Shown here: positions 1 to 64,000 of the stretch, piece by piece
Position numbering within the stretch: the stretch's first letter is position 1
How the letters are laid out: each line of letters starts with the position of its first letter
Source of the DNA: Brevundimonas diminuta
GTDB taxonomy: Bacteria; Pseudomonadota; Alphaproteobacteria; Caulobacterales; Caulobacteraceae
NCBI RefSeq assembly: GCF_022654015.1
Contig: NZ_CP073063.1
Coordinates: 1,302,001 to 1,366,000 of the forward strand
DNA: 64,000 bases
Direction: 5' to 3'
The notes under the pieces: generated by a model
Database searches by the model: none
Told to the model about the DNA's origin: nothing
What the model saw: the letters and a program-made list of their open reading frames with translations, nothing else
Position numbers and translations under genes: made by a program

Positions 1-175
1 CCTTCAGCGCCAGCTTCTTGCGCTTCAGCCGGGCGATCATCAGCTGATCGGGAATGGCGGCCTGACCCAGGGCCTCGATCGAGGCGTCCAGGTCGGCGTG
101 TTCCTGACGCAGATGGTTCACCCGCGCCTGAAGCTCGGCCATTTCCTCGGTGATCGCAGGCGTGTCGTCGTTCAT
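1..175 (-). CDS. DUF465 (YdcH-like) small protein, C-terminus cut by window edge
   Basis: The start ATG lies at 173-175 and the frame stays open to the window edge, so the C-terminus is missing. The visible 58 residues begin MNDDTPAITEEMAELQ and run as one charged helical stretch ending in IARLKRKKLALKD-like sequence. That basic LKxxKLxLKD tail is the hallmark of the short DUF465/YdcH family, usually 55-80 residues. The family has no established biochemical role. A second DUF465 gene lies at 1406-1579 on the other strand, so this region carries two paralogues within 1.5 kb. Family assignment is by motif only. Confidence 0.75.
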   Translation of the reverse strand, partial: MNDDTPAITEEMAELQARVNHLRQEHADLDASIEALGQAAIPDQLMIARLKRKKLALK

Positions 176-225
176 CGTGTCATCTCCACGCCGCTCGTCT
201 CAGGCCGCTTATAGCCACGCTGATC

Positions 226-690
226 TCAGGCCGGAAGGGCGTCTGCGAGCCGGATCAGGGCCGGGCGCGGTGTCACGTCCGCCCACATCCGGGCGGTGGC
301 CGCCAGGCCGTCGATGATCGGGCGGGCCGGCCCGCCGGGTTCGGGCGCCAGCGCCTCCAGCGCGTCCAGCAAATGCCGCTCCGCCTCCAGCTCCAGCGCC
401 TTGATGCGGTTGCGCACGCTTTCGCGCGAGCCGTCGTCGATGTCGGGCACCGGCGCCTTCAGTATCCGCCGCACCGAACGCAGCGGGGCGACCACGACGC
501 TGTCCCAGGCCCGGGCGGTGTCGCAAGCCGCCTCAATCGTCTCTTCGTCGGGCTTTCGGCCCGTCGCCGCGCCCCAGGCGGACCACAGCAGCAAGGGCAC
601 GTTCTGGTCGTGGCTGTCCTGCAGCGCCAGACACGCCTCTCCAACGCCCGGCGCTCCATAGGCGGCGACCGCCCAGTCCCACAGCCTCAT
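226..690 (-). CDS. TIGR02444/DUF2390 family protein
   Basis: A 154-residue protein if translation starts at the ATG at 688-690, which overlaps the ubiX stop codon as ATGA and so suggests translational coupling. An upstream start would add 12 residues inside ubiX. The N-terminus MRLWDWAVAAYGAPGV and the following LALQDSHDQNVPLLLW match the TIGR02444 family (LWDWAL..Y..PGV, LLLQD..G.NVPLLLW) known from proteobacteria. No function is established. A C-terminal helical half follows. The arrangement behind ubiX points to co-expression, but I see no mechanistic link. Confidence 0.75.
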   Translation of the reverse strand: MRLWDWAVAAYGAPGVGEACLALQDSHDQNVPLLLWSAWGAATGRKPDEETIEAACDTARAWDSVVVAPLRSVRRILKAPVPDIDDGSRESVRNRIKALELEAERHLLDALEALAPEPGGPARPIIDGLAATARMWADVTPRPALIRLADALPA

Positions 691-1289
691 GACTTCAGGC
701 CTTCCCAGCGCCGCACCGCGCCCCAATCCAGGCCGAACAGGTCCAGCGTCCGCCCTACCGACTGATCGACCATCTCCATGATCGAGTTCGGCCGAGCGTA
801 AAGCGCGGGCAGGGGTGGGGCGATGGTCGCGCCCATTTCGGCTAAGGCCGTCATGGTGCGCAGGTGGCCCAGGTGGAACGGCGTTTCGCGCACCATCAGC
901 ACCAGCGGTCGCCGCTCCTTCAACGTCACGTCCGCCGCGCGTGTCAGCAGGGTCGAGGTCACGCCCGTCGCGATCTCGCTCATCGTCTTGATCGAGCAGG
1001 GCGCCACGATCATGCCCAGGGTGCGGAACGAGCCGGAGGCGATCGTCGCTCCCACGTCGCCCAGCTTGTGGACCACCGACGCCTTGGCCGTCAGTGCGTC
1101 GGGCGACAGATCGGTCTCCTGCGACAATGTGAGCAGGGCGGCCTTGGTCACGACCAGATGGCTTTCGACGCCCAGATCGTTCAGCGCATCCAGCACCCGG
1201 GCGCCATAGACGGCGCCGGAAGCCCCTGAAATTCCGACCACCAGTCTGTGGGGCGGGTTCCGTATGGCTCCGTTCACATCATCGTCCAT
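687..1289 (-). CDS. ubiX: Flavin prenyltransferase UbiX
   Basis: A 200-residue protein, normal for UbiX. The family joins dimethylallyl phosphate to reduced FMN to make the prenylated flavin that UbiD decarboxylases need, including UbiD of ubiquinone synthesis. The N-terminal flavin-binding stretch VVGISGASGAVYGARVLDAL (about residues 17-36) is diagnostic. APCSIKTMSEIATG in the middle and the conserved VLMVRETPFHLGHLRTM segment also fit. The ATG at 1287-1289 is the only start giving a normal N-terminus. Its stop overlaps the start of the TIGR02444 gene by 4 bp, so the two are probably one operon. No ubiD is in the window. Confidence 0.93.
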   Translation of the reverse strand: MDDDVNGAIRNPPHRLVVGISGASGAVYGARVLDALNDLGVESHLVVTKAALLTLSQETDLSPDALTAKASVVHKLGDVGATIASGSFRTLGMIVAPCSIKTMSEIATGVTSTLLTRAADVTLKERRPLVLMVRETPFHLGHLRTMTALAEMGATIAPPLPALYARPNSIMEMVDQSVGRTLDLFGLDWGAVRRWEGLKS

Positions 1290-1405
1290 TTTGGGGGTCA
1301 GCCTCCTTCGGGTCCGGGGCGACGGGCTGTCACTGGAAAGTGATTACACAGCGCGCCAAACCGGGCGCTCACTCTACTGGTCCCTAACCAAAGGAGGCGC
1401 AAGCC

Positions 1406-1579
1406 ATGACCATCGAGGCTCGTATTCGCGAACTGGGTAATCGTCATCGCACCCTGGATGAGACCATCCAGAAGGAGCTTACCCGCCCGTCCACGGATCC
1501 GTTGCAGGTCAGGGCGCTGAAGCAGAAGAAGCTTCGGCTGAAGGAAGAAATCACCAGTCTGGAGGCGCGCGCGACCTAG
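1406..1579 (+). CDS. DUF465 (YdcH-like) small protein
   Basis: A 57-residue protein starting at an ATG preceded by a strong ribosome binding site (AAAGGAGG, 1390-1397). The sequence MTIEARIRELGNRHRTLDET continues to ALKQKKLRLKEEITSLEARAT, with the basic LKQKKLRLKEEI signature of DUF465. It should fold as a helical hairpin or short coiled coil. A strong hairpin terminator follows at 1604-1635. This is a paralogue of the partial gene at the window start. The role of the family is unknown. Confidence 0.85.
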   Translation: MTIEARIRELGNRHRTLDETIQKELTRPSTDPLQVRALKQKKLRLKEEITSLEARAT

Positions 1580-1603
1580 CGCCGATCTCCCTGAAAACGA
1601 CGA

Positions 1604-1635
1604 CGGCCCCGGAGATCGCTCTCCGGGGCCGTTTT
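1604..1635. terminator. Intrinsic terminator between convergent genes, probably bidirectional
   Basis: A perfect 11-bp stem (CGGCCCCGGAG pairing with CTCCGGGGCCG) with a 6-base loop is followed by GTTTTCGTTG on the plus strand. On the minus strand the stem is followed by TCGTCGTTTTCAG. It sits between the end of the DUF465 gene (1579) and the end of trcR (1653), so it can serve both. Confidence 0.85.
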
Positions 1636-1652
1636 CGTTGCGCGAAGGCAGA

Positions 1653-2318
1653 TCAGTCCTTGGTGCCGAACACCGATTCCGCCGTCGGCTCGGCGCCGGG
1701 ACGTTGGCGGGCTTCCGGCACGAACTCGGGCTCTGCCTCGACCTGTTCGACGGGCTGGATCGTGCCGCCGCCGTTCTTCAGGTCGTCCTTGGCCTTCTTG
1801 TCGGCGGCCTTCTTGACGATCTCGTCCAGCGCCAGCTGTCCGACCAGGCCTAGGGTCACCGGATCGACCGGCTTGATGTTGGCGCTGTTCCAGTGGGTGC
1901 GGTTGCGCACGCTCTCGATGGTGGACTTGGTCGTGCCCAGCATCTTGGCGATCTGGGCGTCGGTCACCTCGGGGTGGTTGCGCACGAACCAGGCGATCGC
2001 GTCGGGGCGGTCCTGGCGACGCGACACGGGCGTATATTTCGGCGCCGGCTTTGCCGACTTCAGCAGTTCGGCGTGGCGGCTGACGATCGCCTTCATCCGG
2101 TAGTTTTCGTCACCCTGGGCCTTGTCCAGTTCTTCGCGGGTCAGCTGGCCGCCGGTGACGGGATCCACGCCACGGATATCGCGCGCCACGTCGCCGTCGG
2201 CGATGCCGCGGACTTCCAGCGGGTGCAGGCCGCAGAAGTCGGCGATCTGCTCGAAGCTGAGAGAGGTGTTGTCGACCAGCCAGACCGCAGTGGCCTTGGG
2301 CATCAGAATGTCGCTCAT
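1653..2318 (-). CDS. trcR: DUF1013 cell-cycle transcriptional regulator TrcR
   Basis: A 221-residue protein if it starts at the ATG at 2316-2318 (MSDILMPKATAVWLVDNTSL); a longer reading adds an Arg-rich leader unlike the family. The body (LSFEQIADFCGLHPLEVRGIADG, then PDAIAWFVRNHPEVTDAQIAKMLGTTKSTIESVRNRTHWN) matches DUF1013, with a helix-turn-helix-like second half. DUF1013 is the TrcR family; in Caulobacter crescentus TrcR travels with RNA polymerase and tunes cell-cycle promoters. The C-terminal 50 residues are acidic and low complexity. The gene stands alone, facing a terminator shared with the DUF465 gene. Confidence 0.85.
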   Translation of the reverse strand: MSDILMPKATAVWLVDNTSLSFEQIADFCGLHPLEVRGIADGDVARDIRGVDPVTGGQLTREELDKAQGDENYRMKAIVSRHAELLKSAKPAPKYTPVSRRQDRPDAIAWFVRNHPEVTDAQIAKMLGTTKSTIESVRNRTHWNSANIKPVDPVTLGLVGQLALDEIVKKAADKKAKDDLKNGGGTIQPVEQVEAEPEFVPEARQRPGAEPTAESVFGTKD

Positions 2319-2538
2319 GGGGCGTTCGTCCCGGTGTTGTTGAGCCGCCGAAAGGGGCTTCGGCTGGCGTTGGATACGACGGCGCCCGGCCTTTCGACCG
2401 GGCGCGTATGATGCCGATATAGGCCTATTCGACACAAAAGAAAACGCTGAGCGACAATCCCATACAGCAACGGTTCATCCGCCCTGACGCAACCTTCGCG
2501 GTAATGAAGCTTTTCAGCTTCGGGAGAGGAGAACCACC

Positions 2539-3144
2539 ATGTCCATTCTGCTTGGCGCGGCTCTGGCCGCAGCGATGGCCTCGGGCCAGGACTATGCACA
2601 GCAACGCGTCGCCCCGCGCGGCGGCTACACCCAGTCATGTTCGGAAGCCTATGTGAATCGCGGTCGTCTCTATGCCGATTGCCGCGATACCCGCGGCCGG
2701 ATGCGCGGCACGTCGATCGAGCTGAACCGCTGCGGCGGCGAGGAGATCAACAACGACAACGGCCTGCTGGTCTGCGGGCGTTTCCGTGGCGACTATGAAG
2801 ACAGCCAGCCCGGCCGTCCGGGCGGCGGCTGGGGCCCCGGCAACGGCGGCCCCGGCTGGGGCGGCGGCAATGGCGGCGGTTGGGGGCGGTCTTCAATCAC
2901 CGTCTATGAGAACGCCAACTTCCGCGGCGCTTCACGTGAGTTCACCAGCGAGGACCGCAACCTGGGCCGCACGCCTTTCAATGACCGCATCAGTTCGATG
3001 CGCGTCGAAGGCCGCTGGGAAGTCTGCACCGACGCCGAGTTCCGGGGCCGCTGCCGCATCGTGGAGGGCGACGTCCGTTTCCTGAGCGGCGGCTTCAATG
3101 ACAGCATCTCGTCACTGCGCCCCGTTCGCGGCGGGCGCTACTAA
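2539..3144 (+). CDS. Secreted two-domain protein: CVNH-like domain plus beta/gamma-crystallin domain
   Basis: A 201-residue protein with a good ribosome binding site (GGAGAGGAG) just before the ATG. Residues 1-16 are hydrophobic and could be a signal peptide, although the usual basic N-region is missing. Residues 34-80 (SCSEAYVNRGRLYADC, then SIELNRCGG and INNDNGLLVC) resemble the cyanovirin-N homology fold, with four cysteines able to pair. A Gly/Pro/Trp-rich linker (about 91-117) follows. Residues 118-196 hold two Greek-key motifs, ITVYENANFRG and WEVCTDAEFRGRCRIVEGD, each ending in FNDxISSxR, typical of beta/gamma-crystallins. Sugar or calcium binding is inferred from the folds only. The stop overlaps that of the convergent oxidoreductase gene. 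Confidence 0.75.
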   Translation: MSILLGAALAAAMASGQDYAQQRVAPRGGYTQSCSEAYVNRGRLYADCRDTRGRMRGTSIELNRCGGEEINNDNGLLVCGRFRGDYEDSQPGRPGGGWGPGNGGPGWGGGNGGGWGRSSITVYENANFRGASREFTSEDRNLGRTPFNDRISSMRVEGRWEVCTDAEFRGRCRIVEGDVRFLSGGFNDSISSLRPVRGGRY

Positions 3145-4112
3145 ACGCTGAGCACAATCTTGCCGATGTGCCCGCCGTCTTCCAGTTCGGCGTGCGCATC
3201 GGCCGCTTGCTCCAACGCGAACACCGCCTGAACCGGCGGCTTCACCTTGCCGGATGCGACCCACGGCCAGGCGGTCGCCTCGACAGCCGCGGTCAGACGC
3301 GCCTTTTCGTCCGCCGGGCGGCTGCGCAGCGTCGATCCGGTCAGTGTCAACCGCTTCAGCATGATCCGCTGCAAATCCATCTCGACCTTGGGGCCGGTCA
3401 GAGAGGCGATGACGACCCAGCGCCCGCCCACATTCAGACTGTTCAGGTTCAGGGCGGCGTAATCGCGCCCCACCATGTCCAGAACCACGTCCGCGCCGCC
3501 CGCCTCGCGGATCTGCGCCTCCAGATCATCGCTCTTGGCGTCCAGGCTGATGTCCGCGCCCAGCGCCTTGGCGGCTGCGGCCTTGTCCGCCCCGCGTGAG
3601 GTGGCGATCACCCGGGCGCCGGCCGCCTTGGCCATCTGGATGGCCGTCACGCCGATGCCGCTGGTCGCGCCATGGATCAGCAAGGTCTCGCCGGCCTTTA
3701 AAGCGCCGCCCTCGAACACATTGGCGAAGACGGTGAAGACGGTTTCCGGCAGCACGGCCGCCTGTACGAAATCCAGACCCCCGGGGATCGGCAGGATGTG
3801 ACGCGCATCCACCACGGCCAACTCCGCATAGCCGCCGCCGCCCAGCAGGGCGCACACCCGGTCGCCGACCGCCCAGCGCGTCACGCCCTCTCCGATGGCC
3901 TCGACTTCGCCGGCGATCTCAAGCCCCAGAATATCCGACGCACCGGGGGGAGGGGGGTAGGCGCCGGCGCGTTGCAGCAGGTCCGGCCGGTTCACACCCG
4001 CCGCCCGAACCCGGATCAGCACCTGACCCGGCCCGGCCACGGGATCGGGCCGTTCGGCGATCTTCAGGGCCTCGGCGGGTCCGGAACCGCCTTCGATTTC
4101 GATCACGCGCAT
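3141..4112 (-). CDS. NAD(P)H-quinone oxidoreductase (PIG3/QOR type, MDR superfamily)
   Basis: A 323-residue medium-chain dehydrogenase/reductase without zinc-binding cysteines. The N-terminal GroES-like half carries VAGPGQVLIRVRAAGVNRPDLLQRAG. The cofactor half carries ETLLIHGATSGIGVTAIQMAKAAGARVIATS, a Rossmann segment suited to NADPH. The length and the NRPDLLQR motif match the TP53I3/PIG3-like quinone oxidoreductases that reduce quinones with NADPH. The substrate is not deducible. Its stop codon overlaps the stop of the convergent crystallin gene by 4 bp, so no terminator fits between them. It is divergent from the DUF1192 gene. Confidence 0.9.
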   Translation of the reverse strand: MRVIEIEGGSGPAEALKIAERPDPVAGPGQVLIRVRAAGVNRPDLLQRAGAYPPPPGASDILGLEIAGEVEAIGEGVTRWAVGDRVCALLGGGGYAELAVVDARHILPIPGGLDFVQAAVLPETVFTVFANVFEGGALKAGETLLIHGATSGIGVTAIQMAKAAGARVIATSRGADKAAAAKALGADISLDAKSDDLEAQIREAGGADVVLDMVGRDYAALNLNSLNVGGRWVVIASLTGPKVEMDLQRIMLKRLTLTGSTLRSRPADEKARLTAAVEATAWPWVASGKVKPPVQAVFALEQAADAHAELEDGGHIGKIVLSV

Positions 4113-4200
4113 CGCACTCGCCTTGCATTCGTCCGTATCCGGGCGTTCAGATAGGGACCGTGGACCGTCTTGGCCATGACAGCGCGAAAGGAAGGCGACG

Positions 4201-4404
4201 ATGTTCGAAGATCTTGAACCCCGCCCGCAACGCGGCGAACCGCTGCGGGCCCTGTCACGCGAAGACCTGGATGTTTACGCCGTCGAGGATTTGCAGGAGC
4301 GGATCGCCGCGCTGGAGGCCGAGATCGCGCGCTCGCGCGCCGCGATCGAGACGAAACGCTCCAAGAAAAACGCCGCCGACGCCCTGTTCAACTTCGGTTC
4401 GTGA
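4201..4404 (+). CDS. DUF1192 family small protein
   Basis: A 67-residue protein, MFEDLEPRPQ followed by LRALSREDLDVYAVEDLQERIAALEAEIARSRAAI and a KRSKKNAADALF tail. The pattern LSVEDLxxRIxxLxxEIxR with a short basic tail containing AADALF is the DUF1192 family of alphaproteobacteria. It should form a coiled coil over about residues 27-55. Purines (AAAGGAAGG) precede the ATG. The function of the family is unknown. It lies 94 bp upstream of rcdA on the same strand and could share a transcript with it. Confidence 0.85.
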   Translation: MFEDLEPRPQRGEPLRALSREDLDVYAVEDLQERIAALEAEIARSRAAIETKRSKKNAADALFNFGS

Positions 4405-4498
4405 TCGCGAATGATCCGCTGGCATGGCATGAGCGTTGCATCTTTCGTGCGAACGGCCCCGCCAGGCGCCGATTGCAGGACGGACCCGACCTTCTCTG

Positions 4499-5014
4499 AT
4501 GATCAATGCTCAAATGACCTCCGCTCCGTCCCCCGCTGACCGCAGCCGCACCGTTCGCGATTTCGCCCGGTCCGAGCTGTTCGATCGCACCTTCCGCGAA
4601 GGCATGGAGCTCGTCGAGGAAACCGCCGCCTATCTGGACGGCGAGGGCCGTCGCGATTCCAAGATGCTGTCGCGCGCCGCCGCCTTGGCCTATGCGGCCG
4701 AGAGCATGAAGCTGACCACCCGCCTGATGCAGATCGCCTCCTGGCTCTTGGTCCAGCGCGCCGTGCGCGAAGACGACATGTCGCCGGAAACCGCCTGCGA
4801 GCCGCGCTATCGCCTGAACGAGCGCCGCATCGACGCGGAGCCGAGCCACGCCGAACTGCCGATCGCCCTGATCGAATACCTCGTGCGGTCGGAAAAGCTG
4901 TTCGACCGCACCCTGTATCTGGATCGCCGTATGTATTCAGACGATCAGGAACAAGCCCCGGAAAACCCGGTGCTCAGCCAGATGGGCATGCTTGAGGCGG
5001 CCTTCAGGGGCTGA
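4499..5014 (+). CDS. rcdA: DUF1465 family protein, ClpXP adaptor RcdA
   Basis: A 171-residue protein from the ATG at 4499; a second ATG five codons later is also possible. The core FARSELFDRTFREGMELVEETAAYLDG and LAYAAESMKLTTRLMQIASWLLVQRAV matches DUF1465, the family of RcdA. In Caulobacter, RcdA works with CpdR and PopA to bring CtrA and other substrates to ClpXP at the cell pole during the G1-S transition. The sequence is mostly helical, in line with the three-helix bundle known for RcdA. The C-terminal 30 residues are acidic and probably disordered. It is convergent with the L,D-transpeptidase gene. Confidence 0.85.
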   Translation: MINAQMTSAPSPADRSRTVRDFARSELFDRTFREGMELVEETAAYLDGEGRRDSKMLSRAAALAYAAESMKLTTRLMQIASWLLVQRAVREDDMSPETACEPRYRLNERRIDAEPSHAELPIALIEYLVRSEKLFDRTLYLDRRMYSDDQEQAPENPVLSQMGMLEAAFRG

Positions 5015-5023
5015 TCGCCCCCT

Positions 5024-6586
5024 TTACGGCCCGACGTCGTTGGCGTCGGCCCGGCCGTCGTCGATGGGCTTGGGCAGATTGACGCCGATGCCCAGCGCCT
5101 GCGCCAGCTTGTCGTCGCGGCCATAGACGTCCTCGCGGAACGCCACCCGGCCCTGACCATCCACGAAGGCGGTCCAGTACAGCAGCCGCACCGAGATCTC
5201 GCGTCCGGTGGTCACGCGCGTCGTCTCGCGCGTGTCCTGCGCCGTGTCGAACTGGGCCAGTTTGGTCGGATCGGGCGACAGCAGCAGGCGGGCGAATTCC
5301 ACGGCATTCTGCACCCGCACGCAGCCGTGGCTGCGCTGACGCGTGGACAGGTTGAAGGCGGCCTTCGACGGCGTGTCGTGCAGGAAGATGGCGTAACTGT
5401 CGCGCAGTTCGAACTTCACATAGCCCAAGGCCGAGCGCGGACCGGCGCGCTGGATGACCGTGCCGTCCTTCACATACATATCGTTGGCGGCCAGATACCC
5501 CGGCCCCTTAGGCAGGATTTCGCGGCGCGCGATGCCGGCCGGCACATACCAGGGCGGATTGGCCACGACCGAGGCGAACGGCTTCTCCAGGCTGGGCGTC
5601 TGGTTCTCGGCCGAGCCGACGACGACGCGGTTGGAGTGAACCGGCTTGCCGTCTTTCCAATACACCATGATGGCGGCGGCGGTGTTGACCTCGATCCGCT
5701 CGGGCGCGACCTCGCGCTTCAGCCAGCGACGACGCTCCAGGTTCAGCGCGATCTGACGCGCACGGTCCTCGGCCGAGGCGCCCAGCGAGCGCTGGGTGCC
5801 CGCGCCGATCCGCCCGTCGGCGCCCAGGCCATGGCGGTTTTGGAAGCTCTGCACCGCACGTTGCAGTTCGGCGTTGTAAACTAGGCCCTGCGACTTCAGC
5901 CGTGCGCCGTCTGCGGCCGACAGGTCGCCCTCGGCCGTCAGGCGGTCGATCAGGGCGGGGATGCGGCGATCGCTGTTGCCCGGCTCGATGGTCGCGCCCT
6001 GGTTGAAGCGGGGCCAGCCGCCCTGCGCCGCCAGACGACGATAGCGGACATAGCCGGCCGACAGGTTCTGATAGCCGATGTCGGTTGGCGCCAGGCCGTC
6101 GTACCATTGGCCCAGCACATTGCGGGTCAAGGCGTCGCTGAGACCGCGCGGCAAGTCCACGCGGTTCTTCTGCATTTCCCACAGGTCCTCGACCGTTTCG
6201 GGCCGCACCTTGCCCTCGGCCAGGACGCGCGCGTAGGCCAGCGCCGCCGCCGTGGTCCGCAGGTCCGCACTCGCCGGATCGGCGGCCAGCCCCACGAAGT
6301 CGAAATAGTCAGAGCCCGCCAGACCATGGCGATTGGCGCCGGCCGCGACGGTGTTCAAGGCGCGCACCCGGTCGGCGTTCCACACCGACCGCCAGCCGTT
6401 CATTTCATAGAAGGCGCGCACATCCGCCTGCTGCGTCTCGGGCAGACGCGAAATCTGGTCGTTGAAGCTGTTGTAGAAGGCGGTCGCCTCCGGTCCGCGC
6501 TGCACAAAGACCTGCTGCGCGCGCGCCGCCGAGCCAAGGGTCATGGCCGCCGTCGCGACGCCCAGACCCAGTTGCCGTCTATTCAT
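5024..6586 (-). CDS. Periplasmic L,D-transpeptidase (YkuD domain) with peptidoglycan-binding domain
   Basis: A 520-residue protein from the ATG at 6584-6586; a longer reading only adds a basic leader. The N-terminus MNRRQLGLGVATAAMTLGSAARAQ is a signal peptide with a twin-Arg-like start. An all-helical scaffold domain follows, then a PG_binding_1 domain near residues 235-275 (YNAELQRAVQSFQNRHGLGADGRIG). The YkuD catalytic domain ends in SHGCVRVQNAVEFARLLL, with nucleophile Cys422. This is the large YcbB/LdtD-like architecture, which makes 3-3 crosslinks in peptidoglycan. It follows rpmE on the same strand but is separated by a terminator. Confidence 0.92.
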   Translation of the reverse strand: MNRRQLGLGVATAAMTLGSAARAQQVFVQRGPEATAFYNSFNDQISRLPETQQADVRAFYEMNGWRSVWNADRVRALNTVAAGANRHGLAGSDYFDFVGLAADPASADLRTTAAALAYARVLAEGKVRPETVEDLWEMQKNRVDLPRGLSDALTRNVLGQWYDGLAPTDIGYQNLSAGYVRYRRLAAQGGWPRFNQGATIEPGNSDRRIPALIDRLTAEGDLSAADGARLKSQGLVYNAELQRAVQSFQNRHGLGADGRIGAGTQRSLGASAEDRARQIALNLERRRWLKREVAPERIEVNTAAAIMVYWKDGKPVHSNRVVVGSAENQTPSLEKPFASVVANPPWYVPAGIARREILPKGPGYLAANDMYVKDGTVIQRAGPRSALGYVKFELRDSYAIFLHDTPSKAAFNLSTRQRSHGCVRVQNAVEFARLLLSPDPTKLAQFDTAQDTRETTRVTTGREISVRLLYWTAFVDGQGRVAFREDVYGRDDKLAQALGIGVNLPKPIDDGRADANDVGP

Positions 6587-6670
6587 CGTCTTCCGCTTCT
6601 TCGATCGCTTCGGCCAGCGTGGCCGACGCCCCTGGTACCCGAACGCCCCCACATTATCGGTGTTCCGACC

Positions 6671-6702
6671 AAACAAAAAGCGCCGGCCTTGCGACCGACG
6701 CT
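6671..6702 (-). terminator. Intrinsic terminator of rpmE
   Basis: Read on the minus strand, AGCGTCGGTC-gcaa-GGCCGGCGCT forms a 10-bp stem with two G-U pairs and a 4-base loop. It is followed at once by TTTTTGTTT. It lies 44 bp past the rpmE stop and ahead of the L,D-transpeptidase start. Confidence 0.8.
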
Positions 6703-6745
6703 CTTGGTGTTCCGATTGCTGCGAGATGTCGCAGCCAGGACGCGC

Positions 6746-6970
6746 TTACTTCTTGATGAAGCCGGCGAACTTGTTGTTGAAGCGCGAGACGCGGCCGCCG
6801 CGGTCCATCAGCTGGGCGTTGCCGCCCGTCCAGGCCGGGTGGGTCGACGGATCGATGTCGAGGGCCAGCTTGTCGCCTTCCTTCCCGTAGGTCGAACGGG
6901 TCTGGTAGGTGCTGCCGTCGGTCATCACCACGGTGATGAAGTGGTAGTCGGGATGGGTATCCGCCTTCAT
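6746..6970 (-). CDS. rpmE: 50S ribosomal protein L31
   Basis: A 74-residue L31: [22 protein letters not shown], then [14 protein letters not shown], and a C-terminal [12 protein letters not shown] that is the family signature. It has no cysteine, so it is the zinc-free form of the protein, as is common in alphaproteobacteria. It binds at the bridge between the 50S and 30S subunits. The gene is divergent from the ABC exporter and ends at the terminator at 6671-6702. Confidence 0.95.
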
Positions 6971-7104
6971 GGTCGTCGTCCGGTCTCTGCGCGGTGACGA
7001 TGCCGACCGTCCGTGCGCGTGAAATGAGAAACCCGCCAGAAAGCCGGCGGGAATGAGGGGCGGCGTTTACACCGGGGGGCGTTCCGGGGCAAGAGGCGGG
7101 CGAA

Positions 7105-8973
7105 ATGACCGATCAAGCCGCCGCCTCCGCCTCTTCCGCCAACCGCGCCTCGGGCATGGCGTCGCTGGAGGGGCGGCCCAGCGCGGGCGCCCTTCTGGCC
7201 GAACAGATGTCCGAAGCGGGCGCCAAGCGCGCCAAACGTCGGGACATCCGCCCGCTGGCGCGACTGATTCCCTTCGCCATGCGCCACAAGGGTCATGCCC
7301 TGATGGCGGTCTTCTGGCTGCTGTTGTCCACTGCCGCCTCGCTGGGCCTGACCGCCCTGGCCCGCGGCGCCATCGACCATGGGTTCGAAGCCGGCGGCGC
7401 CAATCTGAACATCTGGTTCCTGCTGCTGGGCGCCAACGCCCTGTTCCTGGGGCTGGCGACCGCCGCCCGCTACTATTTCGTCACCCGCACGGGCGAGCGC
7501 GTCATCGCCGATGTGCGCAAGGGTCTGTTCGGCCGCATCCTGACGCTGGACCCGTCCTTTTACGCCCATATGCGCACCGGCGAGGTGCTGTCGCGCCTGA
7601 CCACGGACATCGCCCTGGTCGAGACGTTGATGACGACCTCGATCTCCTACGCGCTCAGAAACTTCCTGACCCTGATCGGCGGCGTGGCCCTGCTGTTCTT
7701 CGTCAGCCCAAAGCTGACCGGCTTCGTCCTGCTGGTCGTGCCCTTCCTCCTGGGGCCGATCTTCATCTTCGGCCGCAAGGTGCGCAAACTGACCGTGGCG
7801 TCTCAGGACCGCTTCGCCAACGCCGTCGGCTTCGCCGGTGAAAGCGTGGACGCCATCGAGACGGTCCAGGCCTTCGGCCGCGAACAGAGCGCCATCACCC
7901 GCTTCGGCGCGGCGGTCGAGGACGCCTTCAACGCCTCCCTAACCCGGATGCAGGCGCGCGCCTGGATGACCGCCCTGATCATCGTCGTCATGTTCGGCGG
8001 CGTGACCCTGGTGCTGTGGCTGGGCGCCCAGGACGTGGTGAGGGGCGCCATGACACCCGGCGCCCTGCTTCAGTTCGTCCTTCTATCGGTCTTCGCCGCG
8101 GGCGCCGTGGGCGCGCTCGGGGAAAGCTGGGGCGACGTGCAAAAGGCCGCCGGCGCCATGGAGCGGATCGAGGAGCTGATGCGCGCCGTCGCCGGCATCG
8201 CCCCGCCGCCGCAGCCCACGGCCCTGCCGACGCCCCCGCGCGGCGAGGTGTCGATGTCGGCCGTCGGTTTCGCCTATCCGGGCCGCCCCGACCTTCCGGC
8301 TTTGAAGGGCTTCAGCCTGACCGTGCGCCCCGGCGAGACGGTCGCCCTGGTCGGCCCGTCCGGCGCTGGCAAGTCCACGGTCTTCCGCCTGCTGCTGCGC
8401 TTCTATGATCCGCAGACCGGCATGGTCTCGGTCGACGGCGTCGATGTGCGCCAGGCCGATCCCGTCGCCGTGCGCGACCGCTTCGCCTGGGTGTCGCAGG
8501 AAACGCCGCTGTTCTCGGGTTCGGCCTTGGAAAACATCCGCTTCGGCCGCGAGAACACCACCTTGGAAGAGGCCCGCGCCGTCGCCGAAAAGGCCCAGGC
8601 GCTCGGCTTCATCGACGCCCTGCCCGAAGGGTTCGACACCCCGCTCGGCGAGCGCGGCAAGAGCCTGTCGGGCGGCCAGCGCCAGCGCCTCGCCATCGCC
8701 CGCGCCCTGGTCCGCGACGCCCCCATCCTGCTGCTCGACGAGGCCACCAGCGCGCTGGACGCCGAAAGCGAACGCCTGGTCCAGGTCGCCCTCGATCAGG
8801 CGATGGAGGAGCGCACCACACTGGTCATCGCCCACCGCCTCGCCACCGTCCTGCGCGCGGACCGCATCGTCGTCATGGACGACGGCCGCGTGGTCGAAGA
8901 GGGCACCCACGAGCAACTCGTCGCCCAGGGCGGCCTTTACGCCCGCCTCGCCGAGCTTCAGTTCCGCAACTAG
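7105..8973 (+). CDS. ABC exporter, fused transmembrane and ATP-binding domains
   Basis: A 622-residue half-transporter. Residues 50-330 form a six-helix ABC membrane domain (starting IRPLARLIPFAMRHKGHALMAV). Residues 375-615 form the ATPase with Walker A GPSGAGKST, signature SLSGGQRQRLAIARAL, Walker B ILLLDEATSALD and the switch His in VIAHRLATV. The order and size match the MsbA/LmrA-like lipid and multidrug exporters that act as dimers in the inner membrane. The substrate cannot be told. The stop shares a CTAG with the convergent glycerophosphodiesterase gene. Confidence 0.9.
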   Translation: MTDQAAASASSANRASGMASLEGRPSAGALLAEQMSEAGAKRAKRRDIRPLARLIPFAMRHKGHALMAVFWLLLSTAASLGLTALARGAIDHGFEAGGANLNIWFLLLGANALFLGLATAARYYFVTRTGERVIADVRKGLFGRILTLDPSFYAHMRTGEVLSRLTTDIALVETLMTTSISYALRNFLTLIGGVALLFFVSPKLTGFVLLVVPFLLGPIFIFGRKVRKLTVASQDRFANAVGFAGESVDAIETVQAFGREQSAITRFGAAVEDAFNASLTRMQARAWMTALIIVVMFGGVTLVLWLGAQDVVRGAMTPGALLQFVLLSVFAAGAVGALGESWGDVQKAAGAMERIEELMRAVAGIAPPPQPTALPTPPRGEVSMSAVGFAYPGRPDLPALKGFSLTVRPGETVALVGPSGAGKSTVFRLLLRFYDPQTGMVSVDGVDVRQADPVAVRDRFAWVSQETPLFSGSALENIRFGRENTTLEEARAVAEKAQALGFIDALPEGFDTPLGERGKSLSGGQRQRLAIARALVRDAPILLLDEATSALDAESERLVQVALDQAMEERTTLVIAHRLATVLRADRIVVMDDGRVVEEGTHEQLVAQGGLYARLAELQFRN

Positions 8974-10001
8974 GGCGCCGTGGTTCGCGCCAGGGCCGGG
9001 AAGTCGCTGAACAGCGCATCGACCCCTGCTGCGACGAAGGCTGCGGCATAGCTGGCCATGTCGCCGTGCCCGGCCGGGTCGTCGCCTCTGCGTCGCTCGA
9101 CCGGCAGGAAGGCGTTCTCGGCCCGTAGCGTCCAGACCACGACCTTGAGGCCCGCCGCATGGGCGTCGGCGACCAGGGGGCTCGGCGCGGTCGTGCGACC
9201 TTCGGCGTTGCGCGGCAGAACCAGGGTCATCTCCGGCGCGACCCAGTCGGCGTAGGCGGCGATGGCCCTTAGCCCCTCGGGCGTGATCATCTGCGCATAG
9301 GTCACGTCCGCCCGGTCCGCCGGTCCGCCCTTGGCGGCCACGAGTTGAGCCAGCGTCGCATCGATCCGCGTCGCCAATCGTTCCAGCGGCCCGACCTCGA
9401 AACACTGGATGATGATCGGGGCCTCGGCGCCCGTCAGACCCAGCCGCTCCAGTTCCGCGACGAAGCCGTCCTCCATTGGCAAACCGATCGCGGCGAAATA
9501 GGTCGGGTGCTTCAACTCCGGCGCCACGGCGATCGTCCGCCCGGTGCGCGTCGAGGCCTCGCGCGCGATGGCGACGACCTCGTCGAAGGTCAGTATCGGC
9601 TCCTGACCGTCATGGGCGGCGCTGTCCCGTCGAAATGCGGGCAGCCGCTCCCTGGCCCTCAGCGTCTTCAACTCGGCCAGGGTAAAGTCTTCGGTGAACC
9701 AGCCGGTGATCTCGACCCCGTCGATGGTCTTGGTCGTCCGACGGCCAGCGAACTCGGGCCGGTCGCCCACGTCCGTCGTGCCGCCGATCTCGTTCTCATG
9801 CCGATCGACGAAGACGCCGTCCCTGGTCAGCACCAGATCCGGCTCGATCACGTCCGCGCCCTGTTCGATCGCCAGCTCATAGGCCGCACGCGTGTGCTCG
9901 GGCCGTTCACCGGACGCGCCACGATGGGCGATGATCAGGGGCTGGGCCAAGGCTGGCGTTCCGGTCAGAAGGACGAGGCCGCACAGGATGAAACGGATCA
10001 T
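8970..10001 (-). CDS. glpQ: Periplasmic glycerophosphodiester phosphodiesterase
   Basis: A 343-residue protein with a signal peptide (MIRFILCGLVLLTGTPALAQ). The mature part starts PLIIAHRGASGERPEHTRAAY, with the catalytic HRG-SG-PEHT motif, then IEPDLVLTRDGVFVDRHENEI with the metal-binding Glu and Asp and the second catalytic His. These are the GDPD residues. The 50-residue insert after GGTTDV is typical of the GlpQ type, which hydrolyses glycerophosphodiesters such as glycerophosphocholine to glycerol-3-phosphate and an alcohol. It is convergent with the ABC exporter, with overlapping stops. Confidence 0.92.
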   Translation of the reverse strand: MIRFILCGLVLLTGTPALAQPLIIAHRGASGERPEHTRAAYELAIEQGADVIEPDLVLTRDGVFVDRHENEIGGTTDVGDRPEFAGRRTTKTIDGVEITGWFTEDFTLAELKTLRARERLPAFRRDSAAHDGQEPILTFDEVVAIAREASTRTGRTIAVAPELKHPTYFAAIGLPMEDGFVAELERLGLTGAEAPIIIQCFEVGPLERLATRIDATLAQLVAAKGGPADRADVTYAQMITPEGLRAIAAYADWVAPEMTLVLPRNAEGRTTAPSPLVADAHAAGLKVVVWTLRAENAFLPVERRRGDDPAGHGDMASYAAAFVAAGVDALFSDFPALARTTAP

Positions 10002-10041
10002 CCGCCTTGGATAGGGCAGGGGCGCGTCGCCCCTATGACGA

Positions 10042-10845
10042 TCAGCCCTGCAGAACCTTGCGCAGGTGCGGATGCAGTTCGGTGTTCGACGCCAGGATGG
10101 ACTTGCCCGTCTTGGGATCGCCGTCGTTCTCGATGGTTGTGACCCGGCCGCCGGCCTCGGTGACGAACAGGATGCCCGCCGCCACGTCCCAGGGCTTCAG
10201 ATTGCGCTCATAATACGCGTCGTAGCGACCGGCCGCGACCCAGGCGAAGTCCAGGGCGGCCGAACCCAGGCGACGGATGCCCGCAACGCGCTGGCCCACG
10301 GCGTGCAGGTCCTTGATCGACTGGGCGTGACCCGACTTGCCGATGAAGGGCAGGCCGGTGGCGATCAGGCTTTCGGACAGATCACGACGGCCGGCGACGC
10401 GGATGCGCTGGTCGTTCAGATAGCAACCCTTGCCCTTCTCGGCCCAGAACAGCTCGTTCATGACGGGGTTGTAGGTCACGCCGGCGACGATCTCGCTCGA
10501 CCCGTCGGGCGCGCGGCGCTCCAGCCCCACCGTGATGGCGAAGTGAGGCATGGCGTGCATGAAGTTGGTGGTGCCGTCGATCGGATCGACGATCCAGGTG
10601 TGGGACTTGTCCGTCCCCTCGATCATGCCGCGTTCCTCGCCCAGGAAGCCGTAGCCGGGGCGGGCCTTCATCAGCAGTTCGTAGAGCGTGTCTTCGGCCT
10701 TCAGGTCGGCGGCCGTGACGAAATCGCCGGGGCCCTTTCTCGACACCTGAAGCTGGGAGACTTCGCCGAAGTCGCGCAGCATCGGGCGGGCGGTCTTGCG
10801 CACCGCATCGGTCATGACTTGGAGCAGGGCGGAGGCGAGGGCCAT
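10042..10845 (-). CDS. suhB: Inositol monophosphatase family protein SuhB
   Basis: A 267-residue protein with the metal-binding motifs of the family: FVTAADLKAED, GFLGEERG, IVDPIDGTTNFMHAMPHFAITVGL and PWDVAAGILFVTEAGG. The family dephosphorylates inositol-1-phosphate; E. coli SuhB also takes part in rRNA transcription antitermination. It lies downstream of efp on the same strand, a gene order that recurs in alphaproteobacteria, but a terminator-like hairpin separates them, so it may have its own promoter in the gap. Confidence 0.92.
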   Translation of the reverse strand: MALASALLQVMTDAVRKTARPMLRDFGEVSQLQVSRKGPGDFVTAADLKAEDTLYELLMKARPGYGFLGEERGMIEGTDKSHTWIVDPIDGTTNFMHAMPHFAITVGLERRAPDGSSEIVAGVTYNPVMNELFWAEKGKGCYLNDQRIRVAGRRDLSESLIATGLPFIGKSGHAQSIKDLHAVGQRVAGIRRLGSAALDFAWVAAGRYDAYYERNLKPWDVAAGILFVTEAGGRVTTIENDGDPKTGKSILASNTELHPHLRKVLQG

Positions 10846-10910
10846 CGGGGAATCTCCTGGTCCGAAAGTCCTTCAAAGCCGTAGCCGGACAGTCGGAGAA
10901 GTTCAGAAAG

Positions 10911-10931
10911 GAACGGCCCCAACAGGGGCCG
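10911..10931 (-). terminator. Hairpin after efp, possible terminator
   Basis: On the minus strand CGGCCCC-tgtt-GGGGCCG makes a 7-bp GC stem with a 4-base loop, followed by TTCCTTTCTG rather than a clean T run. It lies just past the efp stop and may terminate only partly, allowing some read-through into suhB. Confidence 0.55.
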
Positions 10932-10949
10932 CTTTAGCGTGTTGGTCTG

Positions 10950-11516
10950 TCAGTCCGCGCGGCGGACGTATTCGCCGCTGGTCGTATCGACGACGATACG
11001 CTCGCCGGCCGACATATAGGGCGGGATCATGATGCGCACGCCGTTCGACGCCAGCGCGGGCTTGTAGGACGAAGAGGCGGTCTGGCCCTTCACGGTCGGC
11101 TCGGTCTCTGCGACTTCCAGCACGACCTGATCAGGCAGTTCCAGGCCGATGGGACGCTCTTCGTGCATCTCGATGACGACCTTCATGCCTTCTTGCAGAT
11201 AGGGGATGCGCTCTTCGCCGACCCAGTCCTTCTGCAGTTCGATCTGCTCGTAGGTGGCGTCGTCCATGAAGACCAGGCTGTCGCCGTTGTCGAACAGATA
11301 GGAGAAGTCCTTCTGTTCCAGCGTCACGCGCTCGACCTTGTCTTCCGACCGGAAGCGCTCGTTCAGCTTGTTGCCGGTTTCCAGGTTCTTGGCCTCGACG
11401 TTGGCGAAGGCGCCGCCCTTGCCGGGCTTGACGTGGCTGGCCTTGGTGACGACCCACAGGCCGCCATTGTGCTGCAGGACCATGCCGGGCTTGATGGTGT
11501 TGCCGTTGATCTTCAT
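10950..11516 (-). CDS. efp: Elongation factor P
   Basis: A 188-residue EF-P with its three beta-barrel domains. Domain I has [23 protein letters not shown] and the loop [11 protein letters not shown], whose tip Lys33 is the residue modified by EpmA-type enzymes in species that have them. The C-terminal [28 protein letters not shown] is the conserved tRNA-contacting domain. EF-P relieves ribosome stalling at polyproline. The window itself encodes a strongly proline-rich protein at 15659-16447. The gene is upstream of suhB. Confidence 0.96.
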
Positions 11517-11619
11517 GGGGTCACATCGGAAATGGAGTTGCGCCCTGGCACCGTTCGGGGCGAGGCGAATAGGGCGCGATCCCTAGAGGAAGCCCCGATA
11601 AAGGGCAAGGCGACGCAAC

Positions 11620-12180
11620 CTAATGCAGAGTGCGCCCGCTCGAGGCGTCATCGGCCTTGCGATGCAGGAAGTTTCCGAACCGCACGCCCGACCCCAGCGG
11701 CGCCGCCATCTTGCCGGCCCCTTCGTCCAGCTTGCGCGCTTCGTGGGCGAAGGCGGCGGCCAACCCGGCCGACGACATGGCGGCGACCACCTGACGCGCC
11801 ATCGACGACGGACGCAGGCCCAGCCAGACGGCGTTCACCGTCTGGGCCGCCAGCCAAAGGCCCATGGCGCGGGTTCGTTCGGGGCGCGACGGCGCATTCC
11901 AGACCCGAACCGCGGACAGGGTGGTGGCGGAAAACACGGCGGGCAGGATCAGGCTGAAGGCGCCCCGCGGCTTCTCGGTGATCGGCAAATCCTTCTTGCG
12001 GACCTGTTTCAAATTGCGCTTGGGCGTCAGGGCGCCCGAGGCGATCCCATGCGCCAGCAGAGCGAAGCCGACGGTCAGGGCGATCCCGGCGACCACATGG
12101 CTGGCGCTGCGGCCCTCGCTGTTCAGCAAGTCCATGGCGGCGTCGCGCACGTCGTCGATGGCGTCGTCGATATCGGTCAT
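11620..12180 (-). CDS. Integral membrane protein, possibly divergent TspO/MBR family
   Basis: A 186-residue protein with about four hydrophobic segments (near residues 26-49, 72-90, 105-122 and 128-145). The pattern FSATTLSAVRVWNAP, then GLWLAAQTVNAVWLGLRPSSM, recalls the TspO order of VW..LY, then A..LW..QL..N..W, but the aromatic residues that define TspO are mostly missing. I therefore give the family with low confidence. Its ribosome binding site (GGAGCGG) lies in the 3' arm of a hairpin at 12183-12224. It is the third gene on this strand after bfd and bfr. Confidence 0.55.
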   Translation of the reverse strand: MTDIDDAIDDVRDAAMDLLNSEGRSASHVVAGIALTVGFALLAHGIASGALTPKRNLKQVRKKDLPITEKPRGAFSLILPAVFSATTLSAVRVWNAPSRPERTRAMGLWLAAQTVNAVWLGLRPSSMARQVVAAMSSAGLAAAFAHEARKLDEGAGKMAAPLGSGVRFGNFLHRKADDASSGRTLH

Positions 12181-12182
12181 GG

Positions 12183-12224
12183 TCCGCTCCAGCTTGGCCC
12201 TGACAGGCTAATGGCCGGAGCGGA
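12183..12224 (-). promoter_or_regulatory. Hairpin enclosing the ribosome binding site of the TspO-like gene
   Basis: On the minus strand TCCGCTCC pairs perfectly with GGAGCGGA 26 nt later, and an inner GGCC can pair with another GGCC. The 3' arm contains the GGAG Shine-Dalgarno sequence and ends 3 nt before the ATG at 12178-12180. The stem could mask translation, or it could act as a bfr terminator, although no T run follows. Confidence 0.4.
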
Positions 12225-12249
12225 TTGGAGTTCCGTCGGAAGGCAGAGC

Positions 12250-12750
12250 TTAGTTGCCGGTCGCCGCGCCGTCGGTGACGATCTCCTTCATCGCCGATTG
12301 CAGATAGTTCTGCGCGCCCATCAGCTCGATCAGCTTGTGCTGGTTTTCCAGGAAGTCGATGTGCTCTTCGGTGTCGGCCAGGATCTTCATCAGCAGGTCA
12401 CGGCTGACGTAGTCGCGGGTTTCCTCGCACTGGGTCACGGCGGCGGCGGTCGTGGCGCGGCTGTCCAGTTCCAATTGCAGATCGGCGCCAAGGCATTCGA
12501 TCGGGTCTTCGCCGACCTTCAGCTTGTGCAGGTCTTGCAGGTTGGGCAGGCCGTCCAGGAACAGGATGCGTTTGATCAGCATGTCGGCGTGCTTCATCTC
12601 GCCGATCGATTCTTCGTAGATCACATTGCCCAGGTGCGCGAGGCCCCAGCTTTCGAACATGCGGGCATGCAAGAAGTACTGATTTACGGCCGTCAGCTCG
12701 TTGGTCAGCACTGCGTTCAGCGTGCGCAGGATTGCGGGGTCGCCCTTCAT
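12250..12750 (-). CDS. bfr: Bacterioferritin
   Basis: A 166-residue protein from the ATG at 12748-12750 (MKGDPAILRTLN), which has AAGGA 8 nt upstream; an ATG two codons earlier is also possible. The ferroxidase ligands Glu18, Glu51 and His54 and the haem ligand Met52 are in place (YEESIGEMKHAD), with further ligands in TEEHIDFLENQ. The protein forms a 24-mer shell that oxidises and stores iron. bfd lies 142 bp upstream on the same strand, so one iron-responsive unit is likely. Confidence 0.95.
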   Translation of the reverse strand: MKGDPAILRTLNAVLTNELTAVNQYFLHARMFESWGLAHLGNVIYEESIGEMKHADMLIKRILFLDGLPNLQDLHKLKVGEDPIECLGADLQLELDSRATTAAAVTQCEETRDYVSRDLLMKILADTEEHIDFLENQHKLIELMGAQNYLQSAMKEIVTDGAATGN

Positions 12751-12891
12751 GGCCATGGTCCTTGGTCTCGCCACGGCGCTGTCGCCGTCTGTCGAGCGCA
12801 GCCATAACACAGTAAAACGCACCGTGTTTATTTGCGAGTTTTTATCACTGCATTGAGAGTGCGAGTGACTGTCGCCCGCACGCGAAGCAAA

Positions 12892-13077
12892 CTATTCGGC
12901 TGCGAGTGCGAACGCTTCGCGGCTTTCCTGAATCATCTGACGCATCTCACAGACGCATTTGGCGCACTGGGCCTGGCACTGGTTTCGCGCAAAGATATCG
13001 CGCGGACGGCAGGCGCCGGCCTCAATGGCCTGGGCGACATCACGCTGGCGAAGACCGTTACAGTTGCAGACGTACAC
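12892..13077 (-). CDS. bfd: Bacterioferritin-associated ferredoxin
   Basis: A 61-residue protein starting MYVCNCNGLRQRDV, with C4, C6 and a later CQAQCAKCVCEM cluster. C-x-C followed by a C-x2-C pair is the [2Fe-2S] ligand set of Bfd. The protein docks on bacterioferritin and passes electrons to the haem to release stored iron. A minus-strand promoter with a Fur-like half site lies upstream (13100-13140), and bfr follows downstream. Confidence 0.93.
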   Translation of the reverse strand: MYVCNCNGLRQRDVAQAIEAGACRPRDIFARNQCQAQCAKCVCEMRQMIQESREAFALAAE

Positions 13078-13099
13078 GAGGCGCTACACGTTTCACTGA

Positions 13100-13140
13100 C
13101 TGAGAATGGTTCGCTATAGCAGTCCTTAAGGCGATTGCAA
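13100..13140 (-). promoter_or_regulatory. Candidate bfd promoter with Fur-like site
   Basis: On the minus strand TTGCAA (13135-13140) and TATAGC (13113-13118) are spaced by 16 bp. Just past the -10, GCGAACCATTCTCA overlaps the expected start site; its reverse TGAGAAT is a perfect half of the TGANAAT-type Fur box, while the other half matches poorly. Iron control is what family biology predicts for bfd. Confidence 0.4.
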
Positions 13141-13198
13141 GTCGTTCGCATGGCTTAGCTGGCGGTGGGCCGTTGACGGATCGTCGCGGGGGCGGGCA

Positions 13199-13861
13199 AT
13201 GACGGGCATGGCCCGAACACCCACCGTCCCCCAGCGTCCGCCCTGCCGGCTGTATCTGATCACGCCGCCCGCGATCGCCGACCTGAACGCCTTTGCGCGG
13301 ACCCTCGATCAGGCCCTGGCCGCCGGCGATGTCGCGGCCTTGCAGATCCGGCTGAAGCCCGCCGACGACGCCGCCATCCGCACGGCGGTCGAGGTGCTGG
13401 CTCCCATTGCGCGGCGTCATGATGTCGCGGTTCTGCTGAACGACCGGCCCGATCTGGCGCGGGCCACAGCCTGCGACGGCGTTCACATTGGCCAAGACGA
13501 CGGCTCGCTGGCCGAGGCACGGCGTATCATGGGGCCGGACGCCATGATCGGCGTCACCTGCCACGACGACCGCGATCTGGCCTGGGATGCCGCAGAGGGC
13601 GGCGCCGACTACGTCGCTTTCGGCGCCTTTTATCCCACCGCTACAAAGGAAACGGTGCATCGCCCGCCTCTGGACATCCTGACGGTGTGGCAAGAGACGG
13701 TCGAGACGCCTTGCGTGGCCATCGGCGGGATCACGGTCGACAACGCCGCCGAGTTGGCGCAGGCCGGCGCCGACTTCGTAGCGGTTAGCGGCGGGGTCTG
13801 GAACCATCCCGACGGCCCGGCCGAGGCCGTCAGGCGCTTCAATGAAAAATTGAGGCCCTGA
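13199..13861 (+). CDS. thiE: Thiamine phosphate synthase
   Basis: A 220-residue TIM-barrel protein. Motifs: CRLYLITPP at the first strand, [52 protein letters not shown] and [15 protein letters not shown]. They match ThiE, which joins HMP pyrophosphate and HET phosphate to thiamine phosphate. An ATG four codons downstream (13208) is another possible start. No other thiamine gene is nearby and I see no TPP riboswitch in the short upstream gap. A ThiE-like paralogue such as TenI is less likely because the phosphate-binding motifs are intact. Confidence 0.85.
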
Positions 13862-13923
13862 CTTCAGGGGATATTAGGAACCGGCTGATCCTATGCCGAC
13901 CTCTGATTGGTCGGAACCTGTCC

Positions 13924-15615
13924 ATGATCCTGAGCCGCGCGCTCAATGTCGATGATCCCCACAGCGCGTCCGTGAAGGGCGTACTGGCGGCTGGCCATCG
14001 GCCGAGCCCCGGCGGCGCCGACGGTCCGGACGGTTCCAGCCCGCTAGTCCCGGTGCTGACGGGCGTGGCGGTCGCCATCCTGGTCGCCGTGGCTGTGGCG
14101 TATGGCCGCTCGGCCGGGCTGGTCGCCGGCCTGTGGGGCGCCAGCGGCGTCGCCGTCGCCGTCTGGCTGCGCACCAGCCGTGGCCGCGCCAGCGACCTCA
14201 CCTTCGCCGGCGTCCTGACCGTCAGTATCCTGATCGGAGAGATCATCGCCGGCAACAAGCCGCCGCTGGCCCTGGCCTTCACCGTCGCCAACATGATCGA
14301 GATCGTGGCGGCCGTTATGCTGGCACGTCGCTTCTCGTCCACGCTCAATCTGTCCAGCCTGAATGGCGCGGTCAGCTTCCTGTTCTTCGCGGCGGTCCTG
14401 GCACCGATCCCCGCCGCCCTGTGCAGCGTTCTGATCCTGTCGCTGATGGGCCAGGGCGACATCGTCTGGCAGGGTTTCCAAACCTGGTGGCTCGGCCACA
14501 CCCTGGGCATCGCCGTCCTAGGGTCGCTGGGCATGTCGCTGACGCCTGCGATGTTCGCCCGCCTGCTGAAGCCCAGGAAGCTGTTGGAAGCCGTCATTCT
14601 GATCGGCCTGGTGCCCGTCTTCTATTATGTCGCTTTCACGGGCGACGTGCCGATGGGGTTCGTCCTGCTCCCGCTGTTGCTCGGCATCGCGGTCCGGCTC
14701 GGCGTCGCCGGCGCGGCATTCACCCTGGTCGTGATGAGCATCCTGTTGGTCGGCAGCGCCATGATCGGTCATGGCCCCTATGCCCAGGGCGACCTGACCC
14801 ACCAGGTTCTGATGGCCCAGATGCTGGTGCTGATCGGCTACATGCCCGTCCTGCTGGTGGCCTCGTTGCTGGAAGAGCGTGACCTTCTTGCGGAGCGCGC
14901 CCGCGTTGGTCGCGAACGCGCCGAAAAGGCTTCGGAGGCCAAGTCCCGCCTGCTCGCCAATGTCGCGCACGAGATCAAGAGCCCCGTCGCCGGCATCATC
15001 GGCATCGGCGATCTGTGGCGGCAGGGCCATCTCGGGCCGGTCTCGGCCCAGCAGGCCGAGATGTCCGACATGCTGGTCAAGACCGCGCGGCAGGTCGAAA
15101 CCCTGGCCCACGATCTGCTGGACGTGGCGCGCGCCGAATCCGGGGCGGTCCGGGTCGATCTGCGCCCGACCGACATTCCGGGCCTGCTGGAAGACGTGCG
15201 TCGCACGTGCCTGCTGTGGCCCGACGCCGACCGCGTCGCCGTCGAGGTGGTGTGCGAGGGCGATGGCTTGATCGCGGTCGCGGACTCCCAGCGTCTGGCC
15301 CAAATCATCACCAATCTGACCAGCAATGCGCTGAAATACGGCGGCTCCGGCGGCCGCGTCATCCTGCGCGCGCTTCGTCAGGATGACTGCGTCCGCATTG
15401 AGGTCAGCGATTTCGGCCCCGGCCTTTCGCTTCAGAAGCAGGCGCAGCTGTTCGAGCCCTTCAACCGCCTGGGCCTCGAGCGTTCGACGGTCGAGGGGCA
15501 CGGCGTCGGCCTGGCCCTGGCCAAGCGGTTGGTCGAGTTGCAGGGCGGCTCGATCGGCGTGATCTCCGCGCCGGGCGAGGGCGCCACCTTCTGGGTCGCG
15601 CTGCCCAAGGCGTGA
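13924..15615 (+). CDS. MASE1-type sensor histidine kinase
   Basis: A 563-residue membrane kinase. Residues 40-315 hold about eight hydrophobic segments with the MASE1 pattern (GLWGASGVAVAVWL, then PPLALAFTVANMIEIVAAVMLARRF). The HisKA domain has the H-box ANVAHEIKSP with His349. The ATPase domain has ITNLTSNALKYGG (N box), SDFGPGLS (G1) and GHGVGLALAKRLVELQGG (G2). Sensing through MASE1 is known in general, but the signal is not. No response regulator is next to it; the Asp-less regulator at 37211 is far away. Confidence 0.88.
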   Translation: MILSRALNVDDPHSASVKGVLAAGHRPSPGGADGPDGSSPLVPVLTGVAVAILVAVAVAYGRSAGLVAGLWGASGVAVAVWLRTSRGRASDLTFAGVLTVSILIGEIIAGNKPPLALAFTVANMIEIVAAVMLARRFSSTLNLSSLNGAVSFLFFAAVLAPIPAALCSVLILSLMGQGDIVWQGFQTWWLGHTLGIAVLGSLGMSLTPAMFARLLKPRKLLEAVILIGLVPVFYYVAFTGDVPMGFVLLPLLLGIAVRLGVAGAAFTLVVMSILLVGSAMIGHGPYAQGDLTHQVLMAQMLVLIGYMPVLLVASLLEERDLLAERARVGRERAEKASEAKSRLLANVAHEIKSPVAGIIGIGDLWRQGHLGPVSAQQAEMSDMLVKTARQVETLAHDLLDVARAESGAVRVDLRPTDIPGLLEDVRRTCLLWPDADRVAVEVVCEGDGLIAVADSQRLAQIITNLTSNALKYGGSGGRVILRALRQDDCVRIEVSDFGPGLSLQKQAQLFEPFNRLGLERSTVEGHGVGLALAKRLVELQGGSIGVISAPGEGATFWVALPKA

Positions 15616-15658
15616 GGTCGCGCTTGCGGTCGCACGCCGCCCGCGCGATGGTCCGGCC

Positions 15659-16447
15659 ATGCCCATGATCGCCCTTGCCGCCGCCCTCGTGATTTCCGGA
15701 CAGACGACCACGCCCCCGGCGCAACGTCCCGGTTCCAACCTGACCCGCGATCTGAACAGCGCGCCGCCTTCCGGCTTGGCCACGTCTCCGGCCGCATCCA
15801 CCGCAGTTTCGACGCCGACACCGACACCGACTCCGGCGCCGACCGCCGGCGCGACCCAGGCCCTGCCTCCGATCGGCCAGAAGCCCGCAGCATCGCCGCG
15901 CCCGGCGCCCGCCACGTCATCCGCGCCTCGCACGACCCAGACCCTGCCGCCGATTGGCCAAAGCCCGGCGGCGACGACACGCCCGCAAACGCCAGCTCCG
16001 ACCACCACGGCACCTCAGGCGACCGCGCCTCGACCCACAACGACCGCGCCTGCCGCAACCCCGCCGGCCGCCGCGCCCGCGCCGGCGGCCTTGAACGCCG
16101 CCGCCATCGCCGCCCTGCCGTTCAGCATCCAGCTGCCCGCCGGCCTGACGATCACCCCGGCGCGCGCGGGCGCGAACGCCAGCATCTATCGCGTCCAGCG
16201 TGGCGACCAGACCCTGCTGATGATCTACGCCGGCCCGTCGTCGCAGTTTCCGATCTACGACGGCGAGACGGTCCGCGCCGGCGGCCGCGCCTCGGTCGTC
16301 GTCACCGAAGGCAGCCGCCGTCTGGCGATGGAGCACCTGTTCCAGCGCGCTGCGGATCCCAAGGAAATCCACGTCTGGATCGCCAGCGTCGAGGGCGCGG
16401 ACCGGGATCTGGCCGAACGCATCGGCCAGTCCATCGACGTCAAATAG
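15659..16447 (+). CDS. Secreted Pro/Thr/Ala-rich protein of unknown function
   Basis: A 262-residue protein. A short hydrophobic start (MPMIALAAALVISGQ) could be a signal peptide. Residues 20-145 are a low-complexity Pro/Thr/Ala region in which TQALPPIGQKPAA and TQTLPPIGQSPAA repeat about 33 residues apart. The C-terminal 115 residues look folded (FSIQLPAGLTITPARAG, YRVQRGDQTLLMIYAGPSSQFPIYDGETV, GRASVVVTEGSRRLAMEHLFQ). I do not recognise this domain. The gene lies 43 bp after the MASE1 kinase and could share its transcript. Confidence 0.7.
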   Translation: MPMIALAAALVISGQTTTPPAQRPGSNLTRDLNSAPPSGLATSPAASTAVSTPTPTPTPAPTAGATQALPPIGQKPAASPRPAPATSSAPRTTQTLPPIGQSPAATTRPQTPAPTTTAPQATAPRPTTTAPAATPPAAAPAPAALNAAAIAALPFSIQLPAGLTITPARAGANASIYRVQRGDQTLLMIYAGPSSQFPIYDGETVRAGGRASVVVTEGSRRLAMEHLFQRAADPKEIHVWIASVEGADRDLAERIGQSIDVK

Positions 16448-16450
16448 GGC

Positions 16451-16792
16451 TCAGCCCTCGGACCACACCGCCATTTCGGTGCCGGCCGGATCGGCGAAGT
16501 GGAAGCGGCGACCGCCGGGGAAGCTGTAGATCGGTTTCACGATCCGGCCGCCGGCCGCCTCGACCTTGGCCTGCATGGCTTCCAGGTCGTGGGCGTACAG
16601 GATGGGCAGGGGGGTCTTGGTCTGATCGGCCTGATCGGCGTCGAACCCGCCGTCCAGTCCCTGATCGAAGGCCGCATAGGTCGGGCCGTAATCCACGAAC
16701 GTCCAGCCGAACGCTTGGCTGTAGAATTCCTTGATCGCGGGCAGGTTGGCGGCGGGCAGTTCGAGGTAGTCCAGCTTTCCGTCTTCACGCAC
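16451..16792 (-). CDS. VOC family (glyoxalase-like) protein
   Basis: A 113-residue protein if it begins at the GTG at 16790-16792 (VREDGKLDYLELPAANLPAI), which has AGGAG 7 nt upstream; longer readings run into low-complexity sequence. It has one beta-alpha-beta-beta-beta module pair: FYSQAFGWTF, AAFDQGLDGGF, and LYAHDLEAMQAKVEAAGGRIVKPIYSFPGGRRFHFADPAGTEMAVW. This is the pattern of small VOC proteins close to YdfO/CFP30-like enzymes. The substrate is unknown. Confidence 0.82.
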   Translation of the reverse strand: MREDGKLDYLELPAANLPAIKEFYSQAFGWTFVDYGPTYAAFDQGLDGGFDADQADQTKTPLPILYAHDLEAMQAKVEAAGGRIVKPIYSFPGGRRFHFADPAGTEMAVWSEG

Positions 16793-17019
16793 GGTTGATC
16801 TCCTGAGTTGGGCGCCACCGGTCCCTTGTCTTGCACGCGCCCTCGACATGCGCAAACCTGCAAACGGTTCGCAGTTGCAGGAATCGAGCGATGATCGTGA
16901 TGACGACAGGCCTGTCGGCCCTGATGGCCTTGATGCGGTGCGAGGCGCGTCCGGTCGAGCCGCCGCGCAGGCTCGACACCGATCGCACGAGCCCGCGACC
17001 GAACCGACCCAGGCCCTGA

Positions 17020-18105
17020 TCAGCCGACCTGGGCGCGATGCCTCAGATAGGCGTCGGCCAGGACACAGGCGGCCATGGCCTCGACCACCGGCACGGCGCG
17101 CAGGGCGACGCACGGATCGTGACGCCCCTTGGTGCGCAGGTCCGTCTCTTCGCCGTCGCGGGTGATCGTCTGGCGCAGGGTCAGGATGGAGGAAGTCGGC
17201 TTGAACGCCACCCGCGCCGTCACCGGCTGGCCCGTCGAAATTCCGCCCAGCACGCCGCCCGCCTTGTTCGACAGGAAGACCGGCTGTTTGTTCAGGTCCA
17301 GCCGCATCTCGTCGGCGTTCTCTTCGCCGGTCAGTTCGGCGGCCTCGAACCCCGCCCCGATCTCGACCCCCTTGGCCGCATTGATCGACATCAGGGCGGC
17401 GGCCAGCTCGCCGTCCAGCTTGCCGTACAGGGGCGCGCCCCAGCCGGCCGGAACGCCCGTGACCTCCAGCGCGACGACCGCCCCGACCGACGATCCCGCC
17501 TTGCGGATGCCGTCCAGATAGGCCTCCCAGTCGCCCACCACCTCGGTCGAGGCGGCAAACAGCGGATTGCCGTACACGGCGTCGAAGTCGATCTGGTCCG
17601 GTGCTATCCGGTGCGGGCCGATCTGCACCACGCCGGCCCTGATCTTCACGCCGTCGCCCAGCACCTTGCGCGCCACGGCCCCGGCCGCCACGCGGCTGGC
17701 CGTCTCGCGCGCCGAGGATCGACCGCCGCCGCGGTGGTCCCGCACCCCGTATTTGGCCTGATAGGCATAGTCGGCGTGCCCCGGCCGATAGGCGCGGGCG
17801 ATCTCGCCATAGTCCTTGGACCGCTGGTCCTCGTTCTCGATCAGGATCGAGATCGGCGTGCCCGTCGTCACCGGCCCGTCGCCGTCGTCGAACACGCCCG
17901 ACAGAATGCGCGCCGTGTCGCTTTCCTTACGCTGGGTCACGAAACGGCTGCCGCCCGGCTTCCTCTGGTCCAACCACGGCTGAAGGTCCGCCTCGGTCAG
18001 CGGGATCATCGGCGGGCATCCGTCCACGACGCAGCCGATCGCCGGCCCGTGGCTCTCGCCCCAGGTGGTCACGCGAAACAGATGGCCGAAGGTGTTGTGC
18101 GACAT
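17020..18105 (-). CDS. aroC: Chorismate synthase
   Basis: A 361-residue protein starting [20 protein letters not shown], the N-terminal signature, with GCVVDGCPP next. Later come [38 protein letters not shown] and the C-terminal [19 protein letters not shown], both PROSITE-type motifs of the family. It converts EPSP to chorismate using reduced FMN in the last common step of aromatic amino acid synthesis. The DnaJ-like gene ends 10 bp upstream on the same strand, so they may be co-transcribed. Confidence 0.97.
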
Positions 18106-18114
18106 GGCCCCGAC

Positions 18115-18861
18115 TTAGGCCGCCAGACGCTCCTGCGTCCAGACCCGCGTGAAGCGCACCAGCAGGTCCTCGGCCGCCGAGGGAACATCGGACGACGGCT
18201 CCAGCGTCACGAACAGATGGCCCGCCGGCCGTGATCCGCGCGCGGGCAGGCCCAGGTCCTTCAACCGCACCCGCACCGGCGCGGCCATGTCGGCGGTGAT
18301 CCAGGCCGAGCGCGTGCCGACAGGGGTCTCGATCTCCACCCGCCCGCCGTCGGCCATCAGGCGACGCTCGACGGCCCACGTCATGAACAGGTCGTCGCCG
18401 ACGACCGACAGCCCGTCCTCGGGCCGGATCAGCACCGACAGATAGAGGTCGCTCCCGTCCGCCGCCCCGCGTCTCAGCCGCAGATGATCGCCGCTGCGCA
18501 GGCCCTTGGGCGCCGTGACCCGCACCGTGCGCGCACCCAGCCGGACCTCGACCTGACCCCCGGCCAGGGCCTGCATCGGCGACAGGACCAGAACCGGCGA
18601 CGGCGCAGGCCGCGCGGCTGGCGCCGACAGGGCGGGGCGAGGGGGCTGGTGCGCCTGGATCAGCCGATAGGCCGCGATCACGCGCCGGAACCGCTCGGCG
18701 TCCCCGCCGGTCTGATCCGGCCGCGCCGCCTTCACCGCCGTGCGGAAGGCGGCCTTCAGCGTCGAGGCATCGACATCGCCGCGCACATCCGTTTCCAGGC
18801 CCAGGATCGACAGGGCCTCGCGGACGCCGGACACATCTGAAATCGAAACAGGCGCGCTCAT
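18115..18861 (-). CDS. DnaJ-like protein with degenerate J domain (RPD for HPD)
   Basis: A 248-residue protein. Residues 12-70 look like a J domain ([10 protein letters not shown], then [34 protein letters not shown]), but the HPD motif reads RPD at residues 47-49. A linker follows. Residues 93-245 resemble the DnaJ C-terminal substrate-binding domains ([36 protein letters not shown]). Zinc-finger repeats are absent, as in type II and CbpA proteins. Loss of the HPD His normally ends stimulation of DnaK, so the protein probably works differently or only binds clients. It is divergent from pdxH and upstream of aroC. Confidence 0.75.
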
Positions 18862-18971
18862 GCCGTCACCGTTCGCCCATCAGGGTCAATGGGCGGTTAA
18901 CCTTGACGGCGACACGCCCGTTTTTGACCGCGATCATTTCCAGCCGCGCCTGCACCGACTACATCACTCTC

Positions 18972-19646
18972 ATGACCGCATCCGTGATCCCGCCCAGCCC
19001 GTCGCGTGAGGAATACGCCCGCGACTATGCCGCCGCCCTGGCCGCCAATGGCGACGAGACCATCTTCGACCGGCTCGAACCCATCGGCCTGTTCGTCGAA
19101 TGGCTGGCGGACGCGAGGGCGCACGAGCCGAACGATCCCAACGCCATGACCCTGTCGACCGTCGACGCCGACGGCCTGCCTGATGCGCGGATCGTCCTGC
19201 TGAAGGATGTCGATGCGCGGGGCTTCACCTTCTATTCGAACAGCGAGAGCGCCAAGGGCGTCGAACTGGCTGGTTGCGCGGCGGCCGCGCTAACCTTCCA
19301 CTGGAAATCCCTGCGTCGCCAGGTGCGGGTGCGCGGCGCGGTCGAGCCGGTCACGCCGGCCGAGGCCGACGCCTATTTCGCCAGCCGCGCGCGCGAAAGC
19401 CGCATCGGCGCCTGGGCCTCGGACCAGTCCCGCCCCCTGTCGGATCGCACCGTGCTGGAAGAGGCCGTGGGCCGCGAAACCGCGCGTTTCGATGGTCAGG
19501 AGGTGCCGCGCCCGTCCCACTGGACCGGCTGGCGCGTCGTGCCGCGCTCGGTCGAGTTCTGGCGCGATCGCCCGTTCCGCCTGCATGACCGACTGCGTTT
19601 CGACCGCGACGGCGAGGCCTGGCGCTCGGGCCGTCTCTGGCCCTGA
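18972..19646 (+). CDS. pdxH: Pyridoxamine 5'-phosphate oxidase
   Basis: A 224-residue protein from the ATG at 18972 ([19 protein letters not shown]); an upstream reading would start too close to the divergent gene. FMN-binding segments are present: [49 protein letters not shown] and [14 protein letters not shown]. The C-terminal [27 protein letters not shown] is the family signature. It oxidises pyridoxine or pyridoxamine phosphate to pyridoxal phosphate. It is convergent with queA, 7 bp apart. Confidence 0.96.
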
Positions 19647-19653
19647 CCCGCGA

Positions 19654-20739
19654 TCAGTCGCGGAACAGCAGCGATCCGTCGCCGTAGGAATAGAAGCGAT
19701 AGCCGTCGGCGACCGCATGGGCATAGGCCGCCTTCATCGTCGCCGTGCCCGCAAAGGCGCTGACCAGCATGAACAGCGTCGATTTCGGCAGGTGGAAGTT
19801 GGTCATCAGCACATCGACCGCCCGGAACCGATAGCCCGGCGTGATGAAGATGGCCGTGTCGCCGTGGAAGGGTTTGATCTCGCCGTCCTCGGCCGTCGCG
19901 CTTTCCAGCAGCCGCAGGGAGGTGGTGCCGACGCAGACGATGCGCCCGCCCTTTGCATGGACGGCGTTCAGGGTGGCGGCGGTTTCAGGCGACACCTCGC
20001 CCCACTCGCTGTGCATCTTGTGGTCGGCCAGGTCGTCGGCCTTGACCGGCAGGAAGGTGCCGGCCCCGACATGCAGCGTCACCGCATGGGTCGAGACGCC
20101 CTTGGCGCGGATGGCGTCCAGCAAGGCAGGGGTGAAATGCAGCCCCGCCGTCGGCGCCGCAACCGACCCGTCATGCTCGGCGAACACGGTCTGATAGTCC
20201 GACCGGTCGCGGTCGTCCTCGGGCCGTTTGGCGGCGATATAGGGCGGCAGGGGCATGACCCCGACATCGCGGATCGCATCGTCCAACGCCGGTCCCGCCA
20301 GGTCGAAGGTCAGGGTGATCAGGCCATCTTCCCCCTTGGCCGTCACCGTGGCGTCCAGCCGCCCCAGGTCGCAGGCGGCGTCGCTCGCGTTTCCGAACCG
20401 GATACGATCCCCCGGCTTGATCCGCTTGCCCGGTTTCATGAAGGCGGACCAGACGTCGGGCGCGTCGCGGTGATGCAGCGTCGCCTCCACCTCGACCGTC
20501 AGGGTTTCGCCCTCGGCCCCGATCCGCTGACGCACGCCCGACAGACGGGCGGGAATGACCCGCGTATCGTTGAACACCAGGGCGTCGCCGGGCTGCAGGA
20601 AGTCTGGCAGATCACGAATGATCCGGTCTTCCAGCGCGCCGCCTTTCACCACCAGCAGCCGTGCGGAATCCCGCGGATCGGCCGGGCGCAACGCAATCCG
20701 GTCTTCGGGCAGGTCGAAATCGAAATCGGCGGTCTTCAT
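19654..20739 (-). CDS. queA: tRNA preQ1(34) S-adenosylmethionine ribosyltransferase-isomerase QueA
   Basis: A 361-residue protein from the ATG at 20737-20739 ([31 protein letters not shown]). The motif [13 protein letters not shown], the PLPPYI segment, the central [19 protein letters not shown] and the C-terminal [19 protein letters not shown] are diagnostic. QueA turns preQ1 in tRNA into epoxyqueuosine using the ribose of SAM. Its usual partner tgt does not follow here. The queC-queE-queD operon lies 11 kb away. Upstream is the TTAGAC repeat block, so the queA promoter should sit close to 20740-20870. Confidence 0.96.
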
Positions 20740-20849
20740 CGCGCGCTCTATAGGGCGCTCCGACGCGCCGCGCCACGCCGCGGCGTGCTGCCAGCGCATC
20801 GTCGGCGCGCCGCTGTCTGATTTCCAACAGCTTTTCGCGCCCGAACGGC

Positions 20850-21069
20850 GTCTAACCGACCGCGCCCCGGTCGTGTGTTAGACTGGCCGGCGATCTTTGA
20901 CAGCGAAAGTTCAGGCGGAAGGGATGGCGAAATCCCGTCTGCGCCTCACCCGGATGATGGCGCCGGATTAGACGAATTAGACACTTTAGACGGTGAATTC
21001 CCGTCCGTGGCCCAAGGCTCCACCGTCGCGAGATTAGACGAATTAGACTCTTTAGACGGTAAATTCCCG
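20850..21069. repeat. TTAGAC tandem repeat block, 66-bp unit, in the queA-dadA gap
   Basis: The 343-bp gap 20740-21082 contains an ordered repeat. A 37-bp core (20967-21003 and 21033-21069) recurs exactly 66 bp apart with only two mismatches. Each core holds TTAGAC three times at 9-bp spacing, then GACGGT(G/A)AATTCCCG. A weaker third match to the unit begins at 20923 (GATGGCGAAATCCCGTC). A further TTAGAC is at 20878 and an inverted GTCTAA at 20850. The local sequence is much richer in A and T than its neighbours. Both strands are open across it, but I see no support for a protein. Confidence 0.8.
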
Positions 21070-21082
21070 CCGACGTCTGATC

Positions 21083-22369
21083 TCAGCTGTAGCCCGGCGC
21101 GAACGCCCCGGCCCAGGCGCCATAGCGGTTCAGCGACAGGTCGCGGGTCTCGATCTCGGGCGCCTTGCCGTCGACCATGTCGGCCAGAACCCGCGCCGAG
21201 CCGCACGCCATGGTCCAGCCCAGGGTGCCGTGGCCGGTGTTAAGATAAAGCCCCGGAACCTTGGTCGCGCCGATCACCGGCGTGCCGTCCGGCGTCATGG
21301 GGCGCAGGCCCGACCAGTAGCTGGCGCCCGCCAGATCGCCGCCGCCCGGGAACAGGCTGCCGACCGAATGGGCCAAGGTCTCGCGACGGACGGCGGGCAG
21401 GGTGTTGTTGTATCCTGACAGCTCGGCCATGCCGCCCACGCGGATGCGATCGCCCAGGCGCGTGATCGCCACCTTGTAGCTCTCGTCCATGACGGTGGAG
21501 ACGGGCGCCCGGTCTTCGTTCACGATCTTGGCCGTGATCGAATAGCCCTTTACCGGATAGACCGGCAGATCCAGCCCCAGCGGCTTGGCCATCATCGGCG
21601 AATAGGAGCCGAGTGCCAGGATGACCAGATCGGCCGTCAGGGCGCCCTTGCTGGTCAGGGCGCCGGTCGCGCGACCGTCCGTCATCGTGATCGACTGGAT
21701 GTCGGTTCCGGTGTGGAAGACCACGCCGCGCTCCGCCGCCAGCTTGGCCAGGGCGTTGGTGAAAAGGAAGCAGTCGCCGGTCTCGTCATGCGGCAGACGC
21801 AGACCCCCGACGAAATCGACATCGGAGGCGGCCAGGCCCGGCTCGGCCCCGATACAGCCCGCGCGGTCCAGAACCTCGCACGGCACGCCGGCGGCCTTCA
21901 GCACATCGACGTCCTTGTGCACGTCGGCCAGCTGCTTTTCCGTGCGGAACAGTTGCAGCGTGCCCTGCTGGCGACCGTCGTAGGTGATGCCGGTCTCGCG
22001 GCGCAGCAGGTCGATCTGGTCGCGGCTGTATTCGGCCAGACGCACCATCCGGCTCTTGTTCAGCGCATAGCGGTCGTGGGTGCAGTTGCGCAGCATGGCG
22101 ACGGTCCAGCGCACCATGGCCATGTCCAGACGCGGCCGCACGATCAGGGGCGCGTGGCGCATCAGCAGCCACTTCATCGCCTTGACCGGGATCGACGGAG
22201 CAGCCCACGGCGCGGAATAGCCCGGCGAGATCTGCGCGGCGTTGGCGAAGCTGGTCTCCAGCGCCGGACCGGCCTGCCGATCCACGACCGTGACCTCGTG
22301 CCCCGCCTGGCTGAGATACCAGGCGGTGGTGACGCCGATGACGCCCGATCCAAGCACCAGAACCCGCAT
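21083..22369 (-). CDS. dadA: D-amino acid dehydrogenase, small subunit type
   Basis: A 428-residue FAD protein starting [32 protein letters not shown], a GxGxxG dinucleotide-binding fold. [21 protein letters not shown] and [48 protein letters not shown] are the typical DadA motifs. The enzyme deaminates D-amino acids oxidatively, D-alanine first, passing electrons to the respiratory chain at the inner membrane. A divergent Lrp-type regulator with phased repeats in between makes amino-acid control likely. No alanine racemase is adjacent. Confidence 0.94.
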
Positions 22370-22442
22370 GTGACGTTTCCAAGCTCAATGTTGTTATTCG
22401 CCGCAAGCTAGCGCCGCATGGATCGACGATCCTGCCTGTTTG

Positions 22443-22490
22443 CGCAATGATCGGTCGCTGATAGAAGTCTGACGCAATAATCTGCGGCTG
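22443..22490. promoter_or_regulatory. Phased direct repeats between dadA and lrp, candidate Lrp operator
   Basis: CGCAATGATCGGTCGCTG (22443-22460) and CGCAATAATCTGCGGCTG (22473-22490) match at 14 of 18 positions and start exactly 30 bp apart, close to three helical turns. They lie between the two divergent start codons and immediately upstream of the regulator. Lrp-family proteins bind such phased sites as oligomers. Confidence 0.45.
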
Positions 22491-22504
22491 AACGGCGGAA
22501 ACTT

Positions 22505-22954
22505 GTGTCCCTGCTCGATCCTCTCGACCAACGCCTCCTTCAACGCCTCCGCGCCGACGGGCGCATCAGCAATGCAGGCCTGGCCTCCGCCGTCGGTCTG
22601 TCGCCTTCCGCCTGCCTGCGGCGGGTGCGGCGGCTGGAAGAACGCGGGGTGATCCGGGGCTATGCCGCCGTCCTGGCCAACGACAGCGACGACGGCGTCG
22701 TCGCCTATGTCGAGATCACGCTGGAGAAGCAGACCGACGACCACATGCGCCGGTTCGAGGCGGCCGTCCGCAACCACCCGGAAATCCGCGACTGCTATCT
22801 GATGGCGGGCGAGGCCGACTACATTGTCCGCGCCGTGGCGCCCGACATCGCCGCCTATGAGGTGATCCACAAGGACGTCCTGTCGCGCCTGCCGGGGGTG
22901 TCGCGCATCCACTCCAGCCTGGCGATCCGCAACGTCCTGGCGGCGCGCGGCTGA
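22505..22954 (+). CDS. Lrp/AsnC family transcriptional regulator
   Basis: A 149-residue protein starting at GTG (22505). The N-terminal winged helix-turn-helix reads LLDPLDQRLLQRLRADGRISNAGLASAVGLSPSACLRRVRRLEERGVIRGY. The C-terminal RAM domain reads VVAYVEITLEKQTDDHMRRFEAAVRNHPEIRDCYLMAGEADYIVRAV. It is divergent from dadA, the arrangement seen for Lrp-like activators of D-alanine catabolism, so dadA is the likely target and an amino acid such as alanine the likely effector. Confidence 0.92.
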   Translation: MSLLDPLDQRLLQRLRADGRISNAGLASAVGLSPSACLRRVRRLEERGVIRGYAAVLANDSDDGVVAYVEITLEKQTDDHMRRFEAAVRNHPEIRDCYLMAGEADYIVRAVAPDIAAYEVIHKDVLSRLPGVSRIHSSLAIRNVLAARG

Positions 22955-22995
22955 AACGGGCTGAACCTTCCGCCCCGGTCGGGTGTTGTGGCGGC

Positions 22996-23472
22996 ATGAA
23001 AGCCCTCGACCTCCTTCCGTCCGCCCTGATCGGCGCCGTCGCCAGCGCCCGTTCCATGACACCGATGGCGGCCCTCGCCGCCGCCGAACTGGCGCACAAG
23101 CCCTTGCCCGGCCGCGTCTTCCTTCTGAACCGGCCGCTGTTCAAGTTCGGCGCCCTGGCCATGGGCGTCGGCGAACTGCTGGGCGATAAGATGAAGACCG
23201 CCCCCGATCGCACCGTCTTCCTGGGCCTGTTGGCGCGGGTTATGAGCGCGGGCATCGCCGGCGCCGCCCTGGCCACGCGTGGCAAGGAGAACCTGGGCGC
23301 CGGCCTGGCGGTCGGCACGGCCGTGCCGCTGGCCTATCTGACCCTCTCGGGGCGCAAGAAGGCGATGGCCCGCATCGGCCAGACCAAGAGCGGCCTGATC
23401 GAGGACGCCCTGATCGTCGGCGCCGGCGCCTTGGTCGTCGGTCTGACCGTCTCGCGGTTCAACCGCCGCTAG
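22996..23472 (+). CDS. DUF4126 family membrane protein
   Basis: A 158-residue protein with a hydrophobic first helix (LLPSALIGAVASARSMTPMAALAAAE). The start LIGAVASARSMTPMA is typical of DUF4126. Further apolar stretches run over about residues 70-118 and 133-150. The C-terminus is basic (SRFNRR). The function is unknown. It follows the Lrp regulator by 41 bp and precedes ridA by 61 bp on the same strand, but nothing ties it to amino acid metabolism. Confidence 0.7.
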   Translation: MKALDLLPSALIGAVASARSMTPMAALAAAELAHKPLPGRVFLLNRPLFKFGALAMGVGELLGDKMKTAPDRTVFLGLLARVMSAGIAGAALATRGKENLGAGLAVGTAVPLAYLTLSGRKKAMARIGQTKSGLIEDALIVGAGALVVGLTVSRFNRR

Positions 23473-23533
23473 CCGCTCGACAGCCGGGCCCCGGCGGCGA
23501 TAGGTGAGGGACGTTTTCGAAGGACCCCCGCCC

Positions 23534-23878
23534 ATGATCACCCGCATCCAGCCCGGCGCCCGCATGAGCGAGGCCGTCGTCCACGGCGACACCATCTATC
23601 TGTCGGGCCAGGTCGGCGAACCCGGCGACGACGTGGCGACGCAGACCCGAACGGCGCTGGCCGAGATCGAGGCGCTGCTGGCCGAGGCCGGCAGCGACAA
23701 GTCCAAGATCCTGATGGCCCAGATCTGGCTGGCGGATATCGCCGACTTCGAGGCGATGAACAGCGTCTGGGACGCCTGGGTCGACACCTCCAACCCGCCG
23801 GCCCGCGCCACCGGCGAAAGCCGGCTGGCGTCGCCCGACTATAAGGTCGAGATCATCGTAATCGCCGCCAAAGCCTGA
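23534..23878 (+). CDS. RidA family (YjgF/YER057c/UK114) enamine/imine deaminase
   Basis: A 114-residue protein from the ATG at 23534 (MITRIQPGARMSEAVVHGDTIYLSGQVG). The family pattern continues: VATQTRTALAEIEALLAEAGSDKSKILMAQIWLADIADFEAMNSVWDAWV, then NPPARATGESRLASPDYKVEIIVIAA, with the substrate-binding Arg in PPARATGE and a Glu in KVEI. RidA proteins hydrolyse reactive enamines and imines made by PLP and flavin enzymes. Nearby dadA makes such imines, so a supporting role is plausible. The sequence is nearer YoaB/RutC-like subgroups than canonical RidA. Confidence 0.88.
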   Translation: MITRIQPGARMSEAVVHGDTIYLSGQVGEPGDDVATQTRTALAEIEALLAEAGSDKSKILMAQIWLADIADFEAMNSVWDAWVDTSNPPARATGESRLASPDYKVEIIVIAAKA

Positions 23879-23919
23879 TCACGGTTGACCGGGCGGGATG
23901 CAGACTGCAAACCGCCGCC

Positions 23920-25602
23920 ATGCTTCAGAACCTCGAAACCCTCGCCCGCGAGGCCAAGTCCTGGCCCTTCGAACAAGCCCGCAACCTGCTGGCCCACGTT
24001 CTGAAGAAACGGCTGGGCGAGACCGAACGAGCCGAAGCGCGCGCCCTGATCGACGCCGGCAAGGCGGATGAAGCCTTGGCAGCCTTTCCCGCCTTGCAGC
24101 GCCCGGTGATCCTTGAGACCGGCTATGGCCCATCGGGCCTGCCACACATGGGCACCTTCGGCGAGGTCGCCCGCACGACCATGGTGCGCAACGCCTTTAG
24201 CGCGCTGACCGGCGACCACTGGCCCACGCGCCTGATCGCCTTCTCCGACGACATGGACGGCCTACGCAAGGTGCCGGAAGGCGTGCCGAACCCGGAGATG
24301 CTGCGCGAGGACCTGCATCTGTCCCTGACGCGGGTGCGCGATCCCTTCGGCACCCACGACAGCTTCGGCGCGCACAACAACGCCCGCCTGCGCGCCTTCC
24401 TCGACAGCTTCGGCTTCGACTACGAGTTCATGTCCTCGACCGAGACCTACAGGTCGGGCCGGTTCGACGCGACGCTGCTGACGCTTCTGGAACGGTTCGA
24501 CGCGGTCCAGGCCATCATGCTGCCGACCCTGGGCGAGGAGCGCCGCGCCACCTATTCGCCCTTCCTGCCCGTCAGCCCGATCACCGGCCATGTGCTGCAG
24601 GTCCCGACCCTGGCGCGTAACGTCGAAAAGGGCACGATCACCTTCGAAGACCCCGCCGGCGAGCCGGGCAACCGCACCGAGGTGCCGGTCACGGGCGGCC
24701 ATGTGAAGCTGCAATGGAAGCCCGACTGGGCCATGCGCTGGGTCGCGCTGGACATCGACTACGAGATGTCGGGCAAGGACCTGATCGAGAGCGTGCGCGA
24801 AAGCTCCAAGGTCTGCCGCGCCATGGGCGGCACCCCGCCCGAAGGTTTCAACTACGAGCTCTTCCTCGACATCGAGGGCAAGAAGATCTCCAAGTCCAAG
24901 GGCAACGGCCTGACGATGGACGAGTGGCTGCGCTACGGCACGCCCGAGAGCCTGTCGTGGTACATGTTCCAGTCGCCGAAGTCGGCCAAGAGCCTGCACT
25001 TCAACGTCATTCCGCGCGCCATCGACGACTATCTGGCCTTCATCGAAAGCTACAAGACCCAGGAGCCGGCCAAGCGGATCGACAACGCCGTCTGGTCGAT
25101 CCATGCGGGCGATCCGCCGACCCACACGTCGCCGGTGTCCTTCGCCCTGCTGCTGAACCTGGTCGGCGTGGCCAACGCCTCGACCAAGGACCAGCTGTGG
25201 GCCTATTTCGCCAAATACCTGCCTGACGCGACGCCGCAGAACGAGCCGCTGCTGGACCGGCTGATGGACCACGCGCTGAACTACTACGAGGACTTCGTGA
25301 AGCCCTCGAAGTCCTATCGCCTGCCGGACGACAAGGAAAAGGCGGCCCTGCTGGACCTGGCCGAACGGCTGAAGGCCCTGCCGGCCGACACCACCGACGG
25401 CGAACTGATCCAGAACGAGGTCTATGCCGTCGGCAAGGCCCACGCATTCGAGCCGCTGCGAGCCTGGTTCGGCGCGCTCTATGAGGTGCTGCTGGGCGCC
25501 AGCCAAGGGCCGCGCTTTGGTTCGTTCGCCGCCATCTACGGCCTGCCGCAGACGATCGCCCTGATCGAAGCGGGCGCAAACGGAGAACTGGCGCAACCTT
25601 GA
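23920..25602 (+). CDS. lysK: Lysyl-tRNA synthetase, class I
   Basis: A 560-residue protein of the class I type, unlike the class II LysRS of most bacteria. The HIGH-equivalent reads GPSGLPHMGTFGE (about residues 69-81). The KMSKS-equivalent is KKISKSKGNGL. RTTMVRNAF and YSPFLPVSPITGHVLQVP fit the family. It charges tRNA-Lys in the cytoplasm. Class I LysRS is widespread in alphaproteobacteria and archaea. An imperfect hairpin with AACCTTGA pairing to TCAGGGTT sits at its 3' end and may help termination. Confidence 0.95.
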   Translation: MLQNLETLAREAKSWPFEQARNLLAHVLKKRLGETERAEARALIDAGKADEALAAFPALQRPVILETGYGPSGLPHMGTFGEVARTTMVRNAFSALTGDHWPTRLIAFSDDMDGLRKVPEGVPNPEMLREDLHLSLTRVRDPFGTHDSFGAHNNARLRAFLDSFGFDYEFMSSTETYRSGRFDATLLTLLERFDAVQAIMLPTLGEERRATYSPFLPVSPITGHVLQVPTLARNVEKGTITFEDPAGEPGNRTEVPVTGGHVKLQWKPDWAMRWVALDIDYEMSGKDLIESVRESSKVCRAMGGTPPEGFNYELFLDIEGKKISKSKGNGLTMDEWLRYGTPESLSWYMFQSPKSAKSLHFNVIPRAIDDYLAFIESYKTQEPAKRIDNAVWSIHAGDPPTHTSPVSFALLLNLVGVANASTKDQLWAYFAKYLPDATPQNEPLLDRLMDHALNYYEDFVKPSKSYRLPDDKEKAALLDLAERLKALPADTTDGELIQNEVYAVGKAHAFEPLRAWFGALYEVLLGASQGPRFGSFAAIYGLPQTIALIEAGANGELAQP

Positions 25603-25662
25603 CCTTGCGTCAGGGTTGTTGCGTGATGCCAGCCTGAGGGGACGTAGCCGGGGGAGGCGAGG

Positions 25663-26052
25663 TTGCGTTACGAGATCGACGAGGCGAACAGGGTCCTGAT
25701 GCTCGACCTGGTCTCGGCCGGGTCAGCCGACCGCGTGCTGAAAGCGACGGTCGATCTGATCACGCAAAGGCCCGAGCTCTGCAGCTGGGACTGGATCGTC
25801 GAATGCGAACCCATGACGGACGACGCCACCGTCCAGCATTTGGCGAAGCTGGCTGAGGCTTGGGGGCCGCCACCATCCGTCGAGGCGGTGACGGTTTTCG
25901 TGACAAACGACCGCATGCTTCATCTGTGGGCGCGCGTGCTGGACTTCCAGTTCGTGCGCCGGAAACACTTCATCGAACGAGACATCGATATCGCAAGACG
26001 ATTTGTCGCCCGCCGCCAGTCTGCGCGCATAGCCAAGATGAACGGAAAATAA
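25663..26052 (+). CDS. Conserved-looking protein of unknown function
   Basis: A 129-residue protein starting at TTG (25663), with GGGGGAGG about 6 nt upstream, which decides the start. The sequence LRYEIDEANRVLMLDLVSAGSADRVLKATVDLITQRPELCSWDWIVECEPMT has the alternating strands and helices of STAS or SpoIIAA-like folds, followed by FVTNDRMLHLWARVLDFQFVRRKHFIERD. I do not recognise the family. There is no signal peptide and it is probably cytoplasmic. It sits between lysK and an envelope protein without clear operon links. Confidence 0.65.
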   Translation: MRYEIDEANRVLMLDLVSAGSADRVLKATVDLITQRPELCSWDWIVECEPMTDDATVQHLAKLAEAWGPPPSVEAVTVFVTNDRMLHLWARVLDFQFVRRKHFIERDIDIARRFVARRQSARIAKMNGK

Positions 26053-26129
26053 CGGCGAAGCTCCGGGAGCCTTCAGGTTCGTCCGTGCATTCTCCCCTCA
26101 TCGGCAAACGCGCTGACAGGAGAAGAGTT

Positions 26130-26603
26130 ATGTCGAACAAGATTTTCAAGACCGGTCTGGCCACCGCTGCCGCCCTGGCCGCCATGGTGACCGCCGCCCC
26201 GATGTCCGCCCAGGCCCAGGCCAACGGCGTGACCAACTGTGACGCCCCTGGCGGTCGCCAACGTGCGGGCGCCCTGATCGGCGCCGTCGTCGGCGGCGTG
26301 GTGGGCTCGAACCTCGCCCGCAACGAGCGTACGGCCGGCACCATCGTCGGCGCGGGCGCCGGCGCCGCCGCCGGTTCTTACATCGGCTGCAACCAGCAGC
26401 GCGCCCGCGCGGCTTCGGCCTCCAGCGGCGCCCAATATCGCGCTTCGTCGAACCTGCGCATCCGCAGCGGCCCCGGCACCAACTACCGCCAAGCCGGCAC
26501 GCTGTCGGCCGGCCAGCCTTTCACCGCCATCGGTTCGCAAGGCGAGTGGGTGCAGATCGCAGGCGGTGGTTGGGTGAACGCCCACTACGTCACGGCCAAC
26601 TAA
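26130..26603 (+). CDS. Secreted glycine-zipper protein with SH3 domain
   Basis: A 157-residue protein from the ATG at 26130, with AGGAG 7 nt upstream. A signal peptide (MSNKIFKTGLATAAALAAMVTAAPMSAQAQA) is followed by a glycine-zipper stretch, GALIGAVVGGVVGSNLARNERTAGTIVGAGAGAAAGSYIG (about residues 48-87). The C-terminal 55 residues are a bacterial SH3 domain (SSNLRIRSGPGTNYRQAGTLSAGQPFTAIGSQGEWVQIAGGGWVNAHYV). Such proteins act in the envelope, probably by binding peptidoglycan. Two Cys flank the zipper (TNCDAPGG and YIGCNQ). A strong terminator follows. Confidence 0.85.
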   Translation: MSNKIFKTGLATAAALAAMVTAAPMSAQAQANGVTNCDAPGGRQRAGALIGAVVGGVVGSNLARNERTAGTIVGAGAGAAAGSYIGCNQQRARAASASSGAQYRASSNLRIRSGPGTNYRQAGTLSAGQPFTAIGSQGEWVQIAGGGWVNAHYVTAN

Positions 26604-26624
26604 GTTCAGTTCGCCGTCCATCGA

Positions 26625-26656
26625 AAGCCCCGTCCGGCTCGCCGGGCGGGGTTTTT
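26625..26656 (+). terminator. Intrinsic terminator after the SH3 protein gene
   Basis: CCCCGTCCGG-ctcg-CCGGGCGGGG makes a 10-bp stem with one G-U pair and a 4-base loop, followed by TTTTTG. It lies between the SH3 gene (ending 26603) and the convergent S24 gene (ending 26667). On the other strand the stem is followed by CTTTCG, so it may work weakly both ways. Confidence 0.85.
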
Positions 26657-26666
26657 GCTGTGCGCG

Positions 26667-27302
26667 TTACTGGCTGACCCAGAGGATGCGGGCCATCCAT
26701 TCGATCTCGCGTCGGGGCACAACCCTTGGCGGATAGTCGGGATTGATCGAGGCCAGGGTGACGGCGCGGCTGGTCAGGCTGGTGACCTCCTTGGCCACGG
26801 TTTCTCCGCCGGTCAGGCGGGCGACGACGCGGTCGCCCCGCCGCACCTGCGTCGCTTCCTGATCGACGATGACGCGGTCGCCTTCGCGATAGAGGGGCGA
26901 CATCGAATCGCCAGTGATCTGAAGGCTGAACAGGGTGTCCTTGGCGCGCGGCAGGTCGGTCTGATCCCAGCCTTCGCCGACCGGCAGGCCAGCGTCGTCG
27001 AAGAACCCATCCTGACCCGCCTTGGCCAGACCCAGCAAGGGCACGCTCGTCGGCGCCTCCGGCGCGTCCTCGGCCAGCACCGCAAACTCCGATAGCGACA
27101 GGCCCGTCGCCTGAAGCACCAGCGTCATGCTCTCGGTCGAGGGCCAGCGCGGACGCGGCGGATCGCCGGGGCCGAAGCGTTTCGAGGGATTGAAACTCGT
27201 CGCATCCAGACCGGCGCGCCGCGCCAACCCGGACGGTGTCAGACCCTCACGCCGCGCCAGCGCGTCGACAGCCTTCCAAAGCTTGGCGTGGGATAGCGGC
27301 AT
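26667..27302 (-). CDS. LexA-like XRE/S24 peptidase-domain transcriptional regulator
   Basis: A 211-residue protein. The N-terminal helix-turn-helix reads LWKAVDALARREGLTPSGLARRAGLDATSF. The C-terminal S24 domain has the catalytic Ser in GDSMSPLYREGDRVIVD and the Lys in GGETVAKEV, with a possible self-cleavage Ala-Gly in GLAKAGQDGFF. These are features of LexA/CI/HdiR repressors that cleave themselves when stimulated by RecA. It is not LexA itself, whose DNA-binding domain is different. Direct TTCTA repeats 10 bp apart lie about 40 bp upstream (27343-27357). No prophage is nearby. Its targets are unknown. Confidence 0.88.
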   Translation of the reverse strand: MPLSHAKLWKAVDALARREGLTPSGLARRAGLDATSFNPSKRFGPGDPPRPRWPSTESMTLVLQATGLSLSEFAVLAEDAPEAPTSVPLLGLAKAGQDGFFDDAGLPVGEGWDQTDLPRAKDTLFSLQITGDSMSPLYREGDRVIVDQEATQVRRGDRVVARLTGGETVAKEVTSLTSRAVTLASINPDYPPRVVPRREIEWMARILWVSQ

Positions 27303-27342
27303 CGTGTTCCAGCGACCGATTCGTCGCCAGCATATGATTGGA

Positions 27343-27357
27343 TTCTAGGAATTTCTA
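27343..27357. promoter_or_regulatory. Direct TTCTA repeat upstream of the S24 regulator
   Basis: TTCTAGGAATTTCTA contains TTCTA twice, one helical turn (10 bp) apart. It overlaps the end of the upstream membrane-protein gene and lies about 41 bp from the S24 start codon. Autoregulation by the S24 protein is a guess from position alone. Confidence 0.3.
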
Positions 27358-27785
27358 CCTATCAACGCCGCCGCGCGGCGCTCTTGCCAAGCATAAAATG
27401 TGCCGATGATGATGCAGCCGATGATCAGATAACCAATCATGTTCACGACTGTATAAAGTGATCCGACCATCACGCGTTGTCCGGTCAGGCTCATGACATG
27501 GGACATCACTGCGATCAGTTGCAGGCCGCTAGCCCACACGGGCCACGATTGTCGATAACGCCAGCTAATGCCTACGAAGACGATCAAAAGGACGAGATCG
27601 ATCAGGAACATGCCCAGAGGCACGCCGCGAAATCCGCTGTTCTCCTGCATCACAATGGTTGCAAACCACGCGAACAGGTAGGCGCCCGCGCCGATCCGCT
27701 CGGGGGAGTTGCCCTTCAAGAAGGCGAACAACGCCATGCCGACCATGAATACGGCGCCGACGATGGCATAAGCGATGTTGAGCAT
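27345..27785 (-). CDS. Small integral membrane protein of unknown function
   Basis: A 146-residue protein with four to five predicted membrane segments: AYAIVGAVFMVGMALFAF, GAYLFAWFATIVMQ, LGMFLIDLVLLIVFVGISW, WASGLQLIAVMSHVMSL and MIGYLIIGCIIIGTFYAW. I do not recognise the family. Base composition looks slightly lower in GC than its neighbours. It lies 42 bp upstream of the S24 regulator and could be transcribed with it. Its start codon follows a strong hairpin (27791-27822), which could control translation. Confidence 0.7.
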   Translation of the reverse strand: MLNIAYAIVGAVFMVGMALFAFLKGNSPERIGAGAYLFAWFATIVMQENSGFRGVPLGMFLIDLVLLIVFVGISWRYRQSWPVWASGLQLIAVMSHVMSLTGQRVMVGSLYTVVNMIGYLIIGCIIIGTFYAWQERRAAALIGRNS

Positions 27786-27790
27786 GACAA

Positions 27791-27822
27791 ATCGCCCCCG
27801 CGCAGAAATGCACGGGGGCGAT
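27791..27822 (-). promoter_or_regulatory. Perfect 10-bp hairpin directly upstream of a membrane-protein start codon
   Basis: ATCGCCCCCG pairs with CGGGGGCGAT over 10 bp, with a further GCA/TGC pair inside. On the minus strand the second arm, CGGGGGCGAT, ends 5 nt before the ATG at 27783-27785 and holds the only purine-rich Shine-Dalgarno candidate. No T run follows, so a plain terminator fits poorly. Masking of the ribosome binding site is an inference. Confidence 0.5.
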
Positions 27823-27853
27823 AATGACCGAAGTCAGTTCAAACTGAAATCTC

Positions 27854-27870
27854 GGTAAGCCAAGCTTACC
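27854..27870 (-). other. Inverted repeat just past the stop of the 27877 gene
   Basis: GGTAAGC-caa-GCTTACC has perfect 7-bp arms with a 3-base centre. It lies 6 bp past the stop of the upstream gene, so it is either a weak terminator (followed by GAGATTTCAGTTT on the minus strand) or a protein site. The short centre favours a DNA site. Confidence 0.4.
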
Positions 27871-27876
27871 AAGAAT

Positions 27877-28227
27877 TCACGCGACGCGATGGAGGTGCGT
27901 CGGCGTCAGGGCCGATTTCGGGTCCAGCCAATCGTCGGGCTTGGCGACCGGGCCGGCGGCGTAGGTGCCGAAGCCAAGGCGGCGGTGATCTTTTTGCAGT
28001 TCGGCGTGGCAGGCCACGATGGATTCACGCGCGGCCGAGAGGGCGGCGATCGTTTCCATGGCCTTGGCTTGCGACATCGTGCCGGAGACCGGCGACAGCG
28101 ACAGAGCGGCGCGAGCGCCGATGAAGGATTGAACCAGCGTGGTCGCCTGGGTGATCGCGGCGTCGATTGCGAGTTCGGTAGCATGCAGATCGCCAGCAAC
28201 GCTGGAGACGACTTCAGTGCGGTCCAT
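27877..28227 (-). CDS. Small helical protein of unknown function
   Basis: A 116-residue protein, MDRTEVVSSVAGDLHATELAIDAAITQATTLVQSFIGARAAL, then TMSQAKAMETIAALSAARESIVACHAELQKDHRRLGFGTYAAGP. The first 90 residues look all-helical without a signal peptide. I do not recognise a family. It stands alone: a 176-bp gap lies upstream with two imperfect inverted repeats (GGTTATCACGTCTTAACC at 28264-28281 and TGGTA-N10-TACCA at 28287-28306). These may be operators and suggest that the gene is regulated. Confidence 0.65.
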   Translation of the reverse strand: MDRTEVVSSVAGDLHATELAIDAAITQATTLVQSFIGARAALSLSPVSGTMSQAKAMETIAALSAARESIVACHAELQKDHRRLGFGTYAAGPVAKPDDWLDPKSALTPTHLHRVA

Positions 28228-28403
28228 GAAAGCCCCTCAAAGACAGGTTTACAAGAACCGTATGGTTATCACGTCTTAACCCTGTTTGGTAGAGCAATCT
28301 TTACCATATCGGCAATCGCGCGTTGAAGCGCCGCCGTAAGCACGGCGTTGAAACCCAATGAGAGCAGGAAGTCGGCGCGAATCAGCGCGCTAGGGCGCGG
28401 TGA

Positions 28404-28799
28404 TCAGTCCTGGTTGTCCAGAAGGAAGTGTGCGGTAAGGGACGCGATCGGCTGTTGACGTTCTTCCTGCCAGGCCTCCGCATGCACGTGGGCAACGCGA
28501 CGACCGGCCCGGCTGATGCGGGCGCGAGCGAAGACGTCAATCGGCCTGCCGGTGCGCAGATAGGCGACCGTCACATTGATAGGGCGGGGCAATCGCGGAC
28601 CCGGAAAGCTCAGCGACACCTGAGCCATGGCCGTCATCTCCAGAAGGGCAGCCGTCGATCCGCCATGCAAGGCGGGCAGCATCGGATTGCCGATCAGCTT
28701 GTCGTCGAACGGCATGATGACGGTGACTTCGTCGCCGCTAACCAGGGTCTGAAGGCCGAGAAAGCGGGCGTAGGGCATGCGGTTCAGTATGTCGGTCAT
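28404..28799 (-). CDS. PaaI/hotdog-fold thioesterase (second of a pair)
   Basis: A 131-residue protein from the ATG at 28797-28799, overlapping the stop of the upstream thioesterase gene as ATGA. The hotdog core reads LIGNPMLPALHGGSTAALLEMTAMAQVSL, with the HGG-(A/S) motif, then RPINVTVAYLRTGRPIDVFARARISRAGRRVAHVHAEAWQ. PaaI-type enzymes hydrolyse acyl-CoA thioesters, often aromatic ones. Two related subunits translated together suggest a heteromer. The substrate is unknown. Confidence 0.85.
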   Translation of the reverse strand: MTDILNRMPYARFLGLQTLVSGDEVTVIMPFDDKLIGNPMLPALHGGSTAALLEMTAMAQVSLSFPGPRLPRPINVTVAYLRTGRPIDVFARARISRAGRRVAHVHAEAWQEERQQPIASLTAHFLLDNQD

Positions 28800-29257
28800 G
28801 CCGCCGCTCCTGTTGCTTGGGCCGACCGTTCGCGGGTCTGGTTGAGGATATAGGCGGCCTGGGCCGCAGCGACCGGATCGGCGGGATCGTCTTCGAAGGC
28901 CCAGGCGCGCACGAAGGCGATGCTGGGCGTCAGTCGGAAACATAGGCCCTGCGCCAGCAGGTCCTGACGCGGCCTTGCCGCGCGCATGTAGTCGACGCGC
29001 AAATCCAGGGTGGCGATGGGCTGGAAAGCGTCCATCGCGGTCCACACGGCCAATCCGCCGATATGATCAAGCAAGGTCGTCACCAGCCCGCCCGCGAAGA
29101 CGCCGCTGTCAGGATCGCCGACCAAATCTTCGCGCCACGGCACCCGAATGCGGGGCTGGCCATCGTGCAGGCCGTCGAAGGTGAAGCCCAAGGCGCCGGT
29201 GTGGGCGGCGCCGGCGGCCAGTTGCGGCAGGATGGTGGTCAGGAAACTCTCGTGCAT
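28796..29257 (-). CDS. PaaI/hotdog-fold thioesterase (first of a pair)
   Basis: A 153-residue protein from the ATG at 29255-29257 (MHESFLTTILPQLAAGAAHTG); an earlier start 13 codons up is possible. The hotdog core is RVPWREDLVGDPDSGVFAGGLVTTLLDHIGGLAVWTAM, with GVFAGG in place of the usual HGG, so the loop His is missing, and then TLDLRVDYMRAARPRQDLLAQG. It overlaps the second thioesterase gene by 4 bp. The active site may be shared or lie only in the second subunit. It is divergent from the exonuclease gene. Confidence 0.82.
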   Translation of the reverse strand: MHESFLTTILPQLAAGAAHTGALGFTFDGLHDGQPRIRVPWREDLVGDPDSGVFAGGLVTTLLDHIGGLAVWTAMDAFQPIATLDLRVDYMRAARPRQDLLAQGLCFRLTPSIAFVRAWAFEDDPADPVAAAQAAYILNQTRERSAQATGAAA

Positions 29258-29342
29258 CGTGCGGACTGAACCTGTTGCGCCGATTTTCGGGGTCATCCTC
29301 TATGGGGTGGCGACCGGACGGCGTCGAGAGCGTTACCGCAAG

Positions 29343-30374
29343 ATGATCCGCCCAGAAGACCTGCTGCATCCCACGCCTGCCGGCCTCTACTGTCCGCCGG
29401 GAGATTTCTACATCGACCCGGTTCGGCCGGTGGATCGCGCCGTCATCACGCACGGCCATGCGGACCACGCTCGCGCCGGTCACGGGGCGGTGCTCGCGAC
29501 GCGCCAGACGCTGGCGATCATGGCAGAGCGTTATGGCGCGGACTTCACCGCGCAGCCCCAATCGGTGGAATACGGCGAGGCGACGACGATCAACGGTGTC
29601 GATCTTAGATTGGCGCCTGCCGGCCATGTGCTGGGTTCGGCCCAGGTCGAGGTGCGCTGGAAGGGGCTGATCATGGTCGTGTCCGGCGACTACAAGCGCC
29701 GCCGCGATCCGACCTGTGCGCCGTTCGAGCCTGTGCCATGTCACGTCTTCATTTCGGAGGCGACGTTCGGCCTGCCGGTCTTCAGCCATCCGCCGGAGGA
29801 GGAGGAGGTCGGGCGGCTGGTGCGTTCGCTGGGACAGTTCCCCGAGCGCGCGCATCTGGTCGGCGCCTATGCGCTGGGCAAGGCGCAGCGGATCATCCGT
29901 CTGCTGCGCGAGGCCGGATGGGACCGCACCATCTATGTTCACGGCGCGCTGGAGCGGCTGAACGCCCTGTACGAAAAAGAAGGGGTCGATCTGGGCCCGC
30001 TGGCGCCGACCCGCGATCTGCCCAAGAATGCGCTGGGCGGCGAGGTCGCTATCGCACCGCCGTCCGCCATCCAGGATCGGTGGGCGCGTCGGTTCGCCGA
30101 TCCGGTTACGGCCTTCGCTTCAGGCTGGATGGGCGTGAAGGCGCGGGCGCGGCAGCGCGGCGTGGAACTGCCGTTGGTCGTGTCGGATCATGCCGACTGG
30201 AACGAACTGACCGCGACGTTCACCGAGATCAAGCCGGAGGAAATCTGGATCACCCACGGCCGCGAAGAGGGTCTGCTGCGCTGGGCCGAGATCAACGGCC
30301 AGAAGGCGAGAGCGCTGCGTTTGGTCGGCTATGACGAAGAGGATGAAGAGGCGCTGGACGTTCGTCCGGACTGA
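29343..30374 (+). CDS. Ligase-associated DNA damage response exonuclease (MBL fold)
   Basis: A 343-residue metallo-beta-lactamase-fold protein from the ATG at 29343 (MIRPEDLLHPTPAGLYCPPGDFYIDPVRPVDRAVITHGHADHARAGH). The metal motif HGHADH is intact, later ligands are in GDYKRRRDPTC and SDHAD, and an RNA/DNA-type beta-CASP part follows with TFGLPVF and HGREEGL. This matches the exonuclease normally encoded with an ATP-dependent DNA ligase and a helicase. Neither partner lies in this window, since the next gene is a convergent kinase. It probably trims DNA ends during repair. Confidence 0.9.
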   Translation: MIRPEDLLHPTPAGLYCPPGDFYIDPVRPVDRAVITHGHADHARAGHGAVLATRQTLAIMAERYGADFTAQPQSVEYGEATTINGVDLRLAPAGHVLGSAQVEVRWKGLIMVVSGDYKRRRDPTCAPFEPVPCHVFISEATFGLPVFSHPPEEEEVGRLVRSLGQFPERAHLVGAYALGKAQRIIRLLREAGWDRTIYVHGALERLNALYEKEGVDLGPLAPTRDLPKNALGGEVAIAPPSAIQDRWARRFADPVTAFASGWMGVKARARQRGVELPLVVSDHADWNELTATFTEIKPEEIWITHGREEGLLRWAEINGQKARALRLVGYDEEDEEALDVRPD

Positions 30375-30377
30375 CGA

Positions 30378-31988
30378 TCAGGCGACGGCGCGATCGGACT
30401 GGTCCTGTTCGTCCGCGGCGGAGATGGCGGCGTTCATCGCCATTCGCAGGCGTTCGGGCTTGATGGGCTTTTCGACCACGGCGGCCATGCCGATCGACAG
30501 ATAGTGTTTGGCGTCTTCGGGGTCCGCATTCGCAGTCAGGGCCACGATCGGCACGCGGCCGACGGCGCCGGGCAGGGCGCGAATGGCCTGTGTCGCCTGA
30601 ACCCCGTCCATTCGGGGCATCTTGATGTCCATGAGGACCAGGTCGTAGCGGCTCTCCTGAACGGCCTGCAGCGCCTCGAGGCCGTCCTCGGCCAGTTCGG
30701 AACTGCAGCCGAACATCTCGCACAGCGCCTGGGCGACGACGCGGTTGGTGGCGTTGTCGTCGACGATCAGGATGTGCGGGGCGGATTTCAGGTCGAGACC
30801 CGACAGATCCGACACGTTCGACTGCGCTTCCACCTCGACGACCGCGCGGGGCGCGGTCAGGTCGAAGGCGAAGGTGGCGCCGCGTCCCTTGTTGTTCTCG
30901 GCCCAGATCCGGCCGTCCATCCGGTCGATGACCTGGCGACAGATCGACAGGCCCAGGCCGGCACCGTCGGGACCGGAGCCGTGAACGAAGGGCTCGAAGA
31001 TGGAATCGACGCGATCTGGCTCGACGCCGGGGCCGTCATCGCGAATGCGGGCTTCCATCCGAATGCGGTCGCCTTCGACCCAGGCCTTGAGGCCGGCCTC
31101 GACCACGCCGTTGCGGGCGAACTTCAGCGCATTGCCGATCAGGTTGTTGAACACCTGCTTCAGGCGCACGCCGTCGATGACGGCCGCCAGTTCGGTGTCG
31201 CCTTCGTAGCCGACGAGCAGGGGCACGCCGTCCTGAGAGGCGCGCGGCTCCCACATCGACTGAATGTCGTCCATGACGGCGCGAAGGGCGGTCGGTTCGG
31301 TCTTCAGCTCCAGTTCGCCGGCCTCGGCCTTGGACAAGTCCACCGCGTCCTGAAGGATGCGCAGCAGGGTCTCGGACGAGTCGACGATGGTCTGGACGTG
31401 CGCCCGAGCCGCCGTATTCAAGGGCTGGCGGCGAAGCAGTTCGGCGACGGCCAGAACGCCGTTCATCGGCGTGCGCAGTTCGTGGCTCATGATGGCCAGG
31501 AACTGGCTCTTGGCGCGAGCGGCGGCGATGGCTTGGGCGCGGGTGTCGCTGAGGATCGCGGCCTGCTCGGCCAGTTCGGCGTTCTGCTCGCGCTGCCGCG
31601 TGTTGACGGCCTGCAACAGGGTGGCAGCCGTGCCCACGCCCCAATAGGCGCCGTTCTTGGTGACGATGAAGCCGCGCAGCAGGGCGGCCGGACCGCCCTT
31701 CAGCATGATGTCGCAAAAGGCGTCGATGCGGACGCCGGCCTCCACCACGGCCGGCTCGGCATCCATGGCGAAGGTGATGGGGCGAAGGTCGTAGAGGGCG
31801 TGGCCGAAGCGGGCGGCGATTTTCTGAAGGAAAGCGGTGCGTTCGACCAAGCCGACGGGGCGGTCGCCATCGACCACGGGAATGACCAGCGTATCCGGCT
31901 CGCGTTCGAAACGCGCCAGAACCTCGCAGCCGAGAATCGTCGGCGCAACCGGCTTTGGACGCTCGGAAAGGGTCTCGATGGTCGGCAT
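30378..31988 (-). CDS. Hybrid histidine kinase with CBS-like sensor region and receiver domain
   Basis: A 536-residue cytoplasmic protein with no membrane segments. Residues 20-125 resemble a CBS pair ([26 protein letters not shown], then [13 protein letters not shown]). The HisKA domain has [17 protein letters not shown] with His169. The ATPase domain has [18 protein letters not shown] and [20 protein letters not shown]. The C-terminal receiver has Asp454 in [15 protein letters not shown] and Lys in [10 protein letters not shown]. The CBS-like part suggests sensing of a nucleotide. A perfect 15-bp palindrome lies 16 bp upstream of the start codon. Confidence 0.88.
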
Positions 31989-32003
31989 ACTGCCTGGAAC
32001 TCC

Positions 32004-32018
32004 TACTCACTGTGAGTA
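32004..32018. promoter_or_regulatory. Perfect palindrome upstream of the hybrid kinase gene
   Basis: TACTCACTGTGAGTA has perfect 7-bp arms around one central base. It lies 16 bp before the kinase ATG and about 160 bp before queC on the other strand. The single central base rules out an RNA hairpin, so a dimeric DNA-binding protein is the likely reader. Confidence 0.45.
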
Positions 32019-32034
32019 AAAGCCCAAATCGCTT

Positions 32035-32081
32035 GCGGATTAGTTAAGCGGCGTCATCCAAGACGCAAATCCGCCTTTTTT
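32035..32081 (+). terminator. Intrinsic terminator or attenuator in the queC leader
   Basis: GCGGATT (32035-32041) pairs with AATCCGC (32068-32074), an inner GCGTC pairs with GACGC, and C then TTTTTT follow. A competing stem CGCTT (32030-32034) with AAGCG (32046-32050) encloses the first arm in its loop. No plus-strand gene lies between 30374 and this site, so it can only end a leader RNA, a small RNA or antisense transcripts. A possible queC promoter (TTGCTC, 17 bp, TATGAG) begins right after it. Confidence 0.6.
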
Positions 32082-32180
32082 GCTCAAGGGTTGGGTCTGG
32101 TGTATGAGGCCTGCCCGACCCATCTGGGTCCCCATCCTTTTGTGCATGCGCGCGGCCGACCGGCCGACCGCAGATTCGTC

Positions 32181-32900
32181 ATGAGCGCCATCCTGGAAGA
32201 GAAGCCCACATCGGCCTTGGTTCTGTTCTCTGGAGGGCAGGACAGCGCGACCTGCCTGGCCTGGGCGCTGGAGCGGTTCGGGCGGGTGGAGACGGTCGGA
32301 TTCGACTATGGCCAGCGCCATCTGGTGGAGATGCAGGCGCGTCAGTCCGTGCGCGACGGAATGAAGACGGCTCTGCCCCAGTGGGCCGATCGCCTGGGCG
32401 ACGACCATGTGGTGGACCTGACCGGATACGGCCGGATCGCCGAGAGCGCCCTGACCGCCGACCGCAAGATCGAAATGGACGCGCGCGGCCTGCCGACGAC
32501 CTTCGTGCCAGGTCGCAATCTGATCTTTCTGGTCGCAGCCGCGGCGCTGGCGGATCGGCGAGGGCTGGAAGTCCTGGTCGGCGGCATGTGCGAGACGGAT
32601 TATTCGGGTTATCCGGATTGCCGCCACGAGACGATGGAGGCGATGGCGCGGGCGCTGTCGCTGGGGCTGGACAAGCCGGTCGTCATCGACACGCCCCTGA
32701 TGTGGCTGACCAAGGCCCAGACCTGGGACCTGGCGGACAGGATCGGCGGCGACAGGCTGATCGAGCTGATCATCGAGGATAGCCACACCTGCTATCAGGG
32801 CGACCGGACGTATCGACACGCCTGGGGTTATGGCTGCGGGTCTTGCCCGGCCTGCGAACTGCGTGCGGCCGGCTATGAAGAATGGGCGTCGGGGCGATGA
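32181..32900 (+). CDS. queC: 7-cyano-7-deazaguanine synthase QueC
   Basis: A 239-residue protein from the ATG at 32181 ([30 protein letters not shown]). The PP-loop SGGQDS binds [29 protein letters not shown] and the zinc-binding C-terminal [17 protein letters not shown] are diagnostic. QueC makes preQ0 from carboxy-deazaguanine with ammonia and ATP. It is the first gene of a tight queC-queE-queD operon, overlapping queE as ATGA. No convincing Shine-Dalgarno precedes the ATG. The leader holds a terminator-like structure at 32035-32081. Confidence 0.96.
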
Positions 32901-33532
32901 CCTATTCGGCCAAGGAAGTGTTCCTGACGGTTCAGGGCGAGGGCGGACAGGCGGGGCGACCGGCGGTCTTCCTGCGGTTCGCCGGCTGCAATCTGTGGAG
33001 CGGTCGCGAGCAGGATCGGGCCAGCGCCGTCTGCACCTTTTGCGACACCGACTTTGTGGGCGTCGACGGCGAGGGGGGCGGCAAGTTCGCCTCGCCGGAT
33101 TTGCTGGCAGATCACGTCGCGGCGATGTGGCGCGGGCGTGACGGCGATCCGAAACTGGTGGTTTGCACGGGCGGTGAACCCTTGCTGCAGTTGGATGCGC
33201 CGTTGATCGACGCGCTGCATGCGCGCGGTTTCGAGATCGCCATCGAGTCGAACGGCACGTTGTTGGCCCCCGACGGCGTCGACTGGATCTGCATCAGTCC
33301 CAAGGCCGATGCGGATGTGGTGCAGACCCACGGCGCCGAGCTGAAACTGGTCTTCCCCCAGCCCAAGGCCATGCCGGATCGGTTCGAACATCTGGATTTC
33401 GAACGGTTCTGGCTTCAGCCGATGGACGGGCCGGATCAGGTCGAGAACACCGCCGCCGCCATCGAATACTGCCTGACCCACCCACAATGGCGCCTGAGCG
33501 TCCAGACCCACAAATACATCGGCGTCCGCTAA
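32897..33532 (+). CDS. queE: 7-carboxy-7-deazaguanine synthase QueE
   Basis: A 211-residue radical SAM protein from the ATG at 32897. The N-terminus [36 protein letters not shown] leads into the cluster, where the cysteines read C-x14-C-x2-C (GCNLW to VCTFCDTDF), the long-loop variant known for some QueE proteins. [18 protein letters not shown] is the conserved SAM-binding part. It contracts carboxy-tetrahydropterin to the deazaguanine ring. Its stop and the queD start share one base (TAATG), so all three que genes should be translated together. Confidence 0.95.
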
Positions 33533-33900
33533 TGCCCGTCTTCGAGATCACCAAACAGGCGACCTTCGACGCCGCCCACCACTTCCCGAACGAGCCCGAG
33601 GGCAGCATCTATCGCCGCGTCCACGGCCATTCCTTCACGGTCGAGGCGACGGTGCGGTCCGAGGTGCTGGATGTCGAACACGGCTGGGTCGCGGACCTGG
33701 GCGCGCTGGACCGGGCGCTGAAGGCGGCGGCCGAGACGCTGGATCACGGCATGCTGAACGAGCACGAGGGACTGGAGCTGCCCAGTCTGGAGAACCTGTG
33801 CCTGTGGTTCGCCAAGACACTGAAGCCTGAATGGCCGGGCCTTTGTCGGATTCAGGTGGCGCGGCCGACCATCAACGAGCGCTGCGTTCTAAGTCTCTGA
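33532..33900 (+). CDS. queD: QueD-like 6-carboxytetrahydropterin synthase, catalytic Cys replaced by Tyr
   Basis: A 122-residue protein from the ATG at 33532. The zinc histidines are present (ATFDAAHHF, then RVHGHSFTVEATV). The segment EGSIYRRVHGHSF aligns with E. coli EGHKCGRLHGHSF, so the residue at position 27, where canonical QueD has its nucleophilic Cys, is Tyr. Further motifs are GWVADLGALDRALKAA, LDHGMLNE and PSLENLCLWF. Operon position makes its place in queuosine synthesis almost certain, but the catalytic residue must differ or lie elsewhere. Confidence 0.88.
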   Translation: MPVFEITKQATFDAAHHFPNEPEGSIYRRVHGHSFTVEATVRSEVLDVEHGWVADLGALDRALKAAAETLDHGMLNEHEGLELPSLENLCLWFAKTLKPEWPGLCRIQVARPTINERCVLSL

Positions 33901-33901
33901 C

Positions 33902-34180
33902 CTAGCAGCGTTTGTCCTGACGCTGGCGCTGTTCGCAGCGGCGTTGTTCGCGTTCATAGTCGCGCTGTTCACGCTCGCGACGCAGTTTGGTTTCCTCGTC
34001 GGAGGTGGTGACGGCGTCGAAGCCGGCCCCGACGACCGCGCCGGTGGCTTTCGCCGTCCCGCCGACGACCGCAGCGGTCCCGCCGACGACGGCGCCGACA
34101 AGGCAGCCCTGCAGCATCAGGCAACCGCCCAGCACGACGACGACTTGGGATACGGAAACGAGGCGATTTCGACGACGCAT
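33902..34180 (-). CDS. Small glycine-zipper lipoprotein
   Basis: A 92-residue protein from the ATG at 34178-34180, with GGAG 8 nt upstream; a GTG three codons earlier is also possible. A basic N-region (MRRRNRLVSVS) and hydrophobic stretch end in a lipobox-like LMLQGC. A glycine-rich zipper follows (LVGAVVGGTAAVVGGTAKATGAVVGAGFDAV), then a highly charged Arg/Glu/Gln C-terminal helix (KLRREREQRDYEREQRR) ending in two Cys. It is probably attached to a membrane in the envelope. The function is unknown. It is convergent with queD, whose stop lies 2 bp away. Confidence 0.75.
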   Translation of the reverse strand: MRRRNRLVSVSQVVVVLGGCLMLQGCLVGAVVGGTAAVVGGTAKATGAVVGAGFDAVTTSDEETKLRREREQRDYEREQRRCEQRQRQDKRC

Positions 34181-34236
34181 GGGCGACACTCCAGAGATTT
34201 GGAATAGTCGTCGATAATGATGAATGAGGGCTGACT

Positions 34237-35085
34237 TCAGGCGGGACGTTGCGGCAGCAGCTTGCGGCGTTGGCGCGACAGGGCCAGCGGCGTTCCGTCA
34301 GCGCCCCAGGCGATCGCCTCGTCCACCGTCCAGCCCAAGCCGAGGTCCAGCATTCTGAACTCGAAGAAGGCCCAACCGTCGGGCGCGATCTGCGGCGTCG
34401 GGTCGGTCAGGATGTCGATACGCAGATCGACGGTGGTCATGGCGGCTGGCGTTTTGGATGCGGTCCAGGCGGGCGGATACAGCGCGTCCAGCAGGTAGCA
34501 CAGGCCGACCTCATCCAAGGGCCGGCCGTCGGCCATCCGCATCCAGGTGCGCTCGATCACCGGCTTGCCCTCGTTGCCGCCCAGGATGTTGGGGCCGCCG
34601 TCGAAGCGGTATTCGACGTGCTGGGCGAAATGCGGCGACATCGGCCCGCGTATGGTGGCCTTCGGGTCCAGCCTATCCAGCTGCGGGGGCGGCCCGTGCA
34701 ACGGCGTCAGCGGAGGCGGCGCGGCGTCCAGTCCATAGGTGCCGGTGGCATGGTGGGTCATGCGCCCGTCCTGCTCGGCCTCCACCGCAGCATACAGAAC
34801 ATTGCGGCCGCCGCGCAGCAGGCGAGGGCGAAAGGCGACCTGTTCACCGAACCTTGCCGCTGACAGATATTGGACCGACAGGGTCCGAAGGGGCGCCGTC
34901 AGCGCCAGTCCCTGTCGCATCGATTGGGCGCACAGGGCCGCCAGAAGACCGCCGAACGGAAAGCCCTTCTCCGGCGCCATGCTCGATGGGCCATTCGAGA
35001 AATGACCCGGCACGGGCGCGGACAGACCGCCGTCGTCGAGGATCTGGAACGTAAGGGCGGCGTCGAGGGAAATGGGCGGCGTCAT
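34237..35085 (-). CDS. Acyl-CoA thioesterase, double hotdog family
   Basis: A 282-residue protein from the ATG at 35083-35085 (MTPPISLDAALTFQ). The first hotdog half holds HFSNGPSSMAPEKGFPFGGLLAALCAQSMRQGLALTAPLRTLSVQYLSAARFGEQVAF, the second TTVDLRIDILTDPTPQIAPDGWAFFEFRMLDLGLGWTVDEAIAWGADGTPLALSRQRRKLLP. The closing LALSRQ(R/L)R(K/L)L is typical of TesB-like thioesterases. The substrate is unknown. It is divergent from an HxlR regulator, which is a plausible controller. Confidence 0.85.
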   Translation of the reverse strand: MTPPISLDAALTFQILDDGGLSAPVPGHFSNGPSSMAPEKGFPFGGLLAALCAQSMRQGLALTAPLRTLSVQYLSAARFGEQVAFRPRLLRGGRNVLYAAVEAEQDGRMTHHATGTYGLDAAPPPLTPLHGPPPQLDRLDPKATIRGPMSPHFAQHVEYRFDGGPNILGGNEGKPVIERTWMRMADGRPLDEVGLCYLLDALYPPAWTASKTPAAMTTVDLRIDILTDPTPQIAPDGWAFFEFRMLDLGLGWTVDEAIAWGADGTPLALSRQRRKLLPQRPA

Positions 35086-35265
35086 TGCGCAATCCTGCGT
35101 CAGGCGAAGAAGCGGCGGAAGACCTGATGACGATCTCCCGCCGAAGTCCAAGGAACAAGGCGGCGGACCGGGAGGCTCGCACGTCCGTTGCGAAACAAGA
35201 CTGACTTGGAGCGTTCGGATTTGCAACCCTTGCCAAATGCCTGACGCGGCGTCACTTTCGCGCCT

Positions 35266-35754
35266 ATGGGACGCACCGCCGACTACAGCCGCCAGAGCTG
35301 CTCCATCGCCGCCACGCTTGAGGTGATCGGCGATCCCTGGACCCTGCTGGTCATTCGCGACGCCTTCAACGGCGTCAGCCGGTTCGAACAGTGGCAGGAC
35401 AATCTGGGTGTGGCGCGCAACGTCCTGGCTGCCCGGTTGAAAAGCCTGGTTCAGCACGGCGTGCTGGAGCCGCGCTTGTATTCCGAACGCCCGCCGCGCA
35501 ACGAATATGTCCTGACCGCCAAGGGCAAGGATCTGTACGGCGTTCTGGTCACACTACACGGCTGGGGCAACAAGCACGTTTATGGCGACGCCGACAGCGG
35601 CATCGACATGGTCCACAAGACCTGCGGCCATTCCCTGACCCCACGCATCGCCTGCGGCTGCTGCGGCGAGATCGTCAAACCCAGAGACATGGTTCTGACC
35701 CGTGCCGAGAACAGGCCGACAGTCGGCGACGTGATGCCCAAGGAAGCGGCTTAG
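35266..35754 (+). CDS. HxlR family transcriptional regulator
   Basis: A 162-residue protein, MGRTADYSRQSCSIAATLEVIGDPWTLLVIRDAFNGVSRFEQWQDNLGVARNVLAARLKSLVQHGVL, the winged-helix HxlR core with the N-terminal Cys that some members use as a redox or electrophile sensor. The C-terminus carries a zinc-ribbon-like stretch (CGHSLTPRIACGCCGEIVKPRDM). It is divergent from the thioesterase, so self-regulation and thioesterase control are likely. The 180-bp gap between them has TTGCAACCCTTGCC but I could not define an operator. Confidence 0.9.
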   Translation: MGRTADYSRQSCSIAATLEVIGDPWTLLVIRDAFNGVSRFEQWQDNLGVARNVLAARLKSLVQHGVLEPRLYSERPPRNEYVLTAKGKDLYGVLVTLHGWGNKHVYGDADSGIDMVHKTCGHSLTPRIACGCCGEIVKPRDMVLTRAENRPTVGDVMPKEAA

Positions 35755-35772
35755 AGGGCGCTGCGTCCGACC

Positions 35773-36030
35773 ATGAATCGTCTGATGTTGAGATCACTGA
35801 TCGCAACCGCAGTCGTCTCAGCGGTCATCGCTGGAGCTTGGGTCTCCAAGATGGAAGGCGACTGCAGGCGGTTGCTCGCAACCAGTTCCCAAAGCGATGT
35901 CGAGGTGCGCCGCACGAGCGCGGGCATCTGCTATCCTTGTCGCTCAGACGGCCCTTGTACGATATCAGTTATCGCGCGTGCGAGGGCGGCGATCGCGCCT
36001 ATCGCGCGTCCTGATACGGCGAGCCGCTAG
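35773..36030 (+). CDS. Small secreted or membrane protein, uncertain
   Basis: An 85-residue reading: MNRLMLRSLIATAVVSAVIAGAWVSKMEGDC has a convincing basic N-region and hydrophobic stretch, while the rest (RRLLATSSQSDVEVRRTSAGICYPCRSDGPC) has four Cys and no recognised domain. The ribosome binding site is weak. It starts 18 bp after the HxlR stop on the same strand. I rate it as possible, not certain. Confidence 0.4.
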   Translation: MNRLMLRSLIATAVVSAVIAGAWVSKMEGDCRRLLATSSQSDVEVRRTSAGICYPCRSDGPCTISVIARARAAIAPIARPDTASR

Positions 36031-36090
36031 CTATGCCCATGTCGCCGCCCTACTGACGCTTTCTGACAGCAGGCCTGCTAGGATCGCGGG

Positions 36091-36792
36091 GTGTCACGCT
36101 CCGAACGCCTTCTCGATCTGCTGAACGTCATGCGGAGGCATCGTCGGCCGGTGAGCGGGCAGGTGTTGGCCGAGGAGATGGGCGTCAGCCTGCGGACGCT
36201 TTACCGCGACATCGCCAGCCTGCAGGCGCAAGGGGCGACGATCGAGGGGGAGGCGGGGGTCGGCTATATTCTGAAGCCGGGCTTCATGCTGCCGCCGCTG
36301 ATGTTCACGCCGGAAGAGATCGAGGCCCTGGTGCTGGGGTCGCGCTGGGTGGCGGACCGGGCCGACCCGCGCATGCGCGATGCGGCGCTGGCGGCGCTGG
36401 GACGGATCTCGGCGGTGCTGCCGCCCGACCTGCGCGACGAGATGGACACATCGGCCCTGCTGGTCGTGCCGGGAGAGCCGTTCCCGGCGGATCGGGTCGA
36501 TCCTGCCTTGCTCAGGAAGGCGATCCGCACCGAGCGGCGGCTGAAGCTGTGTTACCGCGACGAGGCGGGGTCGGCGTCCGAGCGTGTGGTCTGGCCGTTC
36601 GCCCTGGCCTTCTTCGACCGGGTGAGATTGCTGATCGCCTGGTGCGAACTGCGCAGTGATTTCCGCAGTTTCCGCACCGATCGCATCGTCGAGGCGCAGG
36701 TGATGGAGGCGCGCTATCCGATGCGTCGCCAGGCGCTGATGAAGACCTGGCGCGAGGCGCATGAAAGATCGCGGTCAGGCGACGGCTGCTGA
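36091..36792 (+). CDS. YafY-type helix-turn-helix WYL-domain regulator
   Basis: A 233-residue protein starting at GTG (36091). The winged helix reads SERLLDLLNVMRRHRRPVSGQVLAEEMGVSLRTLYRDIASLQAQGATIEGEAGVGY. The WYL part follows (LRKAIRTERRLKLCYRDEAGSASERVVWPFALAFFDRVRLLIAWCELRSDFRSFRTDRI), where the usual WYL reads LIAWC. Such proteins sense nucleic acid fragments or other ligands. The VOC gene starts 61 bp downstream, and a regulator-glyoxalase pair of this kind is common, so that gene is a likely target. Confidence 0.88.
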   Translation: MSRSERLLDLLNVMRRHRRPVSGQVLAEEMGVSLRTLYRDIASLQAQGATIEGEAGVGYILKPGFMLPPLMFTPEEIEALVLGSRWVADRADPRMRDAALAALGRISAVLPPDLRDEMDTSALLVVPGEPFPADRVDPALLRKAIRTERRLKLCYRDEAGSASERVVWPFALAFFDRVRLLIAWCELRSDFRSFRTDRIVEAQVMEARYPMRRQALMKTWREAHERSRSGDGC

Positions 36793-36853
36793 CGGAAACT
36801 GGCAGCAGCAAAGGCTAGGGTTCGGCGTGTCGGAAAAACCAGGAGCCGGGCTG

Positions 36854-37204
36854 ATGAGCGAGATCGAGGATATTCTTCTGGCCGTTGCGGACCCGGAGGT
36901 TAGCGCGCGCTTCTATGCCAGTCTGCTGGGTTGTCGGCCTGTGGTGGCGGGACCGGACCGGGCCTTGTTCAAGCTGACGTCGGGCCGGGCGCTGGGGCTG
37001 CTGCGGCGTGCCGACGATCGGCGCGAGGTATGCGAGGTCAACTTTCCGCTGGAGGGCGCCGAGGCGGTGGATCAGGCGCATATCGATTGGTGGGATCGCG
37101 GGGCGCGCATTCTGACGCCGCCGACGGACGCCGCGCCGGTCCGCAGCTTCGTGGCGGGCGACCCGGACGGCCATCGGCTGAGAGTCTACGCCGTCGCGGC
37201 GTGA
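36854..37204 (+). CDS. VOC family protein (bleomycin-resistance/glyoxalase fold)
   Basis: A 116-residue protein from the ATG at 36854: MSEIEDILLAVADPEVSARFYASLLGCRPV, then LFKLTSGRALGLLRR, CEVNFPLEGAEAVDQAHIDWWDRGARILTPPTDAAPVRSFVAGDPDGHRLRVYAV. It has the two beta-alpha-beta-beta-beta modules of the VOC fold; metal ligands are not clear. It lies just after the YafY-type regulator. The substrate is unknown. Confidence 0.85.
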   Translation: MSEIEDILLAVADPEVSARFYASLLGCRPVVAGPDRALFKLTSGRALGLLRRADDRREVCEVNFPLEGAEAVDQAHIDWWDRGARILTPPTDAAPVRSFVAGDPDGHRLRVYAVAA

Positions 37205-37210
37205 GGGTGA

Positions 37211-37900
37211 TCAGACCTCGGCTTCGAGCCGGTATCCGACGCCGCGCACATTGGTCAGCAGGCCGGCGGCGTCGGCGGCGTCCAGCTTGCGGCGCAGGTG
37301 GCTGACATGGCTGTCGATGGTGCGTTCCAGAACCGCCTGATTGGGAAAGCAGGCCTGCATGATCTCGCTGCGGCTGAAGACGCGCAGGGGCGTGCGGGCC
37401 ATGTGGGCCAGGATGCGGAACTCGGTCAGGGTCAGGTCCAGACGGCGCTTGCCCGACGGCGTCAGGATCGCCGCCAGGTAGTTCTCCAACTGAACTTCCA
37501 GCGGACCGACGCGCAGGGTCTTGGCGGCCCGGCCGCCCCCGCTGCGTCGCAGGATAGTCTGGATCGAGGCCGTGACCTCGGCCGGCTTGAACGGCTTGGG
37601 GATGTAGTCGTCCGCGCCGATCCGCAGCGCCTGCAGCTTGTCGGCGGCCTCGTCCCGGTCGCCGACCATGATGACGGGCGTCTCGCCGCGCCGACGCAGT
37701 TCGCCCAGCACGTCCCAACCGTCGCGCACGGGCAGGCGGACGCTGAGCAGGGCGAGATCGGGTTTCAAAGACGCGTGCAGATCGGCCGCCTGCTGGCCGT
37801 CGGCGGCGACGACGGTGCGAAAGCCGTCCCGGCGCAGGGCCGCGTCCAGGACTTCGACGCCCTCGGCGGCGTCATCGGCGATCAGGATCAGGGGGCTCAT
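37211..37900 (-). CDS. OmpR-family response regulator lacking the phosphoacceptor Asp
   Basis: A 229-residue protein from the ATG at 37898-37900. The receiver (1-115) keeps Asp9-Asp10 (LILIADDAAEGVEVL) and Lys102 (YIPKPFKPAEV). The phosphoacceptor position reads DLALLSVRLP with Ser53 instead of Asp, and the conserved Thr/Ser is Gly80 (PVIMVGDRD). The DNA-binding winged helix is intact (LTLTEFRILAHMARTPLRVFSRSEIMQACFP, then RTIDSHVSHLRRKL and NVRGVGYRL). It therefore probably works without phosphorylation, as an atypical OmpR-type regulator. No kinase is adjacent; a TonB receptor gene ends upstream. Confidence 0.88.
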   Translation of the reverse strand: MSPLILIADDAAEGVEVLDAALRRDGFRTVVAADGQQAADLHASLKPDLALLSVRLPVRDGWDVLGELRRRGETPVIMVGDRDEAADKLQALRIGADDYIPKPFKPAEVTASIQTILRRSGGGRAAKTLRVGPLEVQLENYLAAILTPSGKRRLDLTLTEFRILAHMARTPLRVFSRSEIMQACFPNQAVLERTIDSHVSHLRRKLDAADAAGLLTNVRGVGYRLEAEV

Positions 37901-38006
37901 GGCGTCTCCGAAAGCCGCCATCGCGCCAGATCGCCGCGTCGTCCAGCAAAACCGGACGGCTGCGGTGAAGTTTCATATCGCCGTCGCAAAGCCTTCACGC
38001 AGACGA

Positions 38007-38040
38007 CCAAAAACCCCCTTCCGCGCGGGCGGAAGGGGGT
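38007..38040 (-). terminator. Intrinsic terminator of the TonB receptor gene
   Basis: On the minus strand ACCCCCTTCCGC pairs with GCGGAAGGGGGT over 12 bp, with a 4-base loop, followed by TTTTTGG. It lies 24 bp past the TonB receptor stop. Confidence 0.9.
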
Positions 38041-38063
38041 AGTCGATCGTCCGGGAGGAACGC

Positions 38064-40397
38064 TTAGTAGGAGGCGCGCAGCTCGATGCCGAAGGTGCGC
38101 GGGTTGTTGAAGTTGCCGTAGTCGCCCAGGGTGGCCCGGTTCGAGGGGTCGCGACGATAGACGTAGGTCTCGTCCAGCAGGTTGCGCGACCACAGGGCCA
38201 CTTCCAGCAGCGGACCGCCGTCGCGGGTCGTGATGTCGGCGATGGCGACGCGGGCGTTCACGACGAAGGACGAGTCGGCCTTGATCGCGAACTGCTCGAA
38301 GCTGTGGGCCGCATCGGCGTAGTTGGCGTCGATGTGCGCTTTCAGGGTCGCGCCCATGAAGGGCGAGTTCCAGTCGGCGGCGACGCTACCGGCGTTCTCA
38401 GGCGTATAGGCGATGAAGACCTGCTGCACCTGGCCGTTGAACGGGTTGACCGTGTCCGGCACCTTGGCGTCCGTATAGGCGTAAGAAGCCGACAGGGTCA
38501 GGTTGTCGGTCGCCCGGAACTGACCTTCCAGCTCCACGCCGCGGATTTTCGTGGTGCCCGGGGCGTTGATCGTTTCCAGCGTGTTGCGGGTTGAGGCGCC
38601 TTGGACGGTGACCAGGCTGAAGTCGATCTGGCTGTCGGTGCGGTCCATGGCGTAGACGGCCGCATTGAAGCGGACGCGACGATCGAACAGGTCGCTCTTC
38701 AGGCCGATTTCGTAGGCCTTGACCTCTTCGGGATCGAACGAGCGGTAGGTCAGCGAGCGCGAGGAGGCGCCGCCGGCGCGGTAGCCGGTCGAATACTTGC
38801 CGTAGACGTTGATGTTGTTGCTGACGTCATAGGCCAGGGTGACCAAGGGGTCGAAGCGATCGACCTTGGAGCTGAAGGTCAGGTTGGTGGGGGCGTTGTT
38901 GACGACCTCCAACTTGCCGTCCTTGTCGTCCCAGGTGTAGCGACCGCCGACCGTCAGGTGCAGGGCGTCCAGGCTGGCCGGGGTCCAAGTGGCCTGGCCG
39001 TAGATGGCCTTGGATTCCGAGTGTGCGGTGGACTTGCGGTCCAGCGAGCGGAAGCCGCGGATCGTAGGGGTGGGGTCCAGGATGGTGTAGCCCGTACCGT
39101 CGGCGTTCCATTGGTTGGTTGAGGGCGTGGCGGCGTCGTCGGACACCGTTTCCTTGAAGTAGAAGACGCCGCCGACATAGTCGATGCTGTCGCCCAGCGA
39201 ACCGACGGCCTGCAGTTCCTGGCTGAACTGATGCTGCCAGAAGCCGGCCAGCGAATAGCGGCTGAAGCGGCCGTTCGGGCCGACGACCGGCGGACGGTGG
39301 GCGCCGGCGATGTTGTCATACTGCTCGACGTCCAGATCGCGGTAGGCCGTGATCGAACGAATTTCCAGCGAGTCGGTCGGGCGATACGACAGGTGCAGAT
39401 CCATGCCGCGCGTGTCGTCGACGCTGAACTGCTGAGGCACGCCGATGTCGGCTTGCGTCATGCGGTTGGAGCCTTCGACCTGGACCAGGGGCGACAGGCC
39501 GCGAATGCTGCCCGACGGAACTGTCGCCGAGGTGAACGGCACGACGGTCAGGCCGTTCGGGTTGAAGTTCAGCAGCTGGCTGTAGAACGGGGTGTTCTTG
39601 TCCTTGCTGATGTCCGCCGCCAGGGTGGCGGTGAAGTTTTCGGCCGGCGTCCAGCGCGTCTGGAAGCGAAGGCCCCGGCGGTCATATTCGCCAAAGCCGG
39701 TCTGTCCCGGCAGGATGTTCTCGGTCACCGGACCCTGAACTGAAATGATGCCGTCGACCTTGAAGGCGAAGTCGCCGAGGGCGGGGAAGTCGACGTGCAG
39801 TTCGGAGTTGTAGGACTCCAGATTGCCGACGCCGGCGATGGCGCGCATGCCGAACACGCCCGTGGGCTTCTTGGTCACCAGCGACAGGGCGCCGCCTTCG
39901 GTGTTTCGGCCGAACAGGGTGCCTTGCGGACCCTTCAGGACTTCGACGCGCTCGATGTCGAGCAGGGCGGCGGCGAGGCCGTGCTGGCGGGCCAGATAGA
40001 CGCCGTCGACATAGACGCCGACGCCTTGCTCGCGGGCGGGCTGGTTGGCGTCGTTCGGCACGATGCCGCGGATGCCGATGGTCATGGCGGACTGACGGGC
40101 CTCGAAGGTGGCGATGCGCAGGCTGGGGACGCTGCCGTCGGCCAGATCCATCAGACTCTGCACGTGGCGATCGGCCAGGGCTTCGGCGTTGACGACCGAG
40201 ATCGAGATCGGCGTGTCTTGCAGGTTGGTTTCGCGCTTGGTGGCCGTCACGACGATGTCGTCCAGACCGGCCGGCTCGGCGCTGGCGGCCGTCGGCGCGG
40301 TCTGGACCGGCGCGGTTTGGGCGAAGGCGGAAACGGGCGCGGCGAGAAGGGCGGTCCCCAGCAGCAGCTGAAGGCGCAGTTTGGTCTGACGATGCAT
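38064..40397 (-). CDS. TonB-dependent outer membrane receptor
   Basis: A 777-residue protein with a signal peptide (MHRQTKLRLQLLLGTALLAAPVSAFAQ), a TonB-box-like LDDIVVTATKRETN, a plug domain (residues 50-170; SLRIATFEARQSAMTIGIRGIVPND and VEVLKGPQGTLFGRNTEGGALSLVTKKP) and a 22-strand barrel ending in aromatic FGIELRASY. It imports a bulky ligand with energy from TonB-ExbBD. The plug is of the Caulobacterales and sphingomonad type with unknown ligands; iron, carbohydrate or other substrates are all possible. A TGCAC-GGCTGT direct repeat lies in the 159-bp upstream gap. Confidence 0.93.
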   Translation of the reverse strand: MHRQTKLRLQLLLGTALLAAPVSAFAQTAPVQTAPTAASAEPAGLDDIVVTATKRETNLQDTPISISVVNAEALADRHVQSLMDLADGSVPSLRIATFEARQSAMTIGIRGIVPNDANQPAREQGVGVYVDGVYLARQHGLAAALLDIERVEVLKGPQGTLFGRNTEGGALSLVTKKPTGVFGMRAIAGVGNLESYNSELHVDFPALGDFAFKVDGIISVQGPVTENILPGQTGFGEYDRRGLRFQTRWTPAENFTATLAADISKDKNTPFYSQLLNFNPNGLTVVPFTSATVPSGSIRGLSPLVQVEGSNRMTQADIGVPQQFSVDDTRGMDLHLSYRPTDSLEIRSITAYRDLDVEQYDNIAGAHRPPVVGPNGRFSRYSLAGFWQHQFSQELQAVGSLGDSIDYVGGVFYFKETVSDDAATPSTNQWNADGTGYTILDPTPTIRGFRSLDRKSTAHSESKAIYGQATWTPASLDALHLTVGGRYTWDDKDGKLEVVNNAPTNLTFSSKVDRFDPLVTLAYDVSNNINVYGKYSTGYRAGGASSRSLTYRSFDPEEVKAYEIGLKSDLFDRRVRFNAAVYAMDRTDSQIDFSLVTVQGASTRNTLETINAPGTTKIRGVELEGQFRATDNLTLSASYAYTDAKVPDTVNPFNGQVQQVFIAYTPENAGSVAADWNSPFMGATLKAHIDANYADAAHSFEQFAIKADSSFVVNARVAIADITTRDGGPLLEVALWSRNLLDETYVYRRDPSNRATLGDYGNFNNPRTFGIELRASY

Positions 40398-40556
40398 TTT
40401 TATCCCCTGCTTAGTCGGGGCGGGGATTACGCTGTCATTGCGATGCGCAGTTTACAGCCGTGCAACAGCCCGGTGCATCTTTGATGTCCGAGGTTGAGAG
40501 AGACCTGCAATCAGGGTCCACCCCGCCTCCACATCGTCTCCACACTTGGGTCGGGG

Positions 40557-41768
40557 CTAGACGACGACCGCCGTCGTGTCGCGGATAAAGCCGCCGCCCA
40601 GAACGCGTTCGGTGTCTGTCGGGTCGTACAGGGCGCAGGCCTGGCCCGGCGCGACGCCCTCTTCGCCCTCGTCGAAGACGACGCGGATATCGCCGTCGAT
40701 CAAGCCGAGGCGAGCAGGTGAGGGCTGGCGAGTCGAGCGGACACGAGCCAGGACCGGGATGTTGGCCTCGGCCGCCTCGATGATGGTCGCCTCGTCACCG
40801 AGCCAGTTGGTTTCTTCCAGCGTCAGGCTGGCCGTCAGCAGGGCTTCACGCGGGCCGACGATGACGCGACGGGTCTCGGGCTCCAGCCGGGTCACGAACA
40901 GCGGCTCGCCCACCGCGACGTTCAGGCCGCGGCGCTGGCCGATTGTATAGTCCGTGATGCCCGCGTGCCGGCCCAGCACCCGACCGTCCATATGCACGAT
41001 CTCGCCGGCCTCACGCCCTTGCGGACGCAGGCGGTCGATCAGGGTGCGATAGTCCCCGGAAGGCACAAAACAGATGTCCTGGCTGTCCGGCTTTGCGGCG
41101 ATCTTCAGACCCAATTCGGCGGCGACGCCGCGCACCTGGGGCTTTTCCAGATCGGCCAGCGGGAAACGCAGATAGTCCAACTGGTCCTGGGTCGTGGCGA
41201 ACAGGAAGTAGGATTGGTCGCGCGAATGGTCGATGGCCTTGCGCATCTGCGAGCGGTTGCCGGCGACCGCGCGGCGGACGTAGTGACCCGTCGCCATCGC
41301 CTCGGCGCCCAGATCGCGCGCCACGTCCAGCAGGTCGCGAAACTTGACGGTCTGATTGCAGCGGATGCAGGGGACCGGCGTCTGGCCCTTCAGATAGCTG
41401 TCGGCGAACTGGTCGATCACCGCGTCCCTGAACCGGCTTTCATAGTCCAGAACGTAATGGGGAATGCCGATCATGTCGGCGGCCAGACGCGCGTCGTGAA
41501 TGTCCTGACCCGCGCAGCAGGCGCCCTTCTTCTTCAGCGCCGCGCCGTGGTCGTAGAGCTGAAGCGTCACGCCGACGACGTCGTAGCCCGCCTTGTGCAG
41601 CAGGGCCGCGACGACGGTGGAATCCACACCGCCCGACATGGCGGCCACCACGCGCGCGCCGACCGGCAGGCCGACCGCCGCCCGCGCGCTCTCGACCGCC
41701 GCATCCATGTCGTTGCGGGCGATGTCGGGAACGGGGCAGAAATCTTCGACCAGGGTCATCGCGGCCAT
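40557..41768 (-). CDS. mnmA: tRNA-specific 2-thiouridylase MnmA
   Basis: A 403-residue protein. The PP-loop [36 protein letters not shown] binds ATP. The first catalytic Cys is in [14 protein letters not shown] and the second in [13 protein letters not shown]. The C-terminal barrel contains [10 protein letters not shown]. It adds sulphur to U34 of Lys, Glu and Gln tRNAs. An N-terminal extension of about 30 residues precedes the fold. The sciP terminator lies 35 bp upstream, so it needs its own promoter. Confidence 0.96.
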
Positions 41769-41802
41769 TTAGTGCGGAACCGGCGCGATTTCGAGGCCCG
41801 CA

Positions 41803-41841
41803 AACGAAAAGGGCCGCACCCGTCGCCGGATGCGGCCCTTA
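41803..41841 (-). terminator. Intrinsic terminator of sciP
   Basis: On the minus strand AAGGGCCGCA pairs with TGCGGCCCTT, extended by an inner CCGG-like pair, followed by TTCGTTTG. It lies 19 bp past the sciP stop and 35 bp upstream of mnmA. Confidence 0.85.
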
Positions 41842-41859
41842 ACGTCTTCGGGGAAACCC

Positions 41860-42144
41860 TCAGGAGCGGTAGCTCTGGATCCGCGTCGTGCGCAGACCCT
41901 GCATGCCCCATTTGTCGATGGCCTTCTGCCAGGCCAGGAACTCTTCGGCCGTCAGGCGATATTTCGCCAGGGCGTCGTCGAGGCTGAGCAGGCCGCCGCG
42001 AACGGCGGCGACGACCTCGGCCTTGCGCCGGATCACCCACCGGTCCGTGTTGGACGGCGGCAGGTCGTTGAGGGTCAGGGGCGTGCCAGTCGGTCCGACC
42101 ACGTATTGTTCGCCTTTGCTATTAAGGCGTCGCTCTTGCAACAT
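41860..42144 (-). CDS. sciP: DUF1153 protein SciP, inhibitor of CtrA-activated transcription
   Basis: A 94-residue protein: YVVGPTGTPLTLNDLPPSNTDRWVIRRKAEVVAAVRGGLLSLDDALAKYRLTAEEFLAWQKAIDKWGMQGLRTTRIQSYR. The segment LPPsnTdRWVIRRKAEVVAAVRGGLLs is the DUF1153/SciP signature. In Caulobacter SciP builds up in swarmer cells and blocks activation of CtrA targets, among them flagellar genes and itself. Its place next to flgE is conserved in Caulobacter. A TTAA-N7-TTAG element lies about 55 bp upstream. Confidence 0.9.
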   Translation of the reverse strand: MLQERRLNSKGEQYVVGPTGTPLTLNDLPPSNTDRWVIRRKAEVVAAVRGGLLSLDDALAKYRLTAEEFLAWQKAIDKWGMQGLRTTRIQSYRS

Positions 42145-42198
42145 GGGCTTATGCCTCTTTCACCAACACCGTAGTGTCATGAAGGTAGGCGTCCCCGA

Positions 42199-42213
42199 CT
42201 AAGGTCCGTTTAA
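42199..42213 (-). promoter_or_regulatory. CtrA-like box upstream of sciP
   Basis: On the minus strand TTAAACGGACCTTAG matches the CtrA consensus TTAA-N7-TTAA except for the last base. It lies 55 bp before the sciP ATG. Two GANTC methylation sites (GACTC at 42257 and GATTC at 42283) lie in the same gap. Direct CtrA control of sciP is known in Caulobacter. Confidence 0.65.
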
Positions 42214-42316
42214 GCGTCGTGGTGAAGGAACGGATAACTTCCGCCCCTCCCTGAACGACTCTGTAAACCTTGCTTGCGCGACGATTCATCGAGACTAACG
42301 CTTACTTACTCGCCGA

Positions 42317-44074
42317 TCAGCGTTTGATGTTGATCAGCTCGGCCAGCATTTCATCGGCCGTGGTGATGATTTTGGACGAGGCGGAATAGGCGCGCTGGGT
42401 GGTGATCAGACCGGTGAACTCGGCCGACAGATCGACGGTCGAGGACTCCAACTGCTTGGCCGCGATCTCGCCCGCGCCGCCCGTTCCCGCCGCCTTCAGG
42501 TTGAAGGTGCCAGACTGAAGGCTGACGGCGTAGGCGTTGCCGGACACTTCACGCAGGCTGTCGGGGCTGGGGAAGGTGGCGACCGCGACCTGGGCGATGC
42601 GGCGCATGACGCCGTTGTCGAAGATGGCGGTGACGAAGCCGCCCTCGTCGATCTTGATTTCGCTCAGATTGCCGAACGCCGTGCCGTTGGTGACCGTCGA
42701 CTGGACGACCGAGGCCGTGTTCAGTTGGCTGAGGCCGCCAGCTGACGTGTTGAGGTCCAGCGTGACGGCTTGGGCGGCGATGCCTAGACCGTCGGCCCAG
42801 GCGACCTGGCCGGCCGGCATGGTCAAGTTGGCGGGGTCGGACTTGCCGAAGTCCAGCGTCGCCATGGTCGGGTCGTCGAACAGGCCCGTGCCAGCCGGCC
42901 AGGCCTTCATTGTGTCGACGTCCAGACGACCCGACGGCGTGAAGGCGATCTTGCCGGTCTTGATCTGGCCGTTGGCGTAGGGTGCCCCCGCGATGACGTC
43001 GCTGGCCGGCACGGACACGATTTCCGCGTACCAGATGTTCGGCTCGTCGCTCTTCAGGAAGCGGAGTTCCAGATTGCGCTGGCCGCCCTTGGAGTCCGAA
43101 ACCGGGATGTTCATCTTGAAGTCGGGCTTCACGCCGACGGGGTTGTCGTCGTCGGCGTTGTACATCGCCATGGAGTTGACCGACGGGTCGTACTTCGTCT
43201 TGGCGACGTTTTCGTTGCCCAGGCCGACGTCCGAGAGGTTGATCGTATAGGCGGGGCCGCTGGCCGGCGTGAACTGGATCTGGGTCGGCGGCGTGCCGAT
43301 CGCGGTCGCCGAGCCGGCGTTCGCGCCGTTGATCGTCAGGCTGGTGATGGCGCCGGTGGTCGGGTCGAAGGTCGCCGAGGCGTCGATCTTCTGCGAACCG
43401 GACTTGATCACCAGATCGTGGCTGTTGGCGCCGGTGCGGGTGTAGCGGACCGACACGTCGTGGGTCACGGCCGGCGTCGCCGTATCGGACACGCCCTTGT
43501 AGGACTGGCCGCTGGCGGCCGAAGACGATTCCTGGCTCGAACGCAGGTTGGCGTTGATCTGGACGCGAGTGGTCGGTTCGGCGGTGCCGCCCACCGATCC
43601 GATGTTGATCGAGCGCAGGCGCGACAGGTCGGAGGGATCGGTCGAGATCTCGCCGTTGGAGTCCACCGGCCAGCCTTGAAGATACAGGCCAGCGCTGTTC
43701 TTCAGATAGCCCTGCTTGTCGACGGTGAAGGCGCCGGCGCGGGTGAACAGGCGGGTATCGGTCGCGCCGACGTTTTCGGCCTGCGTCGTCGTGACGAAGA
43801 AGCCCTGACCGTTGACGGCGAGGTCGGTGCTGGAGGTCGTGCGCTGAAGCTGACCTTCCTGGCTGACATAGGAGCGGGTGTTGGTGGTGACGCCGCCGGC
43901 CGAATAGCTGCCGCCCGATGCGGTCTGGCTGTTGACCAGGGTCTGGAACTCGCTGGCCGTGCGCTTGTAGCCGACGGTGTTCACGTTGGCGATGTTCTGG
44001 GAGATCGCCGCCAGGGCGGCGGAGTTGGCGGCCAGGCCGGACACGCCGGCCAGCATTGCACTGTTGAGGCTCAT
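42317..44074 (-). CDS. flgE: Flagellar hook protein FlgE
   Basis: A 585-residue protein. The N-terminal rod motif reads MSLNSAMLAGVSGLAANSAALAAISQNIANVNTVGYKRTASEFQTLV; the middle holds the hook domains; the C-terminal helix reads LESSTVDLSAEFTGLITTQRAYSASSKIITTADEMLAELINIKR. It is a filament-forming axial protein exported by the flagellar type III system and forms the hook. It is the third gene of fliK-flgD-flgE, with 47 bp after flgD. No strong terminator follows before the sciP promoter region. Confidence 0.96.
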   Translation of the reverse strand: MSLNSAMLAGVSGLAANSAALAAISQNIANVNTVGYKRTASEFQTLVNSQTASGGSYSAGGVTTNTRSYVSQEGQLQRTTSSTDLAVNGQGFFVTTTQAENVGATDTRLFTRAGAFTVDKQGYLKNSAGLYLQGWPVDSNGEISTDPSDLSRLRSINIGSVGGTAEPTTRVQINANLRSSQESSSAASGQSYKGVSDTATPAVTHDVSVRYTRTGANSHDLVIKSGSQKIDASATFDPTTGAITSLTINGANAGSATAIGTPPTQIQFTPASGPAYTINLSDVGLGNENVAKTKYDPSVNSMAMYNADDDNPVGVKPDFKMNIPVSDSKGGQRNLELRFLKSDEPNIWYAEIVSVPASDVIAGAPYANGQIKTGKIAFTPSGRLDVDTMKAWPAGTGLFDDPTMATLDFGKSDPANLTMPAGQVAWADGLGIAAQAVTLDLNTSAGGLSQLNTASVVQSTVTNGTAFGNLSEIKIDEGGFVTAIFDNGVMRRIAQVAVATFPSPDSLREVSGNAYAVSLQSGTFNLKAAGTGGAGEIAAKQLESSTVDLSAEFTGLITTQRAYSASSKIITTADEMLAELINIKR

Positions 44075-44121
44075 GAAGAACGCACCTTAAATAGAGGTCA
44101 TCGGGAAGGCGGCGGATCGCA

Positions 44122-44850
44122 TCATGCGGCCGCCTCCTCGGTGGGGACGTTCGGATTCTCCGTATCGTCGGTATCGTTGGCCGCCTGGGCCTTGATCTCG
44201 TTCAGCGAGATCACGGTCGAAAGCGGAAGGATAGAGTCGCCGATCACCAAGTACGGCGCGCCGTTGTACATCTCGACGCCGGTGACCCGGCCCTGGATCA
44301 GGGCCTGGGCGTCGACCTTGGCGCCGGTCGCGTCGGTGGCGGCGACCTTCAGCGTATAGACGCCGCCGTCTTCGGCCGTGCCGCCGTCCTTCAGCTTGCC
44401 GTCCCAGGAGAAGGTGTGCAGGCCGGACGTCTTGTCGGGCGCGGCGCCCTCCCAGACGACGACGCCCTTGCTGTCGACGACCTGCAAGGTGGCCTTGTCC
44501 GCGTCGGCGCCCAGTTCGTAGGCCCAGCTGGCCGTGCCATCGTTAAACTCGGTGGCGGTCCAGGCGGCGGTGACGCTCTTGCCGATGTAGTTGGCGGCGT
44601 TGTCCAGACCGCCGCCGGCCTGGGCGGCCAGCAGGCTGGTCAGCAGGTCGTTCGTCAGCAGTTGCTGCTCCACGCCGGCCATCTGGGTCAGTTGAGCGGT
44701 GAATTGGTTGGAATCCAGCGGCGACAGCGGATCCTGATTCTTCATCTGCGTGGTCAGCAGGGTCAGGAAGGTCTCGAAGTTCGAGGCCAGGGCCTTGGTG
44801 CCGCCGGTGACCCGGCCGGCTGCTGCGCTTGTGGTGACGGCGTCGACCAT
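44122..44850 (-). CDS. flgD: Flagellar hook cap protein FlgD
   Basis: A 242-residue protein. The N-terminus reads ALASNFETFLTLLTTQMKNQDPLSPLDSNQFTAQLTQMAGVEQQLLTNDLL, the FlgD signature. The central part carries a FlgD Ig-like domain (VWEGAAPDKTSGLHTFSWDGKLKDGGTAEDGGVYTLKV), then a Tudor-like segment. It caps the growing hook and guides FlgE assembly. It lies 4 bp after fliK and 47 bp before flgE, in one operon. Confidence 0.95.
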   Translation of the reverse strand: MVDAVTTSAAAGRVTGGTKALASNFETFLTLLTTQMKNQDPLSPLDSNQFTAQLTQMAGVEQQLLTNDLLTSLLAAQAGGGLDNAANYIGKSVTAAWTATEFNDGTASWAYELGADADKATLQVVDSKGVVVWEGAAPDKTSGLHTFSWDGKLKDGGTAEDGGVYTLKVAATDATGAKVDAQALIQGRVTGVEMYNGAPYLVIGDSILPLSTVISLNEIKAQAANDTDDTENPNVPTEEAAA

Positions 44851-44854
44851 GGGG

Positions 44855-46726
44855 TCAGACCTTCAGATCGACGCGGTCAGGCGTCAGGGAATGATTGATC
44901 CAGGCGCCGGGCGCCGGGACGATGGGCATGTCGGCCTGGGCCGCAAGGCGAGAGCCGCCGGCGAACAGGGCGTTGCGCTGCTGCTGGCGCTCGAAGGCGC
45001 CGCCGCCGGCAGATGGATCGCGCTGCGAGAAGTCGAGCGCGTCGCCTGCAACCTGGAAGCCCGCCTCCTGAAGCTGGCGACGCAGTTCGTCGGCGCGACC
45101 CTTCAGATCGGCGGCGGCGGCGGGATTGTCGAAGGCCAGGCGAGCGGACAGCTGGCCGTCCTTGCCGATCTCAAGGCTGACATCGACGCGGCCCAGATCT
45201 TCGGGCGTCAGCACCATGTCGAACCGGGTCGAACGGCCGTCCAGTTTGCGAGCGATATGTGCGGCGAGCTGAGCGGTGGTCTCGACGGTGGCGCGCGACA
45301 GGGTGGACGCACCCTGAGCATGGCTGGACGCGGCGGCCTGTTGAGCAGGCTGAGCATCGGTCGGCGCGGGGCTTGCGGTCGTGGCTTCGGGCGACGCTGG
45401 ATCCGACGTGGCGACGGCGGTAATGACGGGCTCGGCTGTCTTGGCGGATGAGGGCGTCGGTTTGGCGACGACTTCGATCGCGGCGTCGGAAGGGGTGGCG
45501 TCTTCGACCATAGCGTTCTGAACCGCAGGAACGGCGGTGTCGCCCGTTCGGTCCGTCACCGCATGGAGGTTGCCGCGCAAGGGCGTGGCGGGTTGAAGCG
45601 CGGTCGGCGACGACTTCGGCGTGTCGGACGGAGCCGCCGCCTCTGCCAACTGATCGGGCGTGTCGGCCGTTTCGGCTGTCACAGACGACGCCGTGTCGGT
45701 TATCGCAGCGACGACGTCGGCGGGGACAATGATCGAGGGCTTGGGCATCGTCGACGTGACGGCGATCTGGACTTGGGCGGTCGGGATTTGAGCGGCCGCA
45801 AGGGATTGAGTGATAGGCGACGGTGCGGCCGGTTTGTCGGTGTTAGCGACAGCGGTCTGGATCGTGCCGGTCGCACTTTCGGACGTGGCAGGCGCCGGCG
45901 TCGCTGCGTCGGTCGGACGAGGCGCTGCGTCGCTCTTGACCGTAACGGCAGGCTTGGGCGCGACTGTCGGCTTCGGACCGTCGGTCGTCGTCGGCTGAAC
46001 GGGCGTGACCGAGGCCTCGGCGGCCTCGACTTCAGCCGGCTTCGCCGCGGCGGGAGAAGAGGTCGACGCTTCGGTCGTCAGGATTTCGGAGATTTCCGAA
46101 AGGACTGCTTGAGCGGTCGCGGCCGCCAACGCGGGCTTCGCTTCAAGGTCCTGGTTGGCAGGCGCCGACGCAGGCTTGGCCGCCGTATCAGTTGCAGAGC
46201 GGGGAGCCGTGGGGACCGTCGTCGTCATCGCTTCGTGGGCAACGAATGCGACTGACGCAACACTTTTGGGAGCTTGTGGATCGACAGGGCTTTCCGTCGC
46301 GTCCTCGGAAACGGCCGGCGTCGGTTGCGCGGCTGTGAACGGCGTTGCGGCGACGAGGCCTGGGGTATCGTCGTCCTTCGCGGCCGTGTCCGTGCCGATC
46401 TGCTGTTCGTCGGAAAATACGACCTGCGTTTCGGAGTCTGCGCTCTCGCCCGTGGTCGCAGGAATGGTGTCGGTCGTCGCGGTCGGCGTGTCGGCGTCCA
46501 GCTCGGCCGTCATCGGCTGGGCCATGATGACACCCAGCGACCGAGCGCCCGTCAGACGGTCGGGCGTCGTTCGTTCGACCGGCGCGCCGTGGACGCCCGC
46601 GTTCAGCGCGTCGGCGATCTTGCTGGAGAACAGACCCGCATCGACGGCCTCTGCGCCCGGGGCGGCAGCCGACGGTCCGGTCGAAACCGGAGCAGCAGGC
46701 GCGAACAGGGCGGAAGCGGTGGACAT
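44855..46726 (-). CDS. fliK: Flagellar hook-length control protein FliK
   Basis: A 623-residue protein from the ATG at 46724-46726 (MSTASALFAPAAPVSTG). A long low-complexity Ala/Thr/Pro/Val N-terminal region (to about 500) acts as the ruler. The C-terminal Flg_hook domain holds AHIARKLDGRSTRFDMVLTPEDLGRVDVSLEIGKDGQLSARLAFDNPAAAADLKGRADELRRQLQEAGF, the conserved LxPxxLGxVxVxL pattern. It measures hook length and switches export from hook to filament proteins. It is the first gene after the leftward sigma-54 promoter (46796-46810). Confidence 0.9.
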   Translation of the reverse strand: MSTASALFAPAAPVSTGPSAAAPGAEAVDAGLFSSKIADALNAGVHGAPVERTTPDRLTGARSLGVIMAQPMTAELDADTPTATTDTIPATTGESADSETQVVFSDEQQIGTDTAAKDDDTPGLVAATPFTAAQPTPAVSEDATESPVDPQAPKSVASVAFVAHEAMTTTVPTAPRSATDTAAKPASAPANQDLEAKPALAAATAQAVLSEISEILTTEASTSSPAAAKPAEVEAAEASVTPVQPTTTDGPKPTVAPKPAVTVKSDAAPRPTDAATPAPATSESATGTIQTAVANTDKPAAPSPITQSLAAAQIPTAQVQIAVTSTMPKPSIIVPADVVAAITDTASSVTAETADTPDQLAEAAAPSDTPKSSPTALQPATPLRGNLHAVTDRTGDTAVPAVQNAMVEDATPSDAAIEVVAKPTPSSAKTAEPVITAVATSDPASPEATTASPAPTDAQPAQQAAASSHAQGASTLSRATVETTAQLAAHIARKLDGRSTRFDMVLTPEDLGRVDVSLEIGKDGQLSARLAFDNPAAAADLKGRADELRRQLQEAGFQVAGDALDFSQRDPSAGGGAFERQQQRNALFAGGSRLAAQADMPIVPAPGAWINHSLTPDRVDLKV

Positions 46727-46795
46727 GGAAGCGCAGCGGCTTTCGTAAGGAGCGACGACGGCGCCTGCTGCGCCCAAGAGTTCGCCACCCTCGAC

Positions 46796-46810
46796 GCAAG
46801 GGTCGGGCCA
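46796..46810 (-). promoter_or_regulatory. Sigma-54 promoter of fliK-flgD-flgE
   Basis: Read on the minus strand, TGGCCCGACCCTTGC fits the consensus TGGCACG-N4-TTGC with one mismatch. It ends 70 bp before the fliK ATG. Class III flagellar genes of Caulobacter use sigma-54, so the match agrees with the operon content. Confidence 0.8.
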
Positions 46811-46957
46811 AGAAAATAATTCAGCAAAAACAATGCGAAACCTGGCCTTGAGGGCTGAGGCGCCGAAGGGCGGCGGTCGTTATTGCCGCGCTCTCGCCAC
46901 TTTTTGCCCGGCGTCGCGCGGTGCCGATCATCAACCCGCGGGTTGCCGGCATCCGAT
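46811..46957. promoter_or_regulatory. Shared control region between two divergent sigma-54 flagellar promoters
   Basis: The 388-bp gap 46727-47114 holds no gene. Between the two sigma-54 promoters an imperfect inverted repeat, CGGC-N10-GCCG (46871-46888), lies almost midway, with TTTTTGCCCGG at 46901-46911 and a perfect 12-bp palindrome AACCCGCGGGTT at 46933-46944. An A/T-rich stretch at 46811-46837 could bind IHF. These are candidate sites for the FlbD-type activator, judged by position only. Confidence 0.5.
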
Positions 46958-46972
46958 TGGCCCGACCTTTGC
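46958..46972 (+). promoter_or_regulatory. Sigma-54 promoter of flgK-flgL
   Basis: TGGCCCGACCTTTGC fits TGGCACG-N4-TTGC with one mismatch and is identical to the leftward promoter except for one spacer base. The ATG of flgK is 142 bp downstream, so the leader should be about 130 nt. Confidence 0.8.
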
Positions 46973-47114
46973 GCGTCTCTCCCATCATGACGGCCGCCCG
47001 ATCAACGATCCTGTGTAAAAACAACGCTTTGTGCGAGCGGGCGTGGCGCGTGGCTGGGCAAGAACTGCGCGTCGCGATGCAGCGGTTGCCGGGTAGGGCG
47101 GGGGAGACGCGTCA

Positions 47115-49232
47115 ATGTCGCTGAACTCGATCATGAACATTGCGACGTCGGGGCTGAAGACCGCCCAGTCGCAGTTGCGTGTCACCGCCGACAATATCGC
47201 CAACGTCGATACGCCCGGATACATCCGCAAGGTCGCCGATCAGTCGGCTGCGGTCACCAATGGCTATGGTTCGGGTGTAGACGTCACGCGGGTGCGGCTG
47301 GCGACAGACCGGTTCCTGCAGGCCGCCAGCCTCAGCGCCGGGTCGGACGCCGCGCGCCAGACCGTGCGCTATGAACTGTACGACCAGATCCAGAACCAGT
47401 TCGGCGATCCCAGCAGCGACACCAACTTCTTCGCTCAGGTCGACAAGCTGTTCGCCACCTATGCGACCCTGGCCGAAAGCCCCACGTCCTCGGCCGGGCG
47501 TCAGGACACGATCTACAAGACCCAGGCGATCTTCAATGAGGCCGCCGGCATCGCGTCGCAGATCCAGTCGGCGCGTCAGGAGGCGGACGGCCGGTTGCTG
47601 AGCGCGATCGAAACGGTCAATCCGCTGCTGGAACAGATCGCCAAGCTGAACAAGACCATCGCCGCCGGCACGGTGACGAACGAGGATGTGACCGGCGCCC
47701 AGAACGCCCAGCTGGGCCTGATCAACGAACTGTCCAAATATATGGATGTGAAGGTCGAGGCCCGCTCCAACGGCGGCGTGACGCTGCGCACCAACGCAGG
47801 GACCATCCTGGTGGGCGAGGGGGCAGCGACGCTGTCGTACCAGGCGGCCGGCACCGTGGACGCCATGACGGCCTTCTCCGACATCATGATCACCGAACCC
47901 AGCGGCACGCGCTGGCCGCTGCTGGACGGCGTGTCGTCCGGTCAGATCCGGGGTCTGGTCGAGATGCGCGATGTCGATGCGCCTGCTGCCGCCGCGCGCC
48001 TGGGTGAGTTGACGGCCAAGCTCGCGGACGAGCTGAACCGCGCCCACAACGCCAACAGCAGCGTTCCCGCGCCGACAACCCTGGCGGGGCGCAACACCGG
48101 GCAGTCGCTGGAGAACGCTTTGAGCGGCTTCACCGGCACCACCACCATCTCGGCAGTCAATGCGTCCGGCGTGGTGCAGGCGTCGGCGCGGATCGTCTTT
48201 TCCGGCGGCACGATGACAATCAATGGCGCCGCCGCCGATCCGACCACCTTCCTCAGCGTGCTGAACGCCCAACTGGGCGGCGCGGCTACGGCGAGTTTCT
48301 CGGATGGCCAACTGCGCCTGGACGGGGCGGGTGGAAACGGCGTGGCCATCGCCGACGATGCGACCTCGCCCAGCGCCAAGGGCGGGCGCGGATTTTCGCA
48401 CTGGTTTGGCCTCAACGACCTGGTGACCACGACCACGCCGACATTCTACGAGACGGGCCTGACCCTGACGTCACAGCACGGGTTCGATCCGGGCGAGAGC
48501 CTGACCTTGCGCTTTGCCGGTCCGTCCGGGGCGCGTCTTCGTGACATCACCGTGTCCGTACCCGCCGGGGCGGGCACGATGGGCGAGATGCTGGGCGCGC
48601 TGAACGATCCCATCACCGGCGTCGGCCGCTATGGCGCCTTCAGCCTGGATGCGGCGGGCAAGCTGTCCTTTAAGACCTACGACCCGTCTGCGATGTCGAT
48701 GAACGTCGTGAAGGACAATACGACCCAGGATCCGTCCGGCGTTTCGATGTCGCAACTGTTCGGCCTGGGCGCGACGGGATCGACGCGGGCGGGCGCCTAT
48801 ACGGTGCGCAGCGATATTCAGCAGGACCCCGGCAAGCTGGCCCTGGCGCAACTGAACCTGTCGGCCGCGGCGGGGACGCCAGCGCTGAGCAAGAACGATG
48901 GGCGCGGCGGCCTGGCGCTGGGGGATGTGGGCAAGAAGAACGTCGCCTTCGCCGCAGCCGGCGGCAACGCCGGCGGGACCAAGACCCTGTCGTCCTATGC
49001 GGCGGACTTCGCAGGTGAGATCGGCGGCAAGGCCTCGGCCGCCAGAACCCGCAGCGAAACGGCAAGCGCCCTGGCCAAGGAGGCGGACAGCCGCCGGACA
49101 TCGGCCGAAGGCGTGAACATGGACGAGGAACTGGTCAACATGACCACCTTCCAGCAAGCCTATAACGCCTCTGCGCGCCTGATCCAGGCGAGCAAGGACA
49201 TGTACGACGTACTGATCGGAATCCTGCAATGA
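47115..49232 (+). CDS. flgK: Flagellar hook-associated protein FlgK (HAP1)
   Basis: A 705-residue protein. The N-terminal rod motif reads MSLNSIMNIATSGLKTAQSQLRVTADNIANVDTPGYIRKVADQSA, and the C-terminal helix reads GVNMDEELVNMTTFQQAYNASARLIQASKDMYDVLIGIL, both diagnostic. The central region is long and low in known motifs. It joins the hook to the filament. The ATG follows GGGGGAGACGCGTCA, a good Shine-Dalgarno. It overlaps flgL by 4 bp (ATGA) and is driven by the sigma-54 promoter upstream. Confidence 0.96.
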   Translation: MSLNSIMNIATSGLKTAQSQLRVTADNIANVDTPGYIRKVADQSAAVTNGYGSGVDVTRVRLATDRFLQAASLSAGSDAARQTVRYELYDQIQNQFGDPSSDTNFFAQVDKLFATYATLAESPTSSAGRQDTIYKTQAIFNEAAGIASQIQSARQEADGRLLSAIETVNPLLEQIAKLNKTIAAGTVTNEDVTGAQNAQLGLINELSKYMDVKVEARSNGGVTLRTNAGTILVGEGAATLSYQAAGTVDAMTAFSDIMITEPSGTRWPLLDGVSSGQIRGLVEMRDVDAPAAAARLGELTAKLADELNRAHNANSSVPAPTTLAGRNTGQSLENALSGFTGTTTISAVNASGVVQASARIVFSGGTMTINGAAADPTTFLSVLNAQLGGAATASFSDGQLRLDGAGGNGVAIADDATSPSAKGGRGFSHWFGLNDLVTTTTPTFYETGLTLTSQHGFDPGESLTLRFAGPSGARLRDITVSVPAGAGTMGEMLGALNDPITGVGRYGAFSLDAAGKLSFKTYDPSAMSMNVVKDNTTQDPSGVSMSQLFGLGATGSTRAGAYTVRSDIQQDPGKLALAQLNLSAAAGTPALSKNDGRGGLALGDVGKKNVAFAAAGGNAGGTKTLSSYAADFAGEIGGKASAARTRSETASALAKEADSRRTSAEGVNMDEELVNMTTFQQAYNASARLIQASKDMYDVLIGILQ

Positions 49233-50194
49233 CGCGCGTCGCGACCCACGGGAACTACCAGTCGGCCTTGCTCAGCCTGATGAACGCGCAGGGCCGCGCG
49301 CAGCAGGCGCAGGAGCGGATCGATAGCGAGAAGATCGCCACCGACATGTCCGGCTATGGCCGAGGCGCCGAGCAACTGACCAGCCTGACGTCGACACAGG
49401 CGCGGCTGGAAGGCTTCATCTCCACCGGCGAGGCCGTGAAGGCGCGGCTGAGCGCCCAGGATCTTGCCATGAGCCGAATCTACGAAGGCGGTAATGCGGC
49501 GCGCGAGGCCATTGCAAACAGCCTGGCGGCCGGGCGGATCGACAATCTGATGGTCGAACTCGGTCTGAACTATCAGACGGTGCAGGGTGGACTGAATTCG
49601 GAACACCAGGGCTCCTATCTGTTTGCGGGCGGCCAAAGCGACATCGCTCCCGCCACGGCTGCAACCATGGCCGATTTGACGGCGGCGCCGTCCACCGCCG
49701 CGACCTTCGCCAACGACACCCTGAAGCAGAAGTCGCGCATCGACGAGAAGACCACGGTCGAGACCGGGTTTTTGGCCAGCGAGATCGGCGGGCCGCTGAC
49801 CGAGGTGTTCCGCAACATTCAGGCCTTCCAGAACGGCACTGCGGTGACCGTCGGCGGCGTGACTTATACGCCGGCTGGCGCGGGCACGCTGACGGGACAG
49901 CCCGACGCCAACGTCACCGCGTTTTTGAAGGCGCAGATGGGCGAACTGGACAAGGCGAATGCGGGCCTGACGAACCAGACGGCCAAGAACGGTCTGATCC
50001 AGAACCACGTTGAGACGGCGCTGGACGCCCAAGAAAACCAGAAGACCGCCCTGCAGAAGATGATGCAGGACAAGTCCGGTTATGATCCGGCACGGGCGAT
50101 TACCGACCTGCAGATGGCGCAGGTGGCGATCGAGGCTTCTGCCCAGATCATCAACTCGCTGAAAAGCACGTCGCTGCTCAATCTGCTGCGTTAA
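49229..50194 (+). CDS. flgL: Flagellar hook-associated protein FlgL (HAP3)
   Basis: A 321-residue flagellin-like protein. The N-terminal helix reads MTRVATHGNYQSALLSLMNAQGRAQQAQERIDSEKIATDMSGYGRGAEQLTSLTS, with flagellin_N features. The C-terminal helix reads ALQKMMQDKSGYDPARAITDLQMAQVAIEASAQIINSLKSTSLLNLLR. It forms the second junction between hook and filament. It overlaps flgK by 4 bp. A weak A-rich inverted repeat lies after the stop, and no clear terminator was found before the LexA box at 50246. Confidence 0.94.
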   Translation: MTRVATHGNYQSALLSLMNAQGRAQQAQERIDSEKIATDMSGYGRGAEQLTSLTSTQARLEGFISTGEAVKARLSAQDLAMSRIYEGGNAAREAIANSLAAGRIDNLMVELGLNYQTVQGGLNSEHQGSYLFAGGQSDIAPATAATMADLTAAPSTAATFANDTLKQKSRIDEKTTVETGFLASEIGGPLTEVFRNIQAFQNGTAVTVGGVTYTPAGAGTLTGQPDANVTAFLKAQMGELDKANAGLTNQTAKNGLIQNHVETALDAQENQKTALQKMMQDKSGYDPARAITDLQMAQVAIEASAQIINSLKSTSLLNLLR

Positions 50195-50245
50195 GTCATC
50201 GTTTCAAAAAAAGAAAACGGTAACGCTGGACCAAACATCGTTATG

Positions 50246-50260
50246 GAACGTATCAAGAAC
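50246..50260 (+). promoter_or_regulatory. LexA box immediately before the radical-SAM gene
   Basis: GAACGTATCAAGAAC is a perfect GAAC-N7-GAAC, the reverse complement of the alphaproteobacterial LexA operator GTTC-N7-GTTC. It ends one base before the ATG of the radical-SAM gene at 50262. This position would block transcription start or early elongation. Confidence 0.8.
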
Positions 50261-50261
50261 G

Positions 50262-51500
50262 ATGGCTCGTCTCGATCTGCGTCGAAAACTTTCTGTCTTG
50301 GCTGACGCCGCCAAGTATGACGCCTCCTGTTCGTCGTCCGGAACGTCGAAACGAAACTCCGTCGGCGGCAAGGGGATCGGCTCGACCGAGGGGATGGGCA
50401 TCTGTCACGCCTATACACCAGACGGTCGGTGCATCAGTCTGCTCAAGATCCTGCTGACCAACTTCTGCATCTACGATTGCGCCTATTGCATCAATCGCGT
50501 CTCGTCGAATGTGGAGCGCGCGCGGTTCGATGTCGATGAGGTCGTCGACCTGACGCTCAACTTCTACAAACGCAACTATATCGAGGGCCTGTTTCTGTCG
50601 TCGGGCATCATTCGATCCGGCGACTATACGATGGAGCAGCTGGTCCTGGTGGCCAAGACGCTGCGGGAAGTCCACGATTTCCGGGGCTATATTCATCTGA
50701 AGCTGATCCCGGAGGCGGATCCGAAGCTGGTGGAGATGGCGGGGCTGTATGCCGATCGCCTGTCGGCCAATATCGAACTTCCGCGCGACGAGGCGCTGGC
50801 GCGACTGGCGCCGCAAAAGGACGTCGGGGTCATCAAGAAGGCGATGAGCCAGGTGCGTCTTGGCGTAGAGGCGGCCAAGCCGGCCAAACGTGAAAAGATC
50901 AAACCGCCGAAGTTCGCGCCGGGCGGCCAGAGCACCCAGCTGATCATCGGCGCCGACGGCGCGCCGGACACGGAAATCCTGGATCGCAGCGCCTCGCTTT
51001 ACGGCGGTTACGGCCTGCGCCGAGTCTATTATTCGGCATTCAGCCCGATCCCGGATTCGAGTTCGATCCTGCCGCTGTCCAAGCCGCCGCTGATGCGCGA
51101 GCATCGGCTGTATCAGGCCGATTGGCTGATGCGGTTCTATGGCTTCTCCGCGCCGGAGATCGGCGAGGGCGCATCGAACGGCATGCTCGATCTGGCGGTC
51201 GACCCCAAACTGGCCTGGGCGCTGAACAAGCGCGAGCAGTTTCCCGTCGATGTGAACCGTGCTCCGCGCGAGATGCTGCTGCGTGTGCCGGGGCTGGGCG
51301 TGAAGGCGGTGGACCGGATCGTCGCGGTGCGCCGCTATCGGACCCTGCGGCTAGAGGATGTCGGACGGCTGACGCGATCGGTGGCCAAGATTCGGCCCTT
51401 CATCACGGCGTTGGATTGGACGCCAGGCGGTCTGACGGATGCGGCGGACCTGAAGGCGCGCATGACCAGCCGCAGGCCCGAGCAGTTGAGCCTGTTGTGA
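50262..51500 (+). CDS. Putative DNA modification/repair radical SAM protein (TIGR03916-like)
   Basis: A 412-residue protein. The radical SAM cluster is Cys69, Cys73 and Cys76 (TNFCIYDCAYCINR), preceded by ILADAAKYDASC-like and ICHAYTPDGRCISLLKILL segments that mark the TIGR03916 family. A spore-photoproduct-lyase-like barrel follows, and the C-terminus has helix-hairpin-helix repeats (VDVNRAPREMLLRVPGLGVKAVDRIVAVRRY), which bind DNA. No substrate has been shown. The ATG is directly behind a LexA box, so SOS control is likely. Its stop overlaps the UdgX-fusion start (TGATG). Confidence 0.9.
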   Translation: MARLDLRRKLSVLADAAKYDASCSSSGTSKRNSVGGKGIGSTEGMGICHAYTPDGRCISLLKILLTNFCIYDCAYCINRVSSNVERARFDVDEVVDLTLNFYKRNYIEGLFLSSGIIRSGDYTMEQLVLVAKTLREVHDFRGYIHLKLIPEADPKLVEMAGLYADRLSANIELPRDEALARLAPQKDVGVIKKAMSQVRLGVEAAKPAKREKIKPPKFAPGGQSTQLIIGADGAPDTEILDRSASLYGGYGLRRVYYSAFSPIPDSSSILPLSKPPLMREHRLYQADWLMRFYGFSAPEIGEGASNGMLDLAVDPKLAWALNKREQFPVDVNRAPREMLLRVPGLGVKAVDRIVAVRRYRTLRLEDVGRLTRSVAKIRPFITALDWTPGGLTDAADLKARMTSRRPEQLSLL

Positions 51501-52954
51501 TGGCGGTGGCGACGCTGGACGGTGAGACCGTCTTCGACGGCTGGCGGAAGGCGGCGCGCGCGTTTCGCTTGGCGGGTGTGGAGCCCGCGGCGGCGCAGTT
51601 CGTCGTGGCGGGGGCGGTGGAACAGGGCGGGCTGTTCGATCACCCGATTGCCGAAGAGGCGTCGCCGATGCCGGATGACCGCAGAGCTTTCACCGTCCCG
51701 AAAGAATTCGTGGACCTGGCTCAGAACCTGATCCTGCATCGATCCGCTGACCGTTTCGATCTGATGTATCGGCTGCTGTGGCGACTGAAGGATGAGTCGG
51801 ACCTGATGAAGGTCATTTCGGACCGGGACGTCGCCGACGCGCTGGAGCGGGTCAAGAACGTCAGCCGCGCCTCGCACAAGATGAAGGCCTTCGTTCGCTT
51901 TCGCCAGGTGCATGACGATCTGGGCGAGGCCTGGGTGGCGTGGTTCGAGCCGCCGCATCGGGTTTTGGAAAGGACCGCGCCCTTTTTCCAACGGCGGTTC
52001 ACGACCATGCGCTGGTCGATCCTGACGCCGGATGGTTCGGCGTTCTGGGATGGCGACGCCCTTCGGTTCGGGCCGCCCGCCACCCGCGACATGGCGCCGG
52101 CCGAAGACGAGATCGAGGATTTCTGGAAGACCTATTACGCCTCGACCTTCAATCCCGCGCGGCTGAAGGTGAAGACGATGCAGGGCGAGATGGCCAAGTC
52201 CTATTGGAAGAACCTGCCGGAAGCCGCCTTGATCCCGGAACTGGTCGCGGCTTCGTCGGTTCGGACCGAGACCATGGTCGCTGCGCCGTCGCCTCAGCCC
52301 AATCCGCGTTTCGCGCGCGCCGTCGCGCCGGACCTCCATTTGGCGCGTCCCGACGCCGAGGCCGTGCCCGAAAACCTCGACGATGTCGCCGGCGGCGTTC
52401 AGGCCTGCCGCCGTTGCCCGCTTTACCGCGACGCGACGCAGGGCGTGTGCGGAGAGGGGCCGAAGTCGGCGCGTCTGATGATCGTCGGCGAACAGCCGGG
52501 CGATCAGGAGGATTTGGCAGGCCGCGCCTTCATCGGGCCGGCGGGGCAGGTGCTGAACGCCGCCCTGGCCGAGGCCGGCATTGATCGATCCGACGTTTAT
52601 GTCACCAACGCGGTCAAGCACTTCAAACACGAGCCGCGCGGCAAGCGTCGCCTGCACAAGACGCCGAACGCGGGCGAGGTTCAGGCCTGCCGCTGGTGGC
52701 TGGACTCGGAGCGAAGGCTGATCAAGCCGCAAGTCGTGCTGGCCCTTGGCGCGACGGCGGGTCTGGCGTTGCTGGGTCGAAAGCCGGCCGTGATGCAGGA
52801 ACGTGGCGCGCCGATCGACCTGAGCGATGGATCGACCGCCGTACTGACGGTTCACCCGTCCTATTTGTTGCGTCTGCCGGACGAAGCCGCGAAGTCCGAG
52901 GCGAGACGGTTGTTCATTGAGGATCTGGCGGCCGTGCAACGTCGTATGAGGTGA
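51500..52954 (+). CDS. DUF4130-UdgX fusion, uracil-DNA binding/glycosylase-like protein
   Basis: A 484-residue two-domain protein starting at the ATG at 51500. Residues 1-250 match the DUF4130/TIGR03915 family, with AFVRFRQV, ERTAPFFQRRF and MRWSILTPDGSAFWDG. Residues 290-484 are a UdgX-type uracil-DNA glycosylase: CRRCPLYRDATQ, motif A GEQPGDQEDLAGRAFIGPAGQVLN, the loop KRRLH with His386, and HPSYLLR. In Mycobacterium UdgX that His forms a covalent bond with the abasic sugar after uracil release. Four-Cys iron-sulphur binding is expected. It is coupled to the upstream radical-SAM gene. Confidence 0.9.
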   Translation: MAVATLDGETVFDGWRKAARAFRLAGVEPAAAQFVVAGAVEQGGLFDHPIAEEASPMPDDRRAFTVPKEFVDLAQNLILHRSADRFDLMYRLLWRLKDESDLMKVISDRDVADALERVKNVSRASHKMKAFVRFRQVHDDLGEAWVAWFEPPHRVLERTAPFFQRRFTTMRWSILTPDGSAFWDGDALRFGPPATRDMAPAEDEIEDFWKTYYASTFNPARLKVKTMQGEMAKSYWKNLPEAALIPELVAASSVRTETMVAAPSPQPNPRFARAVAPDLHLARPDAEAVPENLDDVAGGVQACRRCPLYRDATQGVCGEGPKSARLMIVGEQPGDQEDLAGRAFIGPAGQVLNAALAEAGIDRSDVYVTNAVKHFKHEPRGKRRLHKTPNAGEVQACRWWLDSERRLIKPQVVLALGATAGLALLGRKPAVMQERGAPIDLSDGSTAVLTVHPSYLLRLPDEAAKSEARRLFIEDLAAVQRRMR

Positions 52955-53182
52955 CGCGAGAACGAATCCCGTTCGGCCGCGTTTGGCATCAGCGCCAGCG
53001 TGACCGTTGGACGTTTCATCGGGGGAGGCGATCTCGACACGGTCGATCGACAAACATCCGCGCAAATGTCATCGCGCGTTGACATCGAATGCCGGCTTGA
53101 CCATTAGCGCGGCAGGGATTTCGGCTGTCTGTTCAGAGGGTCAGGGGAAAATCGCGATGTCAGACCGGTCATCAGAGGCCCG

Positions 53183-54298
53183 ATGAACCAGGCCGCATAT
53201 GAAATCGTCGATCGTGATGGCGAAGCCCGTCTGCGCCTGACCGGCGACTGGACAACCACGGCGCTGGGCCGTCTGCCGACGGAACTGAGCCGCGATCTGG
53301 AAGGCCGCGAAATCGCCAGCATCGACACCTCCGATCTCGGTCGCTTCGATACCGCAGGCGCGCTGGCTCTGGTGCAGGCCTCAAGCGGTCGGCTGTCGAA
53401 GAGCCAGTGGAAGGATCGACCCGAGGCGGGCCGCATCTATCACATGATCGAACTGCTGGAGCGGCAGAGCGCTCCGGCGCCGAAACGCCCCAGCGCCTTC
53501 GTTCGCACCTTCGCCAAGATCGGGCGAGGCGTGTACGATTTCGGCGGCGAGGCCATGTTGTCGCTGGCCTTCCTGGGTCGGCTGATGGCTGCTGTGGTGG
53601 AAGCCGCCAAACGCCCCGGGGGCATCCGCTGGCCGGCGTGGGTCAGTCAGGCCGAGCGCGCCGGGTTGGACGCCATCCCGATCGTCATGATCACCAACTT
53701 CTTCATCGGGGCCGTGATCGCCTTCATCGGCGTGGACCTGTTGACCGACTTCGGCGCCCAGGTGTTCGCGGTTCAGCTGATCGGTGTCGCCATGTTCCGC
53801 GAGTTCGCCGTGGTCATCGCCTCGGTCCTTCTTGCGGGACGTTCGGCCTCGGCCTTTGCGGCTGAGATCGGGTCGATGCGGATGAACCAGGAGGTCGACG
53901 CCATGCAGGTCATGGGCGTCAATCCATTCCAGGCCCTTGTTATTCCTCGTGTCGCGTCGCTGGTGATCATGCTGCCGCTGCTGACCTTTATGGGCATGAT
54001 CGGCGGTCTTATAGGGGGTCTGGTCGTGTGCTGGAGCTCGTTGAATCTCGGCCCGTCCTTCTTCTTCCAGCGTCTGGTCGAGGATGGCACCATGGCCCAG
54101 CATCTGATGGTTGGTCTGGTGAAGGCGCCGGTCTTCGCCCTGGTGATCGCCGCCATCGGTTGTCGTCAGGGCATGGCCGTCGCCGGCGATGTCGAAAGCC
54201 TGGGCCGCCGCGTGACGGCCGCCGTGGTGCAGGCCATCTTCGCCATCATCTTCCTGGATGCCGTGTTCGCCCTGGTCTTCTTGGAGCTGAACATATGA
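53183..54298 (+). CDS. mlaE: ABC permease MlaE with fused N-terminal STAS domain
   Basis: A 371-residue protein. Residues 1-80 are a STAS/MlaB-like domain (YEIVDRDGEARLRLTGDWTTTALGRLPTELSRDLEGREIASIDTSDLGRFDTAGALALVQ). The rest is the MlaE permease (AGLDAIPIVMITNFFIGAVIAFIGVDLLTDFGAQVFAVQLIGVAMFREFAVVIASVLLAGRSASAFAAEIGSMRMNQEVDAMQVMGVNPFQALVIPRVASLVIMLPLL). Fusion of MlaB and MlaE explains why no separate mlaB occurs. The complex moves phospholipids between membranes. It overlaps mlaF by 4 bp. Confidence 0.93.
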   Translation: MNQAAYEIVDRDGEARLRLTGDWTTTALGRLPTELSRDLEGREIASIDTSDLGRFDTAGALALVQASSGRLSKSQWKDRPEAGRIYHMIELLERQSAPAPKRPSAFVRTFAKIGRGVYDFGGEAMLSLAFLGRLMAAVVEAAKRPGGIRWPAWVSQAERAGLDAIPIVMITNFFIGAVIAFIGVDLLTDFGAQVFAVQLIGVAMFREFAVVIASVLLAGRSASAFAAEIGSMRMNQEVDAMQVMGVNPFQALVIPRVASLVIMLPLLTFMGMIGGLIGGLVVCWSSLNLGPSFFFQRLVEDGTMAQHLMVGLVKAPVFALVIAAIGCRQGMAVAGDVESLGRRVTAAVVQAIFAIIFLDAVFALVFLELNI

Positions 54299-55071
54299 CC
54301 GAGGCGCCAGAAAACCTGATCGAGGTGCGCGGCCTGCTGAGTCAGTTCGGCGAGCGCACCATCCACGAGAACCTCGACCTCGACCTGGTGCGCGGCGAAG
54401 TCCTGGGCGTCGTCGGCGGATCGGGCGCGGGCAAGACCGTGCTGCTGAACACCATCATCGGCTTGAAGGAGCCGGAGGGCGGATCGGTGAAGGTGCTCGG
54501 CTACGACCGGGCGAACCTGACCAAGGCCGAGGCGGCCGACATCGAAAAGCGCACCGGCATCCTGTTCCAGCAAGGGGCGCTGTTCTCTTCGCTGAGCGTG
54601 CTGGAGAACGTGGCTTCTCCCCTGGTCGAACACACCAAACTGCCAAAATCGGTCATCTATGAGTTGGCCGAGTTGAAGATCGCCATGGTCGGTCTGAAGC
54701 CCGAGCATCACCATCTGAAGCCGGCCGAACTGTCAGGCGGCATGAAGAAGCGCGCCGGCCTGGCGCGTGCGCTGGCGCTGGATCCCGAGCTGGTGTTTCT
54801 CGACGAGCCGACGGCGGGCCTGGATCCCATCGGCGCCGCCGCGTTCGACGATCTGATCCGGCAACTGGCGGACGACCTCGGTCTGTCCGTCTTCATGATC
54901 ACTCACGACCTCGATACGCTCTACGCCATCTGTGACAAGGTGGCGGTGCTGGCGGACAAGCGGGTCGTGGAAAAGGCCACGGTGCAGGAGCTGGAAGGCT
55001 CCGACCATCCGTGGATCAAAGAATATTTCCTGGGGCCGCGCGGACGCGCAGCCACCAAGTCTGCCGCCTGA
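54295..55071 (+). CDS. mlaF: ABC transporter ATP-binding protein MlaF
   Basis: A 258-residue ATPase from the ATG at 54295, overlapping mlaE as ATGA. Walker A is GGSGAGKTV, the Q loop ILFQQGALFSSLSVLENVASPL, the signature LSGGMKKRAGLARALALDPELVFLDEPTAGLDPIGAAAFDDLI, and the switch His is in MITHDLDTL. LSGGM rather than LSGGQ is normal for MlaF. It powers lipid transport with the MlaE permease in the inner membrane. Confidence 0.94.
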   Translation: MTEAPENLIEVRGLLSQFGERTIHENLDLDLVRGEVLGVVGGSGAGKTVLLNTIIGLKEPEGGSVKVLGYDRANLTKAEAADIEKRTGILFQQGALFSSLSVLENVASPLVEHTKLPKSVIYELAELKIAMVGLKPEHHHLKPAELSGGMKKRAGLARALALDPELVFLDEPTAGLDPIGAAAFDDLIRQLADDLGLSVFMITHDLDTLYAICDKVAVLADKRVVEKATVQELEGSDHPWIKEYFLGPRGRAATKSAA

Positions 55072-55083
55072 GGAGAGCGGATC

Positions 55084-56022
55084 ATGGAAAGAGACGCACA
55101 TTACGCCGCCGTCGGCATCGCCACCGTCGCCCTTCTGGCGGCCCTGGCGGTGTTCACCATCTGGCTGGCCCGGCTGCAGTTCAACAGCGACTACGACATG
55201 TACGACATCGTCTTCTATGGGCCGGTGAACGGCCTGTCCGAAGGCGGCGAGGTGCATTTCAACGGCATCCGCGTCGGCGAGGTCACCGATCTGAACATCG
55301 ACACCAAGCGCGGCGATCAGGTCATCGCCCGTGTCCGCGTGGACGGCACGACCCCGGTGCGCGTGACCTCGCGCGCACAGTTGGAGCCGCAAGGCATCAC
55401 CGGCCTGAACTACATCCAGATCACCGCCGGCTCGCCCAACAGCGCCCTGTTGAAAGAGCAGTATCCGGACAATGTCGTGCCCGTGCTGCAAAGCCAGCCG
55501 TCGCCGATCGCCGAACTCTTGAGCGGTTCGGGCACGGTGCTGGCCCAGACCGTGGATGCGCTGAACCGGATCAACCGCGTCATGTCCGACGACAATATCC
55601 GCAGCTTCTCCACCAGCGTGAAGAACGTCGAGGCCCTGACGACCGAACTGGAAGCCCGCAAGGCCATCTTCCAGCAGCTGGAAGAGGCCGTGACCAACGC
55701 CAACGCGGCGGTGAAGGAATACCAGGCCCTGGCCGTCGACACGCGTCAGATCATCAATACGGATGGTCGCCAGGCCATCGCCAACATCAACTCGGCGACG
55801 GCGGAGGCCCGCACGGCGATCGCCTCGGCCAACCGTTCGATCACGGGTCTGGAGCGTCCGCTGGGTGACTTTGCGACGACCAGCCTGCCGCAACTGACCG
55901 GCACGATCGAAGAACTGCAGGACGCCACCCGGTCTCTGCAATCCCTGATCGACGACGTCCGCGCCAGCCCGCGCGACTTCATCGGTCGTCCCAAATCCAA
56001 AGAGCTGGAGGTGCAGCCGTGA
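55084..56022 (+). CDS. mlaD: MCE domain protein MlaD
   Basis: A 312-residue protein with one N-terminal membrane helix (AAVGIATVALLAALAVFTIWLARLQF) and an MCE domain (DMYDIVFYGPVNGLSEGGEVHFNGIRVGEVTDLNIDTKRGDQVIARVRVDGTTPVRVTSRAQLEPQGITGLNYIQITAG). A long coiled-coil C-terminal part follows, longer than E. coli MlaD and more like the LetB/YrbD-related MCE proteins of alphaproteobacteria. It forms the periplasmic ring that carries lipids. It overlaps the next lipoprotein gene (GTGA). Confidence 0.93.
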   Translation: MERDAHYAAVGIATVALLAALAVFTIWLARLQFNSDYDMYDIVFYGPVNGLSEGGEVHFNGIRVGEVTDLNIDTKRGDQVIARVRVDGTTPVRVTSRAQLEPQGITGLNYIQITAGSPNSALLKEQYPDNVVPVLQSQPSPIAELLSGSGTVLAQTVDALNRINRVMSDDNIRSFSTSVKNVEALTTELEARKAIFQQLEEAVTNANAAVKEYQALAVDTRQIINTDGRQAIANINSATAEARTAIASANRSITGLERPLGDFATTSLPQLTGTIEELQDATRSLQSLIDDVRASPRDFIGRPKSKELEVQP

Positions 56023-56669
56023 TCCTTCGTCCTGTCCTTCGACTGGCGGTGTCCGCCGCTGTCCTGACCGCGCTGAGCGGATGCGCCCTGCTGTCCTCAC
56101 CGGACCCGGTGCAGAACTATCGGTTCGGCCTGCCGATGGCCGCGCCGTCGGCGGTGGGCGACACGCCGGCGCCCCTGACGGTATCCATCCGCCGCATCGA
56201 GTTCCCTGATGCGACCGGCGACGACAAAATCCTGGGCGTGACGGGTCTGGAGACGGCCTATATCGGCGGCGCACGCTGGGTGTCGCCTGCCTCGACCCTG
56301 TTTGACGACAGCCTGAAAGCGGCGTTCGCCAATCGGGCCGACCGCATTCGCGTGCTGGGTCGTCGCGAACCGGGAACGCCGCCGCTGATCCTTCAAGTCA
56401 CGGTCACGACGTTCGAGGCGCGTTACGCCGCGCCGGGGGCCGTGCCGGACGTCGTCGTGACCGCGCGGGCGCAGCTGCGCTCCACCCCGGAACGGCGCGC
56501 GGGCGGCGGCACCATTCGTCCCGAGGAAGGCCGCTCGGTGGAGCGGATATTCACCGTAACCCAGCCCGCCGGCGACAACCGTGTGTCCGCCATCGTTGCA
56601 GCTTTCGACACGGCGACCCGCGACATCAACACCCAGATCGCGGACTGGACGATCGCTTCGGCGAACTGA
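56019..56669 (+). CDS. ABC-type transport auxiliary lipoprotein (PqiC-like)
   Basis: A 216-residue protein starting at GTG (56019), overlapping the mlaD stop as GTGA. A signal peptide with lipobox LTALSGCALL precedes the mature part (DPVQNYRFGLPMAAPS, then PLTVSIRRIEFPDATGDDKILGVTGLETAYIGGARWVSPASTLFDDSLKAAF), matching the ABC_trans_aux/PqiC family. Such lipoproteins sit in the outer membrane and accept lipid from MCE complexes. It replaces MlaA and MlaC as the likely partner here; neither is in the window. Confidence 0.88.
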   Translation: MILRPVLRLAVSAAVLTALSGCALLSSPDPVQNYRFGLPMAAPSAVGDTPAPLTVSIRRIEFPDATGDDKILGVTGLETAYIGGARWVSPASTLFDDSLKAAFANRADRIRVLGRREPGTPPLILQVTVTTFEARYAAPGAVPDVVVTARAQLRSTPERRAGGGTIRPEEGRSVERIFTVTQPAGDNRVSAIVAAFDTATRDINTQIADWTIASAN

Positions 56670-56763
56670 GGCGAGCGTGTGCATTTTGCCGCGTGGGTGG
56701 CGGTGCGGGACGTAGACTTGCGGATGCGCTAGGGTGCGCCGCGAATCTGCTCCCGGAGTTGTC

Positions 56764-57666
56764 ATGAGTTTTTCCGCCACCGACGCGGCCTTCGAAGGCT
56801 TCCGGGTCGTTCGTCGGCATCCGATCGTCGCGGTCGCATGGGGCCTGGTCTATCTGGCCGTCTATGTCGCCATGTTCGGCCTGGGCGCCGACAAGTGGGC
56901 CAGCCTGATGGCGGCGGGTGAAGCGCTGGAACAGTCGGCCAACCCGTCGATGGCGGAGTTTCAGGCCTTGGGTCAGACTTACGCCGGAGCCCTGATCTGG
57001 GCCGCGCCCATTGGCCTGCTGGTCGGCGCGGTGCTGAGCGCGGCGGTGGCGCGCTCGGTTCTGCGGCCGGACGAGTCGTCTTGGGGCTATCTGCGTTTTG
57101 GCATGGATGAGGTCCGTGTTCTGGCGGTCAGCCTGATCGTCAGCCTGGCTGTCGGTTCGGCGTCGGGCGTCGGCATGATGGTGGTCGGCGCGACCATCGG
57201 TTTCGGCGCGGCGTCGGGGCAGGCGCTGCTGATTTTGGCCGGCGTGCTGCTGATCTTCGCCGTCTTTGCCCTGATCGTCTGGTTGGCGATCAAGTTCAGC
57301 CTTGCGGTTCCCATGACGATCGATCGCCGCAAGATCACCATCGTGGAATCGTTCGCCGCCACAAAAGGTCATTTCTGGTCGCTGCTGGGCATGGCCGTAA
57401 TCGCCATCATCATGTCCCTGATCGTCAGCATCTTGGGCATGATCATCGGCGCAGCCGCAGACCTCGCCACCGGCGGCATCCAGACGCTGGCGCGGTTTGA
57501 CGGCGAGGGACTGGGTCAGATCCTGATGCAGGCCTGGCCTGCGATCCTGGTGTCGTCGATCGTCAACGCCTTCCTGGCCGCGCTGCAACTCGCGGTCCTG
57601 TATGCCCCGTTCGCAGCGGCCTGGAATGGACTTCGAGGGGGTCAATCGACCGACGTCCTTTCCTAA
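56764..57666 (+). CDS. Integral membrane protein of unknown function
   Basis: A 300-residue protein from the ATG at 56764, with CGGAG 6 nt upstream. It has six or so hydrophobic segments (VAVAWGLVYLAVYVAMFGL; ALIWAAPIGLLVGAVLSAAVA; VLAVSLIVSLAVGSASGVGMMVVGATIGFGA; QALLILAGVLLIFAVFALIVWLAI; LLGMAVIAIIMSLIVSILGMIIGA; AILVSSIVNAFLAALQLAVLYAPFAAAW). The pattern resembles the glycerophosphoryl diester phosphodiesterase membrane-domain or DUF975-type families, but I cannot assign one firmly. It is convergent with uvrA. Confidence 0.75.
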   Translation: MSFSATDAAFEGFRVVRRHPIVAVAWGLVYLAVYVAMFGLGADKWASLMAAGEALEQSANPSMAEFQALGQTYAGALIWAAPIGLLVGAVLSAAVARSVLRPDESSWGYLRFGMDEVRVLAVSLIVSLAVGSASGVGMMVVGATIGFGAASGQALLILAGVLLIFAVFALIVWLAIKFSLAVPMTIDRRKITIVESFAATKGHFWSLLGMAVIAIIMSLIVSILGMIIGAAADLATGGIQTLARFDGEGLGQILMQAWPAILVSSIVNAFLAALQLAVLYAPFAAAWNGLRGGQSTDVLS

Positions 57667-57669
57667 CGA

Positions 57670-60615
57670 TTAGGCCGACGCCTTCACCCTTTTCTTCTTG
57701 GCCGGAGCATCGACTGACCCGCCCAGAGCCGCCACACGCGCCTTGCGGCGGTCCTCGTGCCGATCCAGCACCTCCTTGAGGTATTTGCCGGTCCAGCTGG
57801 CCATGTTGTCGGCGACCTGCTCGGGTGTGCCGACCGCGACGATCTCGCCGCCGCCGTCGCCGCCCTCGGGACCGAAGTCGAGCAGATAGTCGGCAACCTT
57901 GATGACATCGAGATTGTGTTCGATCACCACAATAGTGTTTCCGGCCTCGACCAGTTCCTGCAGCACCTCGAGCAACTTGCGCGTATCCTCGAAGTGCAGG
58001 CCGGTCGTCGGCTCGTCGAGGATGTAGAGTGTGCGGCCGGTGGCGCGTTTCGACAGTTCCTTCGACAGTTTGACGCGCTGGGCCTCGCCGCCCGACAGGG
58101 TGGTCGCCGGCTGGCCGACCTTGACGTAGCCCAGGCCGACCCGTTCCAGCGTCAGCATCTTGTCGCGGATGGGCGGCACGGCCTTGAAGAAGCTGGCGGC
58201 CTCCTCGACCGTCATGTCCAGCACGTCCGAAATGGACTTGCCCTTGAACACGATCTCTAGCGTCTCGCGGTTGTAGCGTTTGCCCTTGCAAACGTCGCAG
58301 GTTACATAGACGTCGGGCAGGAAGTGCATCTCGATCTTGATGACGCCGTCGCCCTGGCAGGCCTCGCAGCGCCCGCCCTTGACGTTGAAGCTGAACCGGC
58401 CGGGGCCGTAGCCGCGCGCTTTGGATTCCGGCAGGCCGGCGTACCAGTCTCGGATAGGCCCGAAGGCGCCGGTGTAGGTCGCGGGGTTCGAGCGCGGGGT
58501 GCGGCCGATGGGCGACTGGTCGATGTCGATGACCTTATCGAAATGCTCCAGGCCTTCGATCCGGTCGAACGGGGCTGGGGCTTCCGATGCATTGTTCAGC
58601 CGACGCGCAGCGGCCTTGTACAGGGTCTCGATGGTGAAGGTGGACTTGCCGCCGCCCGAGACGCCGGTGATGCACGTGAAGACGCCGACGGGGATTTCGC
58701 CCGTGACGCTCTTCAGATTGTTGCCGCTGGCGCCGCTGATCTTAAGCATCCGCTTGCGGTTGATGGGGCGGCGACCCTCGGCGGGGATTTCGATCTCGCG
58801 CTCACCGGTCAGGTATTTGCCGGTCAGGGACTTGGGGTTGGCCATGACCTGGGCCGGCGTGCCCTCGGCGCAGACCTGGCCGCCATGAACACCGGCGGCC
58901 GGGCCCATGTCGATGACGTAGTCTGCGGTCAGGATGGCTTCTTCGTCATGCTCGACCACGAGAACCGAGTTGCCGAGGTCGCGCAGGCCCTTCAGGCTTT
59001 CAAGCAGGCGGGTGTTGTCGCGTTGGTGCAGGCCTATGGACGGCTCGTCCAGCACATAGAGGACGCCGGTCAGGCCCGAGCCGATCTGCGACGCCAGGCG
59101 GATACGCTGGCTTTCGCCGCCCGACAGGGTGCCGGAGGATCGGGACAGGTTCAGATAGTCCAGGCCGACGTTGTTCAGGAATCGCAGCCGGTCGCAGATT
59201 TCCTTCAGGATGCGCCGGGCGATCTCCATCTGCTTTTCGGTCAGATTCTCTTCCAGCGTCGAGAACCACAGATAGGCCTTGGAGATCGACAGGGTGGAGA
59301 TGTCGGCGATGTCCTCGCCGCTGACCTTGACCGCCAGGGCTTCGGGCTTTAGCCGCTTGCCGTGGCAGGCGTCGCAGGGCGTCTCGGACTGATAGCGGGC
59401 CAGTTCCTCGCGCACCCAGGCGCTGTCGGTCTCGCGCCAGCGGCGCTCCAGGTTCGGCAGCACCCCCTCGAACGGCTTGGAGACCTCGTACTTTCGAGCG
59501 TTGTCGTCATAGACGAACTTGATCTTCTCGGACCCCGTGCCGTGCAGGATGGCCTTGTGCGCCTGGGCGGGCAGGTCGCGCCACGGCTTGTCCATCGAGA
59601 AGCCGTAGTGAAGGCTCAGTGACTGCAACGTCTGGGTGTAGAGCGGCGACGGCCCACGCGCCCATGGCGCCACGGCACCCTTGTGCAGGGTCTTGTCGCG
59701 GTCCGGGATCACCAGATCGGCGTCGAACGCCAGTTTGACCCCCAGGCCGTCACAGACCGGGCAGGCGCCGAAGGGATTGTTGAACGAGAACAGGCGCGGC
59801 TCGATCTCGCTGATCGTGAACCCCGACACTGGGCAGGCGAAGCGTTCGGAAAACAGGATGGAGCGCGGCGCTGTCTCGCCTTCCGCAGTCGAGGCCCATT
59901 CGGCGTTGGCGATGCCGTCGGCCAGACCCAGCGCCGTCTGCAAGCTGTCGGCGTAGCGCGCTTCCTGATCCGGTTTGGTGACGATCCGGTCCACGACGAT
60001 GTCGATGTCGTGCTTGAACTTCTTGTCCAGGGTGGGCGCTTCGTCGATCGGGTAGAACTGGCCGTCGATCTTCAGGCGCTGGAAGCCCTGACGCTGCCAC
60101 TCGGCGATCTCTTTTTTGTACTCGCCCTTGCGGCCGCGAACGACAGGAGCGAGCAGCAGGATGCGCTCGCCGTCGGGCAGGGCGACTAGCTTGTCGACCA
60201 TCTGGCTGACAGTCTGGCTCTCGATGGGCAGGCCGGTCGCCGGCGAATAGGGCACGCCGACCCGCGCCCACAGCAGACGCATATAGTCGTGGATTTCCGT
60301 CACCGTGCCGACTGTCGAGCGCGGGTTCTTGGAGGTGGTCTTTTGTTCGATCGAGATGGCCGGGGACAGGCCTTCGATCAGATCCACGTCCGGCTTGCCC
60401 ATCAGCTCCAGAAACTGGCGGGCGTAGGCCGACAGGCTCTCGACATAGCGGCGCTGGCCCTCGGCATAGATGGTGTCGAACGCCAGCGAGGATTTACCCG
60501 ACCCCGACAGGCCGGTCATCACCACCAGCTGCTCACGCGGAATGTCGAGATCCACGCCCTTGAGGTTATGCTCGCGGGCGCCGCGAACGCGGATGAAGTT
60601 ATGCTTTTCGGTCAT
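57670..60615 (-). CDS. uvrA: Excinuclease ABC subunit A
   Basis: A 981-residue protein. It starts [65 protein letters not shown]. Two ABC ATPase modules carry signatures [19 protein letters not shown] and [17 protein letters not shown], and zinc-finger Cys pairs occur ([25 protein letters not shown]). UvrA finds bulky DNA damage and loads UvrB in nucleotide excision repair. A perfect LexA box lies 81 bp upstream, so it should be SOS-induced. Confidence 0.98.
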
Positions 60616-60695
60616 GCTGTCCGGAGAACGCGGAGGAGGGCCGGCGGGTCCGGCGCGACATCGCTATATGGGGACGAATTGCCGGATTGAAGCAA

Positions 60696-60710
60696 GAACA
60701 ATGTAGGAAC
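60696..60710 (-). promoter_or_regulatory. LexA box of uvrA
   Basis: On the minus strand GTTCCTACATTGTTC is a perfect GTTC-N7-GTTC. It lies 81 bp before the uvrA ATG and past the truncated-globin stop. uvrA is a known LexA target in many bacteria. Confidence 0.9.
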
Positions 60711-60725
60711 ATTGCTGCCGGCGCA

Positions 60726-61220
60726 TCATTCCGGCGCCCACGCCGGCGTAGGCCGCACGAAACGCTCGCCCTTGGCCAGAAGCACGCCGCTGGCGTTGGC
60801 GACGCCCAGTTCCAGGCGTTCGGCGATGCGGCGGGTGCGTTCGACGAAGTAGTCGGCGGCGACGGGTGGACACAGGGTGCGCGCGGTTTCGGCGAACAGC
60901 TCAAGCCAGCGATCGAAATGCCGCGCATCGATCGGAAGCGGCAGGTGTTTCGGCATCGGCCGGCCCTGATAGACGCCGGTCGACAGGGCGACCGACGACC
61001 AAAACAGCTTCATCTGCTTCAGATGCGGCGCCCAGTCCGTGATCCTGTCTGCGAAGATCGGGCCGATCAGGGCATCGTCGCGGAGGCGGGCGTAGAAGCC
61101 TTCGACCAAGGCGTCGATCATGGCTTCGTCTATGCCCGTTTCGTCCCGCAGGCGCTGGACCGCGGCCTCGCGCCGCGCGGCGGCGCCGGCGGGGTCTTCG
61201 ATGCGGAAACGGGTTTGCAT
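60726..61220 (-). CDS. Group III truncated haemoglobin
   Basis: A 164-residue protein from the ATG at 61218-61220 (MQTRFRIEDPAGAAARREAAVQRLRDETGIDEAMIDALVEGFYARLRDDALIGPIFADRITDWAPHLKQMKLFWSSVALSTGVYQGRPMPKHLPL, quoted here only in part by its motifs). The group III pattern is FY.RLRDDALIGPIF, then W..HL..M..FWSS, then the proximal His in IDARHFDRWLELF. These proteins bind oxygen or NO; the exact role is unclear. It stands alone between a lipoprotein gene and uvrA on the same strand. Confidence 0.93.
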   Translation of the reverse strand: MQTRFRIEDPAGAAARREAAVQRLRDETGIDEAMIDALVEGFYARLRDDALIGPIFADRITDWAPHLKQMKLFWSSVALSTGVYQGRPMPKHLPLPIDARHFDRWLELFAETARTLCPPVAADYFVERTRRIAERLELGVANASGVLLAKGERFVRPTPAWAPE

Positions 61221-61245
61221 GACGGCTGGTCTAGCCGCCGCCAGC

Positions 61246-61680
61246 CTATTGGTCGAGAAAGTCGCCGGCGTTGAACGACAGGATGCAGATGGCGTCACCA
61301 CCCGTCGCATCGGTCGAGCAGGAATCGACGCCGTACAGGTCGGCCTCGACCTTTGCGGTCGAGCGGAACGTGCGGCCGTCACGCTGGAATGTCGATCCGA
61401 TCTTCTCGCTCCACGGGATCAAGGCCGCAGCAAAGGCCGCGGCCGGCGCACCCGTGCAGGTGAACAGAATATATTCCGCGCCGTCCCCGTTGTCCGCGCG
61501 GCGATAGGTGCCGGCCGCGGCGGCCTGCTGCAGGCAGGCGGCATAGAGCCGCGCGTTGGGCGTCGGCGCCTGGGTCGGCACGGCGCTGTAGTTCGGGGGT
61601 GGAGGCGGCGCGTTCGGCGCGGTGGCGCAGGCGGCGCAAGCGAGGGCGGAGACGATCGCGGGGGTGACGACGGTTTTCAT
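61246..61680 (-). CDS. Putative lipoprotein of unknown function
   Basis: A 144-residue protein. The signal peptide MKTVVTPAIVSALACAACATAP ends in a lipobox (ALACAAC). A Pro-rich segment (NAPPPPPNYSAVPTQAPTP) is followed by a domain with five Cys (LYAACLQQAAAAGTYRRADNGDGAEYILFTCTGAPAAAF, then VDSCSTDATGGDAICILSFNAGDFLDQ). I do not recognise the family. It is probably in the envelope. It lies 26 bp upstream of the globin gene on the same strand. Confidence 0.7.
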   Translation of the reverse strand: MKTVVTPAIVSALACAACATAPNAPPPPPNYSAVPTQAPTPNARLYAACLQQAAAAGTYRRADNGDGAEYILFTCTGAPAAAFAAALIPWSEKIGSTFQRDGRTFRSTAKVEADLYGVDSCSTDATGGDAICILSFNAGDFLDQ

Positions 61681-61788
61681 GATTGTCTCCTCAATGCCAA
61701 GCTTCTCACGCGGCCGTGTTCGACGCCAGACTTGCGCATTGCGGGATTACGACCCATCCTCCTTGCTCTGACGCGTTTTGCAGAAGGT

Positions 61789-61923
61789 ATGACGATCATG
61801 ATCATCGCATTGGCCACCGGTTCCGCCCTGTCCGCCATGCTGCTCGTGATCCTCAATGCCAATCAGCCCAAGCCGAAACGCGTCCCCGTCCGCACTCGCG
61901 ACACTCGACAGGGTCGCCGCTAG
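61789..61923 (+). CDS. Small single-span membrane protein, possible
   Basis: A 44-residue reading: MTIMIIALATGSALSAMLLVILNANQ, a hydrophobic helix, followed by PKPKRVPVRTRDTRQGRR, a basic tail, in keeping with a one-span inner membrane protein. AGAAGG lies 2-7 nt before the ATG. It overlaps the assigned start of the ABC-F gene by 68 bp in another frame, so either both are translated or one start is wrong. Confidence 0.4.
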   Translation: MTIMIIALATGSALSAMLLVILNANQPKPKRVPVRTRDTRQGRR

Positions 61924-63466
61924 GACGCCGGACGGCGCCACTCTTTTCGACGATTTGAGCCTGACGTTCGGGCCTGAGCGCACCGGCGTCGTCGGCCGCA
62001 ATGGCGCGGGCAAGACCACGCTGCTGCGCCTGATCTCGGGCGAAGCCGCGCCGGCCGAAGGGGCTGTCGCGCGAGCCGGAACGGTCGGCGTCCTGGATCA
62101 ACGCTATGAGCCGACGCCTGCTGAGACCGTCGCTCAAACCCTCGGCGTCGAAGGAGCGCTGGCGGTTTTGGCGCGGGCTTTGGCGGGGCAGGGAACGGCT
62201 GACGATCTGGCCGAGGCCGACTGGACGTTAGAGACTTGTCTTGAGGAGGCCTTGCGCGACGTCGGGCTGTCGGATGTGGACCTCGAACGCCTGACGTCCA
62301 GTCTCAGCGGGGGCGAGCAGACGCGGTTGCGCTTTGCGGGATTGAGGCTGTGCCGGCCAGATCTGATCCTGCTGGATGAGCCGACCAATCATCTGGATGC
62401 CCAAGCGCGTCCGCTGGTCGCCGATGTCATCGCGCGTTGGGACGGCGGGGTCGTGGTTGTCAGCCATGATCGCGACCTGTTGCGCCGCATGGACCGAATC
62501 CTTGAGGTGTCGAGCCTTGGCGTCGCCAGCTACGGCGGCGGCTATGACGCCTATGTCGAGCGAAAAGCGCTGGAACGCGAGGCGGCGACGCGGGATCTGG
62601 CCCAATCTCAACGCGACCTCGCGCGTGTCGGCGGCGAGGCTCAGCACCGCGCGGAGGCCCAGTCACGCCGCGACGCCGTCGGCCGCCGCAAGGCCAACAA
62701 GGGCGACATGCCGAAAATCCTGCTGGGCGCACGGGCCGAGCGCGCTGAAAACACCGGCGGGCGCGGCCGACTGCTGGCCGAACGTCAGGCCGAGGCCGCG
62801 AAGGATGCCTTGGCCTCAGCCCAGGCGCGCGTGGAGCGGACGCGGACGCTGGCGATCCCGATGCCGACGACCGGCCTGCCAGCGGGACGGGCGGTGCTCA
62901 CATTGGACCAGGCAGGCTGGGCGACACCTGAGGGGCGGGCGATCGTCGGGCCGATTGATTTGAAGCTGGTCGGGCCGGAACGTGTCGCGATCACGGGGGC
63001 GAACGGCGCGGGCAAGACGACCCTATTGCGGCTGATCACCGGCGATCTGCAACCGACGACAGGGCGCGTCGAGCGGCCTGTGCGGGCGGTGCTGCTGGAT
63101 CAGGAGGTCAAGATCCTGAGCCCGGACGAAACGCTGGTGGAGGAGTGGCGACGGTTGAACCCGCAAGGGTCGGTCAATGACGCCCAGGCGGCGCTGGCGC
63201 GGTTCCTGTTTCGCAACACGGCGGCGCAGCGCCGGGTCGGCGAACTTTCGGGCGGAGAGCGGCTGAGGGCGGGCCTGGCCTGCGTCATGACAGGCGCGAC
63301 GCCGCCGCAGTTGCTGGTTCTGGACGAGCCGACGAACCACCTCGACCTCGACGCCATCGCGGCGGTCGAAGAGGCGCTGAACGCCTATGACGGCGCCTTG
63401 ATCGTGGTGAGCCACGACGTGGATTTCCTGGCGGCGCTGAAGATCACGCGCACGGTCCAGCTCTGA
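61856..63466 (+). CDS. ABC-F family ATPase
   Basis: A 536-residue protein with two ATPase domains and no membrane part. Domain 1: GRNGAGKTTLLRLISGE, LSSLSGGEQTRLRFAGLRLCRPDLILLDEPTNHLD. Domain 2: GANGAGKTTLLRLITGD, ELSGGERLRAGLACVMTGATPPQLLVLDEPTNHLDLDAI. A linker of about 100 residues rich in Arg and Ala lies between. ABC-F proteins act on ribosomes, for translation or antibiotic protection; this one is close to the Uup/YheS-type. The exact start is uncertain because its first 20 codons overlap a small gene. Confidence 0.9.
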   Translation: MPISPSRNASPSALATLDRVAARTPDGATLFDDLSLTFGPERTGVVGRNGAGKTTLLRLISGEAAPAEGAVARAGTVGVLDQRYEPTPAETVAQTLGVEGALAVLARALAGQGTADDLAEADWTLETCLEEALRDVGLSDVDLERLTSSLSGGEQTRLRFAGLRLCRPDLILLDEPTNHLDAQARPLVADVIARWDGGVVVVSHDRDLLRRMDRILEVSSLGVASYGGGYDAYVERKALEREAATRDLAQSQRDLARVGGEAQHRAEAQSRRDAVGRRKANKGDMPKILLGARAERAENTGGRGRLLAERQAEAAKDALASAQARVERTRTLAIPMPTTGLPAGRAVLTLDQAGWATPEGRAIVGPIDLKLVGPERVAITGANGAGKTTLLRLITGDLQPTTGRVERPVRAVLLDQEVKILSPDETLVEEWRRLNPQGSVNDAQAALARFLFRNTAAQRRVGELSGGERLRAGLACVMTGATPPQLLVLDEPTNHLDLDAIAAVEEALNAYDGALIVVSHDVDFLAALKITRTVQL

Positions 63467-63472
63467 GGTCGG

Positions 63473-64000
63473 TCAGCCCCAGGCCTCGACGGCGCCTTTG
63501 CGACGAACCATCGACGGGCTGGATAGTTGGGTGCGCGGCTCGGCTTCGGCCCGGCCGAACAGCCAGCCTTGGCCGTATTCGACGCCCGCCGCCTTGAGCT
63601 CGGATGCGACGCCGTCGGTCTCGATCATCTCGGCAATGGTTTCCAGCCTCATCGAGCGGCACATTTCGACGATGCTGTGCAGCATGGCCTTGGAGCGTTG
63701 GTCGGTCTGGATGTCGCGCACGATGGCCCCGTCGATCTTGACCGAGTCCACAGACAGTTTGCGCAGATAGTCGAAGGCGGCGGCCCCGGCGCCGAAATCG
63801 TCGATGCAGACCTTGATGCCGGCTTCGCGCAGCGCAGCCAGGCGACGGTCGGCGGCTTCGATGTCTGCGACGGCGGAGGTTTCGGTCACCTCGACCATCA
63901 GGCGACGACGCTCCTCGGGCGCGCCGGCGGTCATGCGCAGCAACTGCTCGACATAGGTGTCGTCGCCCAGCGAGGCGCCCGAGACATTGATCGCCATCTT
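63473..64000 (-). CDS. EAL-domain protein, C-terminal part, cut by window edge
   Basis: The visible C-terminal 175 residues hold INVSGASLGDDTYVEQLL, then VEVTETSAVADIEAADRRLAALREAGIKVCIDDFGAGAAAFDYLRKLSVDSVKIDGAIVRDI and ETIAEMIETDGVASELKAAGVEYGQGWLFG. The DDFG and KID motifs fit c-di-GMP phosphodiesterase folds. The AEGVE loop reads AEMIE and the QG.YF end reads QGWLFG. The N-terminal part, with the EAL motif itself, lies beyond the window, so activity cannot be judged. Confidence 0.85.
   Translation of the reverse strand, partial: KMAINVSGASLGDDTYVEQLLRMTAGAPEERRRLMVEVTETSAVADIEAADRRLAALREAGIKVCIDDFGAGAAAFDYLRKLSVDSVKIDGAIVRDIQTDQRSKAMLHSIVEMCRSMRLETIAEMIETDGVASELKAAGVEYGQGWLFGRAEAEPRTQLSSPSMVRRKGAVEAWG

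Follow-up and report, generated by a model that had tools for sequence, protein, structure and literature searches.

Brevundimonas diminuta possesses a chromosomal two-gene operon, composed of a radical-SAM gene and a gene for a DUF4130-UdgX fusion, with a LexA-type operator at its start. Since both the operator and the pairing of the genes are found again in many Alphaproteobacteria, induction by DNA damage is predicted. As judged from gene content among relatives, the radical-SAM protein and DUF4130 form the core of the system, and UdgX is an optional add-on. The encoded enzymes probably serve in the repair of damaged bases.

Organisation of the operon

The operon lies on the plus strand of the window, i.e. 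the whole stretch of 64,000 nucleotides that was analysed, and comprises the following genes and domains:

50262..51500, plus strand: radical-SAM gene; protein P0001, 412 aa, TIGR03916 with 550.8 bits (cut-off 343.5)
51500..52954, plus strand: DUF4130-UdgX fusion gene; protein P0002, 484 aa, assigned by profile matches
51524..52225, plus strand: DUF4130 domain, residues 9-242 of the fusion, TIGR03915 with 201 bits (cut-off 112.25) and Pfam PF13566 with 129.8 bits
52229..52936, plus strand: UdgX domain, residues 244-479 of the fusion, TIGR03914 over its cut-off

The first-pass annotation had described a TIGR03916-type radical-SAM gene whose stop overlaps the start of a DUF4130-UdgX fusion. Both gene identities hold, with TIGR03916, TIGR03915 and TIGR03914 all over their cut-offs, and the overlap consists of one base, common to the TGA and the ATG in TGATG (51498-51502).

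LexA-type operator

50246-50260, plus strand: LexA-type operator GAAC-N7-GAAC, GAACGTATCAAGAAC, found by pattern scan and conserved in relatives

The perfect box that had been claimed one base before the radical-SAM gene is indeed found there, with a single base (50261) between it and the ATG (50262). One box alone carries little weight. GAAC-N7-GAAC occurs seven times in the window vs. 1.89 expected, a number reached in one of 100 shuffles, and 120 times genome-wide vs. 58 for the reversed pattern. The evidence lies in the conserved position among relatives. An earlier count in one orientation (130 loci) yielded 110 perfect boxes, five with one mismatch and 15 loci without a box; ten of these 15 are alphaproteobacterial, and inspection of the letters revealed the same box in inverted orientation in eight of the ten. 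The later count therefore took both orientations; it covered 149 distinct loci from Alphaproteobacteria, of which 142 possess a perfect box at most 100 nt from the start. A chance origin of the box at 50246-50260 was rejected because the relatives keep it in position.

The Brevundimonas box has a G after each GAAC; the first GAAC is followed by an A in 93 of 110 relatives, and the C. crescentus LexA consensus is likewise quoted with an A after GAAC in the available text of PMC13384398. The B. diminuta genome also has boxes of the GAAC-N7-GAAC type at its lexA and recA genes, which further supports the reading of the element as a LexA-type operator. On sequence grounds the operon is a predicted member of the LexA (SOS) regulon, with an operator at the promoter, its conservation in relatives and a lexA gene in the genome.

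Promoter and predicted leaderless transcript

50227..50232, plus strand: predicted -35 element TGGACC, at -35 to -30 from the ATG, in register with T-35 and G-33, which are conserved among relatives whose box is at -17
50251..50256, plus strand: predicted -10 element TATCAA, within the operator spacer

Where the box is placed at -17 (37 representatives), T-35 and G-33 are each present in 33, the spacer T in all 37 and the spacer A in 36. In the groups with the box at -17 or -29, which together make up 42 of 80 representatives, the distance from the promoter elements suits transcription from the ATG itself, and a leaderless mRNA is predicted for these two groups on account of that spacing. A leaderless start for all lineages was rejected, as the spacing is confined to the two groups. 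Another 24 representatives have their box in other registers; TA at -12 is found in one of these and a spacer TA in 17, so that the spacer TA may partly reflect LexA's own preference. Eight with an inverted box give an ambiguous picture. A strict sigma-70 scan of the window returned no promoter, which counts against the leaderless reading.

Radical-SAM protein and DUF4130

50466..50489, plus strand: radical-SAM motif CIYDCAYC, residues 69-76 (C69, C73, C76), in 156 of 156 aligned homologues
50328..50330, plus strand: codon of C23, the first of three cysteines outside the motif that 155 of 156 aligned homologues share
50403..50432, plus strand: region bounded by the codons of C48 and C57, the second and third of these cysteines, with the same conservation (155 of 156)
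51243..51335, plus strand: possible helix-hairpin-helix, residues 328-358, Pfam HHH_3 with 20.3 bits (below the cut-off of 27)

The CIYDCAYC motif had been noticed in the first reading and supplies the CX3CX2C pattern which, next to the score of 550.8 vs. 343.5 bits, places the protein in TIGR03916; the general Pfam Radical_SAM model reaches 28.6 bits, slightly under its cut-off of 29.5. Of the C-terminal helix-hairpin-helix repeats claimed at the same time, one sub-cut-off HHH_3 match is retained, and repeats in the plural are not borne out. The protein also has weak profile matches to ComEA and RuvA, none with an E-value better than 0.055.

In the 398 Pseudomonadota genomes searched, TIGR03916 is present in 84, and all 84 possess DUF4130 downstream on the same strand; the proposed pairing is thus stable, and a loss of it in most related genomes is not observed. 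DUF4130 without TIGR03916 occurs in three genomes of this survey, and one locus (L040) carries the radical-SAM gene with neither DUF4130 nor UdgX in the 5 kb downstream. Within the genus, TIGR03916 is found in 31 of 37 genomes (the B. diminuta genome counted), and elsewhere in the order in 6 of 24, i.e. the distribution of the pair is patchy. The Caulobacter vibrioides (crescentus) control genome matches all three families, with an over-cut-off score shown for TIGR03915.

The conserved residues H126, R133, E150, R166 and D203 of DUF4130 look like an active site. The sequence profile of DUF4130 has no match in the PDB, and the matches listed in fold searches of the fusion are UDG throughout or nearly so. 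Such an active site, together with a one-to-one pairing as constant as that of a maturase and its client (84 of 84 genomes), would also suit a radical-SAM protein that modifies or activates DUF4130, the latter being the true DNA-acting enzyme. We consider this improbable, though the best placed of the alternatives; the possible C-terminal helix-hairpin-helix, for all the weakness of its matches, would favour DNA over protein as the substrate of the radical-SAM protein.

Lipoyl synthase, HydE and biotin synthase are the best fold matches of the radical-SAM protein among those listed. They share 12-16% identity with it and are enzymes with other substrates. A second alternative is an enzyme akin to spore photoproduct lyase, which would undo a UV photoproduct by direct reversal. 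No chain of such a lyase is among the matches listed in the fold and profile searches of the protein, a result still compatible with this alternative, and the three extra cysteines are not known as a feature of these lyases. The alternative is held unlikely, even though DUF4130 is associated with SplB-like radical-SAM photolyases in the accessible part of PMC3765255 and SplB is given as SOS-regulated in several species in that of PMC8565304.

UdgX half of the fusion

52487..52501, plus strand: UdgX motif A GEQPG, residues 330-334, with E331 and Q332 in 103 of 103 relatives
52655..52657, plus strand: codon of H386 in the KRRLH R-loop, by alignment the equivalent of MsmUdgX H109, in 103 of 103 relatives

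The residues that define UdgX are given as the catalytic E52 and Q53 of motif A (GEQPG), N91, R107 and H109 (the nucleophile) of the R-loop KRRxH, H178 and R184 in the portion of PMC10359453 available to us. All seven have their counterpart in the fusion. In the aligned relatives over 400 aa (n=103), R384, H386 and N370 are each present in 103, and H452 and R458 (motif B, HPS..R) in 102 with one gap. GEQPGDQED (residues 330-338) and KRRLH (residues 382-386) with His386 are therefore present as first described, and the predicted fold of the UdgX half superposes on MsmUdgX, as expected of a UDG fold; the assignment to UdgX stands on both grounds. The PDB chains of MsmUdgX are single domains of 205-229 residues, whereas UdgX is here placed behind DUF4130 and has a radical-SAM gene as partner.

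The proposal that uracil handling with a covalent intermediate forms the heart of the system fares less well. In the alphaproteobacterial sample, UdgX follows DUF4130 in 10 of 18 DUF4130 genomes, and the remaining eight have no over-cut-off UdgX alongside, with one elsewhere in two of these eight (G093, G318). UdgX was for this reason discarded as the core of the system, and radical SAM with DUF4130 was taken in its place. The same eight genomes, with UdgX elsewhere in just two, also weigh against a function of the radical-SAM protein and DUF4130 in undoing the covalent UdgX-DNA adduct. Such a function would account for the fusion of a suicidal glycosylase to DUF4130 and for its co-expression with the radical-SAM protein, and is judged slightly less probable still than the photoproduct lyase.

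UDG-family enzymes can attack phages with uracil-containing DNA, and the pair is patchily distributed. An anti-phage system directed against uracil-containing or modified phage DNA is nevertheless highly improbable, since no model of PADLOC-DB matches the radical-SAM protein or the fusion, the LexA box ties the unit to the SOS regulon, and the three neighbour genes scanned with Pfam are flagellar or MlaE.

Other genes near LexA-type boxes and further candidates

An SRAP-type ORF adjoins a further LexA-type box; PF02586 matches the whole ORF with 58.3 bits, and a 118-aa piece of it matches no family. SRAP/HMCES-type proteins are, like UdgX, predicted covalent shields of abasic sites, with a fold and chemistry unrelated to UdgX, and the locus is separate from the radical-SAM/UdgX operon. 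Two imuA-like ORFs match NF033429 with 56.5 and 65 bits, short of its cut-off of 150, and have no match in Pfam. A DinB-like ORF, incomplete at the end of the stretch examined, scores 99.5 bits. In ten of 15 genome stretches no gene could be named by eye.

Proposed mechanism

LexA, bound on or beside the -10 element, would shut the promoter, from which transcription probably starts at the ATG or close to it. RecA-driven cleavage of LexA would then free the operon along with lexA, recA and the imuA-like and dinB-like genes. In the radical-SAM protein, a [4Fe-4S] cluster held by C69, C73 and C76 would generate a 5'-deoxyadenosyl radical from SAM; the protein may bind DNA via its C-terminal helices and act with DUF4130 on a base lesion, and C23, C48 and C57 may be ligands of another cluster or the source of a thiol. 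By strong family resemblance, H386 of UdgX would attach to the deoxyribose at C1' when uracil departs, a bond that would protect the abasic site from breakage.

We give roughly even chances to the model as a whole, i.e. a damage-induced operon in which radical SAM and DUF4130 alter or reverse a damaged base and UdgX likely excises uracil and holds the abasic site covalently. A more specific version is put forward tentatively: the pair may be a two-protein SOS DNA-lesion enzyme with a second metal site at C23/C48/C57, under a leaderless, LexA-shut promoter in a large share of lineages, to which many have added a covalent UdgX clamp that shields abasic sites arising from uracil excision.

Relation to known systems

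A literature search, with most subscription journals outside its coverage, yielded no biochemistry of TIGR03916 or DUF4130 and no substrate. da Rocha reportedly studied the Caulobacter SOS regulon in 2008. COG4277 is presumably the TIGR03916 protein. A LexA-controlled COG1573-COG4277 operon, COG1573 being the UDG, is described from Bacteroidetes in the available text of PMC8565304, which cites earlier reports for Verrucomicrobia and Alphaproteobacteria. As far as that text goes, it resembles the present operon in its UDG partner, its two genes and its LexA control (predicted here), and differs in that the Bacteroidetes LexA motifs are not the GAAC-N7-GAAC of Brevundimonas. DUF4130 is linked to SOS, radical SAM and UDG in the accessible part of PMC3765255, and a 'Radical SAM protein' entry occurs in the S. 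venezuelae LexA table as far as PMC9380542 was available. The family names of the NCBIfam set (TIGR03916 rSAM_link_UDG, TIGR03915 SAM_7_link_chp, TIGR03914 UDG_fam_dom), all over curated cut-offs here, already state the link, and no architectural difference was found.

Gene pairing and LexA control are thus already in print (NCBIfam rSAM_link_UDG and the available portions of PMC8565304 and PMC3765255). What we add to the NCBIfam set is the layout of the promoter, with a leaderless mRNA predicted for 42 of 80 representatives, and the three cysteines beyond the motif, conserved in 155 of 156 homologues; the radical SAM and DUF4130 core is a further new detail. If the promoter reading is true, the LexA operator would lie in differing registers on or beside the -10 element of a promoter predicted to be leaderless. 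Attention is thereby directed to radical SAM and DUF4130 first, with UdgX as an add-on and C23, C48 and C57 as residues of interest. A radical-SAM protein nearly inseparable from DUF4130, whose gene has a LexA-type box at 142 of the 149 alphaproteobacterial loci, would, if the model is true, represent a new DNA repair chemistry.

Organisation of the operon

The window covers positions 1302001-1366000 of a single 3.2-Mb contig. As the first-pass annotation had it, a LexA-type box precedes a TIGR03916-type radical-SAM gene, which shares one base (TGATG) with a DUF4130-UdgX fusion of 484 aa.

Features of the operon (window positions; promoter elements predicted from the promoter spacing of relatives)
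50227-50232: predicted -35, TGGACC
50246-50260: LexA-type box GAACGTATCAAGAAC, sequence pattern scan
50251-50256: predicted -10, TATCAA
50262-51500: radical-SAM ORF, TIGR03916, 550.8 bits (cut-off 343.5)
51500-52954: DUF4130-UdgX fusion ORF, TIGR03915 and TIGR03914 profiles
Fusion residues 9-242: DUF4130 domain, TIGR03915, 201 bits
Fusion residues 244-479: UdgX domain, TIGR03914, 315.1 bits

The predicted site residues of UdgX are intact, and all other elements named by the annotation occur where it placed them; of its plural C-terminal helix-hairpin-helix repeats, a single one is weakly seen. The radical-SAM protein is 99% identical to a Brevundimonas vesicularis protein. Profile matches place FlgK- and Flagellin_C-type flagellar genes upstream of the operon and an MlaE permease gene downstream.

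Radical-SAM and DUF4130 genes as a constant pair

Among 398 Pseudomonadota genomes TIGR03916 exceeds its cut-off in 84 and TIGR03915 in 87. DUF4130 lies downstream on the same contig and strand in 84/84 TIGR03916 genomes, within 600 nt in 79; chance alone, with kinship left out of account, would give 18.4 shared genomes. DUF4130 occurs without TIGR03916 in G525, G541 and G607. A class sample of 289 genomes contains 18 with TIGR03916 and 18 with TIGR03915, 17 of them shared; the exceptions are G105, with a partial radical-SAM match, and G241 (locus L126), with DUF4130 beside a C-terminal radical-SAM remnant (65.6 bits), perhaps a decaying pair. The fusion is present downstream in 107 of the nearest 110 loci. 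In L085 and L096 it is missing where 688 and 114 nt, respectively, remain before the contig end, and in L040 (Jiella pelagia), where the radical-SAM gene comes with a LexA-type box, the 5 kb searched downstream contain neither DUF4130 nor UdgX. The distribution of the pair is patchy: TIGR03916 is found in 31/37 genomes of the genus (the window's own included) and 6/24 other genomes of the order. Judged by these sequences, the core of the system is radical SAM plus DUF4130.

Eleven DUF4130 residues are kept in 103/103 fusions (H126, R133, E150, R166, D203, W209, Y212, R221, Y235, W236, E241), and all except H126 and D203 stay invariant when 12 stand-alone relatives (~20% identity) are added. 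An Acinetobacter DUF4130 protein outside this set lacks the glutamate equivalent to E150. A DUF4130 sequence search of the PDB returned no relative.

UdgX directly follows DUF4130, by coordinates, in 10/18 DUF4130 genomes of the class sample (G000, the window's genome, G004, G032, G072, G099, G154, G204, G263, G321, G340). UdgX as core of the system is rejected on account of the other eight (G093, G221, G234, G241, G256, G310, G318, G329), which have no over-cut-off UdgX adjoining DUF4130. A tblastn search with the UdgX half, run on seven of these eight loci, found none in any of them; six of the seven retain the LexA-type box. Bacteroides, Acinetobacter and Acetoanaerobium plasmid copies possess DUF4130 alone, without UdgX.

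In 7/107 paired loci (L061, L078, L089, L090, L105, L109, L110) a search of gaps >250 nt only found a gene for a hemerythrin HHE-domain protein (PF01814, 51.8-65.7 bits) between the radical-SAM gene and the fusion. As an oxygen-binding or iron protein next to an enzyme of an oxygen-sensitive type, the HHE protein may protect the cluster. The gene between radical-SAM gene and UdgX fusion in L043 (6865-7506) resembles those of cytidine/dCMP deaminases (PF00383, 43 bits). TIGR03916 relatives are found in 158 plasmid records (58 Phaeobacter; 142 typed non-mobilizable), and radical-SAM relatives of 48-54% identity in ten phage records, eight of them unannotated human-fecal contigs; the phage-record copies could represent prophages or contaminating bacterial sequence.

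LexA-type boxes

GAAC-N7-GAAC occurs seven times in the window vs 1.89 expected (seven is reached in 1/100 shuffles), and 120 times genome-wide vs 58 for the reversed pattern. Taken singly the window box is unremarkable; conservation among relatives shows it to be more than chance, because a perfect box recurs across the compared loci. These comprise 156 radical-SAM loci, 155 distinct (125 from the homology/genome sample, 26 from the Pseudomonadota sample, five from plasmids), scanned from 100 nt 5' of the start codon to 15 nt into the gene. A perfect box is present in 142/155, in a sample of non-independent loci skewed to near relatives, since one of the source searches contributed the best 80 of its 590: 126 in the same orientation and 16 inverted (GTTC-N7-GTTC), six of the latter (L226-L231) 93-97 nt upstream of the start. 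Six further loci have a one-mismatch box and seven none (L138-L142 and L208, not alphaproteobacterial, and L112). Alphaproteobacterial loci have a perfect box, in either orientation, in 142/149 cases, counting L061, titled only 'Pseudomonadota bacterium'. The forward-box background is 67/23,658 same-size windows. In the window box G follows each GAAC, where most relatives and the C. crescentus LexA consensus, as given in PMC13384398, have A; its affinity for LexA could therefore be lower.

The genome has its own lexA gene, preceded by two boxes; the LexA protein scores 181.7 bits to TIGR00498. Fifteen AT-rich-spacer boxes, chosen by eye among the first 100 of the 120 in the genome, include boxes preceding RecA, a DinB-like gene and two ImuA-like genes that score under the cut-off of NF033429; for the remaining 10/15, inspection of the adjoining stretches revealed no nameable gene. 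One ImuA-like gene is divergent from an adjoining SRAP-family gene (PF02586, 58.3 bits), with a box between them (G000:C1:1131721-1131735; L196, L262). As the SRAP-family gene, too, has a box nearby, two predicted abasic-site trapping proteins, UdgX and the SRAP-family protein, may be induced together. Another window box, GAACAATGTAGGAAC (60696-60710), is probably chance, since the longest sense ORF beginning directly after it has 46 aa.

Predicted leaderless promoter

The box begins exactly 17 nt 5' of the start codon in 58 loci. Their 37 representatives (one per close group) share T-35 (33/37), G-33 (33/37), C-31 (22/37), T-12 (37/37) and A-11 (36/37); other non-box columns from -45 on stay <0.5 bit, except -18 (0.68) and -2 (0.88), both flanking the box. 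These columns read as a putative -35/-10 pair 17 bp apart (18 bp in the window), with predicted start at the ATG and the -10 within the operator spacer. The spacer TA could be a preference of LexA itself, since 17/24 boxes of other registers (representatives) share it. In nine representatives with the box at -29, TA occurs in the spacer in 1/9 and at -12 from the ATG in 7/9, and the -35 match is 3.33 of 6 aligned to the ATG vs 2.22 aligned to the box. As this match tracks the ATG, not the box, the box would fall between the hexamers; the -29 group thus seems to answer the doubt about LexA preference and to strengthen the leaderless reading in its narrowed form; the plain profile of this group has a small -10 peak, 2.89 of 6 vs 2.67 for the next place. 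Across 80 representatives, 33 have their best promoter-like -10 starting at -12, vs at most four at any single place after shuffling, a control that also breaks the box and so flatters the figure. Shine-Dalgarno-like 4-mers at -16..-5 occur in 7/37, 0/9 and 0/3 of three box groups; L040 has GGAGG at -7..-3, just beyond the stretch scanned. A strict sigma-70 scan of the window found no promoter, which counts against the leaderless reading. A leaderless start for all lineages is rejected on account of the 24 other-register representatives (TA at -12 in 1/24), and eight inverted-box representatives show no clear promoter spacing. Leaderless mRNA is predicted for the -17 and -29 groups only. In the related C. 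crescentus it is common, PMC4117421 giving 375 leaderless mRNAs (9.6% of CDSs).

Relation to known units

The operon belongs to an already described kind of unit, because NCBIfam already links the TIGR03916, TIGR03915 and TIGR03914 domains as found here, and both the DUF4130 association and LexA control are published. PMC3765255 treats DUF4130 as a predicted enzyme connected with mutagenesis and links it to SplB-like radical-SAM proteins and to UDGs; PMC8565304 describes a COG1573-COG4277 operon under LexA control in Bacteroidetes and cites earlier such reports from Verrucomicrobia and Alphaproteobacteria. LexA would repress the operon and DNA damage induce it; the radical-SAM protein and DUF4130 would perform radical chemistry on a DNA base, and UdgX, where present, would covalently hold abasic sites. 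As far as the literature search shows, three points are new here: how the promoter is laid out, that UdgX is optional, and that the radical-SAM protein carries extra cysteines.
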